NCBI RefSeq assembly: GCF_000092425.1
Contig: NC_014221.1
Coordinates: 2,981,001 to 3,045,000 of the forward strand
Length of the DNA: 64,000 nucleotides
Source: Truepera radiovictrix DSM 17093
Lineage (GTDB): Bacteria; Deinococcota; Deinococci; Deinococcales; Trueperaceae
Direction of reading: 5' to 3'
The translations under genes and the position numbers were made by a program. The number at the start of each line of letters is the position of its first letter. Position 1 is the first letter of the stretch. Of the stretch, positions 1-64,000 are shown piece by piece. The notes under the pieces are model-generated. The model had not been told where the DNA came from and made no database searches. It saw only the letters and a list, made by a program, of their open reading frames with translations.

Positions 1-1
1 C

Positions 2-973
2 CCCGCAGCCGGCACCCTCCTGCGTCCTGGGCGCACCGTCAACCTCCGATACGCACCGCCCGGGCACCCGTCCCCCCAGATGGTCCCCGAGCTGCGCGGT
101 CAGTCGCTCGCCGAAGCCGAACGGACGCTCGCCGCGCACGGGCTCAGCGTCGGCGAGGTCGCGCGCGTTCACGCCGACGCCTCCACGGGGACCGTTCTAG
201 CTCCCGCCCCAGGGGTGGGCGCGCCCGCCCCGCTCAGCGGCAGCGTCGCGCTGCTCGTCAGCGACGGTCCCAAGGGGGAGGTGACCTTTTTGCCCGACCT
301 GACGGGGTTACCGCTCGCCGACGCGCTGACGCTGGCGCAGCTCGCGGGGTTGGCACCGCCCCTCGTCGAACGGGTTCACGGCAGTGGGCGCGCACCGGAT
401 ACGGTGTTGGCGCAGAGCCTCCCGCCACGCGTCCCCTTCCCCCGCGACGGCACCCGGTTGCGCCTGACGGTCGCGGGCGCGTCTGAGAGCAGGGCGCCTA
501 GCGTCGGCGGCACGCCCGACTTTACCGGTCTGCCCCTCGCCGAGGCGCAGCGCAGCGCCCGAGCGCTAGGCGCCCGCGCCGAGGTCGCCGCTCAGGTCAG
601 CACCCTCGAGCTGCCCGAAGGGGTGGTGATGCAAGACCCACCCCCCGGAAGTCCCCTCACCGAGCGCGTCGCGCTTACCCTCAACGTCCACCCCCAACCG
701 CTCCCGCTGCCGACGCCACAGGCCCGCGTTCACCGCGGCGAGGTGCGGCGCGCGCGCTACCGCTGGGTGCTCGAGCCCGGGATCCCGGCGCAGCGCGCGC
801 TCGTCACCGCGCAGACGCTCGCGGGCGAGCGCACCGTCGTGCTCCGTGACCGGCTCGTCTCGGGGGGCGACGAGCTGACGGGGATCTGGCTGACGACCGC
901 CCCCGGCCCCATCACCTTTACGCTGACGCTAAACGGTCTGCCCTACGGGGAGCCCATCACCGTCAACCCGTAG
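2..973 (+). CDS. PASTA-repeat protein (5' end outside window)
   Basis: The reading frame is open from the left edge, so the true start lies upstream; the ATG at 80 is internal to a repeat. The visible part holds the tail of one PASTA domain, then three more (about 80-280, 290-475 and 520-700), each with the pattern of a 'P-x-hhG-hxhxxA' helix followed by strands ending in a 'P-x-x-G-x-x' turn. A C-terminal region of about 80 residues is predicted beta-rich and unrelated to PASTA. PASTA repeats bind peptidoglycan or beta-lactam-like ligands in Ser/Thr kinases and PBPs. No kinase or transpeptidase part is visible here, so the catalytic partner (if any) is upstream. Confident on PASTA, unsure of the whole protein. 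Confidence 0.8.
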   Translation, partial: PAAGTLLRPGRTVNLRYAPPGHPSPQMVPELRGQSLAEAERTLAAHGLSVGEVARVHADASTGTVLAPAPGVGAPAPLSGSVALLVSDGPKGEVTFLPDLTGLPLADALTLAQLAGLAPPLVERVHGSGRAPDTVLAQSLPPRVPFPRDGTRLRLTVAGASESRAPSVGGTPDFTGLPLAEAQRSARALGARAEVAAQVSTLELPEGVVMQDPPPGSPLTERVALTLNVHPQPLPLPTPQARVHRGEVRRARYRWVLEPGIPAQRALVTAQTLAGERTVVLRDRLVSGGDELTGIWLTTAPGPITFTLTLNGLPYGEPITVNP

Positions 974-1153
974 GGTCACGGGCGTTTCACGCAGCCCCCT
1001 CCCGCAGCGCGCCTAGGGTGACCCGAGCGCTCGCAAAAACAGCGTCGCCGCTCGCTGCAGGCGCGGGGGCGTCGTGGTTAGATAAGGCGACACCCAGACC
1101 GCCCGCGGGAGCAGGCAACCGCTAGGGCGCTTACACCCAAAGCGAGGAGCATC

Positions 1154-1498
1154 ATGAGCGAAAAAGGCGTCTTTCAAAAGATCATCGACGGCGAGATCCC
1201 CGCCGAGCGCGTCTACGAAGACGAGGAGTACCTGGCTTTCAAAGACATCGCTCCCAAGGCGCCCGTGCACTTTTTGGTGATCTCCAAAAAGCACAGCCCC
1301 CGCTTGGACGAGATGCTCGACGCCGAGGGACCGGAAGCGGTAGGGGGGCTTATGGCGGCGGCGGTGCGCACCGCGCGTCACAACGGCCTCACCGACTACC
1401 GCTTGGTGATCAACGTCGGCCCTGGGGCGGGACAGGAGGTCTTTCACACGCACGTGCACATCCTGGCGGGGAGGGAGAAGCCGCTGCCCGTCTCGTGA
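1154..1498 (+). CDS. hinT: HIT family nucleotide hydrolase (HinT-like)
   Basis: A 114-residue protein of normal HinT length, with the histidine-triad motif FHTHVHIL near residues 100-107. The catalytic His lies in the H-x-H-x-H core. HinT enzymes are cytoplasmic purine nucleoside phosphoramidases. The start ATG is preceded by a good ribosome site (GAGGAG at 1143-1148). The early part 'IIDGEIPAERVYEDE' is typical of the family. It stands alone between the PASTA gene and hisZ, with a 211-bp gap downstream. Family assignment is firm; the cellular substrate is unknown. Confidence 0.92.
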   Translation: MSEKGVFQKIIDGEIPAERVYEDEEYLAFKDIAPKAPVHFLVISKKHSPRLDEMLDAEGPEAVGGLMAAAVRTARHNGLTDYRLVINVGPGAGQEVFHTHVHILAGREKPLPVS

Positions 1499-1661
1499 CA
1501 GTGCGGTCCTAACGGTGAGGTTGACTAGCGGGTTGCTCAAACGCCGACCATCGATAGGCAGGTAGCATCTTCAGGATGCGTGTGCCGAACCCGTTCTGCA
1601 CTGTTGGTTACGTATCCAACCCAACGCCACTTGCCATAAAGGCGCTAGAGGCCAACATGCT

Positions 1662-1702
1662 TATAATGACCCCTAGCCGCCCCGCGCGCCGCGCGGTAGG
1701 CT
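1662..1702 (+). promoter_or_regulatory. Two -10 boxes upstream of hisZ
   Basis: A perfect TATAAT lies at 1662-1667 and a second box, TAGGCT, at 1697-1702. The second is only 7 nt from the GTG start, which would give a leaderless mRNA. No convincing -35 is seen for either. The rest of the 1499-1709 gap shows nothing else I can name. Confidence 0.5.
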
Positions 1703-1709
1703 AGCCGTT

Positions 1710-2876
1710 GTGAAGCTCTCCCCCCCCGAAGGCACCCGTTACGCCCTAGCCCAGGAGAGCGCCGCGCGGGGGCGCGCCGTGGGGACGCTGCGCGCGCTCT
1801 TTTCGAGCTGGGGCTACGAGCGCGTCGACGTGCCCGTTTTGGAGCGCTTCGACCCCGCCCACCCGGTCGCCGAGCGCTCGTTTAAGCTCACCGGCCCCGA
1901 CGGCGAGCTTTTGGCGCTGCGCGCCGACTTTACCTTCGCCCTCGCCAAACTCGTGCGCTACAACTACCCGCAGGGGCTTCCCGGGCCGCTGCGGCTCCAG
2001 TACGCCGGTGGGCTCTGGCGCACGGTGGTCCCCGACATCGCGCGCACCCGCGAGTTCACCCAAGTGGGGCTCGAGCTCCTCGGCGTCTCCGGGCCCCGCG
2101 CCGACGCCGAACTCATCCACCTCGCGCGCGAGGCGGTGCGCGCGGTCGGCTTGACCCCGCGCGTCGAGATCGGCAACCCCGGCTTCGTCCGGCGCCTTTT
2201 TGAGCTCGCCGAACTCCCCGAAGCGCTCCAGGGCCCCGTCGCCAACGCCATCGACCGCAAGGACCCCACAACCCTCAAAGCCCTTTTGGAACCGCTGCGG
2301 CTCGCGAGCGACCTCGAGCGGGCGCTCCTCGCCGTCCCCGACCTCTACGGCGACGCGCGGGTGCTTGGGGCGGCGCGGCGGCTCGCGCCGTGGCCGGAGA
2401 CGCGGGCGGCGTGCGAGCACCTCGAGGCCGTGTTAGAGGAGTTTGAAAACCGCAGCGAGCTCCTTTTGGACCTCGGGATGGCGCGGCGGCTCGCCTACTA
2501 CACGGGCGTGATGTTTCGCGCCTACACCTTCGACTTCGGCCAGCCGCTCCTCGGCGGGGGCCGCTACGACGGGGCGCTGCTGCCGCTCGCGGCGGGGTTC
2601 GCGGTCGGTCTGGAGCGGCTCCTTTCGGCGCTGCCGGAGGTCTCCGGCGAGGCGCCCCCGTTGGTCTTGAGCCTGGACGACGAGGGGGCGCGGCGGTTGC
2701 GGGCGCGGGGCTTCCGGGTCGAGCGGGCGCTGAGCGCAGAGGTCAGCGAGCTGCGCAGCTACGCCAAGGCGCGCGGTATCGCCTACTTGCTGCTCCCCGA
2801 AGGGCTCGAGCCCCTCACCCCCGAAAGGCCCCTTTACGACGAGCTCCTCGCCCTTTTGGAGGGTGTGCGTGGCTGA
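1710..2876 (+). CDS. hisZ: ATP phosphoribosyltransferase regulatory subunit HisZ
   Basis: A 388-residue HisRS-like protein without tRNA-synthetase function. It opens with '[14 protein letters not shown]', has the class II core motif '[12 protein letters not shown]' near residue 75 and '[12 protein letters not shown]' near 290. HisZ is the allosteric partner required by the short form of HisG for the first step of histidine synthesis (ATP + PRPP to phosphoribosyl-ATP). The next gene is exactly such a short HisG and overlaps this one, which settles HisZ over HisS. The GTG start has no clear ribosome site and sits 7 nt after a TAGGCT box, so it is probably leaderless. Confidence 0.93.
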
Positions 2877-3495
2877 GATGACCGCTCAGAAGCTCACCCT
2901 CGCGCTCCCCAAAGGGCGCGTGATGCAAGAGAGCGTCGCGCGGTTGCGGGCGGCGGGGCTTGAGCTCGAGCTGCCCGCCGCGGGCCGCGCCCTCCGCTAC
3001 GACGCTGGCGACGCGGTGATCATCGAGATGCGCAACACCGACGTGCCGACCTACGTCGACCTGGGCGTCGCCGACGCGGGGGTGGTCGGCAAGGACGTGC
3101 TTTTAGAGGCCAACCGAGACGTCTACGAACCCGTCGACCTCGGCTTCGCCCGCTGCCGTTTGTCGCTCATCCGCCCGCGCGGGGCGTCGGGGCCGGTGCG
3201 CCGCATCGCCAGCAAGTACCCGCGCGTGGCGCGGCGCTACGTGCAGAGCCGCAGCCTCAGCGCCGAAGTGGTCAAGCTCGCGGGCAACGTCGAGCTGGCC
3301 TGCTTGACCGGGCTGGCGGACGCCGTGGTCGACATCGTCGAAACCGGCAGCACGCTGCGCGCCAACCACTTAGAAGAGCTCGACGTCTTGCTCTACTCGT
3401 CGGCGCGCTTCGTCGTCAACCGCGCGGCGCTAAAACTCAAAGGGGAGCTCCTGCGACCGCTGATCGCGGCGCTGCGGGGCGCAGGCGAACCTTGA
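2869..3495 (+). CDS. hisG: ATP phosphoribosyltransferase HisG, short form
   Basis: About 208 residues, the length of short-form HisG lacking the C-terminal regulatory ACT-like domain. The start '[14 protein letters not shown]' and the PRPP-binding stretch '[18 protein letters not shown]' near residues 145-165 are diagnostic. It catalyses the committed step of histidine biosynthesis with HisZ. I place the start at GTG 2869, five nt after GGAGGG (2858-2863). This overlaps the hisZ stop by 8 nt; ATG 2878 is the alternative. Other his genes are not in the window. A strong terminator follows. Confidence 0.95.
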
Positions 3496-3541
3496 GGTAA
3501 CCTGGGGATAGAACGAGACTAGGCTAAAGGGGGGAAAATAG

Positions 3542-3582
3542 AGAGCGCGCCGGGGATGCCCGGCGCGCTCTGCAACGTTTTT
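3542..3582. terminator. Bidirectional rho-independent terminator
   Basis: A perfect 13-bp stem (3542-3554 with 3559-3571) with a GATG loop. Reading rightwards a T5 run follows at 3578-3582; reading leftwards a T4 run follows directly (AAAA at 3535-3538). It lies between the convergent hisG and MTGGD-repeat genes and can serve both. Confidence 0.85.
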
Positions 3583-3631
3583 ACAGCGTTGGTGACAGGT
3601 CGCCTACACGACCCACGCCCGAACCGAGCGC

Positions 3632-3934
3632 TTAGTTGCCGTCGTTCCCCTCTTCCATGTCCATCATGTCCATGCCGAGGTCGCCGCCGGTCATGAGGCC
3701 GCGGTCGAGCAGCACCTGCACGTCGCCGCCCGTCATGATCCCCATGGCGATCGCCTGCTGCACGTCGCCACCGGTCATGGTGCCCGCCTCGACGGCCGCG
3801 ATGACGTCACCACCGGTCATCATGGCCATGTCCATCATGCCGCCCGTCATCGTGCCGGTCTCTTGCTGCGTGGTCGCCGCAGCGCCGAGAGCGAGGAAAA
3901 GACCGATCACCAACAGCAGAGCAACTTTTTTCAT
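3632..3934 (-). CDS. Small secreted protein with MTGGD tandem repeats
   Basis: A 100-residue protein, not recognised as a named family. Residues 1-20 form a signal peptide (MKK, then a long hydrophobic core ending AAA). The rest carries MTGG at residues 29, 39, 53, 67 and 81; the last three intervals are exactly 14 residues, each unit reading MTGGD-V-x-x-x-h-x-x-G-h. The segment 'VQVLLDRGLMTGGDL' resembles one turn of a SHOCT-like helical hairpin, so an array of short capped helices is possible. It is very rich in Met and Asp (MMDMAMM, MDMMDME), which could bind soft metals. The start has a GGGGGAAG ribosome site. Exported to the cell surface or periplasm; function unknown. Confidence 0.8.
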   Translation of the reverse strand: MKKVALLLVIGLFLALGAAATTQQETGTMTGGMMDMAMMTGGDVIAAVEAGTMTGGDVQQAIAMGIMTGGDVQVLLDRGLMTGGDLGMDMMDMEEGNDGN

Positions 3935-4311
3935 GCTTCCCCCTACGTGAGATGAAGTTCGCGCATGTCGAGCGGTTCAACGAACGCGCCCCCTGCGCAC
4001 AAGGGTGAACGCCCGTCCTACAGCCGCCACGATACTAAGGGCGACGCCCGACCATATGTCGGGTCGGCCACAATTCTAGCACGGCTGCGCTCCGGGCGTA
4101 AGGGGTAGCCCTGGCAAAAGCCTGTGAGTTTATGCGCTGCAGTATAGCCAAAACAGGCATGTGTGACTGTGACGCCTGATAACCATGTTGACGGTGATGT
4201 GCATCGCCTAGCCTCTACGGGGGCGCGGCGGCGCGCCCCTCAAGCTCCCCACGAGGGCGTAGAACACCCCCACCAACCGCCCTTTCATAAAGAAGCAGGT
4301 ACAGTGGGGTC
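3935..4311. promoter_or_regulatory. 377-bp divergent intergenic region with palindrome and fadA -10
   Basis: Separates the divergent MTGGD-repeat gene and fadA. It holds an inverted repeat CCCGAC-CATAT-GTCGGG at 4047-4063, a possible operator, and a -10 box TACAGT at 4300-4305 that lies 6 nt before the fadA ATG. No open frame of note is seen. Confidence 0.45.
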
Positions 4312-5628
4312 ATGACCAAGGTTTCTCAACCCTCACGGGAGCGCCGCGTCGTGCTCGTCGACGGCGTGCGCACCCCCTTCATGCGCTCCGGTACGGCCTA
4401 CCTGGGGCTCACCACCTACGACCTGGCGCGGCTTGCGCTAAAGGGCCTGTTGGCCCGCAACGCCCTCGACCCGGAAGCGGTCGGTTACGTCGTCATGGGG
4501 ACGGTGGTGCAAAACGTCGCGACGAGCAACGTGGCGCGCGACGCCGCCCTCGGGGCCGGCTTTTCGCACCGCGTACCCGCCCACACGGTGACGATGGCCT
4601 GCATCTCGGCCAACCAAGCGGTGACGAGCGCCGCCGAGGCGATCCGCTCGGGGGCGGCCGATATCGCCGTTGCGGGGGGCGTCGAGATGCTCTCCGACGT
4701 GCCGCCGCAGTTTCCCTTGGAGGTGCGTAAACGCCTCTTTGAAGCGCAGCGCTACGCTTCGCCGCTGGACTACCGCAAGCTTTTCGCCGGTATGTCGCCC
4801 TCAGATTTGCTGCCGCGGGCGCCCAAGGTCGCGGAGTACTCGACGGGCGAAACCATGGGTGAGAGCGCCGACAAGCTCGCCGCGAGCTTTGGCGTCACGC
4901 GCGAGGAGCAAGACGCCTACGCCCTGCGCTCGCACCAGCTCGCCGCTAAAGCCACCGGCGACGGCATCTTGCGCGACGAGATCCTGCCGACTGCCACCCC
5001 CCCCACGTTCGACCTGCACACCCGCGACAACACCGTGCGCGCCGACTCGAGCCTTGAAAAGCTCGCCGCGCTCAAACCCGTTTTCGTCAAACCCTTCGGT
5101 ACCGTCACCGCGGGCAACTCGTCGCCGCTGACCGACGGCGCCTCGGCGGTGCTCCTCATGGAGGAGGAGACGGCGATCGCGCTCGGCTACACCCCCAAAG
5201 CGCGCCTCGGACACTACACCTACGTCGCGCAAGACCCCGGCGAGGAGCTCCTCTTGGGTCCCGCCTACGCCACCCCCAAGGTGCTCGAGCAAGCGGGGGT
5301 GACGCTCCGCGAGGTCGACGTCATCGAAATCCACGAGGCCTTTGCCGGGCAGGTGCTGGCGGTGCTGCGCGCGCTGGAGTCCGACACCTTCGGCCGCGAG
5401 CGCTTGGGCCGCAGCGGCCGCGTCGGCGACGTCGACCTGGACAGGCTCAACCGCTGGGGTGGGTCGCTCTCGCTCGGCCACCCGTTCGGCGCCACCGGGA
5501 CGCGGCTGCTGACGACCGCCGCCCACCGCCTCGAGGCCGAAGACGGCACCCTGGCGCTCGTCACGGCGTGCGCCGCCGGGGGGCTCGGCCACGCGATGCT
5601 GGTAGAACGTTTTGAAGGGAGAGCGTGA
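4312..5628 (+). CDS. fadI: Acetyl-CoA C-acyltransferase (3-ketoacyl-CoA thiolase)
   Basis: A 438-residue thiolase, long like FadI/trifunctional-beta types. The nucleophile Cys sits in 'VTMACISANQAVTSA' near residue 103. The other active-site blocks are 'IHEAFAGQ' (His), 'GGSLSLGHPFGATG' (His) and 'TACAAGGLGHAMLVE' (Cys). It performs the last thiolytic step of beta-oxidation. It overlaps the next gene, the hydratase/dehydrogenase, by one base (TGATG), so both subunits are likely made together as a trifunctional complex. FadA rather than FadI naming is possible. Leaderless start after TACAGT. Confidence 0.93.
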   Translation: MTKVSQPSRERRVVLVDGVRTPFMRSGTAYLGLTTYDLARLALKGLLARNALDPEAVGYVVMGTVVQNVATSNVARDAALGAGFSHRVPAHTVTMACISANQAVTSAAEAIRSGAADIAVAGGVEMLSDVPPQFPLEVRKRLFEAQRYASPLDYRKLFAGMSPSDLLPRAPKVAEYSTGETMGESADKLAASFGVTREEQDAYALRSHQLAAKATGDGILRDEILPTATPPTFDLHTRDNTVRADSSLEKLAALKPVFVKPFGTVTAGNSSPLTDGASAVLLMEEETAIALGYTPKARLGHYTYVAQDPGEELLLGPAYATPKVLEQAGVTLREVDVIEIHEAFAGQVLAVLRALESDTFGRERLGRSGRVGDVDLDRLNRWGGSLSLGHPFGATGTRLLTTAAHRLEAEDGTLALVTACAAGGLGHAMLVERFEGRA

Positions 5629-7784
5629 TGGAGCTGCGCTTTTTTAGACTCGACCGCGACGATGACGTCGCCGTGATCGTCTTTGACCAACCCGACAGCC
5701 GCGTCAACACCCTCTCGCAGGAGGCGATGCGCGAGTTTGCCACCGTCCTAGACGAACTCGAGCGCGACGAGGCGCTGCGCGGCGCCGTGCTGTGCAGCGG
5801 CAAACGCGACTCGTTCGTCGTCGGGGCGGACATCAAAGCCTTTCGCACCTTCGAGAGCCCCGAGCAGGTCACGGCGCTCATCCACGAGGGCCACGCGCTC
5901 TTTAACCGACTCGACGCCCTTAACAAACCCGTCGTCGCGGCGGTGCACGGCGCGGCGGTCGGGGGCGGGCTTGAACTCATCTTGGCCTGCCACTACCGCG
6001 TCGCCTCGCAGCACCCCAAGACCAAGTTCGCGCTCCCCGAAGTGACCCTGGGGCTCCTGCCGGGGCTCGGCGGTACGCAGCGCCTACCGCGGCTCGTCGG
6101 GGTGGAGCAGGCGCTCGACATGGCGCTCACGGGCCGCTCGGTGTACGCCAAACCGGCGCTCAAAATGGGGCTCGTAGACGCCCTCAGTCACCCGCAGGGG
6201 CTCGTCGCGGCCGCCAAGGCGGCGGTTCGCGGCCTCGTTGCGGGCGAAGTCACCGCGCGCAAGGCGGGGGGTGGCGCCCAGGGGGGGCTTAAGGGGCTGC
6301 GCAGTGCGCTGCTCGAGCGCACCCCCTTAAACCGCCTCATCTACCGCCAGGCGCTCGAAGGGGTGCAGAAAAAGACGCGTGGCAACCTCCCCGCCCCCGT
6401 CAAGATCATCGAAACGATCCGCATCGGGCAGGAGCAGGGGATGCAAGCGGGGCTCGAGGCCGAGGCGCGCAACTTCGCCGAGCTCGTCTTCTCCCCCGAG
6501 TCCAAGGCGCTCGTGCACCTCTTTTTCGCCAAAAACGCCGCCGAGAAAAACCCCTACGCCGAGGCCGCGAGGGCGGTGCGCACGGTCGGCATCCTGGGCG
6601 CGGGGCTCATGGGTTCGGGGATCGCGCAGGTGAGCGCCGAGGCGGGACACCAGGTGATCCTCAAAGACCGCAACCTCTCGGTCGCCGTCAAAGGCAAGGG
6701 GAGCGTCTGGAAGGAGCTCGACAAACGCGTCGGCAAGGGCCGCAGCGCCTTTGAACGCGACGTGATCGACGCGCGCATCACCGCCGTCGAGGACTACGCC
6801 GCCTTTAAGCGCGCCGACCTGGTCATCGAAGCCGTGCTCGAGGACGTCGAGCTCAAACGCAGCGTCCTCAAAGAGGTCGAGGCGGTCGCCCAGGAGGAGC
6901 TCATCTTCGCCACCAACACCTCGTCGATCCCCATCCGCGAGATCGCCGCGGCCTCTAGGCGCCCCGAGCAGGTCATCGGGATGCACTACTTCTCGCCGGT
7001 GCCGAAGCTGCCGCTACTTGAAATCATCAAGACGGACGCCACCCCCGACTGGGTGCTCGGGACGGCGCTGCAGGTGGGCCTCGAGCAGGGCAAGACGCCC
7101 ATCGTGGTCGGCGACGCCCCCGGCTTCTACACCACCCGCATCCTGGCGCTCTACATGAACGAGGCGCTCGTGCTGCTCGACGAGGGGGCGCGCGTCCAGG
7201 ACATCGACCGCGCGATCAAAGACTTCGGCTTCCCGGTCGGGCCGATCACCCTGCTCGACGAGGTCGGGATCGACGTCGGGGCGAAGATCAACGGGGTTCT
7301 GAAAGCGCCCTTCGCCGAACGCGGGATCGCGCTCGCCGAGGGGGGCGAGGCGCTCATGAACGCGGGCTTTTTGGGGCGCAAAAACCGCAAGGGCTTTTAC
7401 GACTACAGCAGCGGCAAAAAGGGGGAAAAGGCGGTCAACGAGGAGGTCTACCGCTTCTTTAGCGCCCCGCGCAAGGAGGTCGCAAGGGAACGCATCCAGG
7501 AGCGCCTGCCGCTAATCATGATGAACGAGGCGTTTCGCTGCCTCGAGGAGGGCGTTCTCAGCTCGCCGCGCGACGGCGACCTCGGCGCCGTGTTCGGCCT
7601 CGGCTTCCCGCCCTTTCTGGGGGGGCCGTTCTGGTACGCCGACCGTTTGGGGCCGCGCACCGTTTTAGAGCGGCTTGAAAAGCTCGAGCGCGACCACGGC
7701 CCGCGCTTTAAACCCGCCGAGCTGCTGCGCGAGCACGCGGCGGCCGACCGGCCGTTCTACGCCGACGCGGCGTCGGAGGGGTAG
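5628..7784 (+). CDS. fadJ: Fused enoyl-CoA hydratase / 3-hydroxyacyl-CoA dehydrogenase
   Basis: 718 residues in the FadB/FadJ arrangement. The N-terminal crotonase domain (about 1-200) has 'VVGADIKAF' and 'GAAVGGGLELILACHYRVA' (oxyanion hole). A linker is followed by the NAD-binding dehydrogenase domain from about 325 ('VGILGAGLMGSGIAQ') and the C-terminal 3HCDH domains with 'GMHYFSPVPKLPLLEI'. It carries out steps two and three of beta-oxidation. Start chosen at ATG 5628, which overlaps the thiolase stop and follows GAAGGGAGAG. GTG 5625 is one codon upstream. The pairing with a long thiolase favours a FadJI-like complex. Confidence 0.94.
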   Translation: MELRFFRLDRDDDVAVIVFDQPDSRVNTLSQEAMREFATVLDELERDEALRGAVLCSGKRDSFVVGADIKAFRTFESPEQVTALIHEGHALFNRLDALNKPVVAAVHGAAVGGGLELILACHYRVASQHPKTKFALPEVTLGLLPGLGGTQRLPRLVGVEQALDMALTGRSVYAKPALKMGLVDALSHPQGLVAAAKAAVRGLVAGEVTARKAGGGAQGGLKGLRSALLERTPLNRLIYRQALEGVQKKTRGNLPAPVKIIETIRIGQEQGMQAGLEAEARNFAELVFSPESKALVHLFFAKNAAEKNPYAEAARAVRTVGILGAGLMGSGIAQVSAEAGHQVILKDRNLSVAVKGKGSVWKELDKRVGKGRSAFERDVIDARITAVEDYAAFKRADLVIEAVLEDVELKRSVLKEVEAVAQEELIFATNTSSIPIREIAAASRRPEQVIGMHYFSPVPKLPLLEIIKTDATPDWVLGTALQVGLEQGKTPIVVGDAPGFYTTRILALYMNEALVLLDEGARVQDIDRAIKDFGFPVGPITLLDEVGIDVGAKINGVLKAPFAERGIALAEGGEALMNAGFLGRKNRKGFYDYSSGKKGEKAVNEEVYRFFSAPRKEVARERIQERLPLIMMNEAFRCLEEGVLSSPRDGDLGAVFGLGFPPFLGGPFWYADRLGPRTVLERLEKLERDHGPRFKPAELLREHAAADRPFYADAASEG

Positions 7785-7874
7785 TCGCGAGGGGCCAGTG
7801 GCGCGTGGTACGTGGCTTGTAGGAGCCCACAGGCCACACGCCACAAGCCTCCCACCTGTCAACGCGGCGCGGGA
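7785..7874. repeat. Heptad repeat patch between convergent genes
   Basis: Three phased heptads GTGGCGC, GTGGTAC and GTGGCTT at 7798-7818, then a spacer and complementary-strand heptads up to 7849. GGCTTGT (7814-7820) pairs with ACAAGCC (7843-7849). Lies between the stops of fadJ and the RNA methyltransferase and might end transcription from both sides, though there is no T run. Confidence 0.5.
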
Positions 7875-8627
7875 TCACCCCTCAGAGGTTTCCCGCGCCG
7901 CTTCGTAGAGCGCGACACCCACCGCCACGGCCAGGTTCAGGGACTCGACGAGCGGGCTCTGCGGGATCTGCACGCTCTCGAATGCGCGGTACGCCTCCGG
8001 CAACCCCGCCCCTTCGGGGCCGAAGACGAGCGTGTAGGGTGCCTCGAAGCGCACCTCGCCGAGCCTTTTTGCACCGCCCAGCATAAAGGGGTAGAGCCGG
8101 TGCGCGTGGGCCGCGCGGTACACCTCTAGGGAGGCGAAGTACGCGAAATTCACTGCAAAAGTAGCCCCCATGGAGGCGCGCACCACGTGCGGGTTGAAGA
8201 GGTCCACGGCGGGCGCGATCAGCGCGAGGTCGCGCACCCCGAAGCCGAGCATCGTGCGTACGATCGTCCCCACGTTGCCGTTGTCGCTGGGGTTCACCAG
8301 CAGCAGGTGGTTGCGCTCGCGCGCGAGCGGCGCCGCGTACTTGGCGAACACCCCGAAGAGGTAGACGTTGCCCTTGTGCGACAGCCGCTCGACGGCGCGG
8401 TCGTTGACCTCAAAGGGGAGACCGCGCGCCTCGCAGCGCGCGCGGACCGCTGCCACGCCGCGGCGCCCGAGCCCCTTGGTGTGGGCGACGACGCGCAGGG
8501 CGTGCTCGGGGCGGTGCGTGAGCAGCTCGAGCGTCGGAAACTCCCCGAAGCTGTACGCGTAGGGCAGCGCCGTCTTGTATCCCTGCAGCTGCAGCGGCCC
8601 CGCTCTGGGCGGCGCGGGTGCGCGCAC
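7875..8627 (-). CDS. TrmH/SpoU-family RNA 2'-O-methyltransferase
   Basis: About 250 residues. The three SPOUT motifs are all present: motif 1 'NPSDNGNVGTIVRT' (near residue 120), motif 2 'VFGPEGAGLP' and motif 3 'QSPLVESLNLAVAVGVALYE' at the end. The deep-trefoil knot formed by these binds S-adenosylmethionine to methylate tRNA or rRNA ribose. The preceding 100 residues probably recognise RNA but are not typical of TrmH proper, so the target nucleotide is open. Start taken at GTG 8627: its G overlaps the TAG stop of the upstream gene and GAAGGG lies 8 nt before. A longer frame upstream is only overlap. Confidence 0.88.
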   Translation of the reverse strand: MRAPAPPRAGPLQLQGYKTALPYAYSFGEFPTLELLTHRPEHALRVVAHTKGLGRRGVAAVRARCEARGLPFEVNDRAVERLSHKGNVYLFGVFAKYAAPLARERNHLLLVNPSDNGNVGTIVRTMLGFGVRDLALIAPAVDLFNPHVVRASMGATFAVNFAYFASLEVYRAAHAHRLYPFMLGGAKRLGEVRFEAPYTLVFGPEGAGLPEAYRAFESVQIPQSPLVESLNLAVAVGVALYEAARETSEG

Positions 8628-9670
8628 TAGCGCCACCCTTCGGCCGCCGGTGAGCCCGCCGGTTCGACGAGCCCCTCGAAGGGCGCCTCGAGCCCGGCGC
8701 GCGCCGCCGCGACCGCCTCGTCGGGCGCCCACGAGAGCGCCAACACCCCGCGGTAGGCGCGCCGCGCCTCGTCGCGCTCCCCCACGAGGTCACAGACCTG
8801 TCCGAGGCGCGCGAGCAGATACCCCGGCAGGTAGTAGGGTGCGCTAAAGTCGCCCTGCACCCCCGCGCGGAGCGCCGCTAGCGCCTCGACCATGTGCCCG
8901 TTGGCGAGCAGCAGGTTCGCCTCGTGAAAGCGCGCCTCGGGGTGCTCCAGGGTGCGCAGCTGCGCGATCAAGGCGCCCGGGTCCTCGACCTCGCCCCGAA
9001 AGGCGACGTCGAGCAGGGCGCGCTCGCGCACCGCGTCGCTCGGCTCGGCGGGCAGCTCGGGCAGCTCCTCCCAGACCGCGGGGTCACCCAAGCGCGCCGC
9101 GAGCGCCTCGCGCAAGAAGGGCAGGTGCTCGGCGCTCGCGAGCACCGCCACGCGGGTGTGCGGCAGCGCGGCCACGCGCTCGGCCATCACCGCCGTGCGC
9201 GCACGCAGCCAGTCGGTACCCGGGCCATCTTCAAACGCGGCTTCGCGCCCCCGCTGGTAGCTCTCGAGTAGCGGCAGCAGCTCGAGCCGCACGCGCGTCA
9301 GGGTCAGCGGCGCGCGCAGCAGCTCGCCGAGCGCCGAGAGGGGCGCGTCGACCTCGCGCAAGGTGGCGCGGGTCGTCTCGTACGCCTCCAAGTAGCGCCG
9401 AAAGTCGCTCTCCGCTGCCTCGTCGGGGGAGGGCTCGAACACCTCGTAGAGCGGCAGCGCGCGCCGCTGCGCCCACGGCACGACGCTGAGCGGCAGGGCG
9501 ACCTCGGGGGTCGCTTGCCAGCGCGGGTCGCGCAGCGCCCCCGGTACGAGCGGGGTCAGGGCGAGCGCTTCGGGCGCAAAGGCGCGCACGAGCTCGAGGA
9601 CGCTCACGGCGTTGTAGCGCGGGTAGAGCAGGTGCCACGGGCCTAGAAGCGGGAGCAGCGCGAGCTTCAC
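8627..9670 (-). CDS. Conserved unknown with TPR-like C-terminus
   Basis: 347 residues with no domain I can name. The N-terminal 230 residues are mixed alpha/beta, with conserved-looking 'GPWHLLYPRYNAVSVLEL' and a later 'RVAVLASAEHLPFLREAL' strand-helix unit. From about residue 235 the protein looks like two or three TPR helices ('HPEARFHEANLLLANGHM', 'ERDEARRAYRGVLALS'). It has no signal peptide or membrane segment. The GTG start overlaps the stop of the upstream mini-gene (GTGA), and its own stop overlaps the methyltransferase start. All three are probably one operon, so a role in RNA handling is plausible but unproven. Confidence 0.7.
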   Translation of the reverse strand: MKLALLPLLGPWHLLYPRYNAVSVLELVRAFAPEALALTPLVPGALRDPRWQATPEVALPLSVVPWAQRRALPLYEVFEPSPDEAAESDFRRYLEAYETTRATLREVDAPLSALGELLRAPLTLTRVRLELLPLLESYQRGREAAFEDGPGTDWLRARTAVMAERVAALPHTRVAVLASAEHLPFLREALAARLGDPAVWEELPELPAEPSDAVRERALLDVAFRGEVEDPGALIAQLRTLEHPEARFHEANLLLANGHMVEALAALRAGVQGDFSAPYYLPGYLLARLGQVCDLVGERDEARRAYRGVLALSWAPDEAVAAARAGLEAPFEGLVEPAGSPAAEGWR

Positions 9671-9882
9671 ACCTCACCCCGCGCTTTTGCGAGCGCGTCG
9701 CGGCGCGCCTCGGTGCGCCGCGCTCTCGCCGCGCGCTGCGCTGCAGCTCGGTGCCTGTGCTCGGCCTCGAGCCGAATACGCATGAGTAGCCTCTCCCCGA
9801 CGCTCGGCTCGGGGCGCTTGTCGGCGCGGGCCGCTCGCTTGGCGGCGCGGCGGGCGCGTTTAGCGCGTGTGCTTCTCGCCAT
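9667..9882 (-). CDS. Small Arg/Ala-rich basic protein
   Basis: 71 residues, strongly basic, with K/R-rich ends around a helix 'PSVGERLLMRIRLEAEHRHR'. No known family. In favour of a real gene: its TGA stop overlaps the GTG start of the next gene by 4 nt, a usual coupling signal, and the composition suits a nucleic-acid-binding or ribosome-associated peptide. Against: the ribosome site before its ATG is weak and a GC-rich antisense frame exists. Likely first gene of the three-gene minus-strand operon with the RNA methyltransferase. Confidence 0.5.
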   Translation of the reverse strand: MARSTRAKRARRAAKRAARADKRPEPSVGERLLMRIRLEAEHRHRAAAQRAARARRTEARRDALAKARGEV

Positions 9883-9988
9883 GGCTTTATGGTAGCGATT
9901 TCCGAGCGCCTTCGATGTCGCCGCACCGCCCCCCGCGCGCCGTCGCCCTCAGCCCCTACCGTGTGCCTTACTACGGTGTCTCTCACGC

Positions 9989-10037
9989 CCTCCTCAATAA
10001 TTGGAGGAGGTAAAAAGTACGCGAAGTGACTTTTTAC
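9989..10037 (+). promoter_or_regulatory. Structured leader of the DUF3618 cluster
   Basis: Two adjoining inverted repeats. CCTCCTC (9989-9995) pairs with GAGGAGG (10004-10010), which hides a strong GGAGGAGG ribosome-site-like sequence. GTAAAAAGT (10010-10018) pairs with ACTTTTTAC (10029-10037). A CAAT-A-ATTG palindrome sits in the first loop. The first real gene starts at 10079 with its own ribosome site. A 17-codon frame from GTG 10027 ends in a TGA overlapping that ATG. Could be an RNA switch or a protein operator. Confidence 0.45.
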
Positions 10038-10078
10038 AAAACCCGACACCCAAAGCAGCTTCGCAGAAGGGGGGCCTG

Positions 10079-10681
10079 ATGGACCACGACGAAACCTCAA
10101 CCGACCACGTTTCAGGCGACCGCGCCGAAGCTGCGCGTGACGTGCTCGGTACCCCGCCTCAGCACCTCGCAGCTAAGGACGCCGTTCAGGACCTTTTGGT
10201 CGAAGCCCGCAAACGGGGCCAGGGGGTAGCGGAGCAGGCGGCGAGGGAGGTGAGGGGTGCGGCCAAAACCTTGCAGGGGCGCGGCGCTCACGCCCTCGAG
10301 CGGGGCAGGGGCCGCCTCGCCGAACGGGTCGGCGGGCTAGCCAGGGCGCTGCGGCGCGGGAGCGCGCAGCTGCGCGCCGACAGCTTGCCGAGCCTCGCGA
10401 CGTTCGGTGACCGGATCGCCGAGGAGGCCGAAGCGGTCGAGCGCTACCTACAGGGGTGCAATGGTGAGGAGCTCCTGCACGACCTCCAGAGGTTCGCTCG
10501 CGAACGCCGCTCGCTCTTCGTCGGCAGCCTCTTCCTCGCGGGCGTCGCCGCAGCGCGTTTTATGCGCTCGCCCGGCGTGACCCCGCAGCCCGGGGAGGCG
10601 GTGGGTTCTCGCGTCGTCATCCGTGGCGGCGACCCCGTGGGCGACGCTCCCGACGCGCCCTCCAGGGAGGCGCAACGATGA
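10079..10681 (+). CDS. Membrane-tethered helical protein of the DUF3618 cluster
   Basis: 200 residues. Mostly charged amphipathic helix (Ala/Arg/Glu-rich, about 10-150), then one short hydrophobic segment 'RSLFVGSLFLAGVAAARFM' near residues 145-165 and a disordered tail. This layout is that of proteins found beside DUF3618 genes in stress-resistant bacteria; the biochemical role is unknown. The start is ATG 10079 after GAAGGGGG; a TTG 78 nt upstream would run through the leader hairpin and is rejected. The stop overlaps the next start (ATGA). Confidence 0.75.
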   Translation: MDHDETSTDHVSGDRAEAARDVLGTPPQHLAAKDAVQDLLVEARKRGQGVAEQAAREVRGAAKTLQGRGAHALERGRGRLAERVGGLARALRRGSAQLRADSLPSLATFGDRIAEEAEAVERYLQGCNGEELLHDLQRFARERRSLFVGSLFLAGVAAARFMRSPGVTPQPGEAVGSRVVIRGGDPVGDAPDAPSREAQR

Positions 10682-11016
10682 GCCGCTCAGCCCAGGACCG
10701 CTCTTACGAACGCGCGAGCATCGCCGAGCTTGAGGCCGACATCGCCCGCACCCGCGCGCGCATCAGCGATGAGCTCGACGCCATCGGCTACCGCCTCTCC
10801 CCCGCCGGGTTGAGCCGTGACGCCAGCGGCCTCTTGGGGGAGGCTCAAGACGCCTCGAGCGAGGCGCTCGGGGCGCTGCGCGAGAGCCTCGTCGAACGCG
10901 GGCAACGCCTCGGCGCCCAGCTAGCCGACCGGCTGAGGCGCCATCCGGCCGAAGCGACGCTGCTCGGCTTCGGCCTGGCGTGGCTCTTGATGCGCTCGAG
11001 CCGCCCCAGACGTTAG
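10678..11016 (+). CDS. DUF3618 family membrane protein
   Basis: 112 residues. The opening 'SIAELEADIARTRARISDEL' is the DUF3618 signature, a helical hairpin facing the cytoplasm. It is followed by an Ala/Glu/Arg-rich amphipathic stretch and a C-terminal hydrophobic segment 'EATLLGFGLAWLLMRSS' that anchors it in the membrane. Family function is unknown; it recurs with small membrane stress proteins. Overlaps the preceding gene by 4 nt. Confidence 0.85.
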   Translation: MSRSAQDRSYERASIAELEADIARTRARISDELDAIGYRLSPAGLSRDASGLLGEAQDASSEALGALRESLVERGQRLGAQLADRLRRHPAEATLLGFGLAWLLMRSSRPRR

Positions 11017-11189
11017 CTCACCGTTTTTGCAGCGCCGCTCGAGCCACCGAACCGTGACCCGCCCACGCTCGCTGGTTGACGGAGCGCAACGTAGCGCTGC
11101 TCCAACACGGGTGTAGTAAAGGGGGTCACAATGTCGTAGCGGGTGCTACAGAAAACTCGTAAACCATCTTGGCAACGGAGGGAGTCAAC

Positions 11190-11597
11190 GTGAGAGACAG
11201 TCGTGAGTACTTTGAAGGTGCACAGCGTCAGGGCGCGCGCAAACGCCGCAGCTTCGAACGCCTTTTGGACGAGCAACCCCTGATCGTCGGCGTCGTCGCG
11301 GTGCTTTTGGGGGCTCTGATCGCCTTTATCCTGCCGCGGACGCGCCGCGAAGACGCCCTTATCGGCCAGCGCAGCGATCAGTTCGTCGAACGCGTCAAAG
11401 AGGTCGCCGGGGCGACGTTCGAAAGCGTCAAGGAGACGGCCTCAAAGGAGATCTCCGGGCTCGTCGAGGGCGCCAAAGAAGCCGCGCACAAAACCGCCGA
11501 GCAGGCCGCCGAAGCCGCTCAGAAGACCGCTCAGCAGGCCGCCGAAACGGCTGAGCGGGAGCTCGACCAGCAAGGTACGCAACGCAACACCAACTAG
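11190..11597 (+). CDS. Membrane-anchored protein with LEA-like helical tail
   Basis: About 135 residues. After a short charged N-terminus comes one membrane helix 'PLIVGVVAVLLGALIAFIL' (about residues 28-46). The remainder is a long polar helix with repeats such as 'KTAEQAAEAAQKTAQQAAET', similar in style to LEA/apolipoprotein-like 11-mer helices that coat membranes or proteins during drying. The similarity is compositional. The start is GTG 11190, seven nt after GGAGGG, rather than ATG 11169. Follows the DUF3618 gene after 173 bp, in which GTAGC-GGGT-GCTAC (about 11136-11149) is a small inverted repeat. Confidence 0.75.
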   Translation: MRDSREYFEGAQRQGARKRRSFERLLDEQPLIVGVVAVLLGALIAFILPRTRREDALIGQRSDQFVERVKEVAGATFESVKETASKEISGLVEGAKEAAHKTAEQAAEAAQKTAQQAAETAERELDQQGTQRNTN

Positions 11598-11673
11598 GCT
11601 CCGCTGCGCGGCCCTAGACGCACAGCCAGGGCGACGCTAACGCGCAGCACATGGACGATTGAGGAGAATACGC

Positions 11674-12576
11674 ATGGCACGAACCGACCGAGTTATCGTC
11701 AGCAACGACCGCCCCAACAACTACGCGGGTCCCCGTTACGACGGCACCCCCGTCCGCCGCACCTCGTGGGGCGCGGTCTTCGCAGGGGCGCTCATCGCCC
11801 TCATGGTGACCCTGCTGCTCACCCTGCTTTTTACGGGGATCGGGCTGCAGAGCTTTAACCCCGCCACGAGCGCCGACCCCACCGCCGGACTCGGCACCGG
11901 CAGCATCGTCGCCGTCATCATCACCAACCTGCTCGCGCTCTTTTTGGGCGGTTACGTCGCGGGCCGTTTGGCGGGCTCGCCGCGCCGCGGTGACGGCGTC
12001 CTGCACGGGCTGCTGACCTGGGGCGTGCTGACGCTCTTTACGCTCTACTTTCTGACGACGGCGATCGGTGGCCTTATCGGCGGCGCCGCCAACCTCCTTG
12101 GTGGCACCGTCGCGGGGATCGCTCAAGGGGCGGCCGCCGTGGCGCCCGCCGCGACCGACGCCGCGCAAGAGCAGGGCGTCGACGCGAACTTCATCCAGCA
12201 GCAGGTCAACCAACTGCTGGCCGACGCCGGGGTGCAAAACCCGCAGCAGACCGGCCAGGAGCTCGTGCAGCGCATTACGCAGCGCGTGCAGGCCGGCGAG
12301 AGCCCCGTGTCGCCCGAAGCGCTCGACGAGTACACCACCTTCTTAGCGAACAACTCCGACCTCACCGAAGAGGAGATCCAGCAGCAGGTGCAGGCGTTTG
12401 AGCAGCAGATCGGACAGCTGCAGCAGCAAGTCGCGCAGACCGCTGAAGAGGTCACCGACGTTGCCGGCACCACGCTCATCTGGGCCTTCGTGGGTCTGCT
12501 GCTCGGCGCGGTCGTCGCCGTGCTCGGTGCGGTCGCCGGTTCGCCCAAAGATGTTGCGGACGCCCACGCGGCCTAA
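11674..12576 (+). CDS. Polytopic membrane protein with Gln-rich cytoplasmic or periplasmic loop
   Basis: 300 residues. The N-terminal part has three hydrophobic helices ('RRTSWGAVFAGALIALMV', then two more up to about residue 160). A Gln/Glu-rich soluble stretch of about 100 residues follows ('EEIQQQVQAFEQQIGQLQQQ'), probably coiled coil, and a final helix near residue 275. The 'SWGAVFAGAL' start is seen in conserved unknown membrane proteins of stress clusters. The start is ATG 11674 after GAGGAG; ATG 11659 is less well placed. Function unknown; a role in envelope stress is inferred from neighbours. Confidence 0.75.
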   Translation: MARTDRVIVSNDRPNNYAGPRYDGTPVRRTSWGAVFAGALIALMVTLLLTLLFTGIGLQSFNPATSADPTAGLGTGSIVAVIITNLLALFLGGYVAGRLAGSPRRGDGVLHGLLTWGVLTLFTLYFLTTAIGGLIGGAANLLGGTVAGIAQGAAAVAPAATDAAQEQGVDANFIQQQVNQLLADAGVQNPQQTGQELVQRITQRVQAGESPVSPEALDEYTTFLANNSDLTEEEIQQQVQAFEQQIGQLQQQVAQTAEEVTDVAGTTLIWAFVGLLLGAVVAVLGAVAGSPKDVADAHAA

Positions 12577-12589
12577 GTGAGCTGCGCGG

Positions 12590-12751
12590 ATGGGTGACCT
12601 GCTCAAGCTCGTCGTCGCCGTCTTGGTACCGCCGCTCGGGGTGTTTTTGCACGTCGGTTTCGGCAAGCACTTCTGGCTGAACCTGCTCCTGACGCTGTTC
12701 GGCGTCGTCCCGGGTATCGTGCACGCGGTCTGGGTCATCGCGCGGCGGTGA
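12590..12751 (+). CDS. YqaE/Pmp3 family proteolipid membrane protein
   Basis: A 53-residue gene. It has two membrane helices ('LLKLVVAVLVPPLGVFLHVG' and 'FWLNLLLTLFGVVPGIVHAV') joined by 'FGKHF', with the family's conserved PPLGV and G-x-x-PG-x-x-HA motifs. Pmp3/YqaE proteins affect membrane potential and salt or stress tolerance. It lies 13 nt after the preceding membrane protein and right before a terminator, so it ends the envelope-stress cluster. The ribosome site is weak, suggesting coupling to the gene before. Confidence 0.9.
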   Translation: MGDLLKLVVAVLVPPLGVFLHVGFGKHFWLNLLLTLFGVVPGIVHAVWVIARR

Positions 12752-12790
12752 AAGGGAGCTGTCACGCACGTCCGCCGAAGGTCACCCCAG

Positions 12791-12820
12791 AAGGAGGAGC
12801 GATGCTCCTCCTTTTGTTTT
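12791..12820 (+). terminator. Rho-independent terminator of the envelope-stress cluster
   Basis: A perfect 10-bp stem AAGGAGGAGC (12791-12800) and GCTCCTCCTT (12804-12813) with a 3-nt loop, then TTGTTTT. Confidence 0.9.
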
Positions 12821-13020
12821 GTCCCCGCCGACGCCACGCGCTTGGGCGCCCCAAAAGCGTCGCCTCTGGTTGGACATGCCACCCTGGTCGGGGTTGGCAC
12901 GCACCTTCCGGAGCAGCTGAGCACAGGTTCGCGCCCCGGATGGACGCAAACCGCTATCGCCGTTGCGCGGCGGAGGACGTCGCGCTAGACCGGCGCGGGA
13001 TGACGGGCGTTAAATAGGGT
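12821..13020. other. Intergenic stretch before the channel gene
   Basis: Nothing recognised apart from a TTAAAT box at 13010-13015, five nt before the ATG of the channel-like gene, compatible with leaderless transcription. A short open frame crossing the terminator is rejected. Confidence 0.4.
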
Positions 13021-13972
13021 ATGCTCGCGCTGGTCGGGGCTCTCCTCATTCTCTTTACCCTGCACGACGTGGTGTCGACGACCCTGGTGCCGCGCAACGG
13101 CGCCCTCTCAGGACGCCTGACCGCGCGCCTCTGGCACGCCGCTCTCTGGTTGCACTGGCGCGCCAACACGCAGCACCCGCTCGCGCTCGCCGGCGTCGGT
13201 CTGCTGCTCGCTACGGTTGCCGTCTGGGCGCTGCTGCTCTGGATAGGGTGGTCGCTGGTCTTTCTGGAGGGCCGCCCGTCGGTGCTCACGACGCAAGGGG
13301 GAGAACCGGCCGATCCCTGGGCAGTCATCTACTTTACGGGATACGCGCTGATCACCCTCGGCAACGGCGACTTCCGTCCCGCCGGTCCCCTCTGGCAACA
13401 GCTCGCCGTCCTCGCCTCGATGAGCGGTTTTTTCCTCTTTACCCTGTCGATCACCTTTCTGTTCTCCGTGGTGCAAGCGGCGGTCGGGATGCGCGCCACG
13501 GCGGTCTACATCTCGAGCCTCGGCGATACCCCGTTCGACCTGCTCGCGCGGGCTTACGACGGCGAGAGCTGCAGGGCGTTAGGCGCCCACGTCAGCACCT
13601 TGGCCGCGCAGCTTAGCGCCATCTCGCAGCAACATCTGGCGTACCCCGTCCTTCACTACCTCCACAGCGGACGCCGCTACAACGCCCTCCCCATCCAGGT
13701 CGCCGTGCTCGACGAGGCGCTCAGCTACCTGCGCGCTGGCGTCGCCGGGCACGGCGGCTTCAAGGAGGCCGAGCTCGCCCCCCTCGAGCGCGCCATCGGC
13801 GCCTTTTTGCTGACCCTCAAAGCGGCGCACCTCGAGGCCGCCGATGAGGCGCCCCCCTTGCGCTCGCTCGACGCGTTGCGTCAACGCGGTCTCCCCACGC
13901 ACGACGCCCCTACCCAAAGCGCGGCTAGGGTCTGTCTGACAGAAGGGCTGACTGATGTTTTAGGGTAAAGGC

Positions 13973-14347
13973 ATGGCACGGACGGACTTAAGCGAGAAAC
14001 AGTGGCGAGCGTTAAAAGCGCATTTACCTGCGAATCCCCAACGCGGCCACGCCTACGTTGACCATCGCCGAGTTATCAACGGCATTTTGTGGCGGCTCAA
14101 GACTGGAGCACCTTGGCGAGATGTTCCTGAGCGCTACGGAGCCTGGCAAACCTGCTGGGACCGGTTCACGAGGTGGGAACGTAGCGGTGACTGGCAGCGC
14201 ATCCTACAAGCCCTTCAAGCGCATGCCGACGCCACAGGCGATATTGACTGGGACGGAGCGGCCTTGGACAGCAGTCACATCAAAGCCCACCGGAGCGCTG
14301 CAGGTGCGAGAAAGCGGCCCGCCGAGGGCGAAAAAAGGGGGGCTTGA
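13973..14347 (+). CDS. IS5-family transposase, N-terminal part (orfA)
   Basis: 124 residues, opening '[19 protein letters not shown]', the DUF4096-type helix-turn-helix domain of IS5/IS427 transposases. It includes '[15 protein letters not shown]', and the first catalytic Asp lies in '[17 protein letters not shown]'. It ends just after an A6G6 run (14331-14342), where a -1 slip leads into orfB. Alone it would make a DNA-binding inhibitor-like product; fused it makes the active DDE enzyme. Confidence 0.9.
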
Positions 14348-14832
14348 CAGATGAGTGGTTAGGCCACTCGCGTGGCGGGCATACCAGCAAAGTTCATGTC
14401 TGTGCTGATGGGAAGGTTCGCCCCCTGTCCCTTGTCGTGACCGCCGGGCAACGCAACGATGCCGCTTGGTTGGAGCGGGTGCTCGACGAGATACACGTAC
14501 CACGTTTAGGTAGAGGGCGACCCCGAAAGCGCCCCTCACAGCTCCGCTTGGACCGGGCTTACAGCTTTAAGAAGCAGCGCCAAGGGTTGAGGCGACGGAA
14601 CATTCGCTGTATCAGCCCTGAGCGAGAAGACGCCAAAAAGCACCGGCTCGCCAAGGGCTCCAAAGGTGGGCGTCCACCTGCTTTTGATACCAAGGCGTAC
14701 AAGGGGCGCAACGTCATTGAGCGCTGCATCAACCGACTTAAAGACTTTCGTGCTGTAGCAACCCGCTATGACAAGCGGGGTCGGAACTACCTCGCGGGCG
14801 TGCTTGTCGCCTCCATTATCCTCTGGCTCTAA
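14344..14832 (+). CDS. IS5-family transposase, C-terminal part (orfB)
   Basis: 162 residues carrying the rest of the DDE nuclease fold: '[14 protein letters not shown]', the second Asp in 'LRLDRAYSF' and the Glu in '[20 protein letters not shown]' near residue 125. The apparent TTG start is probably not used; the frame is open upstream through the A6G6 slip site, giving one transposase of about 285 residues. No inactivating mutation seen. Confidence 0.9.
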
Positions 14833-15002
14833 TCAGTCAGACAGACCCTAGCGCGGCCCGAGAACGCGACGAGCACCGCCGTCTGCTGCTCGCACTCGTC
14901 GAAAAGGACGGGTGGAGCTGGGAGGACGTCTACCGCGCGGATGAGCTCCCGAGCCCGCGCGAGAAGTTTCGGCGCGGCGAGGTGCAGCGCCCTTACGCCT
15001 AG

Positions 15003-15255
15003 GCTTTCGGTGCGGCGTTCGTCGGCCCGGTTGCTGTCATAGGACTAGAGCCCATGGACGGGCCACCTATTTAGCGAGACTTCGGGCGCTTTGCGGCCCC
15101 GTGAGGGTCCGCTTAGCCGAGGAGGCGGGACAGGGACCACGCACGCGAACGGCCGTCCTTTGTGCTACGCCTTCTCGAGGCTTCGGAGTGGGCGCTTAAA
15201 GGAAAGAAACCCCACACATGCCAGCCGCCGCTTCCGAGAAGATAAGGGGGTGAGC
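15003..15255. other. Intergenic gap between channel remnant and FAD oxidoreductase
   Basis: I see no gene, terminator or clear promoter here. The frame of the next gene stays open leftwards to 15091 but that stretch lacks family similarity. Confidence 0.4.
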
Positions 15256-16257
15256 GTGTCGGCTACCAACGTCGATGTCACCGTGGTCGGCGCCGGCGTC
15301 GGTGGCCTCGTCGCCGCCCGCGCGCTAAAGCGCGCAGGGTTGACGGTACAGGTTTTTGAAAAGAGCCGCGGGGTCGGTGGTCGGGCGGCGACGAGGCGCG
15401 TTCGGATGGGCGCTAGCGAGACGCCAGTCGATCACGGCGCTCAGTACTTTACGGCTCGAGACGCACGCTTTCGGGAGCAGGTCGAGGCGTGGCTGGCCGA
15501 GGGGGATCTTCGGGTTTGGAGCGCGGGGTTTCACACGCTCAAGGGCCGCAGCCTCATACCACCCGAAGCGGGGCACCCCCGCTACGCCTTCGCGAGTGGC
15601 CTGAGCACCCTCGGCAAACAGCTCGCGGCGGAGCTCTCGGTCCGCCGTGGCGCGCGCGTGAGGCAGCTGACGCCCGCTGACGGGGGTGGCTGGCGGCTGA
15701 CTTTCGAGGACGGCAGCCATCACCTCAGCCCGCGCGTGCTCCTCAACCTGCCCGCTCCTCAGGCCCGCGAGGTCTGCGGCCCCTCCCTCCCGCCGGACGC
15801 CGAGCGCGCCCTGGCCGCCGTCCGTTTCGCCCCTTGCCTAGCCGTGATCGCCGGATACCCCGATCACCCGCCACCTGCGTGGCGCGGCGTCCACGTCGAG
15901 GACGGTGGCCCCTTGGCGTGGATCGCACACGACAGCAGCAAGCGCCCCCGGGCACCCGGAACCATCCTCGTCTTGCACGCTACCCCCGCGTTTTCCACCC
16001 AGTATCTGGAGACGCCCGACGCCGCTGCACCGCTGATGCTGCGAGCAGCTGCTCCTCTCGGCGCAGCACTTACCCAGCCCGCCTGGACCCAGGTTCACCG
16101 CTGGCGTTACGCGCGGGTCGTGACGCCTCACCCGCAGCCCTACCTCGACGGGGGCAACGGGCTTCTCTTCTGCGGCGACTGGTGCGGTGGCGACCGGCTC
16201 GAGGCGGCTTACCTGTCGGGCCTCGCGGCTGCCGAACGGTTTCTCGGCTCGCGTTGA
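15256..16257 (+). CDS. Renalase-like NAD(P)/FAD-dependent oxidoreductase
   Basis: About 333 residues. The dinucleotide fold 'VVGAGVGGLVAARALKRAG' is at the N-terminus, followed by 'VFEKSRGVGGRAATRR' (the GG-x-R-x-x-T/S FAD motif) and 'DHGAQYFTARD'. It ends with 'LLFCGDWCGGDRLEAAYLSG', the second FAD-binding motif. This architecture matches renalase-like proteins that oxidise misformed NAD(P)H isomers; amine oxidase is a less likely reading. Start set at GTG 15256, five nt after AAGGGGG; GTG 15250 is an alternative. Soluble, monocistronic by position. Confidence 0.82.
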   Translation: MSATNVDVTVVGAGVGGLVAARALKRAGLTVQVFEKSRGVGGRAATRRVRMGASETPVDHGAQYFTARDARFREQVEAWLAEGDLRVWSAGFHTLKGRSLIPPEAGHPRYAFASGLSTLGKQLAAELSVRRGARVRQLTPADGGGWRLTFEDGSHHLSPRVLLNLPAPQAREVCGPSLPPDAERALAAVRFAPCLAVIAGYPDHPPPAWRGVHVEDGGPLAWIAHDSSKRPRAPGTILVLHATPAFSTQYLETPDAAAPLMLRAAAPLGAALTQPAWTQVHRWRYARVVTPHPQPYLDGGNGLLFCGDWCGGDRLEAAYLSGLAAAERFLGSR

Positions 16258-16313
16258 CGCCCCCGCACGGGCGGCCATATGACCTTCGTACCTCCGGTGA
16301 GGTAGGGGCCTGT

Positions 16314-16326
16314 TAGGATAACAACC
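16314..16326 (+). promoter_or_regulatory. Extended -10 box at the sulfotransferase start
   Basis: TGT-TAGGAT at 16311-16319 lies 7 nt before ATG 16327, so the mRNA is probably leaderless. Confidence 0.5.
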
Positions 16327-17367
16327 ATGAACCATCTCGCCGGCTCGCCCTCTGAAGCCGACATAGCTCCCGCTCAGGGGACGAGGCAAACCCTCCGGAA
16401 AGCCCCTCCCCCCCCGCAACTCCACGGAAGCTCCCGGCTGCTACCGACTTTTTTGGTGATCGGCGCGATGAAGTCGGGGACAAGCTCCTTATACATCTAT
16501 CTCAAGCAGCACCCCGAGATCTATCTCGCTGACATTAAAGAGCCGCACTTCTTCGCCTTCGACCCCTCCCCCCGGGCGTCCCTCGAGGCTGCCCCCGGCT
16601 ACCGCCAAAAAGCCAAGTACATGGTCACCGACCGCTCAGCGTACGAAGCGCTCTTCACGGCGGCGACCCCCTCACAGGCCAGGGGCGAAGCCTCGGCGAT
16701 GTACCTCTACTACCCGGGCACCGCCGAGCGCATCCGAGCAGCGCTCCCCGAGGTGCAGCTCATCGCCATTTTGCGCAACCCCATCGAGCGGGCTTACTCG
16801 GCCTTTTTGCACCAACTTCGGGAGGGCAACGAGACCCTCACCGATTTTGGGGCGGCGCTGCAGCTCGAGGAGGAGCGCATCGCCCAAGACTACATGCCCA
16901 TGTGGCACTACACGCGCGCCGGGTTCTACTTCGAGCAGCTGTCGCGCTACTACGCCGTCTTTGACCCCTCGCAGATCCACGTCTACCTCTACGAGGACCT
17001 TCAGCGCGATCCCCTAGCGCTCGTTCAGGAGCTCTACCGCGTCATCGGCGTCGATCCCGGCTTCGTCCCGGACACCACGAAGCAGTACAACCGCTCCGGC
17101 GTGCCCAAAAACAGGCTGCTGCACCGCGTGCACCGTTTTCTTAAAGGGAACCACCCTATCAAAACGGTCGGTAAACGGCTCCTGCCACTGCCCGCTGCGG
17201 TGCGCAGCCGCTTCAAACTCAACCTCATCGCGCAGATCGAGGCGGCCAACCTGAAAAAACCCCCCCTCGACCCCGCCGTGCGCGCGCAGCTCGTCGAGCG
17301 CTACCGCAGCGACGTCCTCGAGCTGCAAGACCTCATCGGCCGCGACCTCTCGCACTGGCTCACCTAG
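16327..17367 (+). CDS. PAPS-dependent sulfotransferase
   Basis: 346 residues. The 5'-phosphosulfate loop is 'VIGAMKSGTSSLYIYLKQHP' (near residue 42), with 'KEPHFFAFD' downstream, and the 3'-phosphate site is 'AILRNPIERAYSAFLHQ' near residue 145. This is the heparan-sulfotransferase-like bacterial type that moves sulfate from PAPS to a sugar or lipid hydroxyl. The first 40 residues are low-complexity and disordered; a later start is possible but none has a better signal. No PAPS-synthesis or glycan genes adjoin it, so the acceptor is unknown. Confidence 0.9.
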   Translation: MNHLAGSPSEADIAPAQGTRQTLRKAPPPPQLHGSSRLLPTFLVIGAMKSGTSSLYIYLKQHPEIYLADIKEPHFFAFDPSPRASLEAAPGYRQKAKYMVTDRSAYEALFTAATPSQARGEASAMYLYYPGTAERIRAALPEVQLIAILRNPIERAYSAFLHQLREGNETLTDFGAALQLEEERIAQDYMPMWHYTRAGFYFEQLSRYYAVFDPSQIHVYLYEDLQRDPLALVQELYRVIGVDPGFVPDTTKQYNRSGVPKNRLLHRVHRFLKGNHPIKTVGKRLLPLPAAVRSRFKLNLIAQIEAANLKKPPLDPAVRAQLVERYRSDVLELQDLIGRDLSHWLT

Positions 17368-17388
17368 CGCGCCTCAGCCCGGCACCGT

Positions 17389-17422
17389 GCGCGCGGCCCT
17401 GGTGCCGCGCGCGCCGTTTTTT
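17389..17422 (+). terminator. Rho-independent terminator after the sulfotransferase
   Basis: Stem GCGCGCGGC (17389-17397) with GCCGCGCGC (17404-17412), 6-nt loop, then GCCG and T6 at 17417-17422. Confidence 0.8.
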
Positions 17423-17469
17423 AAGCGCAAGTCGCGTCGCCACGTTACGGCCCTTCTATAAGGGCTTGG

Positions 17470-17475
17470 TATACT
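17470..17475 (+). promoter_or_regulatory. uvrA -10 box
   Basis: TATACT about 85 nt before the uvrA start, with only a weak -35 (TTACGG at 17445-17450, 19-bp spacer). No SOS-type operator is seen. Confidence 0.45.
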
Positions 17476-17559
17476 CGACTGTTTGGCCGAGGGCTCCTCG
17501 GCCGCGCTATGAGTCGCAGGTTTGCACCCCTGCGCTTGACCCGCTTCTAGGGAGGCACG

Positions 17560-20420
<2,861 letters not shown>

Positions 20421-20424
<4 letters not shown>

Positions 20425-20954
20425 CCCCTCGAGCCGCCCCGCGGGTCACCGTGCGCCCCGCACCGTCGCCGCAGCGCCTCGTCGTCGGCTTTTTTCTGGT
20501 GCTCCTAGCGATCGTCGTCGCCGTCGCACCGCTGCCCCTACTCGCGCGCAGCTTGGGCATCTTGGCTTCAAGCTACGCCGCCCTGGCCTTTGGCGGCCTC
20601 CCCTTCGCCTTCGCCGCCGCGCTGCTCGCGCCCGTCGCCGGGCTTCTCACTGGCGATCCAGACTGGCTCGTCATGCTTCCTTTGCTGCTGAGTTCGGGGC
20701 TCTTGGGTTTTCTGGGGCTCGACTACGCGTGGCGCTACCCCGCCGTCGCCATCTCACCCCTGCTTTACATGGTGCCCCAGGCGCTCGCGTGGTGGCTCTC
20801 GCAACGCGACCTCTTCGCCATCGCCCTCCCCTGGCAGCCTTCTGCTCCGGTGTGGCTCGCGCTGCACGCGTTCGTGGCGCTCTTGGGGACGCTGCAGGCG
20901 GTCGGGCTCGACCGCCTGCGCGAGCGCAGCGCGCAGAAAAGGGGGCGGCGATGA
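20421..20954 (+). CDS. Unknown polytopic membrane protein
   Basis: 177 residues with about five hydrophobic helices ('[18 protein letters not shown]', '[17 protein letters not shown]', '[18 protein letters not shown]', two more) and a short basic C-terminus. No family recognised. It overlaps uvrA by 4 nt and plsC by 4 nt (ATGA at both ends), so it is co-translated with both. A link to membrane lipid synthesis is suggested only by plsC. Confidence 0.8.
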
Positions 20955-21640
20955 TCCTCCCGCCGGACCCCGCTAGGGTGCGCGAGCTGTGGTTCTACCT
21001 CTTCGCCGCCTTTGTGGTGCGTAACGGCGCGCGCCTCTTTCTCGGGCTGCGCGTCGAGGGCGTAGAGCATATCCCCAGAGAGGGGGGGCTGATCATCGCC
21101 GGCAACCACATCTCGAGCTTCGACCCGCCGATCATCGGCTCGCTGGTACCGCGCGAAATCCACTTCATGGCCAAGCGCGAGCTTTTCGACAAGCAGCCCA
21201 TGCGCTGGATCGCCGAGCACCTCATGGCGTTCCCCGTCGACCGCGAGCGCAACGATACCAAAGCCATCAAAGACGCCCTGCGCTTTTTGCGCGCGGGGCT
21301 CGCCGTCGGGATCTTTCCGCAAGGTACCCGCAACGCCGGCGACGCCCAGGCGCTCGACGGCGCCGCCTTTTTGGCCCAACGGGCCGGGGTGCCGCTGCAA
21401 CCTGTGGCGATCTGGCGCGAAGGGCGCGCGTTTCGCGTCCGCTTCGGCCGCCCCCTGCCGCCGTCCGGCCGCTCCAAAGCGGAGATGCGCGCCCTCACCG
21501 AGACGCTCATGGCGCACATCAACGCCCTCTTGCCCCCGCACCTGCGCGCTCAAGCGAGCGGTGAGACGACCCGCTCGGACGCGCCAGCGCCGTCCGAGAC
21601 GCCCGCAAACGGGCCAACGCTTATGGAGCAGGGTGCCTGA
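20951..21640 (+). CDS. plsC: 1-acyl-sn-glycerol-3-phosphate acyltransferase
   Basis: 229 residues. The catalytic NHxxxxD motif is 'NHISSFD' near residue 55, the substrate motif 'FPQGTRNAG' near 120, with a hydrophobic N-terminal anchor 'ELWFYLFAAFVVRNGARLFL'. Makes phosphatidic acid from lysophosphatidic acid and acyl-ACP or acyl-CoA at the inner membrane. Start at ATG 20951 overlapping the preceding stop; the frame is open far upstream but that part is shadow coding. Works upstream of cdsA, found at 53.7 kb. Confidence 0.93.
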   Translation: MILPPDPARVRELWFYLFAAFVVRNGARLFLGLRVEGVEHIPREGGLIIAGNHISSFDPPIIGSLVPREIHFMAKRELFDKQPMRWIAEHLMAFPVDRERNDTKAIKDALRFLRAGLAVGIFPQGTRNAGDAQALDGAAFLAQRAGVPLQPVAIWREGRAFRVRFGRPLPPSGRSKAEMRALTETLMAHINALLPPHLRAQASGETTRSDAPAPSETPANGPTLMEQGA

Positions 21641-21670
21641 CGGCGCAAATCGAGCAGCTCCGTCGGGGAC

Positions 21671-21699
21671 TTGCTTTCTCAGATAACGCGTGCTACAGT
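21671..21699 (+). promoter_or_regulatory. HU gene promoter
   Basis: TTGCTT (21671-21676), 17-bp spacer, TACAGT (21694-21699), 30 nt before the start. A good sigma-70-type promoter. Confidence 0.7.
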
Positions 21700-21728
21700 A
21701 CCCGCGAAGTCACGTAAAGGAGGCAGAC

Positions 21729-22028
21729 ATGGCGAAAGCGAAGACGGTGTCGAAGGCCGATCTCGTCGACAAAGTTGCCGAAGATACGGGCATGCGTAAA
21801 AAAGACGTCAAGACGATCGTCGACACCATGATCGATCAGGTGAGCCAGCACCTCAACAACGGCGACAAGGTGCAGCTGACCGGCTTCGGCACCTTCGAGG
21901 TTCGCGAGCGCCGCGCCCGCACCGGGGTCAAACCCGGCACCACCGAGCGCATCGAGATCCCCGCGAGCAAGTACCCCGCCTTCAAACCCGGCAAGGCGCT
22001 TAAAGAGAAGATCGAAGCGCACTCGTAA
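21729..22028 (+). CDS. hup: HU-family DNA-binding protein
   Basis: 99 residues. Core 'SKADLVDKVAEDTGMRKKDV', then 'LTGFGTFEVRERRARTGVKP' and the DNA-contacting arm with 'IEIPASKYPAFKPGKALK' at the end. HU bends and compacts DNA as a dimer. The extra Lys-rich N-terminus (MAKAKTVSK) is usual in Deinococcota. Start ATG 21729 with AAAGGAGG eight nt upstream; the frame to 21690 lies within the promoter. An imperfect GC-rich hairpin follows at about 22048-22083. Confidence 0.97.
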   Translation: MAKAKTVSKADLVDKVAEDTGMRKKDVKTIVDTMIDQVSQHLNNGDKVQLTGFGTFEVRERRARTGVKPGTTERIEIPASKYPAFKPGKALKEKIEAHS

Positions 22029-22149
22029 GACGCGAGCACCGCACCTGCGCGGACGGCGGGTGGGCAGCCCGACCCGTCCGCCGCCTTGTTGACAACGGGC
22101 TTAAGCCTACACAAGCGCGCTCTGCCACCCAAACCCCGCCGCGCTGCGC

Positions 22150-22155
22150 TACACT
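22150..22155 (+). promoter_or_regulatory. -10 box of the serine dehydratase operon
   Basis: TACACT, 9 nt before the ATG at 22165; no ribosome site in between, pointing to a leaderless or near-leaderless transcript. Confidence 0.45.
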
Positions 22156-22164
22156 AGGCCTACC

Positions 22165-22881
22165 ATGGGTCTACTCGACGTGATCGGGCCGGTGATGGTG
22201 GGGCCCTCGAGCAGCCACACGGCGGGCGCCTGCCGCCTCGCGCTGCTCGCGCGCAACACCCTCCTCACGCCGCCGACGCGCGCCACCCTGACGCTCCACG
22301 GTTCGTTCGCCAAGACCGCCAAGGGTCACGGTACCGACCGTGCGCTCGCCGCCGGGCTCTTGGGCTTTTTTCCGGACGACCCGCGCATCCCCGAGGCGCT
22401 CACGCTCGCCGAACGCGCGGGGCTCGAGCTCGAGTTTCGTAGCCGCGACCTCGGCGACGTGCACCCCAACACCGTGCAGCTCGAACTCGAAAACGCCAGC
22501 GAAAGGGTGAGCGTGCTCGGCTCGAGCGTAGGCGGCGGTTTGGTGCGCGTGGTTCGCGTCAACGGCTTTGAGATCCTCTTCTCCGGCGCCTACCACACCC
22601 TGTTGGTGGGCCACACCGACCAACCGGGGGCTATTGCCACCGTGGCGCGCATCTTAGCCGACGACGGGGTCAACATCGCGACCCTCCACTGCGCGCGGCG
22701 CCAACGCGGCGGAGCGGCGATGATGTCGCTTGAAATCGACCGCCGCCCCGCGCAGTTCGTCCTCGACTACCTCTCGCAGCTGAGGGTGGTGAGCTGGCTG
22801 CGGATGCTCCCCGAGGTGATGCAGACCGCCGCCCCCACACCCGCAGCCCCGAGCCCCCAGGAGGTCCCGCATGACCCTTAA
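22165..22881 (+). CDS. sdaAB: L-serine dehydratase, iron-sulfur-dependent, beta subunit
   Basis: 238 residues. The N-terminal '[20 protein letters not shown]' is the family hallmark (serine-binding SSSHTAG). A C-terminal ACT domain (about 150-225, '[20 protein letters not shown]') suggests serine binding as regulator. With the alpha subunit it deaminates L-serine to pyruvate and ammonia using a 4Fe-4S cluster. Overlaps the alpha-subunit gene by 11 nt. Separate alpha/beta chains are the Bacillus-type arrangement. Confidence 0.95.
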
Positions 22882-23704
22882 CGAGCTCGCGCAGGTTCCC
22901 GGGCGCGCCTCGGAGGCGGTCCTTAGGGCGAGCACCCCCCCCGAGGAGCGGGAGGCGCTCCTCTCGGCGATGGCGGGGCGCCTCGCCGAGATGCGCGACG
23001 CCGTGCGGCGCGGTCTCGCCACGAAGGCGCCCAGCCGCACCGGGATGGTCGGTTGGAACGCCGCCACCCTCTGGGAGGCCGACGACCGCCTCGGGGCGCC
23101 CCTGCTAAAGCGCGTGCAAGCCTACGCGATGGCGGTCAACGAGGAAAACGCCCGGATGGGGCGGATCGTCGCCGCACCGACGGCGGGGAGCGCGGGGACG
23201 CTGCCCGGGGCGCTTTTAGGCACCGCCGATCACCTCGGAATCCCCGATGAGGTGCTCGTCATGCCGCTCGTGCTCGCCGCCGGCGTCGGCGAGGCGATCT
23301 CGCAGACGATGTTTATCGCGGGCGCCTCGGGCGGGTGCGGGGCGGAGATCGGCCCCTCGGCGGCGATGGCGGCGGCGGCCGTCTGCGAGCTCTTAGGTGG
23401 CGGGGCGCGCGCGGCGGTGCACGCGGCGGCGATGGCCCTCATGAACACCATCGGGTTGGTGTGCGACCCCGTCGGTGGGTTTGTCGAGGTGCCCTGCGTG
23501 TCGCGCAACGCCTTTTACAGCGTGCACGCGGTTGCCGCGGCGCAGCTCGCGCTCGCCGGGCTCGAGTCCTTCATCCCCCCCGACGAGGTCGTCGGCGCGA
23601 TGGCGTCCGTCGGCCGCCTCCTCCCCCCCGAGCTGCGTGAAACGGGCGAGGGGGGCGTCGCCGACACCCCTACCGGGCGGATGATCGCCCTCAAGATGGC
23701 CTAG
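22871..23704 (+). CDS. sdaAA: L-serine dehydratase, iron-sulfur-dependent, alpha subunit
   Basis: 277 residues. Cluster-binding cysteines are visible in '[16 protein letters not shown]' and in '[16 protein letters not shown]'. Glycine-rich '[20 protein letters not shown]' near residue 100 is conserved. Catalytic partner of the beta subunit encoded just upstream. Start ATG 22871 lies inside the beta-subunit gene. Confidence 0.95.
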
Positions 23705-23757
23705 CGGGGCTCACCGAGTTTTCAACGAGCGCTACGAAGTCCCCACCCCCTCCCGCC

Positions 23758-23763
23758 TATACT
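23758..23763 (+). promoter_or_regulatory. Candidate -10 for NDH-2
   Basis: TATACT, 67 nt before the ndh start; TTCAAC at 23721-23726 is too far to be a convincing -35. Confidence 0.35.
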
Positions 23764-23830
23764 CGTAACCACGGGGGGAGGGTGGCGCGTTCGTGCTGGC
23801 TCCGCGCCGCCCGCGACCAGGAGGCAAGCG

Positions 23831-25228
23831 ATGCTCTACCCCCCCAAAAGGCCGCGCGTCGTGATCATCGGCGCCGGCTTTGCTGGGCTCTACGCCGCCA
23901 AAGCGTTGCGCCGCGACCCCGTCGAGGTGCTCGTCATCGACCAGAACAACTACCACACCTTTCAGCCCCTCATCTACCAGGTCGCGACCGCTGGCCTCGA
24001 GCCCGGCGACGTCGCGCACAACGTGCGCGCGATCTTTCACCGGCAGACCAACTTCGCCTTTCGCCAGGCTACCGTCACGGGTGTCGACTGGGAGGGAAAG
24101 ACGCTCGAGCTCGCCGGCGGCGCGCGCGAGGCGTTCGACTACCTCATCCTCGCCGCGGGGGCGGTGTACAACGACTTCGGGGTACCCGGGGTCCAAGAGC
24201 ACGCGTTTTTTCTCAAGTCGCTCACCGAAGCGGTCAACATCCGCTCTCACATCCTGCGCCAGCTCGAGCGCGCGAGCGCCGACCCCACCCTCGTCGACCA
24301 GGGGGTGCTCAACATCGTCATCGTCGGGGGTGGGCCGACAGGGGTCGAGATGGCGGGGGCGCTCACCGAGCTCTTTAGCCGCGTGCTGCCGCAGGACTAC
24401 CCCGAGCTCGACCTCGCCAAAGCCAAGATCATCCTCGTCGAGACGATGGACCACCTTCTCCCGCCCTACAGCGAGGCGTCGCGCACCTACGCCGAGACGG
24501 TGCTGCGCGAACGCGGCGTCGAGCTGCGCCTAGGTTCGACGCTGACCGCCGTGCGCCCGCACGAGGTCGAACTCAAGAGTGGCGAGGTCATCCCCACGCA
24601 GACGCTGATCTGGGCAGCGGGGGTGCGCGGGCACCCGCTCGTTGACGCGCTCGGGGTGGAGCTCGAGCGCGGCCACCGCATCAAGGTCAACCCCGACCTC
24701 AGCCTTCCGGGCCGCCCCTTCGCCTTCGCCGCTGGCGACCTCGCGGGCAGCAAGGACGCGAGCGGTCGGCTGCACCCGCAGGTCGCGCCGGTCGCCATTC
24801 AGCACGGCAAGCACATCGCCAGAACCATCCGCAGGCAGCTCCGCGGCCAACCCACGACGGCGTTTTCCTACTTCGACAAGGGCAGCATGGCGATCATCGG
24901 GCGCAACGCCGGCGTCGCCGAGCTCTCGCGGGCGTTTTTGGGGCTCCGGCTGCGCGGGCTTTTGGGTTGGCTCGCGTGGCTTTTCATCCACCTCATCTAC
25001 TTGCCCGGCTACCAAAACCGCTTCAGCGCCTTTTTCAACTGGGTATACAACTACCTGACCTTCGACCGACACTCACGCCTGATTACCGACATGCGCCCCG
25101 CTTTGAGCGAGGTCACCGATACGAGCCACCAAGTCGTCCCCGAGCAGAGGGTCTCCGAACCACCCCCCCGCATCGCCAAGCGCGAAGCCGCGGCCTCACC
25201 CCGGCGCCGAGAGCCGCACCCCACCTAG
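23831..25228 (+). CDS. ndh: Type II NADH:quinone oxidoreductase (NDH-2)
   Basis: 465 residues. FAD-binding fold 'VVIIGAGFAGLYAAKALR' at the start, NADH-binding fold 'IVIVGGGPTGVEMAGALTEL' near residue 165, and 'AAGDLAGSKD' (second FAD motif) near 300. A C-terminal amphipathic/hydrophobic segment ('GLLGWLAWLFIHLIYLPGYQ') docks it on the membrane, followed by a disordered tail. It passes electrons from NADH to quinone without proton pumping and feeds the oxidase encoded at 41.8-45.6 kb. Ribosome site GGAGG 10 nt before ATG. Confidence 0.94.
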   Translation: MLYPPKRPRVVIIGAGFAGLYAAKALRRDPVEVLVIDQNNYHTFQPLIYQVATAGLEPGDVAHNVRAIFHRQTNFAFRQATVTGVDWEGKTLELAGGAREAFDYLILAAGAVYNDFGVPGVQEHAFFLKSLTEAVNIRSHILRQLERASADPTLVDQGVLNIVIVGGGPTGVEMAGALTELFSRVLPQDYPELDLAKAKIILVETMDHLLPPYSEASRTYAETVLRERGVELRLGSTLTAVRPHEVELKSGEVIPTQTLIWAAGVRGHPLVDALGVELERGHRIKVNPDLSLPGRPFAFAAGDLAGSKDASGRLHPQVAPVAIQHGKHIARTIRRQLRGQPTTAFSYFDKGSMAIIGRNAGVAELSRAFLGLRLRGLLGWLAWLFIHLIYLPGYQNRFSAFFNWVYNYLTFDRHSRLITDMRPALSEVTDTSHQVVPEQRVSEPPPRIAKREAAASPRRREPHPT

Positions 25229-25259
25229 CTCTCGCTACACCGCGGCCATGGGCGGCACG

Positions 25260-25265
25260 TATAGT
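25260..25265 (+). promoter_or_regulatory. -10 box at the suhB start
   Basis: TATAGT five nt before ATG 25271; consistent with a leaderless mRNA. Confidence 0.5.
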
Positions 25266-25270
25266 GGGGC

Positions 25271-26074
25271 ATGAACTCGCTTAGAGGCTTTTTGCACACG
25301 GCCATCCGCGCGGCGCGAGCGGCGGCGCATCTGCACCGCTCGAGCATCGGCAGCGACCTCGGCGTCGCCATCAAGACGAGCGAGGCCGACCTCGTCACGC
25401 GCGTCGACAAGGAGAGCGAGGCGCTCATCCGCGAGGTGCTGCTGTCGAGCTACCCCGACCACGTCGTCTTGGGCGAGGAGGAGGGGCAACCGGGCGGCGA
25501 CGCCCCCTACCGCTGGATCGTCGACCCCCTGGACGGTACGCTCAACTACGCTCACGCCTTCCCCTTCTACTGCGTTTCGATCGCTCTAGAGGTCGAGGGG
25601 ACGGTGCAGGTCGGGGTGGTGCTCGATTCGGCCCGCGGCGAGCTCTTTAGCGCCACCCGCGGCGGCGGCGCTTACCTCAACGGCGCCCCTATCGAGGTCA
25701 GCCGTCAGCGCACGGTCGCGCAGGCGATGTTGGGAACCGGTTTCGCCTACGCGGAGGACGCGATCGCGCAGAACGTCGAGGTCTTCGCGCGGATGCTGAG
25801 CCGCTGCCGCGCGGTGCGCCGTCTCGGCGCCGCGGCGCTCGACCTCGCTTACGTCGCCGCGGGGCGGCTCGACGGCTTTTGGCAGCTGCAGCTTAAACCG
25901 TGGGACGTCGCCGCCGGCCTCTTGCTGGTCGAAGAGGCGGGGGGGCGTGTGTCCAATGGGAGCGGCGAGCCCTACCGCATGGGGGATGGGGCGCTCGTCG
26001 CGGCAAACGCCCACCTCCACGACGAGCTCGTCACGGCGCTCGGGCTCGCCGACCGCGCCGCCCTCCCCCAGTAA
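25271..26074 (+). CDS. suhB: Inositol monophosphatase family protein
   Basis: 267 residues with both IMPase signatures: 'WIVDPLDGTLNYAHAFPFY' (metal-binding DPLDGT, near residue 85) and 'KPWDVAAGLLLVEEAGG' near 210, plus 'GEEEGQ' (first metal Glu). Hydrolyses inositol or similar sugar phosphates with Mg2+; SuhB homologues can also aid rRNA transcription. Co-transcribed with the exonuclease-WYL gene that starts 3 nt after its stop. Confidence 0.93.
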   Translation: MNSLRGFLHTAIRAARAAAHLHRSSIGSDLGVAIKTSEADLVTRVDKESEALIREVLLSSYPDHVVLGEEEGQPGGDAPYRWIVDPLDGTLNYAHAFPFYCVSIALEVEGTVQVGVVLDSARGELFSATRGGGAYLNGAPIEVSRQRTVAQAMLGTGFAYAEDAIAQNVEVFARMLSRCRAVRRLGAAALDLAYVAAGRLDGFWQLQLKPWDVAAGLLLVEEAGGRVSNGSGEPYRMGDGALVAANAHLHDELVTALGLADRAALPQ

Positions 26075-26076
26075 CC

Positions 26077-26853
26077 GTGACCTCGGCAGCCATAGCCCCG
26101 ACCGAGCCCCCCTTGAGGCGCCTCGTGCTCGACCTCGAAACGGAGCGGTCGTTTGACGAGGTCGGTGGCACCGAGAACCGCGCGCAGCTTGGCGTCAGCA
26201 TCGTCGGGGTCTACAGCTACGAAAACGACCGCTTTCACACCTACCGCCGCGCCGACTTTTCCGAGCTCGAGCGCGCCCTGCGGGCGTCGGAGCAGATCAT
26301 CGGCTTTAACCTCGTCGGCTTCGACTGGCCGGTGTTGGCCGCCGAGCTCGGCGACTGGGTTCTCGCGCTGCCGACACTCGACCTCATGGTCGAGGCGCAG
26401 CGCGCCCTCGGTCGGCGGGTCTCGCTCGACGCGCTCGCGCGCGCGACCTTGGGTACGACCAAGTTGGGCTCGGGGCTCGACGCGCTCGCCTACTTTCGAG
26501 CGGGCGATTGGGAGCGGCTCGAGCGCTACTGCCTGGAGGACGTCAAACTCACCCGTGACCTCTACGAGTACGCCCGCCGCCACGGCCAGCTCTTCTACCA
26601 GAAAGGTTCGCGGCGCGCACCCATTCCCATGAGCTTTACCGAACACCCCCTAGGGGCGGTGTTTCGCCAAGCGTTAAAGACGCGCGCGCAGGTGCAGATG
26701 AGTTACGGGGGCAAGGTGCGCCTGGTCGACGTCACCGCTTTCGACGGCGCTTACATCAGAGGCTTTTGCCACTTGCGGCAAAAACCCCTGACCTTTCGGT
26801 TGGATAAGGTCGAGGAGGCGATGCTCGTCGCCTCCTCGACACCCCTGTTTTGA
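26077..26853 (+). CDS. DEDD exonuclease-like (RNase H fold) protein with WYL-like C-terminus
   Basis: 258 residues. Residues 12-175 form a YprB/RNase H_2-type 3'-5' exonuclease fold: D19 and E21 in 'VLDLETE', D83 in 'GFNLVGFDW', D102 in 'TLDLM', and Y151/D155 in 'YCLEDVKLT', the DEDDy set. Residues 192-252 match a compact WYL domain: 'ALKTRAQVQMSY', a 'VDVTAF' strand, 'AYIRGF' in place of W-Y-L, and 'TFRLDKVEEA' at the end. WYL domains bind ligands (often nucleic acid) and control attached domains. The GTG start is 2 nt after the suhB stop. Nuclease activity is predicted, not shown. Confidence 0.75.
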   Translation: MTSAAIAPTEPPLRRLVLDLETERSFDEVGGTENRAQLGVSIVGVYSYENDRFHTYRRADFSELERALRASEQIIGFNLVGFDWPVLAAELGDWVLALPTLDLMVEAQRALGRRVSLDALARATLGTTKLGSGLDALAYFRAGDWERLERYCLEDVKLTRDLYEYARRHGQLFYQKGSRRAPIPMSFTEHPLGAVFRQALKTRAQVQMSYGGKVRLVDVTAFDGAYIRGFCHLRQKPLTFRLDKVEEAMLVASSTPLF

Positions 26854-26863
26854 AGCTACGAAG

Positions 26864-26888
26864 AAGGGAGAGGAAACCCTCTCCCCTT
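26864..26888. terminator. Hairpin between convergent genes
   Basis: GGGAGAGG (26866-26873) pairs with CCTCTCCC (26878-26885) around a 4-nt loop, in the 66-bp gap between converging genes. U-tracts are weak in both directions. Confidence 0.55.
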
Positions 26889-26919
26889 AGAGACATAACG
26901 TTTAACTAGTGCGTAAGGA

Positions 26920-28677
26920 TTACCGCCCCAGCGTAAAGACCATGGTCGCAGGGATGTTGTAGAGCCTCGGTCGAGACTGGTTGCGCTCGACGGCGTTAAA
27001 GGCACGCTCGGCAGCGGTACGCAAACGGCCTGAGCGGTCCCAGCGGGCAATCTGCGCGTAGGGGAAGGCATTAAACAGGTTGACCGTGCCGTACGAACCG
27101 CTACCGCAGATGTTGCCGGCCATGCCACCACTGGTGTTCCTAAGTCCTCGGTGCGCCATACCGTTGGCCACGCGCTGCATAAAGGTGTTGCTGAACACCC
27201 CCTGCGTCGCCAGGTCCGCCATCGCCTGCGTCGTCAGCCGCACGTACACCATCGGCTGGCAGCCGTTGCTCGCTCGCCCCGACAGCTGCACCCGGTGGTC
27301 CCAGATGTACCCCGTCCCCGACGGCGTGTTGACGCTGCGCATGTTGTTCTCCACAATCCGCGCCATCCGCCGCGCCTCGGCCGTGTAGCCGCTGTCGCCC
27401 GTCAGCTTCCCCATGTAGTGGTGGTAGCGGATCCACTGCACGTACGGGTGCATCAGGTTGCGCGTCAAAAACGGAAAGCCCGAACGCACCCCCTTGCGCC
27501 GACGCCACTTGGCCTCGAAGTCGTTGCGCAGGTAGTTCGTCCAGAAGTTCGCGCTGCTGTTAAAGCCCGCCTGCCGCAGCGTGTAGGCTGCCGCCGCTAC
27601 CACTGAGTGCGTCAGGATCTCCTCCATCTCATGGGTGTCGCGACCCACGTGCTGTCGCCCACCAGGGTCTGGGTTTCGCATCAAGTACCGCCAGTTGCGG
27701 AAGCCGTCGCCGGTGGTGTCGCGCAGCGTCCCCCGCATCCGGTTCATCACCGTGTCGATCTGCTGCACCAAACGCCGGTCCCCCGTCGTCCGGTACGCCA
27801 GGATCAGGCTCGTTAGGTAGTGGTTCATGTTCCGGCCGTAGACGTTAAGGTCACCCGAGGCGGCCATCCGCATGGGGTCGAGCGCTGCTTGACCACTTGC
27901 ATAGTTGGGGTTGTTGATGGTCGACAGCAGCCGGTCGTGCCAGACGCGCTGGCTGCTGCTGACGTTGCTGCTAGGGGCGGTGCTGCCGCTGCTGCTGCCA
28001 GCGCCGCTGCCGCCGCTCGTCTCATAGGTGACGTACAGCGTCGGGGCGATCCGCGTCCCCCACCCGTCGACCGCACGCGCCGTGCGCACCGCCCGGTTGT
28101 CCCCCGTAAACACCAGCACCAGCGCGTTGCCGCTGCGCCACCCGCTGCGGTTGACCACCTGCTGGATCACCCGCGACAGGTCGTTTGTCTCCGCTACCTG
28201 CCCCGCACGCCACGCCCCGGGCTGCCACGACACCGACGCCGAGGTCAGGTTGCGCGAGCTGATGTTGCGGTTGGCGTTGGTAAACTGCGGCGCCGAGTTC
28301 ACATCCTGCGCCCGCACGGTGATGGTGGTGCTGCCCGAGTCGGAGGTGTGGGGCATAAAGCGCACGAACGCGTTGGTGATCCTGGCCCCCTGGGGGATGG
28401 TGACGTTGGTAAAACGCAACCCTACCGTGTCGCGCGAGAAGGTCAGGGTGTTGCGGGCGCTGCCCGTGGTCATGGCGCCCGAACGGGTTTCGGCGCGGTC
28501 GTCGGCACCGCTGCGGATCCAGGTGCGCAACGTCTGCCGCGAAGTGGTCTCCAGGTCGACCTCGGGGCGTTCGATGCCGCTGCTGCAGGCGGCCAAAAGG
28601 AGGGCGACGGCGACCGGCATAAACGACCGGAGCGACCGTCGCACCACGGCTCGTGAGGGGTTCGGCTTGTGTTCCAA
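26920..28677 (-). CDS. Lipoprotein with DNRLRE-type beta domain and helical enzyme-like domain
   Basis: 585 residues. A lipobox 'ALLLAAC-SSG' near residue 31 marks it as an exported lipoprotein. Residues about 45-220 match the DNRLRE/disaggregatase-like beta-sandwich ('TFSRDTVGLRF', 'SWQPGAWRAG', 'DLSRVIQQVVNRSGW', 'NALVLVFTGDN'). A Ser/Gly linker follows. Residues 240-585 are predicted all-helical, in the style of (alpha/alpha) toroid polysaccharide lyases or hydrolases, with candidate residues in 'YGRNMNHYLT', 'RDTHEMEEILTHS' and 'WIRYHHYMG'. The enzyme class is inferred. Start at TTG 28677 after GGAGAGGAAG; the longer upstream frame is non-coding. Confidence 0.78.
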   Translation of the reverse strand: MEHKPNPSRAVVRRSLRSFMPVAVALLLAACSSGIERPEVDLETTSRQTLRTWIRSGADDRAETRSGAMTTGSARNTLTFSRDTVGLRFTNVTIPQGARITNAFVRFMPHTSDSGSTTITVRAQDVNSAPQFTNANRNISSRNLTSASVSWQPGAWRAGQVAETNDLSRVIQQVVNRSGWRSGNALVLVFTGDNRAVRTARAVDGWGTRIAPTLYVTYETSGGSGAGSSSGSTAPSSNVSSSQRVWHDRLLSTINNPNYASGQAALDPMRMAASGDLNVYGRNMNHYLTSLILAYRTTGDRRLVQQIDTVMNRMRGTLRDTTGDGFRNWRYLMRNPDPGGRQHVGRDTHEMEEILTHSVVAAAAYTLRQAGFNSSANFWTNYLRNDFEAKWRRRKGVRSGFPFLTRNLMHPYVQWIRYHHYMGKLTGDSGYTAEARRMARIVENNMRSVNTPSGTGYIWDHRVQLSGRASNGCQPMVYVRLTTQAMADLATQGVFSNTFMQRVANGMAHRGLRNTSGGMAGNICGSGSYGTVNLFNAFPYAQIARWDRSGRLRTAAERAFNAVERNQSRPRLYNIPATMVFTLGR

Positions 28678-29148
28678 CTCTCGCTTCCTCTCCGCTGCCC
28701 AGCTTCGTGGAATCTGACCGGATAAGCCGCTCCGGCCAGGCGTATGCAGCGGCCGCCCGGTCCCGCCGTCGGGGGGAGCACGCTGCGCTAAAATAGGCCA
28801 CGCTGGCGTGGCTTGACTGAGGGGAGGCCACCCGCTCAGCGGTTGCAAACTTATCCTGGACTACTATTAAGATTGTTAAGCCTTTCTGTGCGCTTTATGA
28901 GACTAGGCACAAGGAAGCTTTACTCAGACGCCCCTTCGTTAGCGTTCACGACTTTGTGAAGGTTCTCATATTGGGATGGTGCAGCAGCGGCTTGGAGCGG
29001 ACTTGGGGGGTAGTGACCAGTCTGCGCTCCAGCGGGACGGCGACCCAAAAACGCGTCGTTCTCCCTACCGCAGCCTTTTCCGAGCCACAACCCGCCCCTA
29101 GCCTCGACCTCGTGGAGGGCGCTTAAGCGCCAGAGCGCAGGTGACCGC
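28678..29148. promoter_or_regulatory. Divergent intergenic region
   Basis: Contains an unusually AT-rich patch at about 28855-28890. On the minus strand it offers TTAACA followed after 18 bp by GATAAG as a possible promoter for the lipoprotein gene. Otherwise no gene is seen. Confidence 0.35.
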
Positions 29149-29190
29149 GCCATGAGACACAGGCCATAAGACACGCGCCATGAGGCAACG
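29149..29190. repeat. Three 14-bp tandem repeats made of heptads
   Basis: GCCATGAGACACAG, GCCATAAGACACGC and GCCATGAGGCAACG in direct succession. On the other strand the phasing is RTGKC-type heptads like those at 7798-7849. Located 65 bp before the Rrf2 regulator gene. Confidence 0.65.
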
Positions 29191-29254
29191 GTCACGTCGT
29201 CTCCGTCGGCTCAGGCGGAGGGGGGTGCGCGACGCGGTATACTGGGTTCTACGC

Positions 29255-29722
29255 ATGCGCCTCTCGACAACGGACATCTATGCGTTTCAAGCGCTCGGCT
29301 TTCTCGGAACGCAGCCGCCGGGCCGCTGGGTCGGCAGCGACACCATCAGCGAGGCGACGGGGGTCGCGCGCCCCTACCTCGTGCGCATCCTCGCGCAGCT
29401 CACGGCAAAGGGGATCATCGTCTCCAAAAAGGGCGCGGGGGGTGGCTACGCGCTCGTCCGCGAGGCGCACCTCATCAACCTCCGCGACGTCATGCGCGCC
29501 ATCGACGGCCCCGTCGCGCCGCTCTCGTGCGTCTCGCTCAACTGGCACGTCCCCTGCGTCGAGGAGGCGCGCTGTCACGCGCGCAGCGCCGTCTGGGAGA
29601 GGGTGCGCGACGCGCTCCTCACGGCGCTCTCCGAGGTCAGCGTCGCCGACCTCGCCGCCGACTTCGAGCAAGGGGTGACGTACAGCCCCTGTTTGGGGCA
29701 CCTGCTGCGACCGAACGCCTAG
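29255..29722 (+). CDS. Rrf2-family transcriptional regulator with three cysteines
   Basis: 155 residues. Winged helix-turn-helix with '[18 protein letters not shown]' (recognition helix) and wing '[15 protein letters not shown]'. Three cysteines near residues 91, 100 and 106 are spaced C-x8-C-x5-C ('[17 protein letters not shown]'), close to the cluster ligands of IscR, NsrR and RirA, so a redox, iron or NO sensor is likely. TATACT lies at 29238-29243, 11 nt before ATG 29255. The longer frame upstream runs through that box and is rejected. Target genes unknown; nearest is the oxidoreductase downstream. Confidence 0.88.
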
Positions 29723-29785
29723 CTTTTAGCAGCGCCACGCCAGGGGTTCGTAGGCTGCACCGCCCCCTCCGGTCCGGCGGCGGCT

Positions 29786-29791
29786 TAGGCT
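29786..29791 (+). promoter_or_regulatory. -10 box at the quinone reductase start
   Basis: TAGGCT, 7 nt before ATG 29799, no ribosome site between: leaderless pattern. Confidence 0.5.
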
Positions 29792-29798
29792 AGGGCCC

Positions 29799-30812
29799 AT
29801 GACCCACGCTCCAGCCAAAGGCAGCCCGATGCGCGCGGTGCAGATCCGGCGTACCGGCGGACCCGACGTTTTGGAACTCACCGAGCTCCCCGTGCCCGAG
29901 CCGCGCTCCGGCGAGGTGCTCCTTAAAGTCGAAGCGGCCGGCGTCAACTTCGCCGACATCATGGTGGTCGCGGGGACCTACCTGACGCCCACCCAAACCC
30001 CGCTGGTGCCGGGGCTCGAGGTCGCCGGTCGGGTCGTCGCCCTCGGCCCGGACGTCCAAGGGGTCGCGGTGGGTAGGCGCGTCGCCGCGCTCGTCGGCCG
30101 GGGCGGCTTCGCCGAGTTCGTCCGCGCCCCCGCGGCGTCGCTCGTACCGGTGCCGGAGGCGTGGAGCGCAAAGGAGGCGGCCGCCTTCCCGGTCTCCTTC
30201 TTTACCGCCTACGGCGCCCTCAAGGCGCTCGGGCGCGCCCAGGCGGGCGAGCGGGTGCTCGTTCAGGCGGCGGGCGGCGCGCTCGGCACGGCCACGGTGC
30301 AGCTCGCCAAAGCGCTCGGTTTGGAGGTCATCGGGGCAGCCTCGAGCGACCAGAAGCTAGAGCTCGCCCGCCGCTTAGGGGCCGACCACACCGTGCTCGC
30401 CGAGCGGGACGCGCCCTTCGAGCGGGTGCTCGCAGGGGTCCGAGAGGCCACCGGCGGGCGCGGCGTCGACCTCATCTGCGAGATCACGGGCGGCGAGGAC
30501 TTCGAGCGCAACCTCGAGCTGCTCGCCCCCTACGGGCGGATCCTGGTGATCGGCGCGGCGAGCGGCCGGATGCCGACGCTCAACCCCTTGCGGCTTATGT
30601 ACAAGAACCAAGCGGTCATCGGGGTGTGGCTGAGCGAGCTCGCCAAAGACGCGGCGGTGATGGGTGAGGCGAGCGCCTTTTTGGGCGACCTGCTCGCCGC
30701 GGGCAGAGTGAAGCCGGTCGTCGGCCGCACCTTCCCCCTGGAGGCGGCCGCGGACGCGTTTCGCTGGATCCAAAGCCGCCACAACCAGGGCAAGGTCCTC
30801 CTCAAACCCTGA
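29799..30812 (+). CDS. Zinc-free NADPH:quinone reductase-like MDR oxidoreductase
   Basis: 337 residues of the medium-chain dehydrogenase/reductase fold. N-terminal GroES-like domain 'MRAVQIRRTGGPDVLELTEL', quinone-reductase motif 'GVNFADIMVVAGTY', then the NADPH fold 'VLVQAAGGALGTATVQLAKA' near residue 150. No zinc-binding Cys/His set is visible, which fits the QOR group that reduces quinones or enones. Start ATG 29799 is supported by the -10 spacing; ATG 29829 would fit the family length equally. Confidence 0.88.
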   Translation: MTHAPAKGSPMRAVQIRRTGGPDVLELTELPVPEPRSGEVLLKVEAAGVNFADIMVVAGTYLTPTQTPLVPGLEVAGRVVALGPDVQGVAVGRRVAALVGRGGFAEFVRAPAASLVPVPEAWSAKEAAAFPVSFFTAYGALKALGRAQAGERVLVQAAGGALGTATVQLAKALGLEVIGAASSDQKLELARRLGADHTVLAERDAPFERVLAGVREATGGRGVDLICEITGGEDFERNLELLAPYGRILVIGAASGRMPTLNPLRLMYKNQAVIGVWLSELAKDAAVMGEASAFLGDLLAAGRVKPVVGRTFPLEAAADAFRWIQSRHNQGKVLLKP

Positions 30813-30855
30813 GGCCTCGCGTCACGCACGCACCCTCCGCCGCACCGCCAGATGA

Positions 30856-30861
30856 TAGGCT
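30856..30861 (+). promoter_or_regulatory. -10 box at the amidotransferase start
   Basis: TAGGCT, 6 nt before ATG 30868; leaderless pattern. Confidence 0.5.
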
Positions 30862-30867
30862 ACACGG

Positions 30868-31650
30868 ATGAGCCGCCCCCGCATCCTCCTCAGCACGTCG
30901 TCGTTTTTTCGGACCGTCGGGCTCCGCCGCACGGATGCGCTCATCGGCCAGAACTACGCCGAGGCCGTCGCGCGCGTCGGCGGGCTGCCGCTGCTGGCCC
31001 CCAACCTCACCCCCGACCTCGCCGAGGCGTACCTCGAGGGGGCTGACGGGCTGATCCTCACGGGTGGCGTCGACGTCGACCCGGAGCTCTACGGCGCCGA
31101 CCCGCACCCCATGCTCGGCCTCGTCGACCGGGCTCGGGACCTCTTCGAGGGGGCGCTCTACAAGGCGGCGCGCGCGCGCGGCGTACCGGTTTTGGGGATC
31201 TGCCGGGGGCATCAGCTGATTAACGTCGTCGAGGGCGGCACGTTGCACCAACACCTCCCGGCGCTGCCGGGCACTTTGCAGCACGAACAGCTCGAGCTGG
31301 GCGGCGCGCCCTCGCACCGGATCCGGCTCGAGCCCGGAAGTGCGCTCGCGGCCGCTTTCGGCGCCGAGACGGTGCGCTGCAACTCCTACCACCACCAGGC
31401 CGTCGACCGCCTCGGGGCGGGGCTGCGCGCGGTCGCCTGGAGCGGCGACGGCGTCGTCGAGGCCTTGGAGAGCGCGTCGGGTTCCTTTGTCCTCGGGGTG
31501 CAGTGGCACCCGGAGATGAGCTTCGAAGCCTTCCCGGAGCACCTAGCGCCCTTCGAGGTCTTTATGGCGGCCGTCGCGCGCACCCGCTCGGACGCCTTCG
31601 CACCCCAGCCCAGCGCGTCCGAGCCGGACGCCGCGCACCTCACCTCGTAA
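30868..31650 (+). CDS. puuD: Class I glutamine amidotransferase-like peptidase C26 (PuuD-like)
   Basis: 260 residues. Nucleophile elbow 'VLGICRGHQLINVVEGG' near residue 112 and catalytic His/Glu in 'GVQWHPEMS' near 212. 'ADGLILTGGVDVDPELYG' is typical of gamma-glutamyl-GABA hydrolase (PuuD), which cuts gamma-glutamyl amide bonds. The exact substrate is uncertain; no puu operon genes are nearby. Downstream lie a small acidic gene and tyrA, possibly in the same transcript. Confidence 0.88.
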   Translation: MSRPRILLSTSSFFRTVGLRRTDALIGQNYAEAVARVGGLPLLAPNLTPDLAEAYLEGADGLILTGGVDVDPELYGADPHPMLGLVDRARDLFEGALYKAARARGVPVLGICRGHQLINVVEGGTLHQHLPALPGTLQHEQLELGGAPSHRIRLEPGSALAAAFGAETVRCNSYHHQAVDRLGAGLRAVAWSGDGVVEALESASGSFVLGVQWHPEMSFEAFPEHLAPFEVFMAAVARTRSDAFAPQPSASEPDAAHLTS

Positions 31651-31665
31651 CCCTTGGGAGGCCCT

Positions 31666-31824
31666 ATGGACACCGACTACAAGCGCGACGACGTCGACAC
31701 CGAACAGGACGCCGAGCACGACGAAATCTTGGGCGAAGAGGACATGGAGCTCTTCGAGGAGGAGCTCGACGAACTGCGCGAGCTCGACGAGCTCGACGAC
31801 GACCCGACCGAGGGGGAGCTCTAA
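31666..31824 (+). CDS. Small highly acidic protein
   Basis: A 52-residue gene. About half its residues are Asp or Glu, with patches such as 'LFEEELDELRELDELDDD' near the C-terminus, probably helical. ATG 31666 has a clear ribosome site (GGGAGG, 31656-31661). It fits between puuD (15 nt) and tyrA (6 nt), so it is surely translated if the operon is. No family recognised; acidic mini-proteins often bind a partner's basic surface. Confidence 0.75.
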   Translation: MDTDYKRDDVDTEQDAEHDEILGEEDMELFEEELDELRELDELDDDPTEGEL

Positions 31825-31830
31825 CGCCCC

Positions 31831-32919
31831 GTGCGGCCGAAGGCGCTCTTCGGCACCGTCGTGGTCGCCGGGGTCGGGCTGATCGGCGGGTCGGTCGGCC
31901 TGGGTACGCGGCAGCGCTTTTTGGCCGAGCGCGTCGTCGGCTTTGACCAAGACCCGGCGGTGCTCGAGGCCGCGCGCGGCATGGGGGTCATCGACGACGC
32001 GCAGCTCCACCCCGGCCCCTGGTTGCGGGAGGCCGAGCTGGTCGTGCTCGCCTCCCCCGCGCGCGCGCTCGTCCCCCTGGCGCGGAGCCTCGAGCCCTTT
32101 TTGGGCCCCCAAACGCTCCTGACCGACGTCGGCAGCATCAAAGCCGAGGTCTGCCGCGAGCTCGCGCATCTGCCCTTCGTCGGGGGGCACCCGATGGCGG
32201 GGAGCGAGCGCGTCGGGGTGCAGCACGCCGACGCCGCGCTCCTCGAAAACGCCGTCTGGGTGCTGACGCCAGACGAGACCACCGACCCGGCGGCGCTCGG
32301 GACCGTGCGGCGCTTCGTCGAGCAGCTGGGGGCGCGGCCGCTCGAGACCACCCCCGAACAGCACGACCGCCTGGTCGCCGCCGTCAGCCACCTCCCCTTT
32401 TTAACCGCGGTGGCGCTCACCGAACTCGTCGCGCAAAGCGGCGACCGCGACCTCATGATGCTGCTCGCCGCCGGCGGCTTTCGCGACCTGACGCGGGTCG
32501 CCTCGGGGAGCCCGCGGATGAGCCGCGACATGGTGGTCGGCAACCGCGAGGCGCTGCGGGGGGCGCTCGCGGCGTTTCGCGCCCACTTGGGCGAGCTCGA
32601 GGCGCTCCTGGAGGACCCCGAGGCGATGCTCGGGCGCGCCGAAGCCGCCAAACGCACCCGCGACGCGCTCCCCATCGTGCGCCGGAGCCTTCTGCCGGCG
32701 CGCTTCGAGGTCGTGATCGCGGTGCCCGACCGCCCCGGTGAGCTCGCCCGCATCACCCGCGCCCTGGGCGAGGCGGGGGTCAACATCAAAGACATCGAGG
32801 TCTTAAGCATCCGCGAGGCGGGCGGCGCGGTGCGGCTCGCCTTCGACCACGAGGAGGGGCTGCGCACCGGCACGCGGGCGCTGCAGGCGGCCGGCTACGA
32901 GGTGCGGGGGCGGGGCTGA
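31831..32919 (+). CDS. tyrA: Prephenate dehydrogenase with C-terminal ACT domain
   Basis: 362 residues. NAD-binding fold 'VVVAGVGLIGGSVGLG' at residue 11, 'DVGSIKAEV' and 'FVGGHPMAGSERVGVQHAD' are typical of TyrA, which oxidises prephenate to 4-hydroxyphenylpyruvate for tyrosine. An ACT domain (about 290-358, 'VPDRPGELARITRALGEAG') likely gives tyrosine feedback. GTG start 6 nt after the acidic mini-gene stop. Confidence 0.94.
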   Translation: MRPKALFGTVVVAGVGLIGGSVGLGTRQRFLAERVVGFDQDPAVLEAARGMGVIDDAQLHPGPWLREAELVVLASPARALVPLARSLEPFLGPQTLLTDVGSIKAEVCRELAHLPFVGGHPMAGSERVGVQHADAALLENAVWVLTPDETTDPAALGTVRRFVEQLGARPLETTPEQHDRLVAAVSHLPFLTAVALTELVAQSGDRDLMMLLAAGGFRDLTRVASGSPRMSRDMVVGNREALRGALAAFRAHLGELEALLEDPEAMLGRAEAAKRTRDALPIVRRSLLPARFEVVIAVPDRPGELARITRALGEAGVNIKDIEVLSIREAGGAVRLAFDHEEGLRTGTRALQAAGYEVRGRG

Positions 32920-32920
32920 G

Positions 32921-33166
32921 GTGCCCCGCGACGCGCTCTTCGACGCCGCCGTCAACCGGGCGCACACCTACGCCGCGCGGCTCGGGCTGCTAGGGGCCCC
33001 TGAACGGCTCAGGGCGGGGCTCGAGCTCTGGTACCTCAAGACCCGCTTCGCCTACCGCGTCCCCTTTGACGACGTTCTCGACGCCCTGGCGCGCCACCCC
33101 GCAGCGGAGGGCCGCTACGCGTGGGTCGGCGGGCGCGCGGGGGGGTGGCGGCGGGTCGACGCGTAG
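32921..33166 (+). CDS. Small unknown protein after tyrA
   Basis: 81 residues, GTG start 1 nt after the tyrA stop. Basic and helical at the start ('VNRAHTYAARLGLLGAPERL'), then 'ELWYLKTRFAYRVPFDDVLD'. No signal peptide or recognised domain. Tight spacing and codon use like its neighbours support a real gene, co-translated with tyrA. Confidence 0.6.
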   Translation: MPRDALFDAAVNRAHTYAARLGLLGAPERLRAGLELWYLKTRFAYRVPFDDVLDALARHPAAEGRYAWVGGRAGGWRRVDA

Positions 33167-33256
33167 TCGCGCGGCCCCCCACGCCCCGCGTTCTCGAAGC
33201 GGACGCTTGGACGCGTGTCGGCTGGGGCCCGCCCATAGGGGGCAGGGTTCAGTACC

Positions 33257-34267
33257 ATGAGGGCCATGACCCACCCGGCGCCCGCAGCCCCCACGACGCT
33301 CACCGACCGCTACGGCCGCGTCGTACGCGACTTGAGAGTCAGCGTGACGCCGCGGTGCAACTTCCGCTGCACCTACTGCGACCCTCTGGGCCTCGGGCAC
33401 GCCGACCCGGTGGGCACGCTCAGCGTGCAGGACGTCGCGCACGTGCTCGAGGCGGCCGTGGGGCTCGGGATGCGCTCGGTGCGCTTTACGGGTGGCGAAC
33501 CGCTCCTGCGCCGCGAGCTCCCCGAGATGATCGCCTGCGCCAAACGCCTCGGGGTCGAAGACGTCGCCATCACCACCAACGCCACGCTCTTGGAGCGCCG
33601 CTTGGACGCGCTCTTAGCAGCGGGGTTGGACCGCGTCAACATCTCGCTCGACGCCGTTTCGCCCGCGGTCTTTAGACGCGCCACGGGTGGGGGGAACCCC
33701 GACCCCGTGTGGCGGGGCGTCACGCTGCTCCTCGAGCGGGGGCTGCACCCCGTCAAACTCAACGCCGTGGTGATGCGGGGGATCAACGACGGCGAGATCG
33801 CCAAGCTCGCCGAGCTGAGCCGTGAGCGGCCGCTACACGTGCGCTTTATCGAGTACATGCACCTCAACAACGCCGCACCCGGGGCCTACCGCAGCGCTTT
33901 TATGCCGGGCGCAGCGGTTCGGGAGGTCGTCGAGCGGGCCTTCGGTCCCCTCGAGCCCGTCCCCACCGACCCGAGCGCCCCCGCCCGCCTCTACCGGGTC
34001 CCCTCGTGGGCCGGCGCGATAGGGTTTATCAACCCCGTCTCCGAGCCCTTCTGCGGCGCCTGCAGCCGGATGCGGCTCACCAGCGACGCCAAGCTGCGGC
34101 CCTGTCTGCTCAACGACCGCGAGTTCGACGTGCGGCCAGCGCTCCTCTCCCCCGAGCCCGTCCCGGCCCTGCAGGAGGCCTTTCTGGTGGCGGCCCACCG
34201 CAAGGTCGCTTCGGGCGTGACCGCGCCGACCGAGCGGCGCCGGACGATGGTGGCTATCGGGGGGTAG
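33257..34267 (+). CDS. moaA: GTP 3',8-cyclase MoaA
   Basis: 336 residues. Radical-SAM cluster 'CNFRCTYC' near residue 35, 'RFTGGEPLLRREL' (SAM GGE motif), and the C-terminal second cluster 'FCGACSRMRLTSDAKLRPCL'. It ends in the essential Gly-Gly. First step of molybdenum cofactor synthesis. ATG 33257 chosen; ATG 33266 is nearly as good. The rest of the moa genes are not in the window. Confidence 0.95.
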   Translation: MRAMTHPAPAAPTTLTDRYGRVVRDLRVSVTPRCNFRCTYCDPLGLGHADPVGTLSVQDVAHVLEAAVGLGMRSVRFTGGEPLLRRELPEMIACAKRLGVEDVAITTNATLLERRLDALLAAGLDRVNISLDAVSPAVFRRATGGGNPDPVWRGVTLLLERGLHPVKLNAVVMRGINDGEIAKLAELSRERPLHVRFIEYMHLNNAAPGAYRSAFMPGAAVREVVERAFGPLEPVPTDPSAPARLYRVPSWAGAIGFINPVSEPFCGACSRMRLTSDAKLRPCLLNDREFDVRPALLSPEPVPALQEAFLVAAHRKVASGVTAPTERRRTMVAIGG

Positions 34268-34280
34268 CGCACGCAGCCCC

Positions 34281-35165
34281 CTAGAGAGACGGCACGAGGT
34301 CGAACACGGCGAGCTCGGCGGGGCAGTTAAAGCGCACCGGCAGCAGGCTCACCCCGAGACCGCGCGACACGTAGACCTTGTCGGGTTGCCGCACCCACCC
34401 CTCGGCGTAGCGGTTGCCGAAGCGCGAGGAGGTGTAGAGCGCCCCTATGACGGGCAGCCTCACCTGGCCGCCGTGGGTGTGGCCGATGAGCGTCAAGTCG
34501 ACGCTAAAGGGCATCTCGGGTAGGTAGTCGGGTTGGTGGCACAAAAGCACGCTCGCGGCGCCCGGCGGCAGGTCCTGCAAGGCCGCCTCGAGGCTCGGCG
34601 CGCCCGTCCCGTAGTCGTCGACGCCGGCGAGGTAGAGGTCATCGCGGAGGCTGACGCCGCGGTTGACAAGGAGCGGGATGCCGGCCGCGGCGAGGGCCGC
34701 CTCGAGCGTCGGCAGGTCGCGGCGGAAGCGGACGCGGTCGTGGTTACCCAGGCACGCCCAGACCCCCAAGGGCGCCGACAACCCGGAGAGCGCCTCCACG
34801 AGGGGCTCTAGGGGACGCGTCAGCTCCTGGTCGACGATGTCGCCGGTGATAACGATCAGGTCGGCCCCCTCGGCTTGGGTCTGCGCGACCCAAGCTCGCA
34901 CCGACCCCTCGCGGATAAAGGGGCCGTAGTGCAGGTCCGAAAGCTGCGCCACCCTAAGGGGCGCGCGCAGCTTGGGGAGCTCGAGGAGGTGGTGCGTCAC
35001 GCGCGCGCGGTAGACCTCCCCCGCGACCGAACCGCCCAACCAGGAGAGCCCCACGGCGCCGAGCAGCGCGAGAAACTCGCGCCGCGAGAGGTGCGTAGAC
35101 GTGGGGACCCGTTGCGACTCGGCGGTTGGGGACCGGTTGCGAGAGGAACGTGCGGACGACGACAT
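34281..35165 (-). CDS. Tat-exported or membrane-bound metallophosphoesterase (YkuE/LpxG-like)
   Basis: 294 residues. A twin-arginine-like signal 'LSRREFLALLGAVGL' at about residues 26-40, followed by the calcineurin-type metal motifs 'DLHYG', 'GDIVD', 'LGNHDR' and 'GHTHGGQ'. Such enzymes hydrolyse phosphodiesters or phosphomonoesters, some acting on UDP-diacylglucosamine. TATGCT (minus strand, 35177-35172) is 6 nt before the ATG, again a leaderless pattern. Confidence 0.88.
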   Translation of the reverse strand: MSSSARSSRNRSPTAESQRVPTSTHLSRREFLALLGAVGLSWLGGSVAGEVYRARVTHHLLELPKLRAPLRVAQLSDLHYGPFIREGSVRAWVAQTQAEGADLIVITGDIVDQELTRPLEPLVEALSGLSAPLGVWACLGNHDRVRFRRDLPTLEAALAAAGIPLLVNRGVSLRDDLYLAGVDDYGTGAPSLEAALQDLPPGAASVLLCHQPDYLPEMPFSVDLTLIGHTHGGQVRLPVIGALYTSSRFGNRYAEGWVRQPDKVYVSRGLGVSLLPVRFNCPAELAVFDLVPSL

Positions 35166-35228
35166 CTGAGCAGCATACCGCGCCGCCCCCGTCCCGCTGC
35201 GCGCGGCCTACACACCGGCGACCGCGAC

Positions 35229-35609
35229 CTATGGCGTGGGTGTGGCGGTGAGCACCTCGCGCACCGTACGCTTAAAGCGCGGGAGGTCGAGAGGTTTGGC
35301 GAAGCAGGCGTAGACGCCGTGCTGCGCGAGCGCCTCTTCGGTGAGGGGGTGCGCGCTCACCACCAGCTTGGCAACGCCGCGTTGCGACCACACAGGACAC
35401 GTGTGGAGGCGGCGGAGGAGCTCGAGACCGTCCATCACCGGCATGTCGAGGTCGGTGATGAGCAGCTTGGTGTCGGGGTGGTGCTCGAGCTGCTTAAGCG
35501 CCGCCGCGCCGTGTTCGGCGAGCGTCACCGCGTAGCCTTCACGGCTCAGGACGCTCCGTAAGAGAAGCCGCGTGGTGGGGTGGTCGTCGACGACGAGGAT
35601 GGTTGCCAC
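35229..35609 (-). CDS. Single-domain response regulator (receiver only)
   Basis: 126 residues, a complete CheY-like receiver: acidic pair D9-D10 ('VVDDH'), phospho-acceptor Asp in 'LLITDLDMPVMDG' near residue 54, Ser in 'VVSAHP' and Lys in 'CFAKPLD'. No output domain. It could relay phosphate or bind a target. The nearest histidine kinase is the LOV kinase 2 kb away on the same strand, but a thiolase and another gene lie between. TAGACT (35622-35617) is 7 nt before the GTG start. Confidence 0.92.
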   Translation of the reverse strand: MATILVVDDHPTTRLLLRSVLSREGYAVTLAEHGAAALKQLEHHPDTKLLITDLDMPVMDGLELLRRLHTCPVWSQRGVAKLVVSAHPLTEEALAQHGVYACFAKPLDLPRFKRTVREVLTATPTP

Positions 35610-35669
35610 GGCACGGAGTCTACGGCGGCGCGTCTTACAAGGTTCTTACGGGGCGCTAACTAGCGGTCG

Positions 35670-36842
35670 CTACACCCGCTTGAACAGCGCCGCCATCCCC
35701 TGGCCTCCGCCCACGCACATTGAGATCACGCCGTACTCGGCCCCGCGCCGACCCATCTCGGCGAAGAGGTCGGCGGCGATGCGCGCGCCCGTAGCGCCCA
35801 AGGGGTGCCCGATGGCGATCGCACCCCCGTTGACGTTGAGCTTCTCGTCGGGGATACCGAGCTCGCGCTGCGAGTAGAAGCACTGCGAGGCGAACGCCTC
35901 GTTGATCTCGAAGAGGTCGACGTCCGCGACCGTCATTCCGGTCTTTTGGAGGAGCGCACGGATCGCCGGCACCGGGCCGACCCCCATGATCTCGGGGGGC
36001 ACCCCGACGACGGCGGCCTGCACGAGCTTCGCGAGCGGTTTGAGACCGAGCGCGCGGGCGTCCTCCTCGGGCATGACCACGGTCATGGCGGCGCCGTCGT
36101 TGAGGGGGCTCGAGTTCCCCGCCGTCACGGTCGCCGCGTCGTCGTCGGCGAAGACCGTTTTAAGCCCCGCGAGGCGCTCCAAGCTGGTGTCGGCGCGGGG
36201 GCCCTCGTCGTGCTCGAGCGTCACCTCGTGCCAGGCACCCGCTTCGTCCTGGACGCGCGTTGCGACCGGCACCAGCTGCTCGTCGAAACGCCCCGCCGCG
36301 CGCGCCGCCACGGCCTTCTGATGCGAGCGCAGCGCGAACACGTCTTGCTCCTCGCGGGTGATGCCAAACTTGCGGGCGACCGCTTCGGCCGTCTGACCCA
36401 TCGTGTGGTACGCCTCGGGGTGGCGCTTGTAGAGGCGCTTATTGATCGACATCGTGTGCCCCCCCATCGGCACGCGGCTCGTGCAGTCGCTGCCGCCCGC
36501 GAAGACGACCTCGCTCATGCCGCAAGCGACGGCGTGCGCCCCCTGCACCATGGTCTGCAACCCCGAAGCGCAGAAGCGGTTGATGGTCGCCCCCGCGACC
36601 GTCTCCGGAAACTCGGCGATCTGCAGGGCGATGCGCGCGAGGTTGTACCCCGCTTCACCCTCCGGGTGCGCGTTGCCCATGAGCACGTCGCTGATGCGCC
36701 CGGGCTCTAGACCGGGGGTGCGCTCGAGTGCCGCGCGCAGGATCAACCCGCCGAGGTCGTCCGGACGGGTGTCTTTGAGCTTCCCCTTGTGCGCCCGCCC
36801 GACGGGCGTCCGCACGGCGGTGACGAAAACGGCTTCTCTCAT
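35670..36842 (-). CDS. Acetyl-CoA acetyltransferase / thiolase
   Basis: 390 residues, a second thiolase of the shorter FadA/AtoB/PhaA group. Active Cys in 'RFCASGLQTMVQGAHA' near residue 88, 'INEAFASQ' and 'GGAIAIGHPLGATGARI', ending 'SMCVGGGQGMAALF'. Degradative (3-ketoacyl-CoA) versus biosynthetic role cannot be told from sequence. Start at ATG 36842, five nt after AAAGGAG; GTG 36848 overlaps the ribosome site. Its upstream region holds a palindromic element. Confidence 0.92.
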   Translation of the reverse strand: MREAVFVTAVRTPVGRAHKGKLKDTRPDDLGGLILRAALERTPGLEPGRISDVLMGNAHPEGEAGYNLARIALQIAEFPETVAGATINRFCASGLQTMVQGAHAVACGMSEVVFAGGSDCTSRVPMGGHTMSINKRLYKRHPEAYHTMGQTAEAVARKFGITREEQDVFALRSHQKAVAARAAGRFDEQLVPVATRVQDEAGAWHEVTLEHDEGPRADTSLERLAGLKTVFADDDAATVTAGNSSPLNDGAAMTVVMPEEDARALGLKPLAKLVQAAVVGVPPEIMGVGPVPAIRALLQKTGMTVADVDLFEINEAFASQCFYSQRELGIPDEKLNVNGGAIAIGHPLGATGARIAADLFAEMGRRGAEYGVISMCVGGGQGMAALFKRV

Positions 36843-36980
36843 AGCCACTCCTTTGCGTAGGGGCGTGACGCCGGGACCGTCGCTCGGCGCAGGCCGACGC
36901 TAGCGAGGTGTGCACCAGCGCGCCCCCCCACCAACAACCGGTTAGCGCCAGAGGCCGCCCCGCGATCTGTCAACCCTTGC

Positions 36981-37003
36981 AGTATACCGGTAGCATACAC
37001 CGG
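36981..37003 (-). promoter_or_regulatory. TATACT box with TACCGGTA palindrome upstream of the thiolase
   Basis: On the minus strand TATACT (36986-36981) overlaps the perfect palindrome TACCGGTA (36985-36992), flanked by GTAT and ATAC (36982-36985 and 36995-36998). About 140 nt before the thiolase start; a candidate operator. Confidence 0.4.
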
Positions 37004-37017
37004 AGCCCTTTGGTCCA

Positions 37018-37464
37018 CTAGGTCCGGTACGCCAAAGACGAGGTTTTCGAGACACCTCGGGCGCTGGCACCATGGGTACCATGCGCGCGCCACGAGGTCT
37101 CGTCGGCCGCCGTCGCCGGATCGGCGGTCGCGCCACCCTCACGGGGGCTGTCGGCGCGGCCGAGGGGTTGGAGAAACACGAGCAGAGCCCCCTCGACGGT
37201 GCACTCGAGCCAGAGCACCTTCGCGTTTAGGGGCGGGCGCTGAGGGCGCCCCTCAGCCCGCCTCTCAGGGCGGAGCAGCACGCTGCGCCCCGCGTGATAG
37301 AGGTCAGCGACGTCGCACGCCAAGCGGTAGAGCGCGCCCACCCCCGACGCGCAGCCGAGCAGGCGCGGCTCCGTGCGCCACACCAGACACGTGTGACGCT
37401 CGCCGAGCTCACCTCCGACGGGGTAGAGCTGCCCCAGCTGCCCGCAGAGCCGTGCGTAGGTCAC
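37018..37464 (-). CDS. Unknown protein, about 148 aa
   Basis: Not recognised. Codon third positions are mostly G or C as in neighbouring genes, which supports coding. 'TCLVWRTEPRLLGCASGVG' and 'RLACDVADLYHAGRSVLLR' look like a folded domain of about 110 residues; the last 40 are Ala/Thr-rich and disordered. Start suggested at GTG 37464 after GGTGAG; TTG 37494 is possible. Lies alone between the thiolase and the LOV kinase. A CCCCTAGGGG palindrome is at 37496-37505. Confidence 0.45.
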   Translation of the reverse strand: MTYARLCGQLGQLYPVGGELGERHTCLVWRTEPRLLGCASGVGALYRLACDVADLYHAGRSVLLRPERRAEGRPQRPPLNAKVLWLECTVEGALLVFLQPLGRADSPREGGATADPATAADETSWRAHGTHGASARGVSKTSSLAYRT

Positions 37465-37633
37465 AGTCGCCTCACCTGAGCCCCACACCTCCAACCCCTA
37501 GGGGCTGGGGGCGCCCTGAGAGGCGGGCGCATCCGCTTCAGGCGGTGCGCCTTGAGACGCGTCGTCGAGGGGGTGGTGCGGACCACACGCCAGTTTAACG
37601 GTTCGCGGGCGGTTGAGGCGCGCTTGCACTGCG

Positions 37634-39091
37634 CTACGAAGGCACCTCGAACAGGCACGTCACCACCGTCCCCTCACCGCGACGCGAGGTGAGCTCGAGC
37701 TGCGCGCCAATAAGGCGCGCGCGGTAGTCAAGAAGGCGCAAACCGATGCCCCGCCGCAACCCCGCCTCGACCTGCGGCTGAAAGCCGCAGCCGTCATCTT
37801 GCACGGTGAGCGCGACGAGGCCATCGGTGCGCGCGAGGCTAATACCGATAGCGGAGGCCTTGGCGTGCTTTGCGGCGTTCGTGACAGCCTCCTGAGCGAT
37901 GTAGTAGAGCTGCGTCGCGAGCTCGAAGTCGTTTACGTAGATGGGTTCTTCGTAGACGAAGCTGCAGGGGACCCCGTAGAGCTCCTCGACTTTGGTCGCA
38001 AGCCCCCCGAGCGCCATCATCAGCCCATTGGCGCTGCGCTGAACGGGGGCCATCCCCTGGACGACGGTACGCAGGCTCGTCACCCCAGCCTGCACGAGGC
38101 CGTAGAGCGCCTCGGCGCGCTCGGCGAGGTCGTCGTTACGCGACGCCAGCGTGCGCGCGAGCGCTTTGGCCTGGAGCGCCGTACCGATCAGGTGTTGCTG
38201 AAGCGCGTCGTGCAGTTCGCCCGCGATGCGCTGCTGCTCGCGCGCGCTGATGTCGAGCGCTTGGCGCTCTAAAAGGCGCCTTTCGGTGACGTCGCGCTGC
38301 GTCGAGACCCAGTGGGTGATGCTGCCCAGGGCGTCGCGGATCGGCGCGACGTGCCACGCCAAAATAAAGGGGGAGCCGTCCTTGCGGTAGTTGATGGTCT
38401 CCCCCTGAAAGACGCCGCCGCGACCTAGGCGCCGCCGCATCCGGTTGAGCACCGCGCGGCTCGTGCGCGGCCCCTGAAACATCCGCGGCGTTTTCCCGAG
38501 CACCTCTTCGGGTGCGTACCCCGTCATCGCCGAGAACGCCCGGTTGACGTAGAGGATGCGCGGACCGGGGCGCTCGAGCGCCGCTTCGGTGACGATGACC
38601 GCCTCGTTGGCGTGCTCGAGCGCCTGCGACATCAGCGCCTGCTCCGCCTGCGCCGCCTTGAGCAAGGTGATGTCGTTTTGCACCCCCAAAAAGTAGACGA
38701 GACTTCCTGCTCGCCAGATCGGGGTGATATGCAGCTCGTTCCAGAACATCGCGCCGTCTTTGCGGTAGTTGCGCAGCTCGACGCGGATCCCCTGCCCCCG
38801 CGCGATGGCCGCGCGCAGCGCCGGAAGGGCCGCCTGGTCGGTGTCGCGACCTTGCAAAAAGCGGCAGTTGCGCCCTAGCACCTCGTCGCGCGCGTACCCC
38901 GTCAACCGCTCGAAGCCGCGGTTGACGTAGATGATGGGGTTGTCGGGCAGGCGCGGGTCGGTGATCAGCACGACGTTGTTGGCCGCCTGCACCGCCTCAC
39001 GGAGCATCTCGAGCTCGTCGCGCTCGCTCATCGCGGCGAGGCGCCCCCTAATCTCCTCGGCCAAGCTCTCTGGTGGCTCGATCCGCCTCAC
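37634..39091 (-). CDS. LOV-PAS sensor histidine kinase (NarX/HisKA_3 type)
   Basis: 485 residues, soluble. Residues 35-145 are a LOV domain: 'GRNCRFLQG' with flavin-adduct Cys76, plus N75, R77, Q80, N108, N118 and Q138 for FMN binding. Residues 155-272 are a second PAS with the LOV-like 'GKTPRMFQGP' that lacks the Cys. A short linker leads to HisKA_3 with phospho-His294 in 'AGELHDALQQHL' and an HATPase with 'QEAVTNAAKHAKAS', 'DDGCGF' and 'GIGLRLLDYRA'. Predicted blue-light-controlled kinase; the usual partner would be a LuxR-type regulator, none of which is nearby. Start GTG 39091 uncertain; ATG 39031 also keeps all domains. Confidence 0.93.
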   Translation of the reverse strand: MRRIEPPESLAEEIRGRLAAMSERDELEMLREAVQAANNVVLITDPRLPDNPIIYVNRGFERLTGYARDEVLGRNCRFLQGRDTDQAALPALRAAIARGQGIRVELRNYRKDGAMFWNELHITPIWRAGSLVYFLGVQNDITLLKAAQAEQALMSQALEHANEAVIVTEAALERPGPRILYVNRAFSAMTGYAPEEVLGKTPRMFQGPRTSRAVLNRMRRRLGRGGVFQGETINYRKDGSPFILAWHVAPIRDALGSITHWVSTQRDVTERRLLERQALDISAREQQRIAGELHDALQQHLIGTALQAKALARTLASRNDDLAERAEALYGLVQAGVTSLRTVVQGMAPVQRSANGLMMALGGLATKVEELYGVPCSFVYEEPIYVNDFELATQLYYIAQEAVTNAAKHAKASAIGISLARTDGLVALTVQDDGCGFQPQVEAGLRRGIGLRLLDYRARLIGAQLELTSRRGEGTVVTCLFEVPS

Positions 39092-39224
39092 TCCCCTCGC
39101 GCTGCCCTTTCATCTTGCCACATCCCAGCTTGCGGCGGCGCTTTTTCAGAAGTACAACCCACAAAACGCGCGATGTAGCCCCCGCACCCACGTGGCCTTT
39201 GCGGGGCGCTAAACTAAAGGCCTT

Positions 39225-39300
<76 letters not shown>

Positions 39301-39322
39301 CAGATAAGCTGTTTGGGACGGC

Positions 39323-39360
39323 AAAGAGAGAACCCGCCGGAAGTGGCGGGTTCTCTCTTT
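39323..39360 (+). terminator. Hairpin terminator after tRNA-Lys
   Basis: Perfect 16-bp stem (39323-39338 with 39345-39360), 6-nt loop, ending in TTT. The U-tract is short, but the stem is unusually long. Confidence 0.7.
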
Positions 39361-39673
39361 GGGCAAAAGTATTGCTATCTGACTGCTACCGGAACCGTTT
39401 CAGTTAGCTACACGCGGCGTCCTTGGCGCTAGCAGCTCGGTGAGGCTAATCACGGCGGCTTGACGTTGCTCTTTAAACCTGTGGCTGTACTTGCGGAGCG
39501 CCGAGGGGTCGAAGGTGGGGCGGTGTGGCCTACACGACCGACCAAGCGCGCCAGACCCCGCCTTGCCCGCGAGACGCCCCCCCTGCAGCAGATGTAGGCG
39601 TGCGCGTTGGGTGACGGTTACCTTACCCCAGCTACCCTTACACCGCGCAGCTCGTTAGAGGCGTGCTCCGGCT
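39361..39673. other. Intergenic stretch, 313 bp
   Basis: Between the tRNA terminator and the end of the ChaB gene. I see no gene, repeat or clear signal. Confidence 0.4.
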
Positions 39674-39907
39674 TTACAACGACCGCTCCCGCCAGCGCCC
39701 GTGCTCGTCCTTTTCGTAACGCTTGCCCACCGCCGCCCACGCGACGCGGTGGGCGACCTCTTCGCGCGAGGCGTCGTCGCGTCGGCTTTCGGGGTCTTTG
39801 TACTCCTCCCACGCGCTGTTGTAAGCCGCGCGGTAGATCTCTTGGGCGTGCTTGGGTAGGTTGTCACGCACGGCGTCCGGGAGATCGCTGAGCTTGTCGT
39901 AGGGCAT
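39674..39907 (-). CDS. chaB: ChaB family protein
   Basis: 77 residues with the ChaB pattern: 'LPDAVRDNLPKHAQEIYRAA', 'SAWEEYKDP', 'REEVAHRVAWAAVGKRYEKD'. ChaB was named as a regulator of cation transport but its true function is unclear; the fold is a small helical domain. It is 11 nt downstream of the SDR gene on the same strand, with GAGG before its ATG, so they form an operon; the pairing with a general-stress SDR suggests a stress role. Confidence 0.92.
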   Translation of the reverse strand: MPYDKLSDLPDAVRDNLPKHAQEIYRAAYNSAWEEYKDPESRRDDASREEVAHRVAWAAVGKRYEKDEHGRWRERSL

Positions 39908-39918
39908 CTTGGCCTCCT

Positions 39919-40791
39919 CTACCCACCGACGATGTCGCCACCGTTGGGATGCAGCGTCTGACCGGTGATATACGACGAATCCGACGAGGCGAGAAAGACG
40001 TATGAGGGCGCGACCTCCTCGGGTTGACCGGGGCGTCCTAGAAGGGTGTCGGCGCCGAAGCTGGCCACTTTTTCCTCGTCAAAGGTCGACGGGATAAGGG
40101 GCGTCCAGATGGGACCGGGGGCGACCGAGTTGACGCGGATCCCCTTGTCAGCCAGGTTCTGGGCGAGCGAGCGGGTAAAGGCGACGATGGCGCCTTTTGT
40201 CGCGGCGTAGTCAAGCAGCCCGCCCGAGCCGCGAAACGCCGTCACCGAACAGGAGTTGATGATGGTGCTCCCCTCGCCAAGGTGCTTGACGGCGGCTTTG
40301 GTCATGAAAAAAGTGCCGAAGACGTTTGTGCGGAAGGTGCGCTCGAGCTGCGCCGCCGTGATGTCTTCGATGCGCTTTTGTGGGTGCTGCTCGGCGGCGT
40401 TGTTGACCAGAACGTCGAGCTTGCCGAGCGTGGCGACGGTCTTCTCAACCGCCTCGCGGCAGAAGGCCTCGTCACCAACGTCACCAGCGAGAAGCAGGCA
40501 GCGCCGACCCTCGGCCTCGACCTGGCGTTTGGTCTCCTCGGCGTCCTCGTGCTCACTCAGGTAGAGCACCGCGACGTCCGCCCCCTCGCGGGCGAAGTGC
40601 ACGGCCACGGCACGGCCGATGCCGGAGTCGCCGCCGGTAATCAGCGCGACTTTGCCCGCGAGCTTCCCCGACCCCCTGTAGTCGGGCCCCTCAAAGGCCG
40701 GCGCCGGCGTCATCGCGCTCTCCAAACCGGGCTGCTGGTCCTGCGTCTGCGGTGGCAGCGTCTGGTCGTCCGCCGTTTGATCGTCTGGCAT
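39919..40791 (-). CDS. SDR family oxidoreductase (general stress protein 39-like)
   Basis: 290 residues. After a Gln/Asp-rich N-terminal extension of about 40 residues come the cofactor motif 'LITGGDSGIGRAVAVHF', 'NNAAEQHP', catalytic Ser in 'NSCSVTAFRGSGG', then 'DYAATKGAI' (Tyr-x3-Lys) and 'NSVAPGPIWTPLI'. This long-extension group includes Bacillus GSP39 and YhdF and is induced by stress; the substrate is unknown. First gene of an operon with chaB. Confidence 0.92.
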   Translation of the reverse strand: MPDDQTADDQTLPPQTQDQQPGLESAMTPAPAFEGPDYRGSGKLAGKVALITGGDSGIGRAVAVHFAREGADVAVLYLSEHEDAEETKRQVEAEGRRCLLLAGDVGDEAFCREAVEKTVATLGKLDVLVNNAAEQHPQKRIEDITAAQLERTFRTNVFGTFFMTKAAVKHLGEGSTIINSCSVTAFRGSGGLLDYAATKGAIVAFTRSLAQNLADKGIRVNSVAPGPIWTPLIPSTFDEEKVASFGADTLLGRPGQPEEVAPSYVFLASSDSSYITGQTLHPNGGDIVGG

Positions 40792-40843
40792 GGCGTCCCC
40801 CTGGTGCGCGCCCGCCCTCTAGGGGGCGGGCTGACTGGGGCCA

Positions 40844-41662
40844 TTATCCAGCGGCGCTACCCCGCCGACTGTTCTCCACGTCCGCTTCCCCCCCCGCAGC
40901 GCGGCGCTCCCGAAGGACGCTGCGGAGCAAAAAGGCGTACCCGACGACGCCGATCAGCGCGAAGGAAAACCACTGCAGCGCGTAGGAGAGGTGCGGGCCG
41001 CCGTCGAGCTCGGGTGGGGGTAAGGGGCGCGGGAGCGGCCCCTCTTGGGCCGGCGACTGCGCGGTCAGCTCGAGGTAGACGGGGTCGAGCCGGTACGGCA
41101 GCTGTGCGCTGAGGCGCTCGGTATCGACCCAGAACACCGCGTCGAGCTCCCCCGTCGGCGGGTCCTTCGCCCCCAAGCCGGCCGGCTGCGTCTGGCGCGG
41201 CAAGAGCGTTCCGCTCACCGTCACCGGACCCGCCGGCGGCGCCGCCTCGGCGACGGGCGGCGTGTCGAGCTCAAAAGGGACCCAACCGCGGTCGACGAGC
41301 AGGGCGCTGCCGTCCTCGAGCAGGAGCGGGGTGAGCACGTGGTAGCCCGGTTGCCCGTTGAGGGCGCGCGACCGCAAGAGCACCTCGCGCGCCGTGTCGA
41401 AGCGCCCCGTCACCTCGGCGCGGCGGTAGGCGATCGACGCTGCGTCCTCGGGTGGGGCCTCGAGCGACAAACGCGCGCGCAGCTGCGGGTAGGGTTCCGG
41501 CTCGGCGGCGAGGCGCATGCCGACGAGGGCGTTGTAAGCGCCCCGCTCTTCGTGGCGCCGCAGCTGCCAGAAACCGAAGTTGACAAACAGCACCACGAGC
41601 GTTAGCGCGAGCAGGTGGCCGGCCAACCAACGCGGTGAGAGGAGTTTATGGGTAGGGTTCAT
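40844..41662 (-). CDS. SURF1 family cytochrome oxidase assembly protein
   Basis: 272 residues with membrane helices at both ends ('WLAGHLLALTLVVLFVNFGF' and 'YALQWFSFALIGVVGYAFLL'), and SURF1 motifs 'GFWQLRRHEER', 'GYHVLTPL' and 'LLVDRGWVPFE'. It helps insert haem a3 into subunit I. It follows the oxidase subunit gene but lies beyond that gene's terminator, so it depends on readthrough or its own promoter. Confidence 0.92.
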   Translation of the reverse strand: MNPTHKLLSPRWLAGHLLALTLVVLFVNFGFWQLRRHEERGAYNALVGMRLAAEPEPYPQLRARLSLEAPPEDAASIAYRRAEVTGRFDTAREVLLRSRALNGQPGYHVLTPLLLEDGSALLVDRGWVPFELDTPPVAEAAPPAGPVTVSGTLLPRQTQPAGLGAKDPPTGELDAVFWVDTERLSAQLPYRLDPVYLELTAQSPAQEGPLPRPLPPPELDGGPHLSYALQWFSFALIGVVGYAFLLRSVLRERRAAGGEADVENSRRGSAAG

Positions 41663-41711
41663 CGGTAACCTCTCGCGGGCGGCGTTCGCGCCGCCCCTAG
41701 CGGACTAGCCG

Positions 41712-41735
41712 AAAAAAGGGCCGCGCGCGCGGCCC
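41712..41735 (-). terminator. Terminator of the cytochrome oxidase operon
   Basis: Palindrome GGGCCGC-GCGC-GCGGCCC (41718-41735) followed on the minus strand by T6 (41717-41712). Strong intrinsic terminator. Confidence 0.9.
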
Positions 41736-41755
41736 TCGGGGCGTCCCGGGGGGAC

Positions 41756-44467
41756 TTAGTTGCCGCCCCCCTGCGGCTGTGCCTGGGGTTGTGGTTGTGG
41801 CGGTGACTGTGGTTGCGACTGCGGTTGCGGGCTCCCTTCGGGGATCGCCGGCGTCCCCTCCTCACCGGCCGCAGGACCCGGTTGCACGAAGTCGGGCTCC
41901 GCCGGCGCGGTCTCCGTGGGGGGCGGGACCGCCGGGGTGGTCGACTGGGGCAGCGTCGGGATCGCTTGCTCCGTCCCCTCTTCGCCCATGATGGTGTCTT
42001 GCATGTAGACGCCGAAGGGGTCGCCGGGGTTACGGACGACCTCCGGCCCCTGATAGAAGATCGGCAGCACGTAGACGAGCAGCAAGACGACGATCCAGAC
42101 GCCGTCGACGAGGTGCCAGTAGGCCACGGGGACCTCGACGCCGTTATGCAGCTTCGGCGTGAAGTGACCCCTTAGGCCCCGCACGAACGCCAAACCGAGC
42201 ATGAAAAGGCCGATCACGACGTGCAGCATGTGCAGCCCCGTGATGGTGAAAAAGGCCGACAGGTAGAGGTTTTGGCGCGGGTCGTAGTGAGCGAGGATCT
42301 CACGCCACTCGATGCCGGTAATGCCCAAAAAGACGGCGCCGAGGCCGAGCGTCCCGGCGAGCAACCCCAAGAAGGTCTTGCGCTTGTCCTTGATGAGGTC
42401 GTGGTGCGCCACGTGAACCGTCACCGAGCTCGAGACCAGGAAGAGCGTGTTCAGTAGCGCTAGGCGCAGGCTCGGCAGCTCCTCGGGGAAGTTCATCCGG
42501 CCCGAGAAGAGCAGGAAGAGGTACGCCGAGAAGATCATTAAAAAGAGCGCGACCTCCGAGCCCAGGAACCAGTAGGCGAACATCATGCCGTTATTCACGC
42601 GGGTGCGGTTGTGGTGTTCGACCTCGAGCTCGATCTCGGGGCTTTCAAAGGCGGGTTCGCGCGCCCACATCACGATGGCGAAAAGCGCCAGCAGCAACCC
42701 GCCGAAGAGCAGCGGCCCCTGTAGGATCAACCCGACGAGAAAGAGCGTCAGGCCGACCGTCGAGACAAACGGCCAGATGCTCGGGTTCGGCAGGTGAATC
42801 TCCGAGGCGCGCAGCGCGGCGTCCTCCTTAGGCGGCCACAGCCCCAGCTTGATCCAGTCGTAGAGCGGGCGCTCGCTGCGAAACTCCTCGGGCAACTTCA
42901 CGCCGAAGTTGTAGGCCGGCGGCGGGCTCGCCGTGGCCCACTCGAGCGTGTAGCCGTAGCCCCACGGGTTGGGGCCCGCCGTCTTCGGCCCGCGCAGGCT
43001 GATGATCACGTTGTAGACAAAGAGGATAAAGCCGAAAGCGAGCATCAGCGAGCCGAGCGAGGAGATCGCGTTCCAGACCCCCCAACCGAGCCCCTCCTGG
43101 TAGGTGTAGATGCGGCGCGGCATCCCGAGCAGCCCCAGCACGTAGTGCGGGAAGTAGGTGACCATAAAGCCGAAGAACCAGAGCCAGAAGAGCCACTTGC
43201 CCAGGCGCTCGTTTAAGAAGCGGCCGGTCATCTTGGGGAACCAGTAGAAGATCCCCGCCATGATGATAAAGATGCTGCCGCCGATCAGGATGTTGTGGAA
43301 GTGCGCCACCACCCAGTACGAGTCGTGCATCTGCCAGGTAAAGGGCACGAGCGCGAGCGCCACCCCGGTAATCCCCCCGATGGTGAAGAGGAAGATGAAC
43401 CCCAGGCTCATCAGCATGGCGGTGTTAAAGACGATCTTGCCCTTCCAGATGGTCGCCAGCCAGTTAAAGATCTTGACCCCCGTGGGCACCGCCACGAGCA
43501 TGGTGGTAAAGGCGAAGACGGAATTAAGCAGCGGGCTCGCCGTCGAGGTGAACATGTGGTGCGCCCACACGAGGTAGCTCACCAGGGCGATCCCCATGGT
43601 GGCGCCCGCGAGCGCGACGTAACCGAAGATCGGTTTGCGGGTAAACGTCGGCAGCATCTCGGAGACGATGCCGAACCACGGCAGCACCATGATGTACACC
43701 GCCGGGTGCGAGTAGAACCAGAAGAGGTGTTGGTATAAGACCGGGTCGCCGCCGATCGCGGGGTTGTAGAGGCTGATCCCGGTCATCCGGTCCATGAGGG
43801 TCAGCATGGTCGCGGCGGTGATCCCGGGGGTCGCGAGCACCTGCAAAAACGAGGTCGCCATCACCGCCCAACCGAACATCGGCAGCTGCCGCCACCCCAT
43901 CCCCGGCGTGCGGAGGTTGACCATCGTAACGATGAGGTTGATCCCCCCGAAAACCGACGAAAAGCCGACGAGCTGCAACCCCAAGATCCACGAGTCGACC
44001 CCGGCTTGCGGTTGGTACTCGGAGCTGGCGAAGGGGAAGTAGGCGACCCAGCCCCCTTCGGCCCAACCACCAAAGAGCGGCGCGGCGTAGAGCGTCAGCC
44101 CCCCGAAGAGGTAGAGCCAGTAGGCAAACGCGTTCATCCGCGGCAGCGCCATGTCGCGCGCCCCGATCATCAGCGGGATAAAGTAGTTCGCGAACCCTGC
44201 AGCGATCGGGATAATAAACAGAAACTGCATGGTGCTGCCGTGCATGGTGAGCACCTGGTTGTAAAACTGGCCGACCAGCACGTCCATGTTGGGGCGCGAG
44301 AGCTGCAACCGGATGAGGAGCGCCTGCAGCCCGCCGAAGGCGAAGAAGACGAAGCTGGTGACCAGGTACATGATGCCGATCTTTTTGTGATCGACTGTGG
44401 TCAAGAGGTCGAGCCAGAGCGGCTTGGTGCGAGCCGTCTGGGGAACGGTGCCGGCGGTGATGCTCAT
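41756..44467 (-). CDS. ctaD: caa3-type cytochrome c oxidase, fused subunits I and III
   Basis: 903 residues. Residues 1-550 are subunit I with twelve helices: haem and CuB ligands in 'HGSTMQFLFIIPIAAG', 'FWFYSHPAVYIMVLPWFG', 'WAHHMFT' and 'VVAHFHNILIGG'. YSHP in place of G-H-P-E suggests the A2 type, as in Thermus. Residues about 600-835 are subunit III helices ('MFAYWFLGSEVALFLMIF', 'GLHMLHVVIGLFMLG', 'YWHLVDGVWIVV'). The last 65 residues are Pro/Gln-rich and probably disordered. Reduces oxygen to water while pumping protons. Overlaps subunit II by 4 nt. Confidence 0.96.
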   Translation of the reverse strand: MSITAGTVPQTARTKPLWLDLLTTVDHKKIGIMYLVTSFVFFAFGGLQALLIRLQLSRPNMDVLVGQFYNQVLTMHGSTMQFLFIIPIAAGFANYFIPLMIGARDMALPRMNAFAYWLYLFGGLTLYAAPLFGGWAEGGWVAYFPFASSEYQPQAGVDSWILGLQLVGFSSVFGGINLIVTMVNLRTPGMGWRQLPMFGWAVMATSFLQVLATPGITAATMLTLMDRMTGISLYNPAIGGDPVLYQHLFWFYSHPAVYIMVLPWFGIVSEMLPTFTRKPIFGYVALAGATMGIALVSYLVWAHHMFTSTASPLLNSVFAFTTMLVAVPTGVKIFNWLATIWKGKIVFNTAMLMSLGFIFLFTIGGITGVALALVPFTWQMHDSYWVVAHFHNILIGGSIFIIMAGIFYWFPKMTGRFLNERLGKWLFWLWFFGFMVTYFPHYVLGLLGMPRRIYTYQEGLGWGVWNAISSLGSLMLAFGFILFVYNVIISLRGPKTAGPNPWGYGYTLEWATASPPPAYNFGVKLPEEFRSERPLYDWIKLGLWPPKEDAALRASEIHLPNPSIWPFVSTVGLTLFLVGLILQGPLLFGGLLLALFAIVMWAREPAFESPEIELEVEHHNRTRVNNGMMFAYWFLGSEVALFLMIFSAYLFLLFSGRMNFPEELPSLRLALLNTLFLVSSSVTVHVAHHDLIKDKRKTFLGLLAGTLGLGAVFLGITGIEWREILAHYDPRQNLYLSAFFTITGLHMLHVVIGLFMLGLAFVRGLRGHFTPKLHNGVEVPVAYWHLVDGVWIVVLLLVYVLPIFYQGPEVVRNPGDPFGVYMQDTIMGEEGTEQAIPTLPQSTTPAVPPPTETAPAEPDFVQPGPAAGEEGTPAIPEGSPQPQSQPQSPPQPQPQAQPQGGGN

Positions 44468-45615
44468 CGGTCGCCCTCCATGCTAGCGATCTCGGTTTCC
44501 GAAAGGGATCCCGCCTCGTCGACGGGGTAGCCAGAGGCGTTCACGTGGTTTTGCGGCCCCTCGCCGCGAATGGCCGCGCGCAGGTCGAACTCGGGGAGCG
44601 TGAGCGTCTCCAAGTAGGCGGCGATGCGCTCCGCCTCCTCCTGGCTGAGCCCCAAGTTGGGCATCGCCACCCCCGGTTTGACGGTGTCGGTAAAGCGCAG
44701 CCAGCGGATCATGTTCTCCCGGGTGTTGGGGAGCATCCCCGCGGCGATCGAGGTGCGCGAGCCGATGTGCGACAGGTCGGGCCCCGCGCGGTTGTAGGCG
44801 TTGACCCCCTGCACCGCGTGGCAGTTGATGCACCCCTTTTGCACAAAGAGCTGCGCCCCCTCCTGCGCCAGCGCGTCCTCGGGGGGCGCGGCCGGTCGCT
44901 GCGCCGCCGCCACCCACGCCTCGTAGTCTTGCGGCGAGAGCACCACGAGGCGCAGGCGCATGTTGGCGTGCGAGTCGCCGCAGATCTCGGCGCACTGGCC
45001 GTAGAACACCCCCTCGCGTTCGGGGGTAAACCACATCGCCCGCTGGTTGCCGGGAATAAGGTCGGTCTTTCCGGCCACCTGCGGGATCCAGAAGGAGTGC
45101 ATGGTGTCGCCCGAAGCGAGGTTGAGCCGCACGGGTTGACCGACGGGCGCGACGAGCTCGTTGGCGGTGACGATGCCCAGCTCGGGGTAGACCATCTCCC
45201 ACCAGAACTGCCGCCCGACGACGTTGACTTCAAGGGCGTCCTCCGGGGCGGCGTAACCCTCGAGCCGGTAGATCGCGCTCAGCGTCGGCACGAGCAAAAT
45301 AGCCAAGATGATCAGCGGAATAATCGTCCAAGCGATCTCGAGCTTGAGGTTGCCGTGGGTCTGCGGCGGCTCCTCGTCGTGGTTGCGGTCGCGCAGACCG
45401 CCGATAATCCCCGCTGTCATAAACGCCACGACGACCGCGAGCACAAAGATGCTAAAGCCCATAACGAGCCAGAAGAGCTTGGAGATCTCGCGGGCGTTGG
45501 GTGAGGCGACGTCTAAAATACTGGGCGTTGGCAGGCTCGGGAGCGCAGCGAGCGCGCCGCCCCCCAGGCCTAGCACCAGCACCCCCAAAGCGAGCAGAAC
45601 CGACTTTTTCTTCAC
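44464..45615 (-). CDS. ctaC: caa3-type cytochrome c oxidase subunit II with fused cytochrome c
   Basis: 383 residues. Signal peptide or anchor at the start, two membrane helices, then the CuA domain with ligands in 'GDTMHSFWIPQ' and 'GQCAEICGDSHANM'. The C-terminal cytochrome c domain has 'CINCHAVQG' near residue 275 and axial Met in 'PGVAMPNLG'. It accepts electrons directly into subunit I. The start is GTG 45615 after AAAGGAGAGC; upstream in-frame sequence is not part of the protein. Confidence 0.95.
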   Translation of the reverse strand: MKKKSVLLALGVLVLGLGGGALAALPSLPTPSILDVASPNAREISKLFWLVMGFSIFVLAVVVAFMTAGIIGGLRDRNHDEEPPQTHGNLKLEIAWTIIPLIILAILLVPTLSAIYRLEGYAAPEDALEVNVVGRQFWWEMVYPELGIVTANELVAPVGQPVRLNLASGDTMHSFWIPQVAGKTDLIPGNQRAMWFTPEREGVFYGQCAEICGDSHANMRLRLVVLSPQDYEAWVAAAQRPAAPPEDALAQEGAQLFVQKGCINCHAVQGVNAYNRAGPDLSHIGSRTSIAAGMLPNTRENMIRWLRFTDTVKPGVAMPNLGLSQEEAERIAAYLETLTLPEFDLRAAIRGEGPQNHVNASGYPVDEAGSLSETEIASMEGDR

Positions 45616-45625
45616 GCTCTCTCCT

Positions 45626-46522
45626 TTATGCCAGGGCGCGGTCGAGCGCCATGGTGACAAATAAAAGCGCCAGATACGACATCGAATACTTGTAGAGGCT
45701 TAGCGCCGTCGGCCGGTCGACCCGCTCGGCGCGCCGCACCGCCACGAGCAGCTTAGCGACCCGCAGCAAGAGCAGCACGTTGAGCACCAGAGCCGCTAGA
45801 AAATAGGCTACCCCAAACTCGTGGAGCGCAAACGGGATCAGCGTCAAGACGACGGTGAGCAGGGCGTACATCACCATCTGCAAGACCGTGGCGCGCTCAC
45901 CGATCACCGCAGGCGCCATCGGCACCCCGACCGCCTGGTAGTCGTCTTTGATAAGGAGCGCGAGCGCCCAGAAGTGCACCGGCGTCCAGAAAAACACCAG
46001 CGCGAAGAGAAACCAGGCGAGGAGGCTGAGTTCGCCCGTCACCGCGGCCCACCCCACGAGCGGCGGCACCGCCCCGGCGGCGCCGCCAATGACGATGTTC
46101 TGCCAGGTGGTGCGCTTAAGCCACATCGTGTAGACGATGACGTAAAAGGCGATCCCCGCCCACGAGAGGAGCGCGGCCAGCACGTTCGAGGCGAGCGCGA
46201 TCACGACGAACGAGAGAAACGTCAGCGCGGCGGCGAAAAGGAGCGCGTCGCGCGTCGAGATCACCGACGTGACCGTCGGCCGGCTCGCGGTGCGCTTCAT
46301 CCGCAGGTCGATGTCGCGGTCGTAGACCATGTTGAAGACGCCCGCCGCCCCCGCTGACATGTAACCGCCGACGAGCAGCCCCAAGAGCGGCACCCACCCG
46401 GGGAAGCCGCTCGCCGCGATAAACATCGCGCCGACGGTCGTCAGCAGCAGCAGGCTGATGACTTTGGGTTTGGTGAGCGTAAGGTAGTCGCGCCACGTCG
46501 CGCGCGCGGGGGCGGGGTTCAC
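45626..46522 (-). CDS. ctaB: Protohaem IX farnesyltransferase (haem O synthase)
   Basis: 298 residues with eight to nine membrane helices and the prenyltransferase Asp-rich motifs: '[19 protein letters not shown]' near residue 65 and '[13 protein letters not shown]' near 195. Attaches a farnesyl group to haem B. The GTG start overlaps the ctaA stop (GTGA), so the two haem A enzymes are co-translated. Confidence 0.96.
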
Positions 46523-47523
46523 ATCAGGCTCCCGTCGCCCTGGGGTTCGCGCAGGGGCGCACCGGGCGCGCGCGAGGCCAGGCGGTGCAGCTGCAGCGCG
46601 CGCGGCTCGGGCGTGTCGCCCAGGGTGTAGACCGCGAACACCGAGAGCAGCGCAAACGCCGCTACGGCGAGCCCCAGGTGCAGCACCTGCAGGGTCACGG
46701 GGGCGAGCAGGGCGAGGTTAAGGGTACCCACGAGCAGCTGCACCACGTAGACGCCGAGCAGGGTCTGCGCGGTGCGTTTAGCGCGCGCCACCGGTTTGAG
46801 CCACCAGGAGAGCCCCAGGCTCAAAAAGAGGTAGAGCCCCACCGAGATGGCAATGAGCGGGTGCAGGATGCGCAGCCGGATCAGCAGGTGCGACGTGGGG
46901 TCGAAGTCGGCGGCGATGCCCGCGGCGAGGCTTTCGGAGGGGAAGATGGTGTTGCCCATCGCCGCGATGCCCCCCGAGAACATCAGCACGAGCATCCCCA
47001 CAAGGCCCACTGCGAGCACGGTCGTTACGAGCGGTTGCGCGCCCGCGCGCACGGGGCCCGGCGCCCTCGGCAGGGCGTAGACCAGCGCGGCGCAGAGGGC
47101 GCCGACGAGGAGCAGCGAGTTGACGAGGTGCGTCGCGACCATCAACCCGCGCCCGACGGTCGCGTTGTCCCCCGTCAGGCCGAGCAGCACGGTCGCAGCG
47201 CCCAGAAGGGCCTCGACGATGAGGAAGAAAAAGGCGAGCGACGCCCAGGTAAAGAGCGGCGGGTTCTCCCGCTGAAAGCGCCACGCCCGCACGAGCAGCC
47301 ACAGACCCAACAGGAGCGCAGCTAGCGACAGCAGGCGGTGGGAAAACTCGATGAGCGTCTCTACGCTCGGGGCGAGCGGCACCACCTCGCCGTTACAGAG
47401 CGGCCAGTGGCGGCCGCAACCGGCGCCCGAACCCGTCGCGCGCACCACGGCGCCCTGCAAGATCACAATCGCGTTGACGACGACGGTCAGCCACGCGAGC
47501 GCTGGCGTTGACAGTTTCAGCAT
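46519..47523 (-). CDS. ctaA: Haem A synthase
   Basis: 334 residues, eight membrane helices. Haem-binding and conserved stretches: '[20 protein letters not shown]' near residue 25 (paired Cys), 'EFSHRLLSL', '[14 protein letters not shown]' and '[13 protein letters not shown]'. Oxidises haem O to haem A. Start set at ATG 47523 after GGAAGGGCGGAAGAGG. First gene of the minus-strand cta operon (ctaA, ctaB, ctaC, ctaD). Confidence 0.95.
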
Positions 47524-47627
47524 CCTCTTCCGCCCTTCCTGGCCACTCCCCTTGTGCGGTGAATCGGTTGGTCGATACATACCATGGTTTGCTCGAGGAC
47601 CTTCTTGCGCAGGAGCCTGAGACCTTC

Positions 47628-47706
47628 ATTATAGGGAAGCGAGCGCGCGGGGCTCTTAGGACAATTGTCCCAGAACGCGCCCCGCAAGGCAGCCCAGAAC
47701 GCGCCC
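47628..47706 (-). promoter_or_regulatory. cta operon promoter with palindrome and direct repeats
   Basis: Minus-strand TATAAT at 47633-47628, about 105 nt before ctaA. Just upstream of it lie a perfect 12-bp palindrome GGACAATTGTCC (47659-47670) and two 14-bp direct repeats CCCAGAACGCGCCC (47669-47682 and 47693-47706, period 24). Spacing suits an activator or dual-site repressor. Confidence 0.6.
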
Positions 47707-47770
47707 GACGTGCGGCTTCTGCACGCCCGCCATCCTGCCTCGCTATAACGTGTTGCACCTGACACTGTGC

Positions 47771-47800
47771 GGGCGCTGCGCCGGTTGCGCAGCGCCCTTT
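47771..47800 (+). terminator. GC-rich hairpin upstream of the 173-aa membrane protein gene
   Basis: Perfect 11-bp stem GGGCGCTGCGC (47771-47781) and GCGCAGCGCCC (47787-47797) with TTT after it. TATAAC at 47742-47747 could start a short transcript that this hairpin would attenuate. Confidence 0.5.
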
Positions 47801-47905
47801 AGCGTAGCACCCCGAGCGCGCCCAAACCGCGCCGCCGCACTTGCACCCGACCCCTTGAGGCCCGCTATGATGGCGGTGCTACAGGTCAACCCCAAGGGAG
47901 GCGTT

Positions 47906-48427
47906 ATGTTCGTTCCGCTACTGCTCTCGTCCGTCGCCGCGGGTCTTATCGCAACTGGGGTCATGGTCTTTTTCCTCTACCTGCCGCTGACGTGGCGCGG
48001 CAGCTACTACGACGTCCTCGGCGCGCTCGGCTCGGCGATCACCCGGCGCGTCGACGCGCAGGCGCGCTTTTTGGGCGGGCTTATCTACTTTGCGGGCGGG
48101 ATCTTTTTCGCGGTCTTCTACGGTTGGGCGACGCTGTCGCTGCTGCGGCTCAACTACCCTCTGCCGCAGCTCAACGTCTTCCCCGGGTTGCCCGTCGAGG
48201 TCAACCTGTTCTACCCCCTTTTGGGCGCCGTCGTCGGGTTGGGGCACGGCATCTTGGTCGCCTTTATCCTGACGATCATCGTGATCGAGCACCACCCGCT
48301 CGAGCAGTTTCGCTCGCGCTTTATCCTGGTCGTGTCGCAGATCATCAGCCACGTCGCCTTCGGCGCGACGGTGATGTTTTTCCACTCGCAGTTTCTGCAG
48401 CTCCTCACCTCCCCCGGGGGGGCCTAA
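47906..48427 (+). CDS. Unknown four-helix membrane protein
   Basis: 173 residues with four hydrophobic helices (about 3-25, 55-75, 95-120, 135-155). Conserved-looking 'GSYYDVLGALGSAITRRVDA' lies in the first loop. No named family. Divergent from the cta operon; a respiratory link is only positional. Start ATG 47906 eight nt after GGGAGG. Confidence 0.78.
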   Translation: MFVPLLLSSVAAGLIATGVMVFFLYLPLTWRGSYYDVLGALGSAITRRVDAQARFLGGLIYFAGGIFFAVFYGWATLSLLRLNYPLPQLNVFPGLPVEVNLFYPLLGAVVGLGHGILVAFILTIIVIEHHPLEQFRSRFILVVSQIISHVAFGATVMFFHSQFLQLLTSPGGA

Positions 48428-48512
48428 GCGGACGCCACCTCCGATTGCAGCGCCGACATCAAGCACCGACACGAGACGGCCACGGGGGCGGCGGCATGCC
48501 ACAATAGCGCCT

Positions 48513-49352
48513 ATGGCCGCGCCACCACCCTCTCGCAACGCCGCCGCCTCCCGGCCCCCCACCGCAGCACACCGCACCTCCGCCGCCGACCCCGCGCAGA
48601 GCAGCGAAAACCCCGCCGAGCAGGCGCTCGGGGCGCCCCACCAACCCCACGCCGGCGAGCGCCACCGCATCCTCGCGGTCTTCGCCCACCCCGACGACGA
48701 GCTCGGGTGCATCGGCAGCCTGCGCAAGCACGCCGAACGGGGCGACGAGGTGATGCTCGTGTGGACCACCCATGGCGAGCTCGCCAGCCAGTTCGAGGGG
48801 GCCGCTGACGCGTACGTCCGGAGCGTGCGCCAGGAGCACGGCGCGCACATCGCCGAGCTCGTCGGCGCCGAGCACCACTTTTTCGATTTCGGCGACTCGC
48901 GTATGACGGGCAGCCGCGCCGAAGCGCTCGAGCTCGCGCAGCTCTACGCGCGCTTTCGGCCAGACGCCGTCATCGCCTGGAGCGACGACCATCCCCACCC
49001 CGACCACCGCATGAGCGCGAAGATCGCCTTTGACGCCATTACCCTCGCGCGCATCCCCAAAATCCTCGCCGAGGGGCGGAGCGCACCGGTCCCCCCCCAC
49101 CGCAAACCCGTACGCTTTTACCAGTACCCTTCGGCGGGGTCGTCGTACCCGGTCGTGCACGTCGACGTCTCCGCGCAGATCGAGGTCGTCAAGCAGGCGT
49201 TTGCGTTTTACCAGGCGTTTTACCAGTGGCCCTTTTCGGTGGCGCAGTTTGAGGGGAGCCTCGCCGCGCGCGGGCGCGAGGTCGGGGTCCCTTACGCCGA
49301 AGCGTTTCAGCTGCGGCAGCGCTTCCCGCCCGCGCTCGAGCGGCTCGTGTAA
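48513..49352 (+). CDS. PIG-L/LmbE family zinc deacetylase
   Basis: 279 residues. After about 45 low-complexity residues, the metal motif 'VFAHPDDELGCIGSL' (H, D, D) and the third ligand region 'DDHPHPDHRMSA' mark a PIG-L deacetylase. These remove N-acetyl from sugar conjugates such as bacillithiol or mycothiol precursors. In Deinococcota a BshB role is possible, but no other bsh genes are present. CACAAT lies 7 nt before the ATG; no ribosome site. Confidence 0.88.
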   Translation: MAAPPPSRNAAASRPPTAAHRTSAADPAQSSENPAEQALGAPHQPHAGERHRILAVFAHPDDELGCIGSLRKHAERGDEVMLVWTTHGELASQFEGAADAYVRSVRQEHGAHIAELVGAEHHFFDFGDSRMTGSRAEALELAQLYARFRPDAVIAWSDDHPHPDHRMSAKIAFDAITLARIPKILAEGRSAPVPPHRKPVRFYQYPSAGSSYPVVHVDVSAQIEVVKQAFAFYQAFYQWPFSVAQFEGSLAARGREVGVPYAEAFQLRQRFPPALERLV

Positions 49353-49490
49353 GCTGCACACGGCTCTCTCACGCTGCGTGGTCATGATAAAGCTTATGTC
49401 GGCTTCTGTGTTCGCCCCCCTCGCGGCGAAGTTGTTAGAATGTGGCGCCCTCGCCGCTGGCGAGGTACCCCGCCTCTGGAGGACGTCCCT

Positions 49491-50564
49491 GTGAAGATGC
49501 GCGCGCTTCTCGCCCTGCTCCTACTCCCCGTCGTATGGGCCCAGGAGCTGACCGAGCGATCGACCGACGAGCTGCTGCGCTACGGTGACGTGCTCTACGC
49601 CCAGGGCAACTGCCTCTCGGCGCGCCTGTTTTACCAGCAGGTTTTAGAGCGCGAGGCGAACAACCCCGACGCGCTTCTGGGCAAAGGCCAAGCGCTCGTC
49701 TGCGAGGGGGCCTTTGACGAGGGCATCGCGACGCTGCAGCGGGTTCTTGAGGCGGCACCGGAGCGTACCGAAGCGTACCTGCGCCTCGCGAGCGCCTACG
49801 TCGAGCAGCACCGGAACGCCCCGCAGCGCCACACCGAGGGGCTCCAGGAGGCCCTGGCGGTGCTCGAAGAGGCCGAGTCGGCGGGCCTCGGGGGCGCCGA
49901 GCTGCTCAACTTGCGCGGGATGATCCTCTACCGCCGCGGCGAGCTCGAAGCCGCCCGCGACGCGCTGCAGCGCGCGGTGGCGCTCGACAGCACGGCCGCC
50001 GCCTACTACGAGAACCTGGGTCTAACCTACCTCGGCCTCGGCGAGCTCGAGCCGGCTGTGCGGACGCTGCGCCGCGCGGTGACCCTCAACCCCGACAGCG
50101 CCTCGGCGCGCAACCAGCTCGGCAGCGCGTACCTGCTGCTGGGCCGCTGCGAGGACGCGCTCTTCGAGCTCGAGCAGGCCGTCTCGCTCGCCCCCGAACA
50201 ACTGGAGACCAACTTCAACTTGGGGCGCGCGCTCTTTGACTGCGGCGAGGTTCGCGCGGCGCGGCCCTACTTCGAAAAGGTCGTCGCGTTAGACGTCACC
50301 GCTCTGCCGCCCGTGTACACCTACCTCGCCCGCATCGACCTCGAAGAGGGGAACTACGACGCGGCGGTCACGCAGGCGACCAAAGGGGCGCTCTTGCCGC
50401 AGCCGAACGCTGCTGAGGCCTACTACTGGCTCGGCCAAGCGTACGAAGCGCGCGGCCGAACCTCCGAAGACGGCGCCTCCGACGCGGAAAAGGCGCGCGA
50501 GGCGTACGAGCGCGCGCTGCAGCTCGACGGCTCGTTTACCCCGGCACGCGAGGCGCTCAACTGA
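49491..50564 (+). CDS. Exported TPR-repeat protein
   Basis: 357 residues. Signal peptide 'VKMRALLALLLLPVVWAQ' at the start, then about nine TPR repeats spanning nearly the whole protein (for example 'TAAAYYENLGLTYLGLGELE' and 'SASARNQLGSAYLLLGRCED'). TPR arrays mount protein-protein contacts; partner unknown. GTG 49491 has GGAGGA eight nt upstream and places the signal peptide at the N-terminus, which settles the start. The gene upstream is separated by 138 bp. Confidence 0.85.
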   Translation: MKMRALLALLLLPVVWAQELTERSTDELLRYGDVLYAQGNCLSARLFYQQVLEREANNPDALLGKGQALVCEGAFDEGIATLQRVLEAAPERTEAYLRLASAYVEQHRNAPQRHTEGLQEALAVLEEAESAGLGGAELLNLRGMILYRRGELEAARDALQRAVALDSTAAAYYENLGLTYLGLGELEPAVRTLRRAVTLNPDSASARNQLGSAYLLLGRCEDALFELEQAVSLAPEQLETNFNLGRALFDCGEVRAARPYFEKVVALDVTALPPVYTYLARIDLEEGNYDAAVTQATKGALLPQPNAAEAYYWLGQAYEARGRTSEDGASDAEKAREAYERALQLDGSFTPAREALN

Positions 50565-50634
50565 CCTAACGCCGCGCTTGGTGTATACTGCACCCTTGGC
50601 GCGCCCTGCGCTAGCTCTAGAGCTGCGCAGGGCG
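50561..50634 (+). promoter_or_regulatory. rpsB promoter and leader hairpin
   Basis: CTGACC (50561-50566), 17-bp spacer, TATACT (50584-50589). The transcript then forms a 10-bp stem (50602-50611 with 50625-50634) whose loop is itself the palindrome AGCTCT-AGAGCT. The leader runs another 108 nt to rpsB. It could attenuate or bind S2. Confidence 0.6.
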
Positions 50635-50742
50635 GTTTGCTGAGGTGAAGAGGGGCGCGCCAGCAGCAGCGGGGTCGTCTGCGGCGCTTAGGGCCCCCTT
50701 CGCACGTCACTTTAAGCCCTAACGCCCCGCTTTGGAGGAACC

Positions 50743-51570
50743 GTGTCCTACTTAGGCATGAAGCAGCTGCTCGAGGCCGGCGTTCACTTCGGTCACGAGA
50801 CCAAACGTTGGAACCCGAAGTTTAAACGCTACATCTTCGCAGAGCGCAACGGCATCTTTATCATCGACCTGCAAAAGACGCTGCAGGAGTCGGACAAGGC
50901 GTTTGACTACCTCAAAGACACCGCCGCGCGCGGCGGGACGATCCTCTTCGTGGGGACCAAAAAGCAAGCGCAGGAGATTCTCGCCGCCGAGGCGCGCCGC
51001 TGCGGGATGCCCTACCTCAACGAGCGCTGGCTCGGGGGGACGCTCACCAACTTTAAAACCATCCGCAGCCGGGTCGAACGCCTTAAAGAGCTCGAGCGCA
51101 TGTTCGAAGACGAGTCCATCTTGCGCTACTCCAAAAAGGAGCAGATCGACCTCGGCAAGGAGCTGCAGCGCCTGCAGCGCTACCTGGGCGGGATCAAGGA
51201 CATGACCCGGCTGCCGGACGTGCTCTTTGTCATCGACCCGACGAAAGAGGCGATCGCCGTGCGCGAGGCCAACAAGCTGCGCATCCCGGTCGTCGCGCTC
51301 GCCGACACCGACTCCGACCCGGACGTGCTCGACTACATCGTCCCCGGTAACGACGACGCCATCCGTTCGATTCAGCTCGTCACCGCGCGCCTCGCCGACA
51401 CCATCGTCGAAGTCCGCGGCGGCGCCGCCGAGAGCGTGAGCGCCGAAAGCGCCGGGGAGACGGAGCGCGAAACCCTGCCGACGCCGGTCTCCTCCCCCGA
51501 GCAGATGATCGCCGAGGCGGCGCAGCGCGGCTCCGAAAGCGCTGCTACCGGGGACGCCGAGCCCGCCTAA
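50743..51570 (+). CDS. rpsB: 30S ribosomal protein S2
   Basis: 275 residues. Signatures '[18 protein letters not shown]', '[20 protein letters not shown]' and '[15 protein letters not shown]'. The C-terminal 40 residues are an Ala/Glu/Ser-rich tail. The GTG start has TTGGAGGAA upstream. First gene of the classic rpsB-tsf-pyrH-frr-cdsA string. Confidence 0.98.
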
Positions 51571-51599
51571 CCCACCCCGTCAAGACCGTGTAGCGGGCG

Positions 51600-51619
51600 A
51601 GCGCGGACGCGTCCGCGCT
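51600..51619 (+). promoter_or_regulatory. 20-bp perfect palindrome in the rpsB-tsf gap
   Basis: AGCGCGGACG-CGTCCGCGCT. An intercistronic hairpin without U-tract; may set the rpsB:tsf ratio or stabilise the mRNA. Confidence 0.5.
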
Positions 51620-51666
51620 TCGCCTTGCTCACGTGAGCCCAGTGCAACCCCAGAAAGGAACCGACG

Positions 51667-53054
<1,388 letters not shown>

Positions 53055-53095
53055 AGAACCGGGCGCGCCGCACTGCCCTGCAATAAGGAGGCACG

Positions 53096-53650
53096 ATGAA
53101 AGCCGTTTTGGACGAAGCGCGCACGCGCATGCAAAAGTCGCTCGAGGCCTTTGAAAACAACATCGCCGCCGTACGTACGGGCCGCGCCAACCCGGCGATC
53201 TTAAACCGGATCCAGGTCAACTACTACGGCGCGCAGACGCCCCTGAATCAGCTCGCGACGGTCTCCTCCCCCGACGCCCGCACGCTCGTCATCACCCCCT
53301 TCGACAAGAGCGTCGCCAAGGACATCGAGAAGGCGATTCGCGAGAGCGACCTCGGCTTCAACCCGAACAACCGCGGCGACAGCCTCTTTATCAGCGTCCC
53401 CCCCCTTAACGACGAGCGCCGCCGCGCCCTCGTCAAGCAGGTGAAAACGATGGCCGAAGAGGCGCGCGTCGCCGTGCGCAACGTCCGCCGCGACGCCAAC
53501 GAAGAGCTTAAAGAGATGCGCAAGGAGAACCTGCTGACCGACGACGAGCTGCGGCAGGGGGAGAACGACGTGCAGCGGCTGACCGACGAGTTTGTCGGGC
53601 AGATCGACAAACGCGTCAAGAGCAAAGAAGAGGACATCATGGCGGTGTGA
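53096..53650 (+). CDS. frr: Ribosome recycling factor
   Basis: 184 residues, normal length. 'RTGRANPAILNRIQVNYYG' and 'PPLNDERRRALVKQVK' are signatures. Works with EF-G to split post-termination ribosomes. ATG follows AAGGAGG. Confidence 0.98.
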   Translation: MKAVLDEARTRMQKSLEAFENNIAAVRTGRANPAILNRIQVNYYGAQTPLNQLATVSSPDARTLVITPFDKSVAKDIEKAIRESDLGFNPNNRGDSLFISVPPLNDERRRALVKQVKTMAEEARVAVRNVRRDANEELKEMRKENLLTDDELRQGENDVQRLTDEFVGQIDKRVKSKEEDIMAV

Positions 53651-53681
53651 AACCCGCCCCCTCGCCCGCAAGGAGCGGCTG

Positions 53682-54557
53682 GTGACCCGCCTCCGCGTAC
53701 GCCCCCCCTACACCCGCATCATCTCGGCGCTCATCGCTCTCGGGGCGGCGCTACTTATCGTGTGGCTGGGGATACCGCTGCTCGCCCCCGCTTACTTGCT
53801 CCTGTCGCTCGTCGCGCTGCAAGAGTACGCCGTGCTGATGAACCTGCGCGGCGTCCCCATCCGCCGCCGCAGCCTCTGGGTCGCCACGCTGCTCACGCTC
53901 CCCGCCTCGCTGCCGGTCACCTACACCGGCCTGTTCGACATGCAGCCGCTCTTTGCCGGGGTGAGCTGGCGCGAGGCGCTGCTCGGTCTTTTCGCGCTCT
54001 ACCTGATCGGTCTAGAGGTCATTCATCCCAACGACCGCTCGGTCGAGAGCGTGATCTACACGCTTTTTGGCTACCTCTATATCCCCTGGCTGTTGGGCTA
54101 CGCCATCACGCTGCGTTACACCCCCGACGGTGTGCTCGGGCTCTGGTACCTGATGATCCCGATTCTCGCGATTATCGCCTCGGATGCCGGTGCCTACATC
54201 TTCGGCAAGCTCTTCGGCAGGCGTAAGCTCGCACCGCAGGTGAGCCCCAACAAGACCCTCGAGGGGGCCTTTGGCGGTCTCGCCTCGGCGATCGTCATCG
54301 TCTCGCTCGTCACTTTTGTCCTCGAGCTCGTGCTCGGGTTGCGCGTCGACATCTACGACACGCTGCTCTTTAGCGTGCTCGTCGCGAGCGCTGCGCAGCT
54401 CGGCGACCTCTTCGAGTCGCTGATCAAACGCTGGGCCGGCGTCAAAGACGCGGGGTTTTTCCTCCCCGGCCACGGGGGGGCGCTCGACCGCATCGACAGC
54501 ATGCTCTTCGCGGTACCGGTGACCTACTACTTCGTCGTCCTGGTGGTGCTCCGCTAG
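53682..54557 (+). CDS. cdsA: Phosphatidate cytidylyltransferase
   Basis: 291 residues with about eight membrane helices and the CDP-DAG synthase signature 'SDAGAYIFGKLFGRRKLAP' near residue 165 and 'SPNKTLEGAFGG', then 'GHGGALDRIDSMLFAVP' near the end. Makes CDP-diacylglycerol from CTP and phosphatidic acid, the product of PlsC. GTG 53682 follows AAGGAG; the frame extends left into frr but that is shadow. Confidence 0.95.
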   Translation: MTRLRVRPPYTRIISALIALGAALLIVWLGIPLLAPAYLLLSLVALQEYAVLMNLRGVPIRRRSLWVATLLTLPASLPVTYTGLFDMQPLFAGVSWREALLGLFALYLIGLEVIHPNDRSVESVIYTLFGYLYIPWLLGYAITLRYTPDGVLGLWYLMIPILAIIASDAGAYIFGKLFGRRKLAPQVSPNKTLEGAFGGLASAIVIVSLVTFVLELVLGLRVDIYDTLLFSVLVASAAQLGDLFESLIKRWAGVKDAGFFLPGHGGALDRIDSMLFAVPVTYYFVVLVVLR

Positions 54558-54562
54558 CTACC

Positions 54563-54590
54563 TTGACAGCCCTTGGCGCCCCCAGATACT
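54563..54590 (+). promoter_or_regulatory. Promoter of the DUF177-rpmF-fab operon
   Basis: Perfect TTGACA (54563-54568), 16-bp spacer, GATACT (54585-54590), 8 nt before the ATG at 54599. One of the few leaderless-type promoters here with a full -35. Confidence 0.7.
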
Positions 54591-54598
54591 CTTAAGGG

Positions 54599-55168
54599 AT
54601 GGCTCGGCAGGACGCGACACTCAACTTAGCCCGGCTTTTAAAGCACGACCCCGACCTTGACGACGAGGTCGAGGGCACCGGGCTTTTGCTGCCGAGCGCC
54701 GAGGTGCAAGCGGCTGATGGCATCCGGCTCGAGGCGCCCCTGCGCTGGCACCTCACGGTGCGCGCCACGGGGGGCGTCGATGATCTTATCCTGACGGGCA
54801 ACGTCGCCGGCGAGGTGATCCAGGAGTGTCGGCGTTGCCTCAGCGACGTCCGCACCGCGCTGCACGCCGACCTGCTCTACCCGATGGTGTATCGGCCGGG
54901 GCGTAAACAGGAGGGTGGCGGCGTGCTCTCCCTGCTCGAGGGAGACGAAGACGACACGCTCGTCTTTACCCACCCCGAGGTCGACTTCGCGCCGCTCCTC
55001 GCGCAGGTGCTCGCCATCGAACTGCCGCTGACGGTTCTCTGCAAAGAGGACTGCAAGGGGTTGTCGGTCGATGGGGTCAACCTCAACGAGCATCCCGAGC
55101 ACGCGGCCGAGGCGCCGCAAGACGACCTTCCCTCCCCCTTTTCGGTGCTCAAAGACTTTGAGCTTTAA
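54599..55168 (+). CDS. yceD: DUF177 (YceD-like) protein
   Basis: 189 residues. Contains the pair 'ECRRCLSDV' and 'LCKEDCKGLSVDG', the Cys motifs of DUF177, a family nearly always found just before rpmF. In plants the homologue is linked to 23S rRNA maturation. The acidic middle ('EGDEDDTLV') is typical. Confidence 0.92.
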   Translation: MARQDATLNLARLLKHDPDLDDEVEGTGLLLPSAEVQAADGIRLEAPLRWHLTVRATGGVDDLILTGNVAGEVIQECRRCLSDVRTALHADLLYPMVYRPGRKQEGGGVLSLLEGDEDDTLVFTHPEVDFAPLLAQVLAIELPLTVLCKEDCKGLSVDGVNLNEHPEHAAEAPQDDLPSPFSVLKDFEL

Positions 55169-55210
55169 TCCCACCGCGCCGCCCGTTCGGCCCTGAAGGA
55201 GACTTTAGCC

Positions 55211-55399
55211 ATGGCGAAACACCCCGTCCCCAAAAAACGCACCTCGAAAGCGCGCCGCGACTCGAGGCGTGCCCACGACGCGCTGAGCGCCCCCAACCTG
55301 ACCCCGTGCGCGCAGTGCAAAGAGCTCAAACCCGCCCACGTGGTCTGCCCGCACTGCGGCACCTACGCCGGTCGCCAGGTTCTCAACCTGGAGGCCTGA
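55211..55399 (+). CDS. rpmF: 50S ribosomal protein L32
   Basis: 62 residues: 'AKHPVPKKRTSKARRDSRRA' at the start and a zinc ribbon with 'CAQCKEL' and 'CPHCGTYAGRQVL'. ATG after GAAGGAG. Confidence 0.98.
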   Translation: MAKHPVPKKRTSKARRDSRRAHDALSAPNLTPCAQCKELKPAHVVCPHCGTYAGRQVLNLEA

Positions 55400-55457
55400 C
55401 GCGCGCCGACCCGCCGCGCACCCCCCGCACGCGCCGATAAGGCGCGCGCGATGTGCA

Positions 55458-55463
55458 TACAAT
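55458..55463 (+). promoter_or_regulatory. -10 box before the fabH leader ORF
   Basis: TACAAT, 6 nt before the ATG of the 27-codon ORF at 55470; would start a leaderless mRNA separate from rpmF. Confidence 0.5.
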
Positions 55464-55469
55464 GGCTGC

Positions 55470-55553
55470 ATGAAGCAGCCTTTTTTCGTGACCCGCGCTA
55501 GCGGGCGGGGCGCTATGCAGGTGGACGTGCAGACGACGGACGTGACGCGGTGA
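55470..55553 (+). CDS. 27-codon leader ORF coupled to fabH
   Basis: ATG 55470 to TGA 55551-55553; the peptide starts MKQPFFVTR and ends DVTR. The stop overlaps the GTG start of fabH (GTGA), the same coupling used by the following genes. TACAAT stands 6 nt before its ATG, so it would be translated from the very 5' end of an mRNA. fabH itself has only a weak ribosome site, so translation of this ORF may be needed for fabH. No homology recognised. Confidence 0.55.
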   Translation: MKQPFFVTRASGRGAMQVDVQTTDVTR

Positions 55554-56542
55554 GCGCGCTGCGAGCGGGCATCTCGGCGCTCGGCGCCTACGCGCCCGAA
55601 AAACACCTGACGAACTTCGACCTCGAAAAGATGATGGACACCTCGGACGCGTGGATCACCACGCGCACGGGGATCCGCACCCGCCACGTGGCCGCCGACG
55701 GCGAATTCACCTCGCACCTCGCGGTGCGCAGCGTCGAGGCGCTCGTCGCGCGCCACGGCGAGGGGGCGCTCGAGGGCGTCGACATGGTCATCGTCGCGAC
55801 CAACACCCCCGACGCCCTCTTCCCCGCCACGGCGGCGCTCGTGCAGCACCACTTCGGGCTGCGCGCGGGGGCCTTTGACCTCCTCGCGGCCTGCCCGGGT
55901 TGGCTCTACGCGCTCTCGGTGGCGCGCGCTTACGTCGAGTCGGGGATGATGCGCAAGGTGCTCGCGATCGGCGCGGAAGCGCTCACCAAGATCGTCGATT
56001 GGAGCGACCGCGCGACCGCCGTGCTCTTCGGCGACGGGGCGGGGGCGGCGATCGTCGAGGCCACCCCCGCCCCCTACGGCTTCCGCTCGTTTGTCCTCGG
56101 CACCGACGGCGCCGGGGGGCACCTGTTGCACCGGCGGGCGGTCGCGCGCTGTCTCCCCGACGGCACGCCGATGACCGATTACCTTTACATGAACGGCCGT
56201 GAAGTCTTTAAGTTCGCCGTCCGGGTGATGGACACCGCCACGGTCGAAGCGCTCGGCAAGGCGGGTTTGAACGCAAACGACGTCGCGCTCTTTGTCCCCC
56301 ACCAGGCCAACTTGCGCATCATCGAAGCGGCGCGCGAGCGCCTGCAGCTCCCCCCCGAGCGGGTGATGGTCACGGTCGACGCGTATGGCAACAATTCAAC
56401 CGCTAGCATCCCGCTTGCGCTCCAGAGCGCCCTCGACACCGGACGCCTGCGCGCCGGCGACCACACCCTCTTGGTCTCGTTCGGCGCGGGGCTCACGTGG
56501 GCGGCGACGGTGCTGACGTGGGGTGGAGGAGGTGACGGGTGA
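55550..56542 (+). CDS. fabH: 3-oxoacyl-ACP synthase III
   Basis: 330 residues. Catalytic Cys in 'DLLAACPGWLYAL' near residue 113, His in 'FVPHQANLRIIEAA' and Asn in 'YGNNSTASIPLAL'. Starts fatty-acid chains by joining acetyl- or branched acyl-CoA to malonyl-ACP. GTG start overlaps the leader ORF; its stop overlaps fabD (GTGA). Confidence 0.96.
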   Translation: MSALRAGISALGAYAPEKHLTNFDLEKMMDTSDAWITTRTGIRTRHVAADGEFTSHLAVRSVEALVARHGEGALEGVDMVIVATNTPDALFPATAALVQHHFGLRAGAFDLLAACPGWLYALSVARAYVESGMMRKVLAIGAEALTKIVDWSDRATAVLFGDGAGAAIVEATPAPYGFRSFVLGTDGAGGHLLHRRAVARCLPDGTPMTDYLYMNGREVFKFAVRVMDTATVEALGKAGLNANDVALFVPHQANLRIIEAARERLQLPPERVMVTVDAYGNNSTASIPLALQSALDTGRLRAGDHTLLVSFGAGLTWAATVLTWGGGGDG

Positions 56543-57462
56543 TCGCTGCGCTGTTTCCCGGACAGAACTCGCAGGTCGTCGGTATGGGGCACGACCTCTA
56601 CAAAGGCGGTGGCGCCGCTAGGCGCGCCCTCGACGAAGCCGAACGGGCTCTGCCGGGGCTTTTAAAGCTCATGTGGGAGGGCCCGGAGGAGGCGCTCAAA
56701 AAAACCGCTCACCAGCAGCCCGCACTCGTGGCGGTCGGCGCGGCGGCCTTTGCCGCCTACCTCGAGGAGGGTGGCGAGGCGCCCGCCTACGCCGCGGGGC
56801 ACTCGCTCGGCGAGTTTACCGCCCACGTCGCGGCGGGTTCGTTGGCCCTCGGCGACGCCGTCAGGCTCGTACATAAGCGCGGCCAGTACATGCAAGACGC
56901 CGTACCCGAGGGGGTCGGCGCGATGGCCGCGATTTTAAAGACCGGGCGCGATCACGTCGAACGCGTCTGTCAGGCGGTCGCCGCCGAGGGCGGCGTGGTC
57001 GAGGTCGCCAACCTCAACGCCCCCGAACAGACGGTCATCTCCGGCGAGGCGGGGGCGGTCGAGGCGGCGGCAGCGCGCCTCAAAGCGGAGGGGGCGCGGG
57101 TGGTCAGGCTCAACGTCTCCGCCCCCTTCCACTGCCGCCTCATGCGCCCCGCCGCCGAGCGCCTCGCGCGCGATCTGCGCGCCGTCGCCTTCGCCCCGCC
57201 GCGCTTTCCCGTGCTCTGCAACGTCACCGCCGACGTGCTACCGGACATCCGGGAAGCGCCCAGGCTGCTCGAGGCGCAGGTCACGGCGCCCGTGCGCTGG
57301 ACCGAGACGCTCGAGCGGCTACAGGCTTTAGGCGTGACGCGCACCCTCGAGTTCGGCTCCGGCGCCGTCTTGAGCGGCCTCGTCAAACGCACGCTCACGG
57401 GCGTCAGCGCGCACGCGGTGACCGACCGGGAAAGTTTGGCCGCTGTGAAAGGACCTGTATGA
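56539..57462 (+). CDS. fabD: Malonyl-CoA:ACP transacylase
   Basis: 307 residues. Active Ser in 'AGHSLGEFTAHVAAG' near residue 90 and His in 'VSAPFHCRLMRPA' near 198. The N-terminal motif reads FPGQNSQ instead of the usual FPGQGSQ. Loads malonyl units on ACP. Overlaps fabH and fabG by 4 nt each. Confidence 0.96.
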   Translation: MIAALFPGQNSQVVGMGHDLYKGGGAARRALDEAERALPGLLKLMWEGPEEALKKTAHQQPALVAVGAAAFAAYLEEGGEAPAYAAGHSLGEFTAHVAAGSLALGDAVRLVHKRGQYMQDAVPEGVGAMAAILKTGRDHVERVCQAVAAEGGVVEVANLNAPEQTVISGEAGAVEAAAARLKAEGARVVRLNVSAPFHCRLMRPAAERLARDLRAVAFAPPRFPVLCNVTADVLPDIREAPRLLEAQVTAPVRWTETLERLQALGVTRTLEFGSGAVLSGLVKRTLTGVSAHAVTDRESLAAVKGPV

Positions 57463-58208
57463 CCGAAACTGGAGCGAGAGTCGCCCTCGTCACGGGCTCG
57501 AGCCGCGGGCTCGGCCGCGCGATCGCCCTCGAGCTGGGCCGCTTGGGCTTCACCGTCGCGGTGCACTACGCCACCTCGGAGGGGCCCGCCGCCGAGGTCG
57601 CCGAACAGCTTCGCGCCCAAGGGGGCCGCGCCGAGGTGTTTTGCGCCGACGTTTCCCAAGAGGCCGCCTGCACGGCGCTCGTCAAAGCGGTCAGCGACCG
57701 CTTGGGGCGCCTCGACGTGCTGGTGAACAACGCCGGCATCACCAGAGACGGGCTCGCCCTGCGCCTTAAGGCCGACGATTGGGCGCAGGTCTTGGAGACG
57801 AACCTCTCGAGCGCCTTCTACCTCTCCAAGGCCGCGCTGCGGGGGATGCTCAGCCGCAAGTGGGGGCGCATCATCAACGTCTCGTCGGTCGTCGCCCTTA
57901 ACGGCAACCCCGGCCAGGCCAACTACATCGCCGCCAAAGCGGGGCTCTTGGGGCTGACCAAAGCGCTCGCCCAGGAGTACGGCGCTAGGGGCGTCACGGT
58001 CAACGCGGTCGCCCCCGGCTTTATCGTCTCGGACATGACCGCCGGGCTCCCCGAGGAGCTTAAACGCAGCTACTTAGCGCGCATCCCCGCCGGCCGCTTC
58101 GGCGAGCCGCACGAGGTCGCCGCGGCGGTGGCCTTTTTCGCCAGCGAGGGCGCCGCCTATGTCAACGGCCAAACGCTCGCGATCGACGGCGGGATGGTGA
58201 TGCGCTAG
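57459..58208 (+). CDS. fabG: 3-oxoacyl-ACP reductase
   Basis: 249 residues. '[16 protein letters not shown]' (NADPH), '[14 protein letters not shown]', catalytic Ser in '[14 protein letters not shown]' and '[11 protein letters not shown]' (Tyr-x3-Lys). The 'AGITRD' text is specific to FabG among SDRs. Confidence 0.96.
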
Positions 58209-58290
58209 GGCACCCCTTGCCTCTACGCCGCAAAAGACCCGTGTTAGAATCCGAAAGCTTGAACTTAAGCGTACCCAATGGAGGCTTGCT

Positions 58291-58530
58291 ATGGACCGCA
58301 GTGAAATCCTCGCCAAGATCAAAGAAGTCGCCGCCGACAAACTCGACGCCGATCCGAGCGACGTCACCGAAGAGGCGTCGTTCGTCGATGACCTGGGGGC
58401 CGACTCGCTCGACGTCGTCGAGCTGATCATGGGGCTCGAGGACGAGTTCGGCATCGAGATCAGCGACGAAGAGGCTGAAAAGATCCGCACCGTCGGCGAC
58501 GCCGTCACCTTTATCGCGGCGCAAAAGTAG
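58291..58530 (+). CDS. acpP: Acyl carrier protein
   Basis: 79 residues, acidic. The phosphopantetheine Ser is in '[19 protein letters not shown]' near residue 38. ATG 58291 follows GGAGG. An extended -10 TGTTAGAAT (58242-58250) may give ACP an extra promoter. Confidence 0.98.
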
Positions 58531-58636
58531 CGCGCTTACAACCCCGATGTCGACGCCGCGCGGCAACGCGCGGCGGTAAGGACTTCAGCACATGAGGCAT
58601 TTGGCACCCTTAAGCACCTTTGGCGAGGCGTAAGGC

Positions 58637-59869
<1,233 letters not shown>

Positions 59870-59874
59870 ATGTC

Positions 59875-59907
59875 GGCGGCGTGCTGTGACGTGGGTACCA
59901 CGCCGCC
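59875..59907 (+). terminator. Hairpin after fabF
   Basis: GGCGGCGTG (59875-59883) pairs with CACGCCGCC (59899-59907), 15-nt loop, poor U-tract. Probable end of the fab operon. The rest of the gap up to 60163 holds a lone TTGACA (59943-59948) and nothing else I can name. Confidence 0.55.
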
Positions 59908-60163
59908 GCTGCTTTCTCTTGGGTGTAGAACCGAGCGTTGGCTTGACAACACCCGTCCCGCCCGACGCGTTCACACCGATTGCCACACGTGACCTTGCGC
60001 CCTCTCCCTCTCCTGCTACACCCCCGCCGGTCTCACGCCGCCGGGAGAGCAGGAAGACCCTTTAGAGAGTTCGCGAACGTGCGCGTTCGAGGGGGATTTA
60101 GAAGCTTGAGGGATCACTAGCCCAACCGTGCAGCGTTGGCCGCCCCGCGTGGCGGTAGCCGCT

Positions 60164-60722
60164 CTACGTAGCGGCGCTGCGAGCCGCCGCGGTGAGGTCA
60201 GAGTGGAGCCGGTCGGTGACGTAGAGATGGTCGGGGTGCGTATAACCCGCAAGCCTCACCTCCCGTTCAAACCGCATCCCCAACTTACGAGCGACCCGGA
60301 GGGAGGCGCCGTTGGCCGGATCGATCCTCGCCACGACGCGCCTCAACCCAAGGTTGCGAAAACCGTGCTCGAGCACGGCGCGCGCAGCTTCGGTGGCGTA
60401 GCCCTGGCCCCAGGCGTGCCGGGCCCAGCGGTAGCCGAGTTCAGTCTCAGCGCGCCCCCCACATCTGTCAGGAAGAGGCCGCAGTAGCCTAGCCTATGAT
60501 CTCGCCCGAACGCTTTTCGACGAGGCTGTAGGGGCCGTGACCCCAGGTCGGGTAGTGGTGCTCGAGGCAGAGCCCCAACCAACCGCGCACCCAAGCGGCC
60601 GATCGCGCTCCCTTTTCGCTAAAGCGCATCACCTCTGGGTCGCCGAACACCTTTTCGAGGGCGTGAGCGTCGTCTATCACGACGTAGCGCAGGGTCAGTC
60701 GGGAGGTTTCAGCGATGACCAT
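60164..60722 (-). pseudogene. GNAT N-acetyltransferase (RimJ/RimL type), two frame lesions
   Basis: Three minus-strand frames join into one GNAT protein. Frame 1 (from ATG 60722) gives 'ETSRLTLRYVVIDDAHALEK' to 'RSGEIIG' and stops. Removing one copy of the tandem TAGCC at 60485-60494 continues it as 'YCGLFLTDVG'. A second shift at the C6 tract (60455-60460) then leads to 'ELGYRWARHAWGQGYATEAA' (acetyl-CoA loop Q-G-Y-A-T) and 'NGASLRVARKLGMRFE'. Intact it would be about 185 residues. Either a recent pseudogene or two assembly errors. Confidence 0.85.
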
Positions 60723-60762
60723 AGGCGTCAACGGCTAGCTGCTCCGTGTCGGCAGCGCACGC

Positions 60763-61713
60763 CTACTCTTCAGCGAAGAGCTCCGTACTCACGTAGCGCG
60801 CCCCCGTGTCCGCCGCCATGCAGACCACCACCTTGCCCGGCCCCAACGCGCGCGCCTTTTCGAGCGCCGCCCACACCGTCGCGCCGCTCGACATGCCGAC
60901 GAACAACCCCTCTTCGCGGGCAAGCCGCCGCACGAGCGGGAAAGCGTCCTCCTCCCAGACCATGATGGCGCCGTCTAGCAGGTCGACGTCCAGGTTACCG
61001 GGGATAAACCCCGGTCCCATCCCCTGAAACTTGTGCTGGCCGCGCTCGTGGCCGTTAATCACCGCGCTGCGCGCCGGTTCGACGGCGTACACCTCGACCT
61101 TGGGGTTTTGCTCCTTGAAAAAGCGCCCCACCCCGCTGATGCTGCCACCCGTCCCCGACGCCCACACAAACGCGTCGACGCGGCCCTGCAGCTGCGCCCA
61201 GAACTCGGGGCCGGTGACGCGGTAGTGGTAGCGCGGGTTGGCGGGGTTGTCAAACTGGTTGGGCATCCACGCCCCGGTCGCCTCGGCGATCTCGCGGGCT
61301 CTCGGGATCGCCCCCTGCATCCGCTCCTCACCGGGGGTCAAGACGAGCTCGGCGCCGTAGGCTCTCAGGGTGCGCTTGCGCTCTTCGCTCATGGTGTCGG
61401 GCAAGACGATGGTGCAGCGGTAGCCGCGCAGCGCGGCGATAAAGGCGAGGCCGATGCCCGTGTTGCCGCTCGTGGGTTCGACGATCCGCTGGCCGCTGCC
61501 CGGGGTGAGGATGCCCCGCTCCTCGGCGTCTAGGATCATGCCGAGCGCGGTGCGGTCTTTGATGGAGCCAGCCGGGTTGTGGCCCTCGAGCTTGATCCAC
61601 ACCTCGGCCATGTCGGGCGTTACGACGCGGCTGAGCTTGACCACGGGGGTGTTCCCCACATAGGCGTCGAGCCGCTTGGGTGGTAAGGCGGTCATGGGAT
61701 AGGCGTCAGCCAT
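60763..61713 (-). CDS. cysM: Cysteine synthase (O-acetylserine sulfhydrylase)
   Basis: 316 residues of the PLP fold II family. Lys for PLP in 'LEGHNPAGSIKDRTALGM', phosphate loop 'GTGGSISGVGRFFKE', 'EPTSGNTGIGLAFIAALRGY' near residue 75. Makes cysteine from O-acetylserine and sulfide or thiosulfate. CysK versus CysM is not settled. ATG 61713 is 7 nt after a minus-strand TAGACT (61726-61721), which fixes the start; the frame extends 87 nt upstream without signal. Confidence 0.93.
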   Translation of the reverse strand: MADAYPMTALPPKRLDAYVGNTPVVKLSRVVTPDMAEVWIKLEGHNPAGSIKDRTALGMILDAEERGILTPGSGQRIVEPTSGNTGIGLAFIAALRGYRCTIVLPDTMSEERKRTLRAYGAELVLTPGEERMQGAIPRAREIAEATGAWMPNQFDNPANPRYHYRVTGPEFWAQLQGRVDAFVWASGTGGSISGVGRFFKEQNPKVEVYAVEPARSAVINGHERGQHKFQGMGPGFIPGNLDVDLLDGAIMVWEEDAFPLVRRLAREEGLFVGMSSGATVWAALEKARALGPGKVVVCMAADTGARYVSTELFAEE

Positions 61714-61873
61714 ACGAGCCAGTCTAGCGGGGGGTTGGCGGCGGCGTTGTCGCACGGTTGTCGCACGGCTGCCGTACACACCGCGTGTCGGGCTGTGCAC
61801 GGGGGGCTATGGCGGCGACCTGGAGGCGAGAGCGCCCAACCGATTCCCTACCCAGGGTTCGCCGTCAAACGGG

Positions 61874-61879
61874 TAAGAT
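61874..61879 (+). promoter_or_regulatory. -10 box of the zinc-ribbon gene
   Basis: TAAGAT, 5 nt before GTG 61885; leaderless pattern. Confidence 0.5.
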
Positions 61880-61884
61880 GACGT

Positions 61885-62190
61885 GTGGACGACGCACACC
61901 CCCTCTGGCGCTACTTCAAAGACCTCAGCAGCGCCGTCAACGCCGCGAATCGGGGCGAGGGCGCGCAGCCCTACGTGAGCGGGTCCTTCATGGTTTCGGC
62001 GATCGCCGACGACGTCGAGCTGACCGTCTCCGACATCAGCGAAGAGGACGCCGTGCTGATCGCGGCCGAGCTGCGCAGCATGGGCGTCAGGGCTATCGTG
62101 CAGGGTTCGCGCATCTGCTCGAAGTGCGGCCAGCGGGTGCCGGAGCAGGCCTTTTGCATCGCCTGTCGCGCCAAGCTCACCCCGAGTTAA
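61885..62190 (+). CDS. Small unknown protein with C-terminal zinc ribbon
   Basis: 101 residues. The first 75 form a small alpha/beta unit ('FMVSAIADDVELTVSDISEE', 'DAVLIAAELRSMGVRAIVQ') that resembles no family I can name. Residues about 78-96 are a zinc ribbon, 'CSKCGQRVPEQAFCIACRAK', with two C-x2-C pairs. Such ribbons recruit to RNA, DNA or a protein partner. Monocistronic between cysM and degV. Confidence 0.78.
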   Translation: MDDAHPLWRYFKDLSSAVNAANRGEGAQPYVSGSFMVSAIADDVELTVSDISEEDAVLIAAELRSMGVRAIVQGSRICSKCGQRVPEQAFCIACRAKLTPS

Positions 62191-62211
62191 ACGCCTCTAG
62201 CACCCCCCACG

Positions 62212-62240
62212 TTGGTGACAACGGCGTTTTGGGGTATTGT
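62212..62240 (+). promoter_or_regulatory. Candidate degV promoter
   Basis: TTGGTG (62212-62217), 17-bp spacer, TATTGT (62235-62240). Confidence 0.45.
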
Positions 62241-62351
62241 GGCCTACATCGCTCTTTAGCGGACGCCTCGAGATAGCGCGTCCCAGCTCGCGGCATCCCT
62301 GTCGGTCCCGCTGAGAGCGACGTGCTCACCCAACCCGGCTAAGGAGGCCCC

Positions 62352-63200
62352 ATGCTCGCCATTATTACCGACTCGACGTGCGACCTACCCGCCGAGGAGC
62401 TCGAGCAGCTCGGCGTGCGGCGCGTGCCGCTCTACGTCAACTTCAAAGGGGGGGTGTACCGCGACTGGCTCGAGATCACCCCCAAAGACATCATCGAGGG
62501 GGTGCAAGCGGGCGCGCCGATCCCGAGCACCAGCCAACCGAGCCCGCAGGACTTTACCGACGCCTACGACGCCGCCAAAGCCGAAGGGGCCGACGAGATC
62601 CTCTGCATCACCATCTCGAGCGGGCTTTCGGGCACCTACGCCTCGGCGACCCTCGCCGCCGAACGCCCCGACATCAAGGTGCACGTCTTCGACTCGCGAG
62701 CGGCGAGCTTGGGCATCGCCATGATGGTTAAGCGCGCGGTCGCCCTGCGCGACGCGGGCGCGGGGATCGACGCGATCTTGGCCGAGCTCGAGCGCCTGCG
62801 CGCGCAGGCGCTTTTGCGCTTTACCGTCGGCACGCTCGACTTCCTCAAGAAAAACGGCCGCATCGGGGGGGCGCGGGCGCTCCTCGGCAGCCTCCTCAAC
62901 GTCAAACCCATCTTGTCGGTCACCGACGGCAAGGTCTCGCCGGTCGGGCGCGCGCGGGGGAGCAAAAAGGCCACCAAGATGATGCTCGACGACCTCGAGG
63001 CGCTCCAAAAGCAGGGGACGCCGGTCGTCTACTTTCTGCATATCCAAGACCCCGGGGCGGCCCAAGCGCTCCGCGAGGAGCTGCGGGCGCGCAACGTCCC
63101 CTTCGAGGACGGCGGCACCTACGAGATCGGCGCGGTGATCGCCACCCACGTCGGCCCCGGCACCTACGGCTTCTACGCCTACCCGGCGCCGCCAGCGTAA
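62352..63200 (+). CDS. DegV family fatty-acid-binding protein
   Basis: 282 residues, full length. 'AIITDSTCDLPAEELEQLGV' at the start, 'TSQPSPQDFTDAY' (lipid headgroup Thr/Ser), 'ISSGLSGTYASATLAA' near residue 90 and 'LGSLLNVKPILSVTDGKVSP' near 190. DegV/FakB proteins present fatty acids to the kinase FakA; FakA is not in the window. ATG after AAGGAGG. Confidence 0.93.
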   Translation: MLAIITDSTCDLPAEELEQLGVRRVPLYVNFKGGVYRDWLEITPKDIIEGVQAGAPIPSTSQPSPQDFTDAYDAAKAEGADEILCITISSGLSGTYASATLAAERPDIKVHVFDSRAASLGIAMMVKRAVALRDAGAGIDAILAELERLRAQALLRFTVGTLDFLKKNGRIGGARALLGSLLNVKPILSVTDGKVSPVGRARGSKKATKMMLDDLEALQKQGTPVVYFLHIQDPGAAQALREELRARNVPFEDGGTYEIGAVIATHVGPGTYGFYAYPAPPA

Positions 63201-63248
63201 GCGCGGCCCCCGCGAGGTTTTTCATCTCGGCGCGGCAAGCGCGCTCCT

Positions 63249-63254
63249 TAAGAT
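63249..63254 (+). promoter_or_regulatory. -10 box of the comM-like gene
   Basis: TAAGAT, 6 nt before GTG 63261; leaderless pattern. Confidence 0.5.
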
Positions 63255-63260
63255 GCGGGG

Positions 63261-64000
63261 GTGTTTGCTCAGCTCACCTCTGCTACCACCCTAGGCGTCA
63301 ACGCCTTCGCCGTTCAGGTCGAGGTCGACGTCTCGGGGGGGCTCCCCGGCATGCTCATCGTGGGGCTGCCCGATGCCGCCGTGCAGGAGTCGCGCGAACG
63401 GGTGCGCGCGGCGGTGCGCAACGCCGGGCTCCCCTTCCCCGCGTCGCGCATCGTGGTCAACCTGGCCCCCGCCGACGTCCGCAAAGAGGGGCCAATGTTC
63501 GACCTGCCGATCGCGCTCGCGGTGCTGCTCGCCCAGGGCGTCATCCCGCAGAGCGCCCTCGACAGGACGCTCGTCGCGGGTGAGCTCGCCCTCGACGGCT
63601 CGCTGCGGCCCGTGCGCGGCGCCATCAACCTGGCGCTCTACGCCGCCCAAGCGGGGGTCACGCGCCTGCTTCTGCCCCCCGCGAGCGCCCCCGAAGCGGC
63701 CGCCGTCGGGGAGATTGCGGTCTACGCGCCCGCCACGCTCGCCCAAACGGTCGCCTTTCTCACCGGTGAGCTGCCGCTAGCACCCGTCGCCCCCGAGGCT
63801 TCCGAACCCGCCCCGCCCCCCCTCGATCTTTTCGACATCAAGGGCCAGAGCGCCGCCAAACGCGCCCTCGAGGTCGCCGCCGCGGGCGCTCACAACCTGC
63901 TCCTTACGGGGCCGCCGGGGAGCGGCAAGACGATGCTCGCGCGGCGGCTCCCCGGGCTCCTGCCGCCGCTCACGCGCGAGGGTGCTATTGAGGTGACCCG
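63261..64000 (+). CDS. comM: YifB/ComM-type magnesium-chelatase-like AAA ATPase (3' end outside window)
   Basis: 246 visible residues of about 500. Starts GTG 63261 '[20 protein letters not shown]', includes the ChlI-like N-domain ('[20 protein letters not shown]', '[20 protein letters not shown]'), then the Walker A '[20 protein letters not shown]' near residue 220. ComM is a helicase that moves DNA branches during natural transformation. The Walker B and C-terminal domain lie beyond the edge. Confidence 0.93.

Follow-up and report, generated by a model that had tools for sequence, protein, structure and literature searches.

Truepera radiovictrix DSM 17093 possesses a chromosome of 3,260,398 bases (PMC3072082), of which a stretch of 64,000 nucleotides (positions 2,981,001-3,045,000; the window) was analysed here. 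Near one end of the window, a small gene on the minus strand encodes a 100-amino-acid precursor (MKKVALLLVIGLFLALGAAATTQQETGTMTGGMMDMAMMTGGDVIAAVEAGTMTGGDVQQAIAMGIMTGGDVQVLLDRGLMTGGDLGMDMMDMEEGNDGN) that carries a signal peptide followed by a methionine-rich repeat region, and which we refer to as the mini-protein. Its neighbours are a hisG-like ORF and a thiolase-like ORF at 4312, the latter being divergent from it. The features of the locus are as follows.

3632..3934, minus strand: gene for the putatively exported MTGG-repeat precursor, with an ATG start and a TAA stop codon (within the coordinates) and with a syntenic orthologue
3875..3934, minus strand: signal peptide, residues 1-20 (MKK, hydrophobic core, AAA), 14 of the 20 residues being common with the orthologue
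3692..3820, minus strand: MTGGD units at residues 39, 53 and 67, reaching residue 81, each of 14 residues and with a predicted helix
3935..3945, minus strand: purine-rich ribosome-binding site TAGGGGGAAGC preceding the ATG (TAGGGGGAAAC in the orthologue)
4047..4063, minus strand: inverted repeat CCCGACATATGGTCGGG between the mini-protein and thiolase-like genes (GACATATGGYCGGG also at the orthologous locus)
4073..4081, minus strand: extended -10-like candidate promoter TGCTAGAAT, read from the sequence (TGCTAACAT in the orthologue)
3542..3571, minus strand: terminator-like hairpin with a 13-bp stem followed by CTATTTTCCC, from a terminator scan

The mini-protein gene probably forms a single-gene unit. 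No two-hexamer sigma-70 site was found upstream of it, and an Rfam scan of the gene and its flanks returned nothing. The inverted repeat is a possible operator or leader hairpin and might serve either of the two divergent genes; GACATATGGYCGGG, common to both species, was absent from all unrelated loci compared, and CCGACATATGGTCGG has a single exact match within the window. The terminator scan yielded one terminator-like site against 0.7 ± 1.0 in shuffled sequences, a count that is not significant, and the stem of this hairpin is long. Both the signal peptide and its cleavage site were judged by eye.

Profile searches of Pfam (E up to 10) matched the mini-protein to none of its families, and searches of NCBIfam and of the PDB sequences gave no relevant match, in agreement with the view of the sequence-only reading that no named family fits. 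A literature search for the MTGG motif returned nothing relevant, and a peptide-pattern scan of genome contigs brought up no relative of the mini-protein. In 59 further relatives, a protein search turned up no match with an E-value better than 1e-3; these weak matches, which almost always lay within much longer open frames, are taken as chance composition. Likewise, 12 other genomes from the family were scanned over approximately 1.5 kb on the upstream side of their thiolase match, and a simple pattern, which a diverged ORF could escape, found no small exported Met-rich ORF there. Among the genomes examined, the mini-protein is restricted to the genus Truepera.

Within the genus, the comparison is with one other Truepera genome (G001), and the family is hence known from two sequences. 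The syntenic orthologue, MKKFALLLTIGALLAFGAAQTMTGGMTGGMTGGMTGGMMTGGMTGGM (L002 1486-1629, minus strand), is also divergent from a thiolase-like gene, with one phosphoribosyltransferase-like ORF between the two; both names are readings of the sequence. An alignment of the two loci revealed that the ribosome-binding site, the start of the signal peptide, the extended -10-like TGCTA(GA/AC)AT and the element GACATATGG(T/C)CGGG are all kept. The first 20 codons comprise eight that are identical, six with synonymous changes and six with residue changes. The mini-protein gene is real, since the syntenic orthologue keeps the ribosome-binding site, the signal peptide and the elements upstream; this supports what the sequence-only reading had held, and the product is a confirmed, genus-restricted small protein.

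Translation of the gene bears out the repeat as it had been described, with MTGG starting at residues 29, 39, 53, 67 and 81 behind the signal peptide (intervals of 10, 14, 14 and 14 residues). The accompanying statement that each motif is followed by Asp and a helix ending in Gly holds in part: Asp follows four of the motifs (residue 39 onward) and Met the one at residue 29, while the helix-like stretch ending in Gly belongs only to the units at 39, 53 and 67, the last unit continuing as GMDMMDMEEGNDGN. The mature part of 80 residues contains 17 Gly, 14 Met, 10 Thr and 9 Asp, with neither His nor Cys. In 200,000 shuffles of this mature part, the maximum was three MTGG motifs, reached seven times, as compared with the five observed. 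The three full 14-mers are identical in only 24-29 of 42 bases in pairwise DNA comparison, and Tandem Repeats Finder did not report a 42-bp array; a recent DNA duplication is therefore ruled out, and the 14-mer repeat is either maintained at the protein level or old.

AlphaFold2 models made without an alignment reach a modest confidence, with a mean pLDDT of 67.3 (precursor) and 70.0 (mature form), and they contain the short helices anticipated for the 14-mers. In precursor numbering these lie at residues 41-49, 55-63 and 69-77 (block means of about 77-82); each is 9-10 residues long and begins right behind the Thr of the MTGG motif. The sequence T-x-x-D is a helix capping box, in which Met may serve as a hydrophobic staple, and the predicted helix starts would fit such an arrangement. 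A Foldseek search of the PDB with both models gave no useful match. SHOCT domains had been brought to mind by the sequence-only reading, and the likeness consists of short helices capped by a Thr, with an acidic residue coming next at the turn; the mini-protein differs from them in its predicted export and in its 14-residue repetition, and with no Pfam match at E up to 10 and no useful fold match the comparison finds no support.

The 14-residue plan, too, is not a conserved one. The mature part of the congener's protein consists of 28 residues, eight of which are Met, arranged as a plain MTGGM array. The 14-residue frame is thus missing from the only relative, while the MTGG tract is present in it, so that the loss of the frame in relatives, which the sequence-only reading had named as a refutation, is borne out by half; judged from these two sequences, it is the tract that is kept between both species, not the frame or the helices, and on present data the helix-bearing units appear peculiar to T. 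radiovictrix.

The MTGG string also occurs in other proteins of T. radiovictrix that lay outside the view of the sequence-only reading. With an array taken as a pair of MTGG motifs separated by no more than 31 bases, T. radiovictrix has six such places, G001 has two, and the 109 other Deinococcota genomes examined have none; the reversed pattern, used as a control, scored zero throughout. Of single ATGACNGGNGG sites, T. radiovictrix has 42 (the control pattern gives 11), and more than half of them, 22, are located inside the six array genes. For the string to be so concentrated in a single genome is unusual. Lone motifs are uninformative, since ordinary enzymes have a single in-frame MTGG as well. 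An origin of the string from a DNA repeat or a mobile element was considered and rejected, given that codon use differs and that every one of the six arrays is read in frame within an exported protein.

In the five array-bearing genes other than that of the mini-protein, the MTGG arrays occupy linkers or tails of products that possess a hydrophobic N-terminal export-type segment, again judged by eye. Two of these proteins are SurA/PpiC-like (398 amino acids, L064 1963-3159; 664 amino acids, L065 1497-3491), and both display MTGGA arrays and a QTGG(G/A)Q ending. The third, a 273-amino-acid protein with a weak dockerin and matrixin resemblance (L066 2669-3490), has an MTGGA array near its C-terminus. 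The fourth is an exported protein of 175 amino acids (L067 3243-3770, minus strand) that ends in MTGGEMGVMTGGDMGVMTGGDMDD; its tail is of the type MTGG(E/D)MGV, its orthologue was found only in the congener, and it gives a weak, sub-threshold match to Metal_resist (E 0.038). The fifth, an exported protein of 597 amino acids, has no Pfam match. For the four of these proteins other than the dockerin-like one, the array positions were compared with those of orthologues. The congener has PAAPAAP-type text, SASGGAASGGAPSGGAG, GMSGGMGSGG and SSGGAASGGGM at these positions, mostly rich in Ser, Gly, Ala and Pro; in other genera the place is taken by stretches rich in Glu, Pro and Ala or in Thr, Gly and Ser, or it is empty. 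Most of the MTGG arrays therefore resemble linkers whose text has the flavour of the species. In the mini-protein, by contrast, the array makes up nearly the entire mature protein and joins no domains, and compared with the four other proteins it is apparently the only one in which both species have kept the Met-rich motif whole.

What such a peptide might do can be approached by analogy. The MXKDX proteins (TIGR02953), among them MrpX of Azospira and BcrX of Brucella, share with the mini-protein a very small size, a signal peptide, short tandem Met repeats and the absence of any other domain. MrpX is described, in two papers citing the original work, as scavenging hypochlorite through its own oxidation (PMC8315932; PMC5748585). 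The repeat of the Truepera proteins, MTGG(D/M), differs from MXKDX and is devoid of Lys, and TIGR02953 matched neither the mini-protein (E up to 10) nor the orthologue (E up to 1); an artificial MXKDX sequence, run as a positive control against the same profile library, scored 85.8 bits (cut-off 41). As the best of the readings considered, though possible and short of probable, we tentatively suggest that the mini-protein is a sacrificial-methionine envelope peptide that works like the MXKDX proteins but stands outside their family. It would be exported via its putative Sec signal peptide and reside in the envelope as a cheap and expendable store of methionine thioethers, which would react with oxidants (hypochlorite, peroxides and products of radiolysis) ahead of essential envelope proteins. 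In the T. radiovictrix version, Asp and short amphipathic stretches follow the motifs, so that each Thr could cap a short helix.

This suggestion is favoured because Met makes up 14 of the 80 mature residues in a protein without Cys and His, and 8 of 28 in the orthologue; because the motif is kept here and mostly replaced at the arrays of the four other proteins; because the gene has its own conserved upstream elements; because MXKDX proteins, with the hypochlorite scavenger MrpX among them, are built in the same way; and because the host, strain RQ-24T, withstands ionizing radiation remarkably well (PMC3072082). It is weakened by the lack of an msr gene beside the mini-protein gene and of a recognised MsrP. 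Three PF00174 proteins are encoded by the T. radiovictrix genome, all away from this locus; for two of them the best score is that of a sulfite dehydrogenase, and the third has its best score against MsrP, where its 51 bits lie far below the cut-off of 207, so that no protein among these three matches exceeds the MsrP cut-off. MsrB is present in the genome. In contrast to mrpX, the mini-protein gene also has no adjacent sigma factor gene. It should further be noted that the fatty-acid and histidine neighbours hint at no oxidant stress, that the family comprises only two sequences, and that some Met residues of the T. radiovictrix protein may be helix staples rather than exposed side chains, each of which counts against a sacrificial role. 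Were the methionine sink true, it would represent an MrpX-like strategy arrived at with another repeat in a phylum that resists radiation, and with no recognised MsrP partner.

A somewhat unlikely alternative to this sacrificial role is that the mini-protein is a weakly constrained low-complexity peptide, which retains its signal peptide and promoter while its Gly/Met/Thr text, like that of the species' linkers, has little specific role besides solubility and flexibility. The unconserved 14-residue frame and the change in mature length from 80 to 28 residues fit such a peptide, as do the appearance of the MTGG string in the linkers or tails of five further exported proteins, its exchange for other text in their orthologues, and the independent MTGG arrays in other phyla. 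Yet the gene stands alone with a conserved ribosome-binding site and upstream elements, Met is retained by both species, and MTGGD has been kept across the 14-mers despite their diverged DNA.

We consider it unlikely that the mini-protein is a Cu(I)- or Ag(I)-binding envelope peptide, a role that had been raised from the T. radiovictrix sequence and for which only Met ligands would be possible. Met-only Cu(I) sites exist in other proteins, and the mini-protein offers MM, MxM and MxxM spacings (MMDMAMM, MDMMDM). However, the mature part has no His or Cys, the Met residues of the congener are spaced 4-5 residues apart in a Gly-rich chain, the adjoining genes include no recognised metal gene, and neither Pfam nor NCBIfam gave a match to a metal-protein family.

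It is quite improbable that the mini-protein acts as a free methionine brush, in which a flexible chain of Gly and Met would bind unfolded envelope proteins weakly in the manner of the GroEL tail, whose GGM repeats contact substrates (PMC4379175). In its favour, (GGMT)n resembles these flexible, Gly-Gly-Met-rich repeats, and SurA/PpiC-like (parvulin-type) proteins with the string in their tails account for two of the five other array carriers. Against it, the tails of the SurA/PpiC orthologues in the congener are of Pro/Ala or Ser/Gly type, and the likeness is compositional only, between the tail of a cytoplasmic chaperonin and a stand-alone exported peptide with Thr in every unit and, in T. 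radiovictrix, with Asp and predicted helices. We give equally little credence to a wider proposal in which MTGG would be a genus-specific envelope module, combining the free Met/Gly peptide with the same string in chaperone tails and linkers into a distributed methionine shield or holdase. The common string itself is a clear illustration of convergence, in that exported proteins of a single species, unrelated to each other, have come to use the same linker text.

MTGG arrays likely arise independently in other phyla. In a Nitrososphaerales archaeon, an ORF of 89 amino acids that looks exported (L200 4139-4408) has an NMTGG array, which is likely an independent parallel. As separate observations, a 464-amino-acid protein (L117 1887-3281) bears one MTGGA between its COX4_pro and cytochrome c domains, and a CHRD-domain protein of G001 (L031 3564-4112) has a stretch of its own at the N-terminus, MTGGMMSGGMMTGG (MTGGMMSGG).

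Follow-up and report, generated by a model that had tools for sequence, protein, structure and literature searches.

The stretch of DNA analysed here (the window) comprises 64,000 nucleotides of the genome of the radiation-tolerant bacterium Truepera radiovictrix DSM 17093, a single contig of 3,260,398 bases that is 99.99% complete. One open frame exactly fills positions 37634-39091, where an earlier note, made from the letters alone, had placed a complete LOV photoreceptor histidine kinase. The frame runs on the minus strand, which that note had left unstated; read on the plus strand, the same interval holds three internal stops. Its codon-position GC (0.69/0.46/0.87) is similar to that of the neighbouring genes. 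By its sequence, this is a real and functional-looking gene. Its domains and surroundings are given in Table 1. The ORF directly downstream has a homologue (40.6% over 96 aa) in a genome of the same genus (G001), at the syntenic place before a thiolase gene. It is probably a real gene, judging by this resemblance, and a candidate at most for a place in a light system. Upstream of the kinase, past an SDR gene, a cytochrome oxidase cluster occupies 40844-47580, in which family models recognize a fused subunit I/III and SURF1, and inspection by eye suggests subunit II and other genes; no connection of the cluster to the kinase was seen.

Table 1. Coordinates of the kinase gene, its domains, neighbouring features in the window and related loci (G000, T. 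radiovictrix; L, extracted loci).
Feature	Coordinates	Strand	Remarks
LOV-PAS-HisKA_3-HATPase_c histidine kinase gene	37634..39091	minus	GTG start at 39091, 485 aa
LOV domain core	38666..39004	minus	residues ~30-142; GRNCRFLQG, N108, N118, Q138
Cys76 codon (adduct-forming cysteine)	38864..38866	minus	
Second PAS domain (PAS2)	38285..38629	minus	residues ~155-269; LOV fold, Pro202 at Cys position
HisKA_3 dimerisation/phosphoacceptor domain	38039..38239	minus	residues 285-351; His294, HDxxxQ (LHDALQQ)
HATPase_c domain	37646..37918	minus	residues 392-482; N box NAAKH 405, G1 DDGCGF 432, G2 GIGL 448
158-aa ORF	37018..37494	minus	directly downstream of kinase; no Pfam match
Stand-alone CheY-like receiver	35229..35609	minus	two ORFs further downstream
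tRNA-Lys (CTT)	39225..39300	plus	upstream of kinase, divergent; limits kinase 5' region
Paralogue and rib locus	L089:3347-8586 = G000:C1:311346-316585		paralogue divergent from ribD-ribE-ribBA
FMN riboswitch	L089:6589-6731	minus	RF00050, 107 bits, E 1.8e-24
Tyr-for-Cys LOV-GerE protein	L098:1192-1983		protein also present in L012 and at L141:1762-2529
LOV-HisKA_3 locus of G018	L138:6500-8059		stand-alone receiver gene closely follows kinase

The 485-aa product gives eight Pfam family matches in all, among them two PAS stretches (PAS_9, E 2e-41), HisKA_3 (E 3e-11, 44.1 bits, cut-off 24) and, following it, HATPase_c (E 3e-12, 47.3 bits, cut-off 26.4). The first PAS domain carries the GxNCRFLQ motif with the adduct cysteine in a PAS/LOV fold. 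Each of the residues named in the earlier note, including Cys76, is present, and the full set of LOV residues that we looked for was found (G73, N75, C76, R77, F78, L79, Q80, R93, N108, N118 and Q138), with the flavin-contact Asn, Asn and Gln at the last three positions. Residues 41-140 are modelled with a pLDDT of 96-98 in every ten-residue block. All of the best 60 solved chains match via the LOV domain, at E values of 2e-37 to 7e-28, far past chance. They include YF1 (4gcz, 2.4e-37), YtvA (2pr5, 9.7e-35), Brucella LOV-HK (4.7e-34), a short Pseudomonas LOV protein (7r5n, 6.9e-34) and oat phototropin LOV2 (2v0u, 9.8e-30). The resemblance to plant phototropin LOV2, earlier described as nearly residue for residue, holds for the flavin-contact motifs only; overall, YF1/YtvA and Brucella LOV-HK are nearer. 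An origin from a plant-LOV2-like domain was rejected, since among solved structures bacterial LOV sequences are the closer ones. Two curated NCBIfam models, each matched over two stretches, score below their cut-offs: YtvA_fam with 248.7 bits against 250 and BluLightHisKinLov with 223.3 bits against 450.

In the kinase core the H, N, G1 and G2 boxes are intact, as is the HDxxxQ phosphatase motif (HDALQQ at 294-299), and the core looks active from these motifs. An HWE/HisKA_2 core is absent from the eight Pfam matches, which sets the protein apart from the LOV-PAS-HWE kinases of the Brucella type. In HisKA_3 kinases HDxxxQ is essential for the phosphatase reaction (PMC6798134), and a two-way kinase/phosphatase would therefore be expected here. 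The combination of a LOV photoreceptor with a HisKA_3/HATPase kinase, as first proposed from the letters, is borne out by both sequence and predicted fold. The full-length model has a mean pLDDT of 88.7, with 312 of 485 residues at or above 90 and 49 below 70; as a monomer with a pTM of 0.53, it does not give a reliable domain arrangement. A single helix, residues 269-317, leads from PAS2 into the kinase. The first hit in a fold search with this model is Brucella LOV-HK (6ph4, E 8.9e-27), followed by NifL and then YF1, with MmoS in 25th place.

The length of the connection between sensor and kinase bears on how a signal might pass. Coiled-coil linkers obey a heptad rule. The Asp at the end of the PAS domain and the phosphoacceptor His are 27 residues apart in four kinases, namely the window protein, its paralogue, the G001 orthologue and HK1927, a further PAS-HisKA_3 kinase of T. 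radiovictrix; in L094, a direct fusion of LOV to HisKA_3 from another genome, they are 34 apart, one heptad more. The two spacings are equal modulo 7, which lends modest support to coiled-coil transmission as read from these sequences. The distance could be measured in five of eight HisKA_3 kinases, three of the five being close homologues; two others have the His with no PAS-end motif nearby, and one has no His pattern.

How would light reach the kinase? Adduct formation, N5 protonation, a glutamine flip and coiled-coil transmission are described for LOV kinases, and FMN is the usual LOV chromophore (PMC6798134). Blue light would create an adduct between the flavin, probably FMN, and Cys76, a step established for LOV domains in general. 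Protonation of N5 would then flip Gln138, as in established LOV kinases, and the signal would pass along the helix after LOV to the LOV-like PAS2 and through the continuous helix 269-317 to the HisKA_3 bundle. There it would alter the balance between phosphorylation and dephosphorylation of a response regulator, in either direction. We regard it as very likely that the gene encodes such a blue-light LOV sensor kinase, acting through HisKA_3 on a response regulator; the protein is probably soluble and dimeric. Against this reading stand the orthologous kinase of G001, which is without LOV, so that the kinase core needs no light, the failure of position and distribution to link a regulator to the gene, and the NCBIfam blue-light scores below their cut-offs.

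Is PAS2 a second LOV domain? Its description in the earlier note as a Cys-less LOV-like copy fits the fold, the nearest solved relatives and the proline in place of the cysteine, but only five of nine diagnostic residues. PAS2 retains G199, R203, Q206, N234 and Q265; the equivalents of N75, F78, L79 and N118 are replaced by T, M, F and L, and because these four are lost, flavin binding is doubtful. The filter for Cys-less LOV domains of Yee et al. 2015 asks for at least nine of ten other conserved residues. Scored on the nine named ones, neither PAS2 of the window (5/9) nor that of the paralogue (7/9) reaches it. Among solved structures PAS2 alone is best matched by the Chloroflexus LOV family (6rhf, E 7.8e-25). 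Its model (mean pLDDT 92.3) has LOV structures as nearest folds, Meiothermus 9vf7 first (E 2e-13) and Chloroflexus 7oo9 at an rmsd of 1.1 over 107 columns, and was built from an alignment in which three of eight rows are LOV, which may bias it towards LOV. In a tree of 33 domains PAS2 groups with its counterparts in G001 and the paralogue and with L093 (94/94), outside the LOV rows. By these residues and relatives PAS2 descends from a LOV domain but does not clearly qualify as a Cys-less LOV.

Two alternatives turn on this domain. In the first, PAS2 is a ligand-free structural spacer and the protein a plain LOV kinase. We give this reading slightly less than an even chance: four of the nine flavin-diagnostic residues are gone and the central PAS domain of Brucella LOV-HK is given as of unknown function (PMC8092228), yet R203, Q206, N234 and Q265 are all kept, the paralogue's PAS2 keeps more of the set, and in G001 it is LOV that is absent and the PAS2 part of the sensor that is retained. 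In the second, which we consider unlikely, the protein is mainly a flavin redox or oxygen sensor in the manner of NifL and MmoS, with flavin in both PAS domains and light as a side effect or a joint input. PAS2 alone does match MmoS (3ewk, E 1.4e-22, in 16th place behind the Chloroflexus LOV family), the NCBIfam NifL model, to which the protein as a whole scores 142 bits against a cut-off of 242, finds its best stretch in PAS2, NifL and MmoS both appear in the full-length fold search, and Cys-less LOV domains are able to respond to flavin reduction (PMC4682037). A pure redox sensor would, however, have no use for the cysteine and photocycle residues that the LOV domains of both paralogues retain, and the four losses in PAS2 weigh against a flavin there. 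We keep to the blue-light kinase, in which PAS2 is at least a signal-transmitting spacer and possibly a second flavin or redox input.

The same genome encodes a second LOV-PAS-HisKA_3-HATPase protein (L002), 54% identical over residues 28-479, with the cysteine kept. It lies beside riboflavin genes, from which the window gene itself is remote: ribD, ribE and ribBA were recognized by NCBIfam models above their cut-offs, and the 387-base gap between the predicted starts of the paralogue and ribD contains an FMN riboswitch reading towards ribD. Does this arrangement recur? Searched with RibD, RibE and RibBA (tblastn, E<=1e-8), 142 sequences (141 loci and the window) gave matches in the paralogue's own locus only; many of the loci have flanks of 6 kb at most or end at contig ends. 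Rfam at gathering thresholds found no FMN riboswitch in L138-L141. Because rib neighbours were seen at no other LOV locus examined, the adjacency may be due to chance. The literature search surfaced one review on riboflavin production and, as far as the retrieved text goes, nothing that connects LOV genes with FMN riboswitches. A coupling of blue-light sensing to provision of the chromophore it depends on is still an obvious hypothesis of regulation at this locus, and one open to direct test.

Matches to the kinase occur at E<=1e-30 in seven of 61 genomes (own, genus, family and order) and at E<=1e-25 in 12 of 111 genomes of the class. Six of these 12 carry the LOV cysteine motif (G000, G018, G024, G056, G068 and G082); G001 has a LOV domain with Tyr for Cys, and in the other five the frame that was read shows none. 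The G001 kinase core is the ortholog of the window's (HK 51.9% identical, versus 43.4% for the paralogue), and in place of LOV two other PAS domains precede its PAS2-like domain. In the 33-domain tree one of the two joins PAS domains from four T. radiovictrix PAS-GerE regulators in a single set (support 100/100), and the second has so long a branch that it cannot be placed. The LOV domain of G001 precedes a GerE helix-turn-helix in a LuxR-type regulator. It reads GRNYRFLQG, keeps all nine other diagnostic residues, and groups with both T. radiovictrix LOV domains and that of G018 (93/87), with weak inner order (81/73, 83/80); no set marked firm includes the window LOV. The copies in G001 (L098) and in an uncultured Truepera MAG (L012) count as one observation, and the tyrosine, read from a single metagenome assembly, could be an assembly error. 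Compared with the helix-turn-helix domains of the four PAS-GerE proteins, that of L098 shows 57-77% identity. These four (L099, L100, L102 and L103) show no receiver, have the same type of helix-turn-helix as the LOV-GerE protein, and in three cases share the linker EVMSDTAWFS. A LOV-GerE protein with the cysteine is found in G024 (L097), whose LOV domain groups with that of Longimonas (99/95), so that the LOV domains of the family need not all share one origin. In G018 a 391-residue open frame (L094) encodes a LOV-HisKA_3 kinase without PAS2.

Judged by domain order and these groupings, kinases and DNA-binding regulators have probably exchanged sensor domains. A wider scheme would join all of these observations: LOV freely exchanged, the rib-linked paralogue reporting blue light together with FMN supply and tuning flavin biosynthesis, and the Tyr-LOV on the LuxR-type protein of the sister species acting as a flavin redox (radical) switch. 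We hold this scheme to be improbable as a whole; if true, one could watch within a single set of organisms how a photoreceptor becomes, or reverts to, a redox sensor.

LOV together with HisKA_3 was seen only in T. radiovictrix (twice) and in G018 among the sequences examined. The genome_contigs loci, the best 80 of 204, hold 63 LOV ORFs, 62 found by motif pattern plus L062; L035, which has the LOV motif, was left out of the HisKA_3 scan. HisKA_3 is absent from the 14 LOV ORFs tabulated individually, and in the other 49 it lies outside the 25 most-matched families (singletons included), which leaves room for a lone unlisted case. Cys-less LOV-type motifs occur in three records titled cyanobacterial (NSRFLQ in L053, NGRFLQ in L073 and L086).

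Which response regulator would the kinase serve? An adjacent NarL/LuxR-type regulator is usual for HisKA_3 kinases, though not strictly defining. Neither the window gene nor the paralogue has one beside it, and near the window gene there is only the CheY-like receiver. We followed the suggestion that a LuxR-type partner might be found by co-occurrence; the test named no partner, none of four candidates being convincing by distribution. These were three REC-GerE regulators with no adjacent kinase and the CheY-like receiver, with L105 and L107 followed over 60 relatives and L108 and the receiver over 20. L104 and L106, REC-GerE proteins beside HisKA_3 kinases of their own, and L101, with a receiver that looks odd by eye, were left out. 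HisKA_3 kinases at 847771 and 1927914, likewise with no adjacent regulator, compete for the same candidates. L105 (G000:C1:2896665-2897345) was rejected as LOV-specific, since 56 of the 60 relatives (with its own, 57 of 61 genomes) have a 66-87% identical homologue, and most of them gave no LOV kinase in the 61-genome search. Two genes separate it from a gene for a MerR-B12-binding regulator, and the surrounding region (L129:3-4346, G000:C1:2893002-2897345) also holds a possible Crp-type ORF, recognized by eye. L107 (G000:C1:1917562-1918194) was not supported: it is widespread in the family, but its best match in G001, where the orthologous kinase core occurs, is only 36%. L108 (G000:C1:1653014-1653673, L159) shares its type of helix-turn-helix with the LOV-GerE protein of G001 and the PAS-GerE proteins of T. 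radiovictrix. It has an in-frame TAA in that helix-turn-helix, and among the 20 relatives G002 and G011 have its closest homologues, at 50% and 49% identity, with 41% in G001. The CheY-like receiver is the only candidate with a distribution fitting the kinase core among 20 relatives: a strong homologue (56%) occurs in G001 only, the next reaching 44%. It is a possible partner of the kinase. Synteny in G001 gives no tie to the kinase; the block of the 158-aa ORF homologue, thiolase, receiver and phosphodiesterase, with a radical-SAM gene nearby, lies on a different contig from the kinase there.

Could the kinase then be a relic, degenerate or left unpaired, whose output no longer works? The missing NarL-type neighbour and the stop codon within the orphan L108 would fit such a state, but the catalytic boxes are intact, codon use is normal, and the reading frames of the paralogue and of the orthologous core in G001 are likewise uninterrupted. 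We judge this very improbable and retain the working blue-light kinase as our interpretation.

That the organism responds to light is plausible, because its genome yields four microbial rhodopsin matches (G000:C1 195283, 2443077, 3167074 and 3205288, one of them in a short 182-aa frame), two photolyase/cryptochrome-family matches and the MerR-B12-binding regulator, which we take to be of the LitR/CarH type. Its phylum is named in a figure legend of a survey of phyla bearing LOV or BLUF proteins (PMC4844311). Our literature search returned no paper naming Truepera together with 'LOV domain'; by title and opening of the abstract, none of those on Truepera and 'photoreceptor' deals with a LOV protein of this organism. 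No described LOV member of the HisKA_3 class was found in that search.

Among the outputs of prokaryotic LOV receptors, histidine kinases are the most frequent, and the HisKA_3 class includes DesK, which is one of the two kinases best studied by structure (PMC6798134). The LOV-PAS-kinase layout is known; this version of it, its partner and the sensor swapping in its family are without description in the literature searched. The gene would supply a native LOV kinase of the HisKA_3 class, predicted to be soluble, and its relatives provide, ready-made, comparisons that in optogenetics generally have to be constructed: LOV with or without a second PAS domain before the same type of kinase, the same core with LOV replaced, and Tyr for Cys.

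How does the protein compare with established systems? Brucella abortus LOV-HK (6ph4, 6pps) shares the LOV-PAS-kinase order and heads the full-length fold search, but carries an HWE-family kinase (PMC8092228), unlike the HisKA_3 kinase with HDxxxQ found here. YF1, an engineered soluble LOV histidine kinase, provides the best LOV sequence match; it is a chimera with the FixL kinase, according to its entry name, and lacks a second PAS domain, while natural Bacillus YtvA has a STAS output (PMC10949197). Meiothermus ruber Mrub_1259 (9vf7), the first structural match of PAS2, also matches the LOV domain of the full model, but a possibly related homologue (L096, family f4) combines LOV with further PAS domains and HisKA, not HisKA_3. 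Halobacterial BAT-LOV* has proline at the cysteine position, as does PAS2, although PAS2 keeps fewer of the conserved residues than are asked of Cys-less LOV domains (PMC4682037). The flavin redox sensors NifL and MmoS have PAS2 in their sequence and fold neighbourhood, but LOV domains match it better, MmoS ranking 16th by sequence and falling outside the 50 fold matches listed for PAS2.
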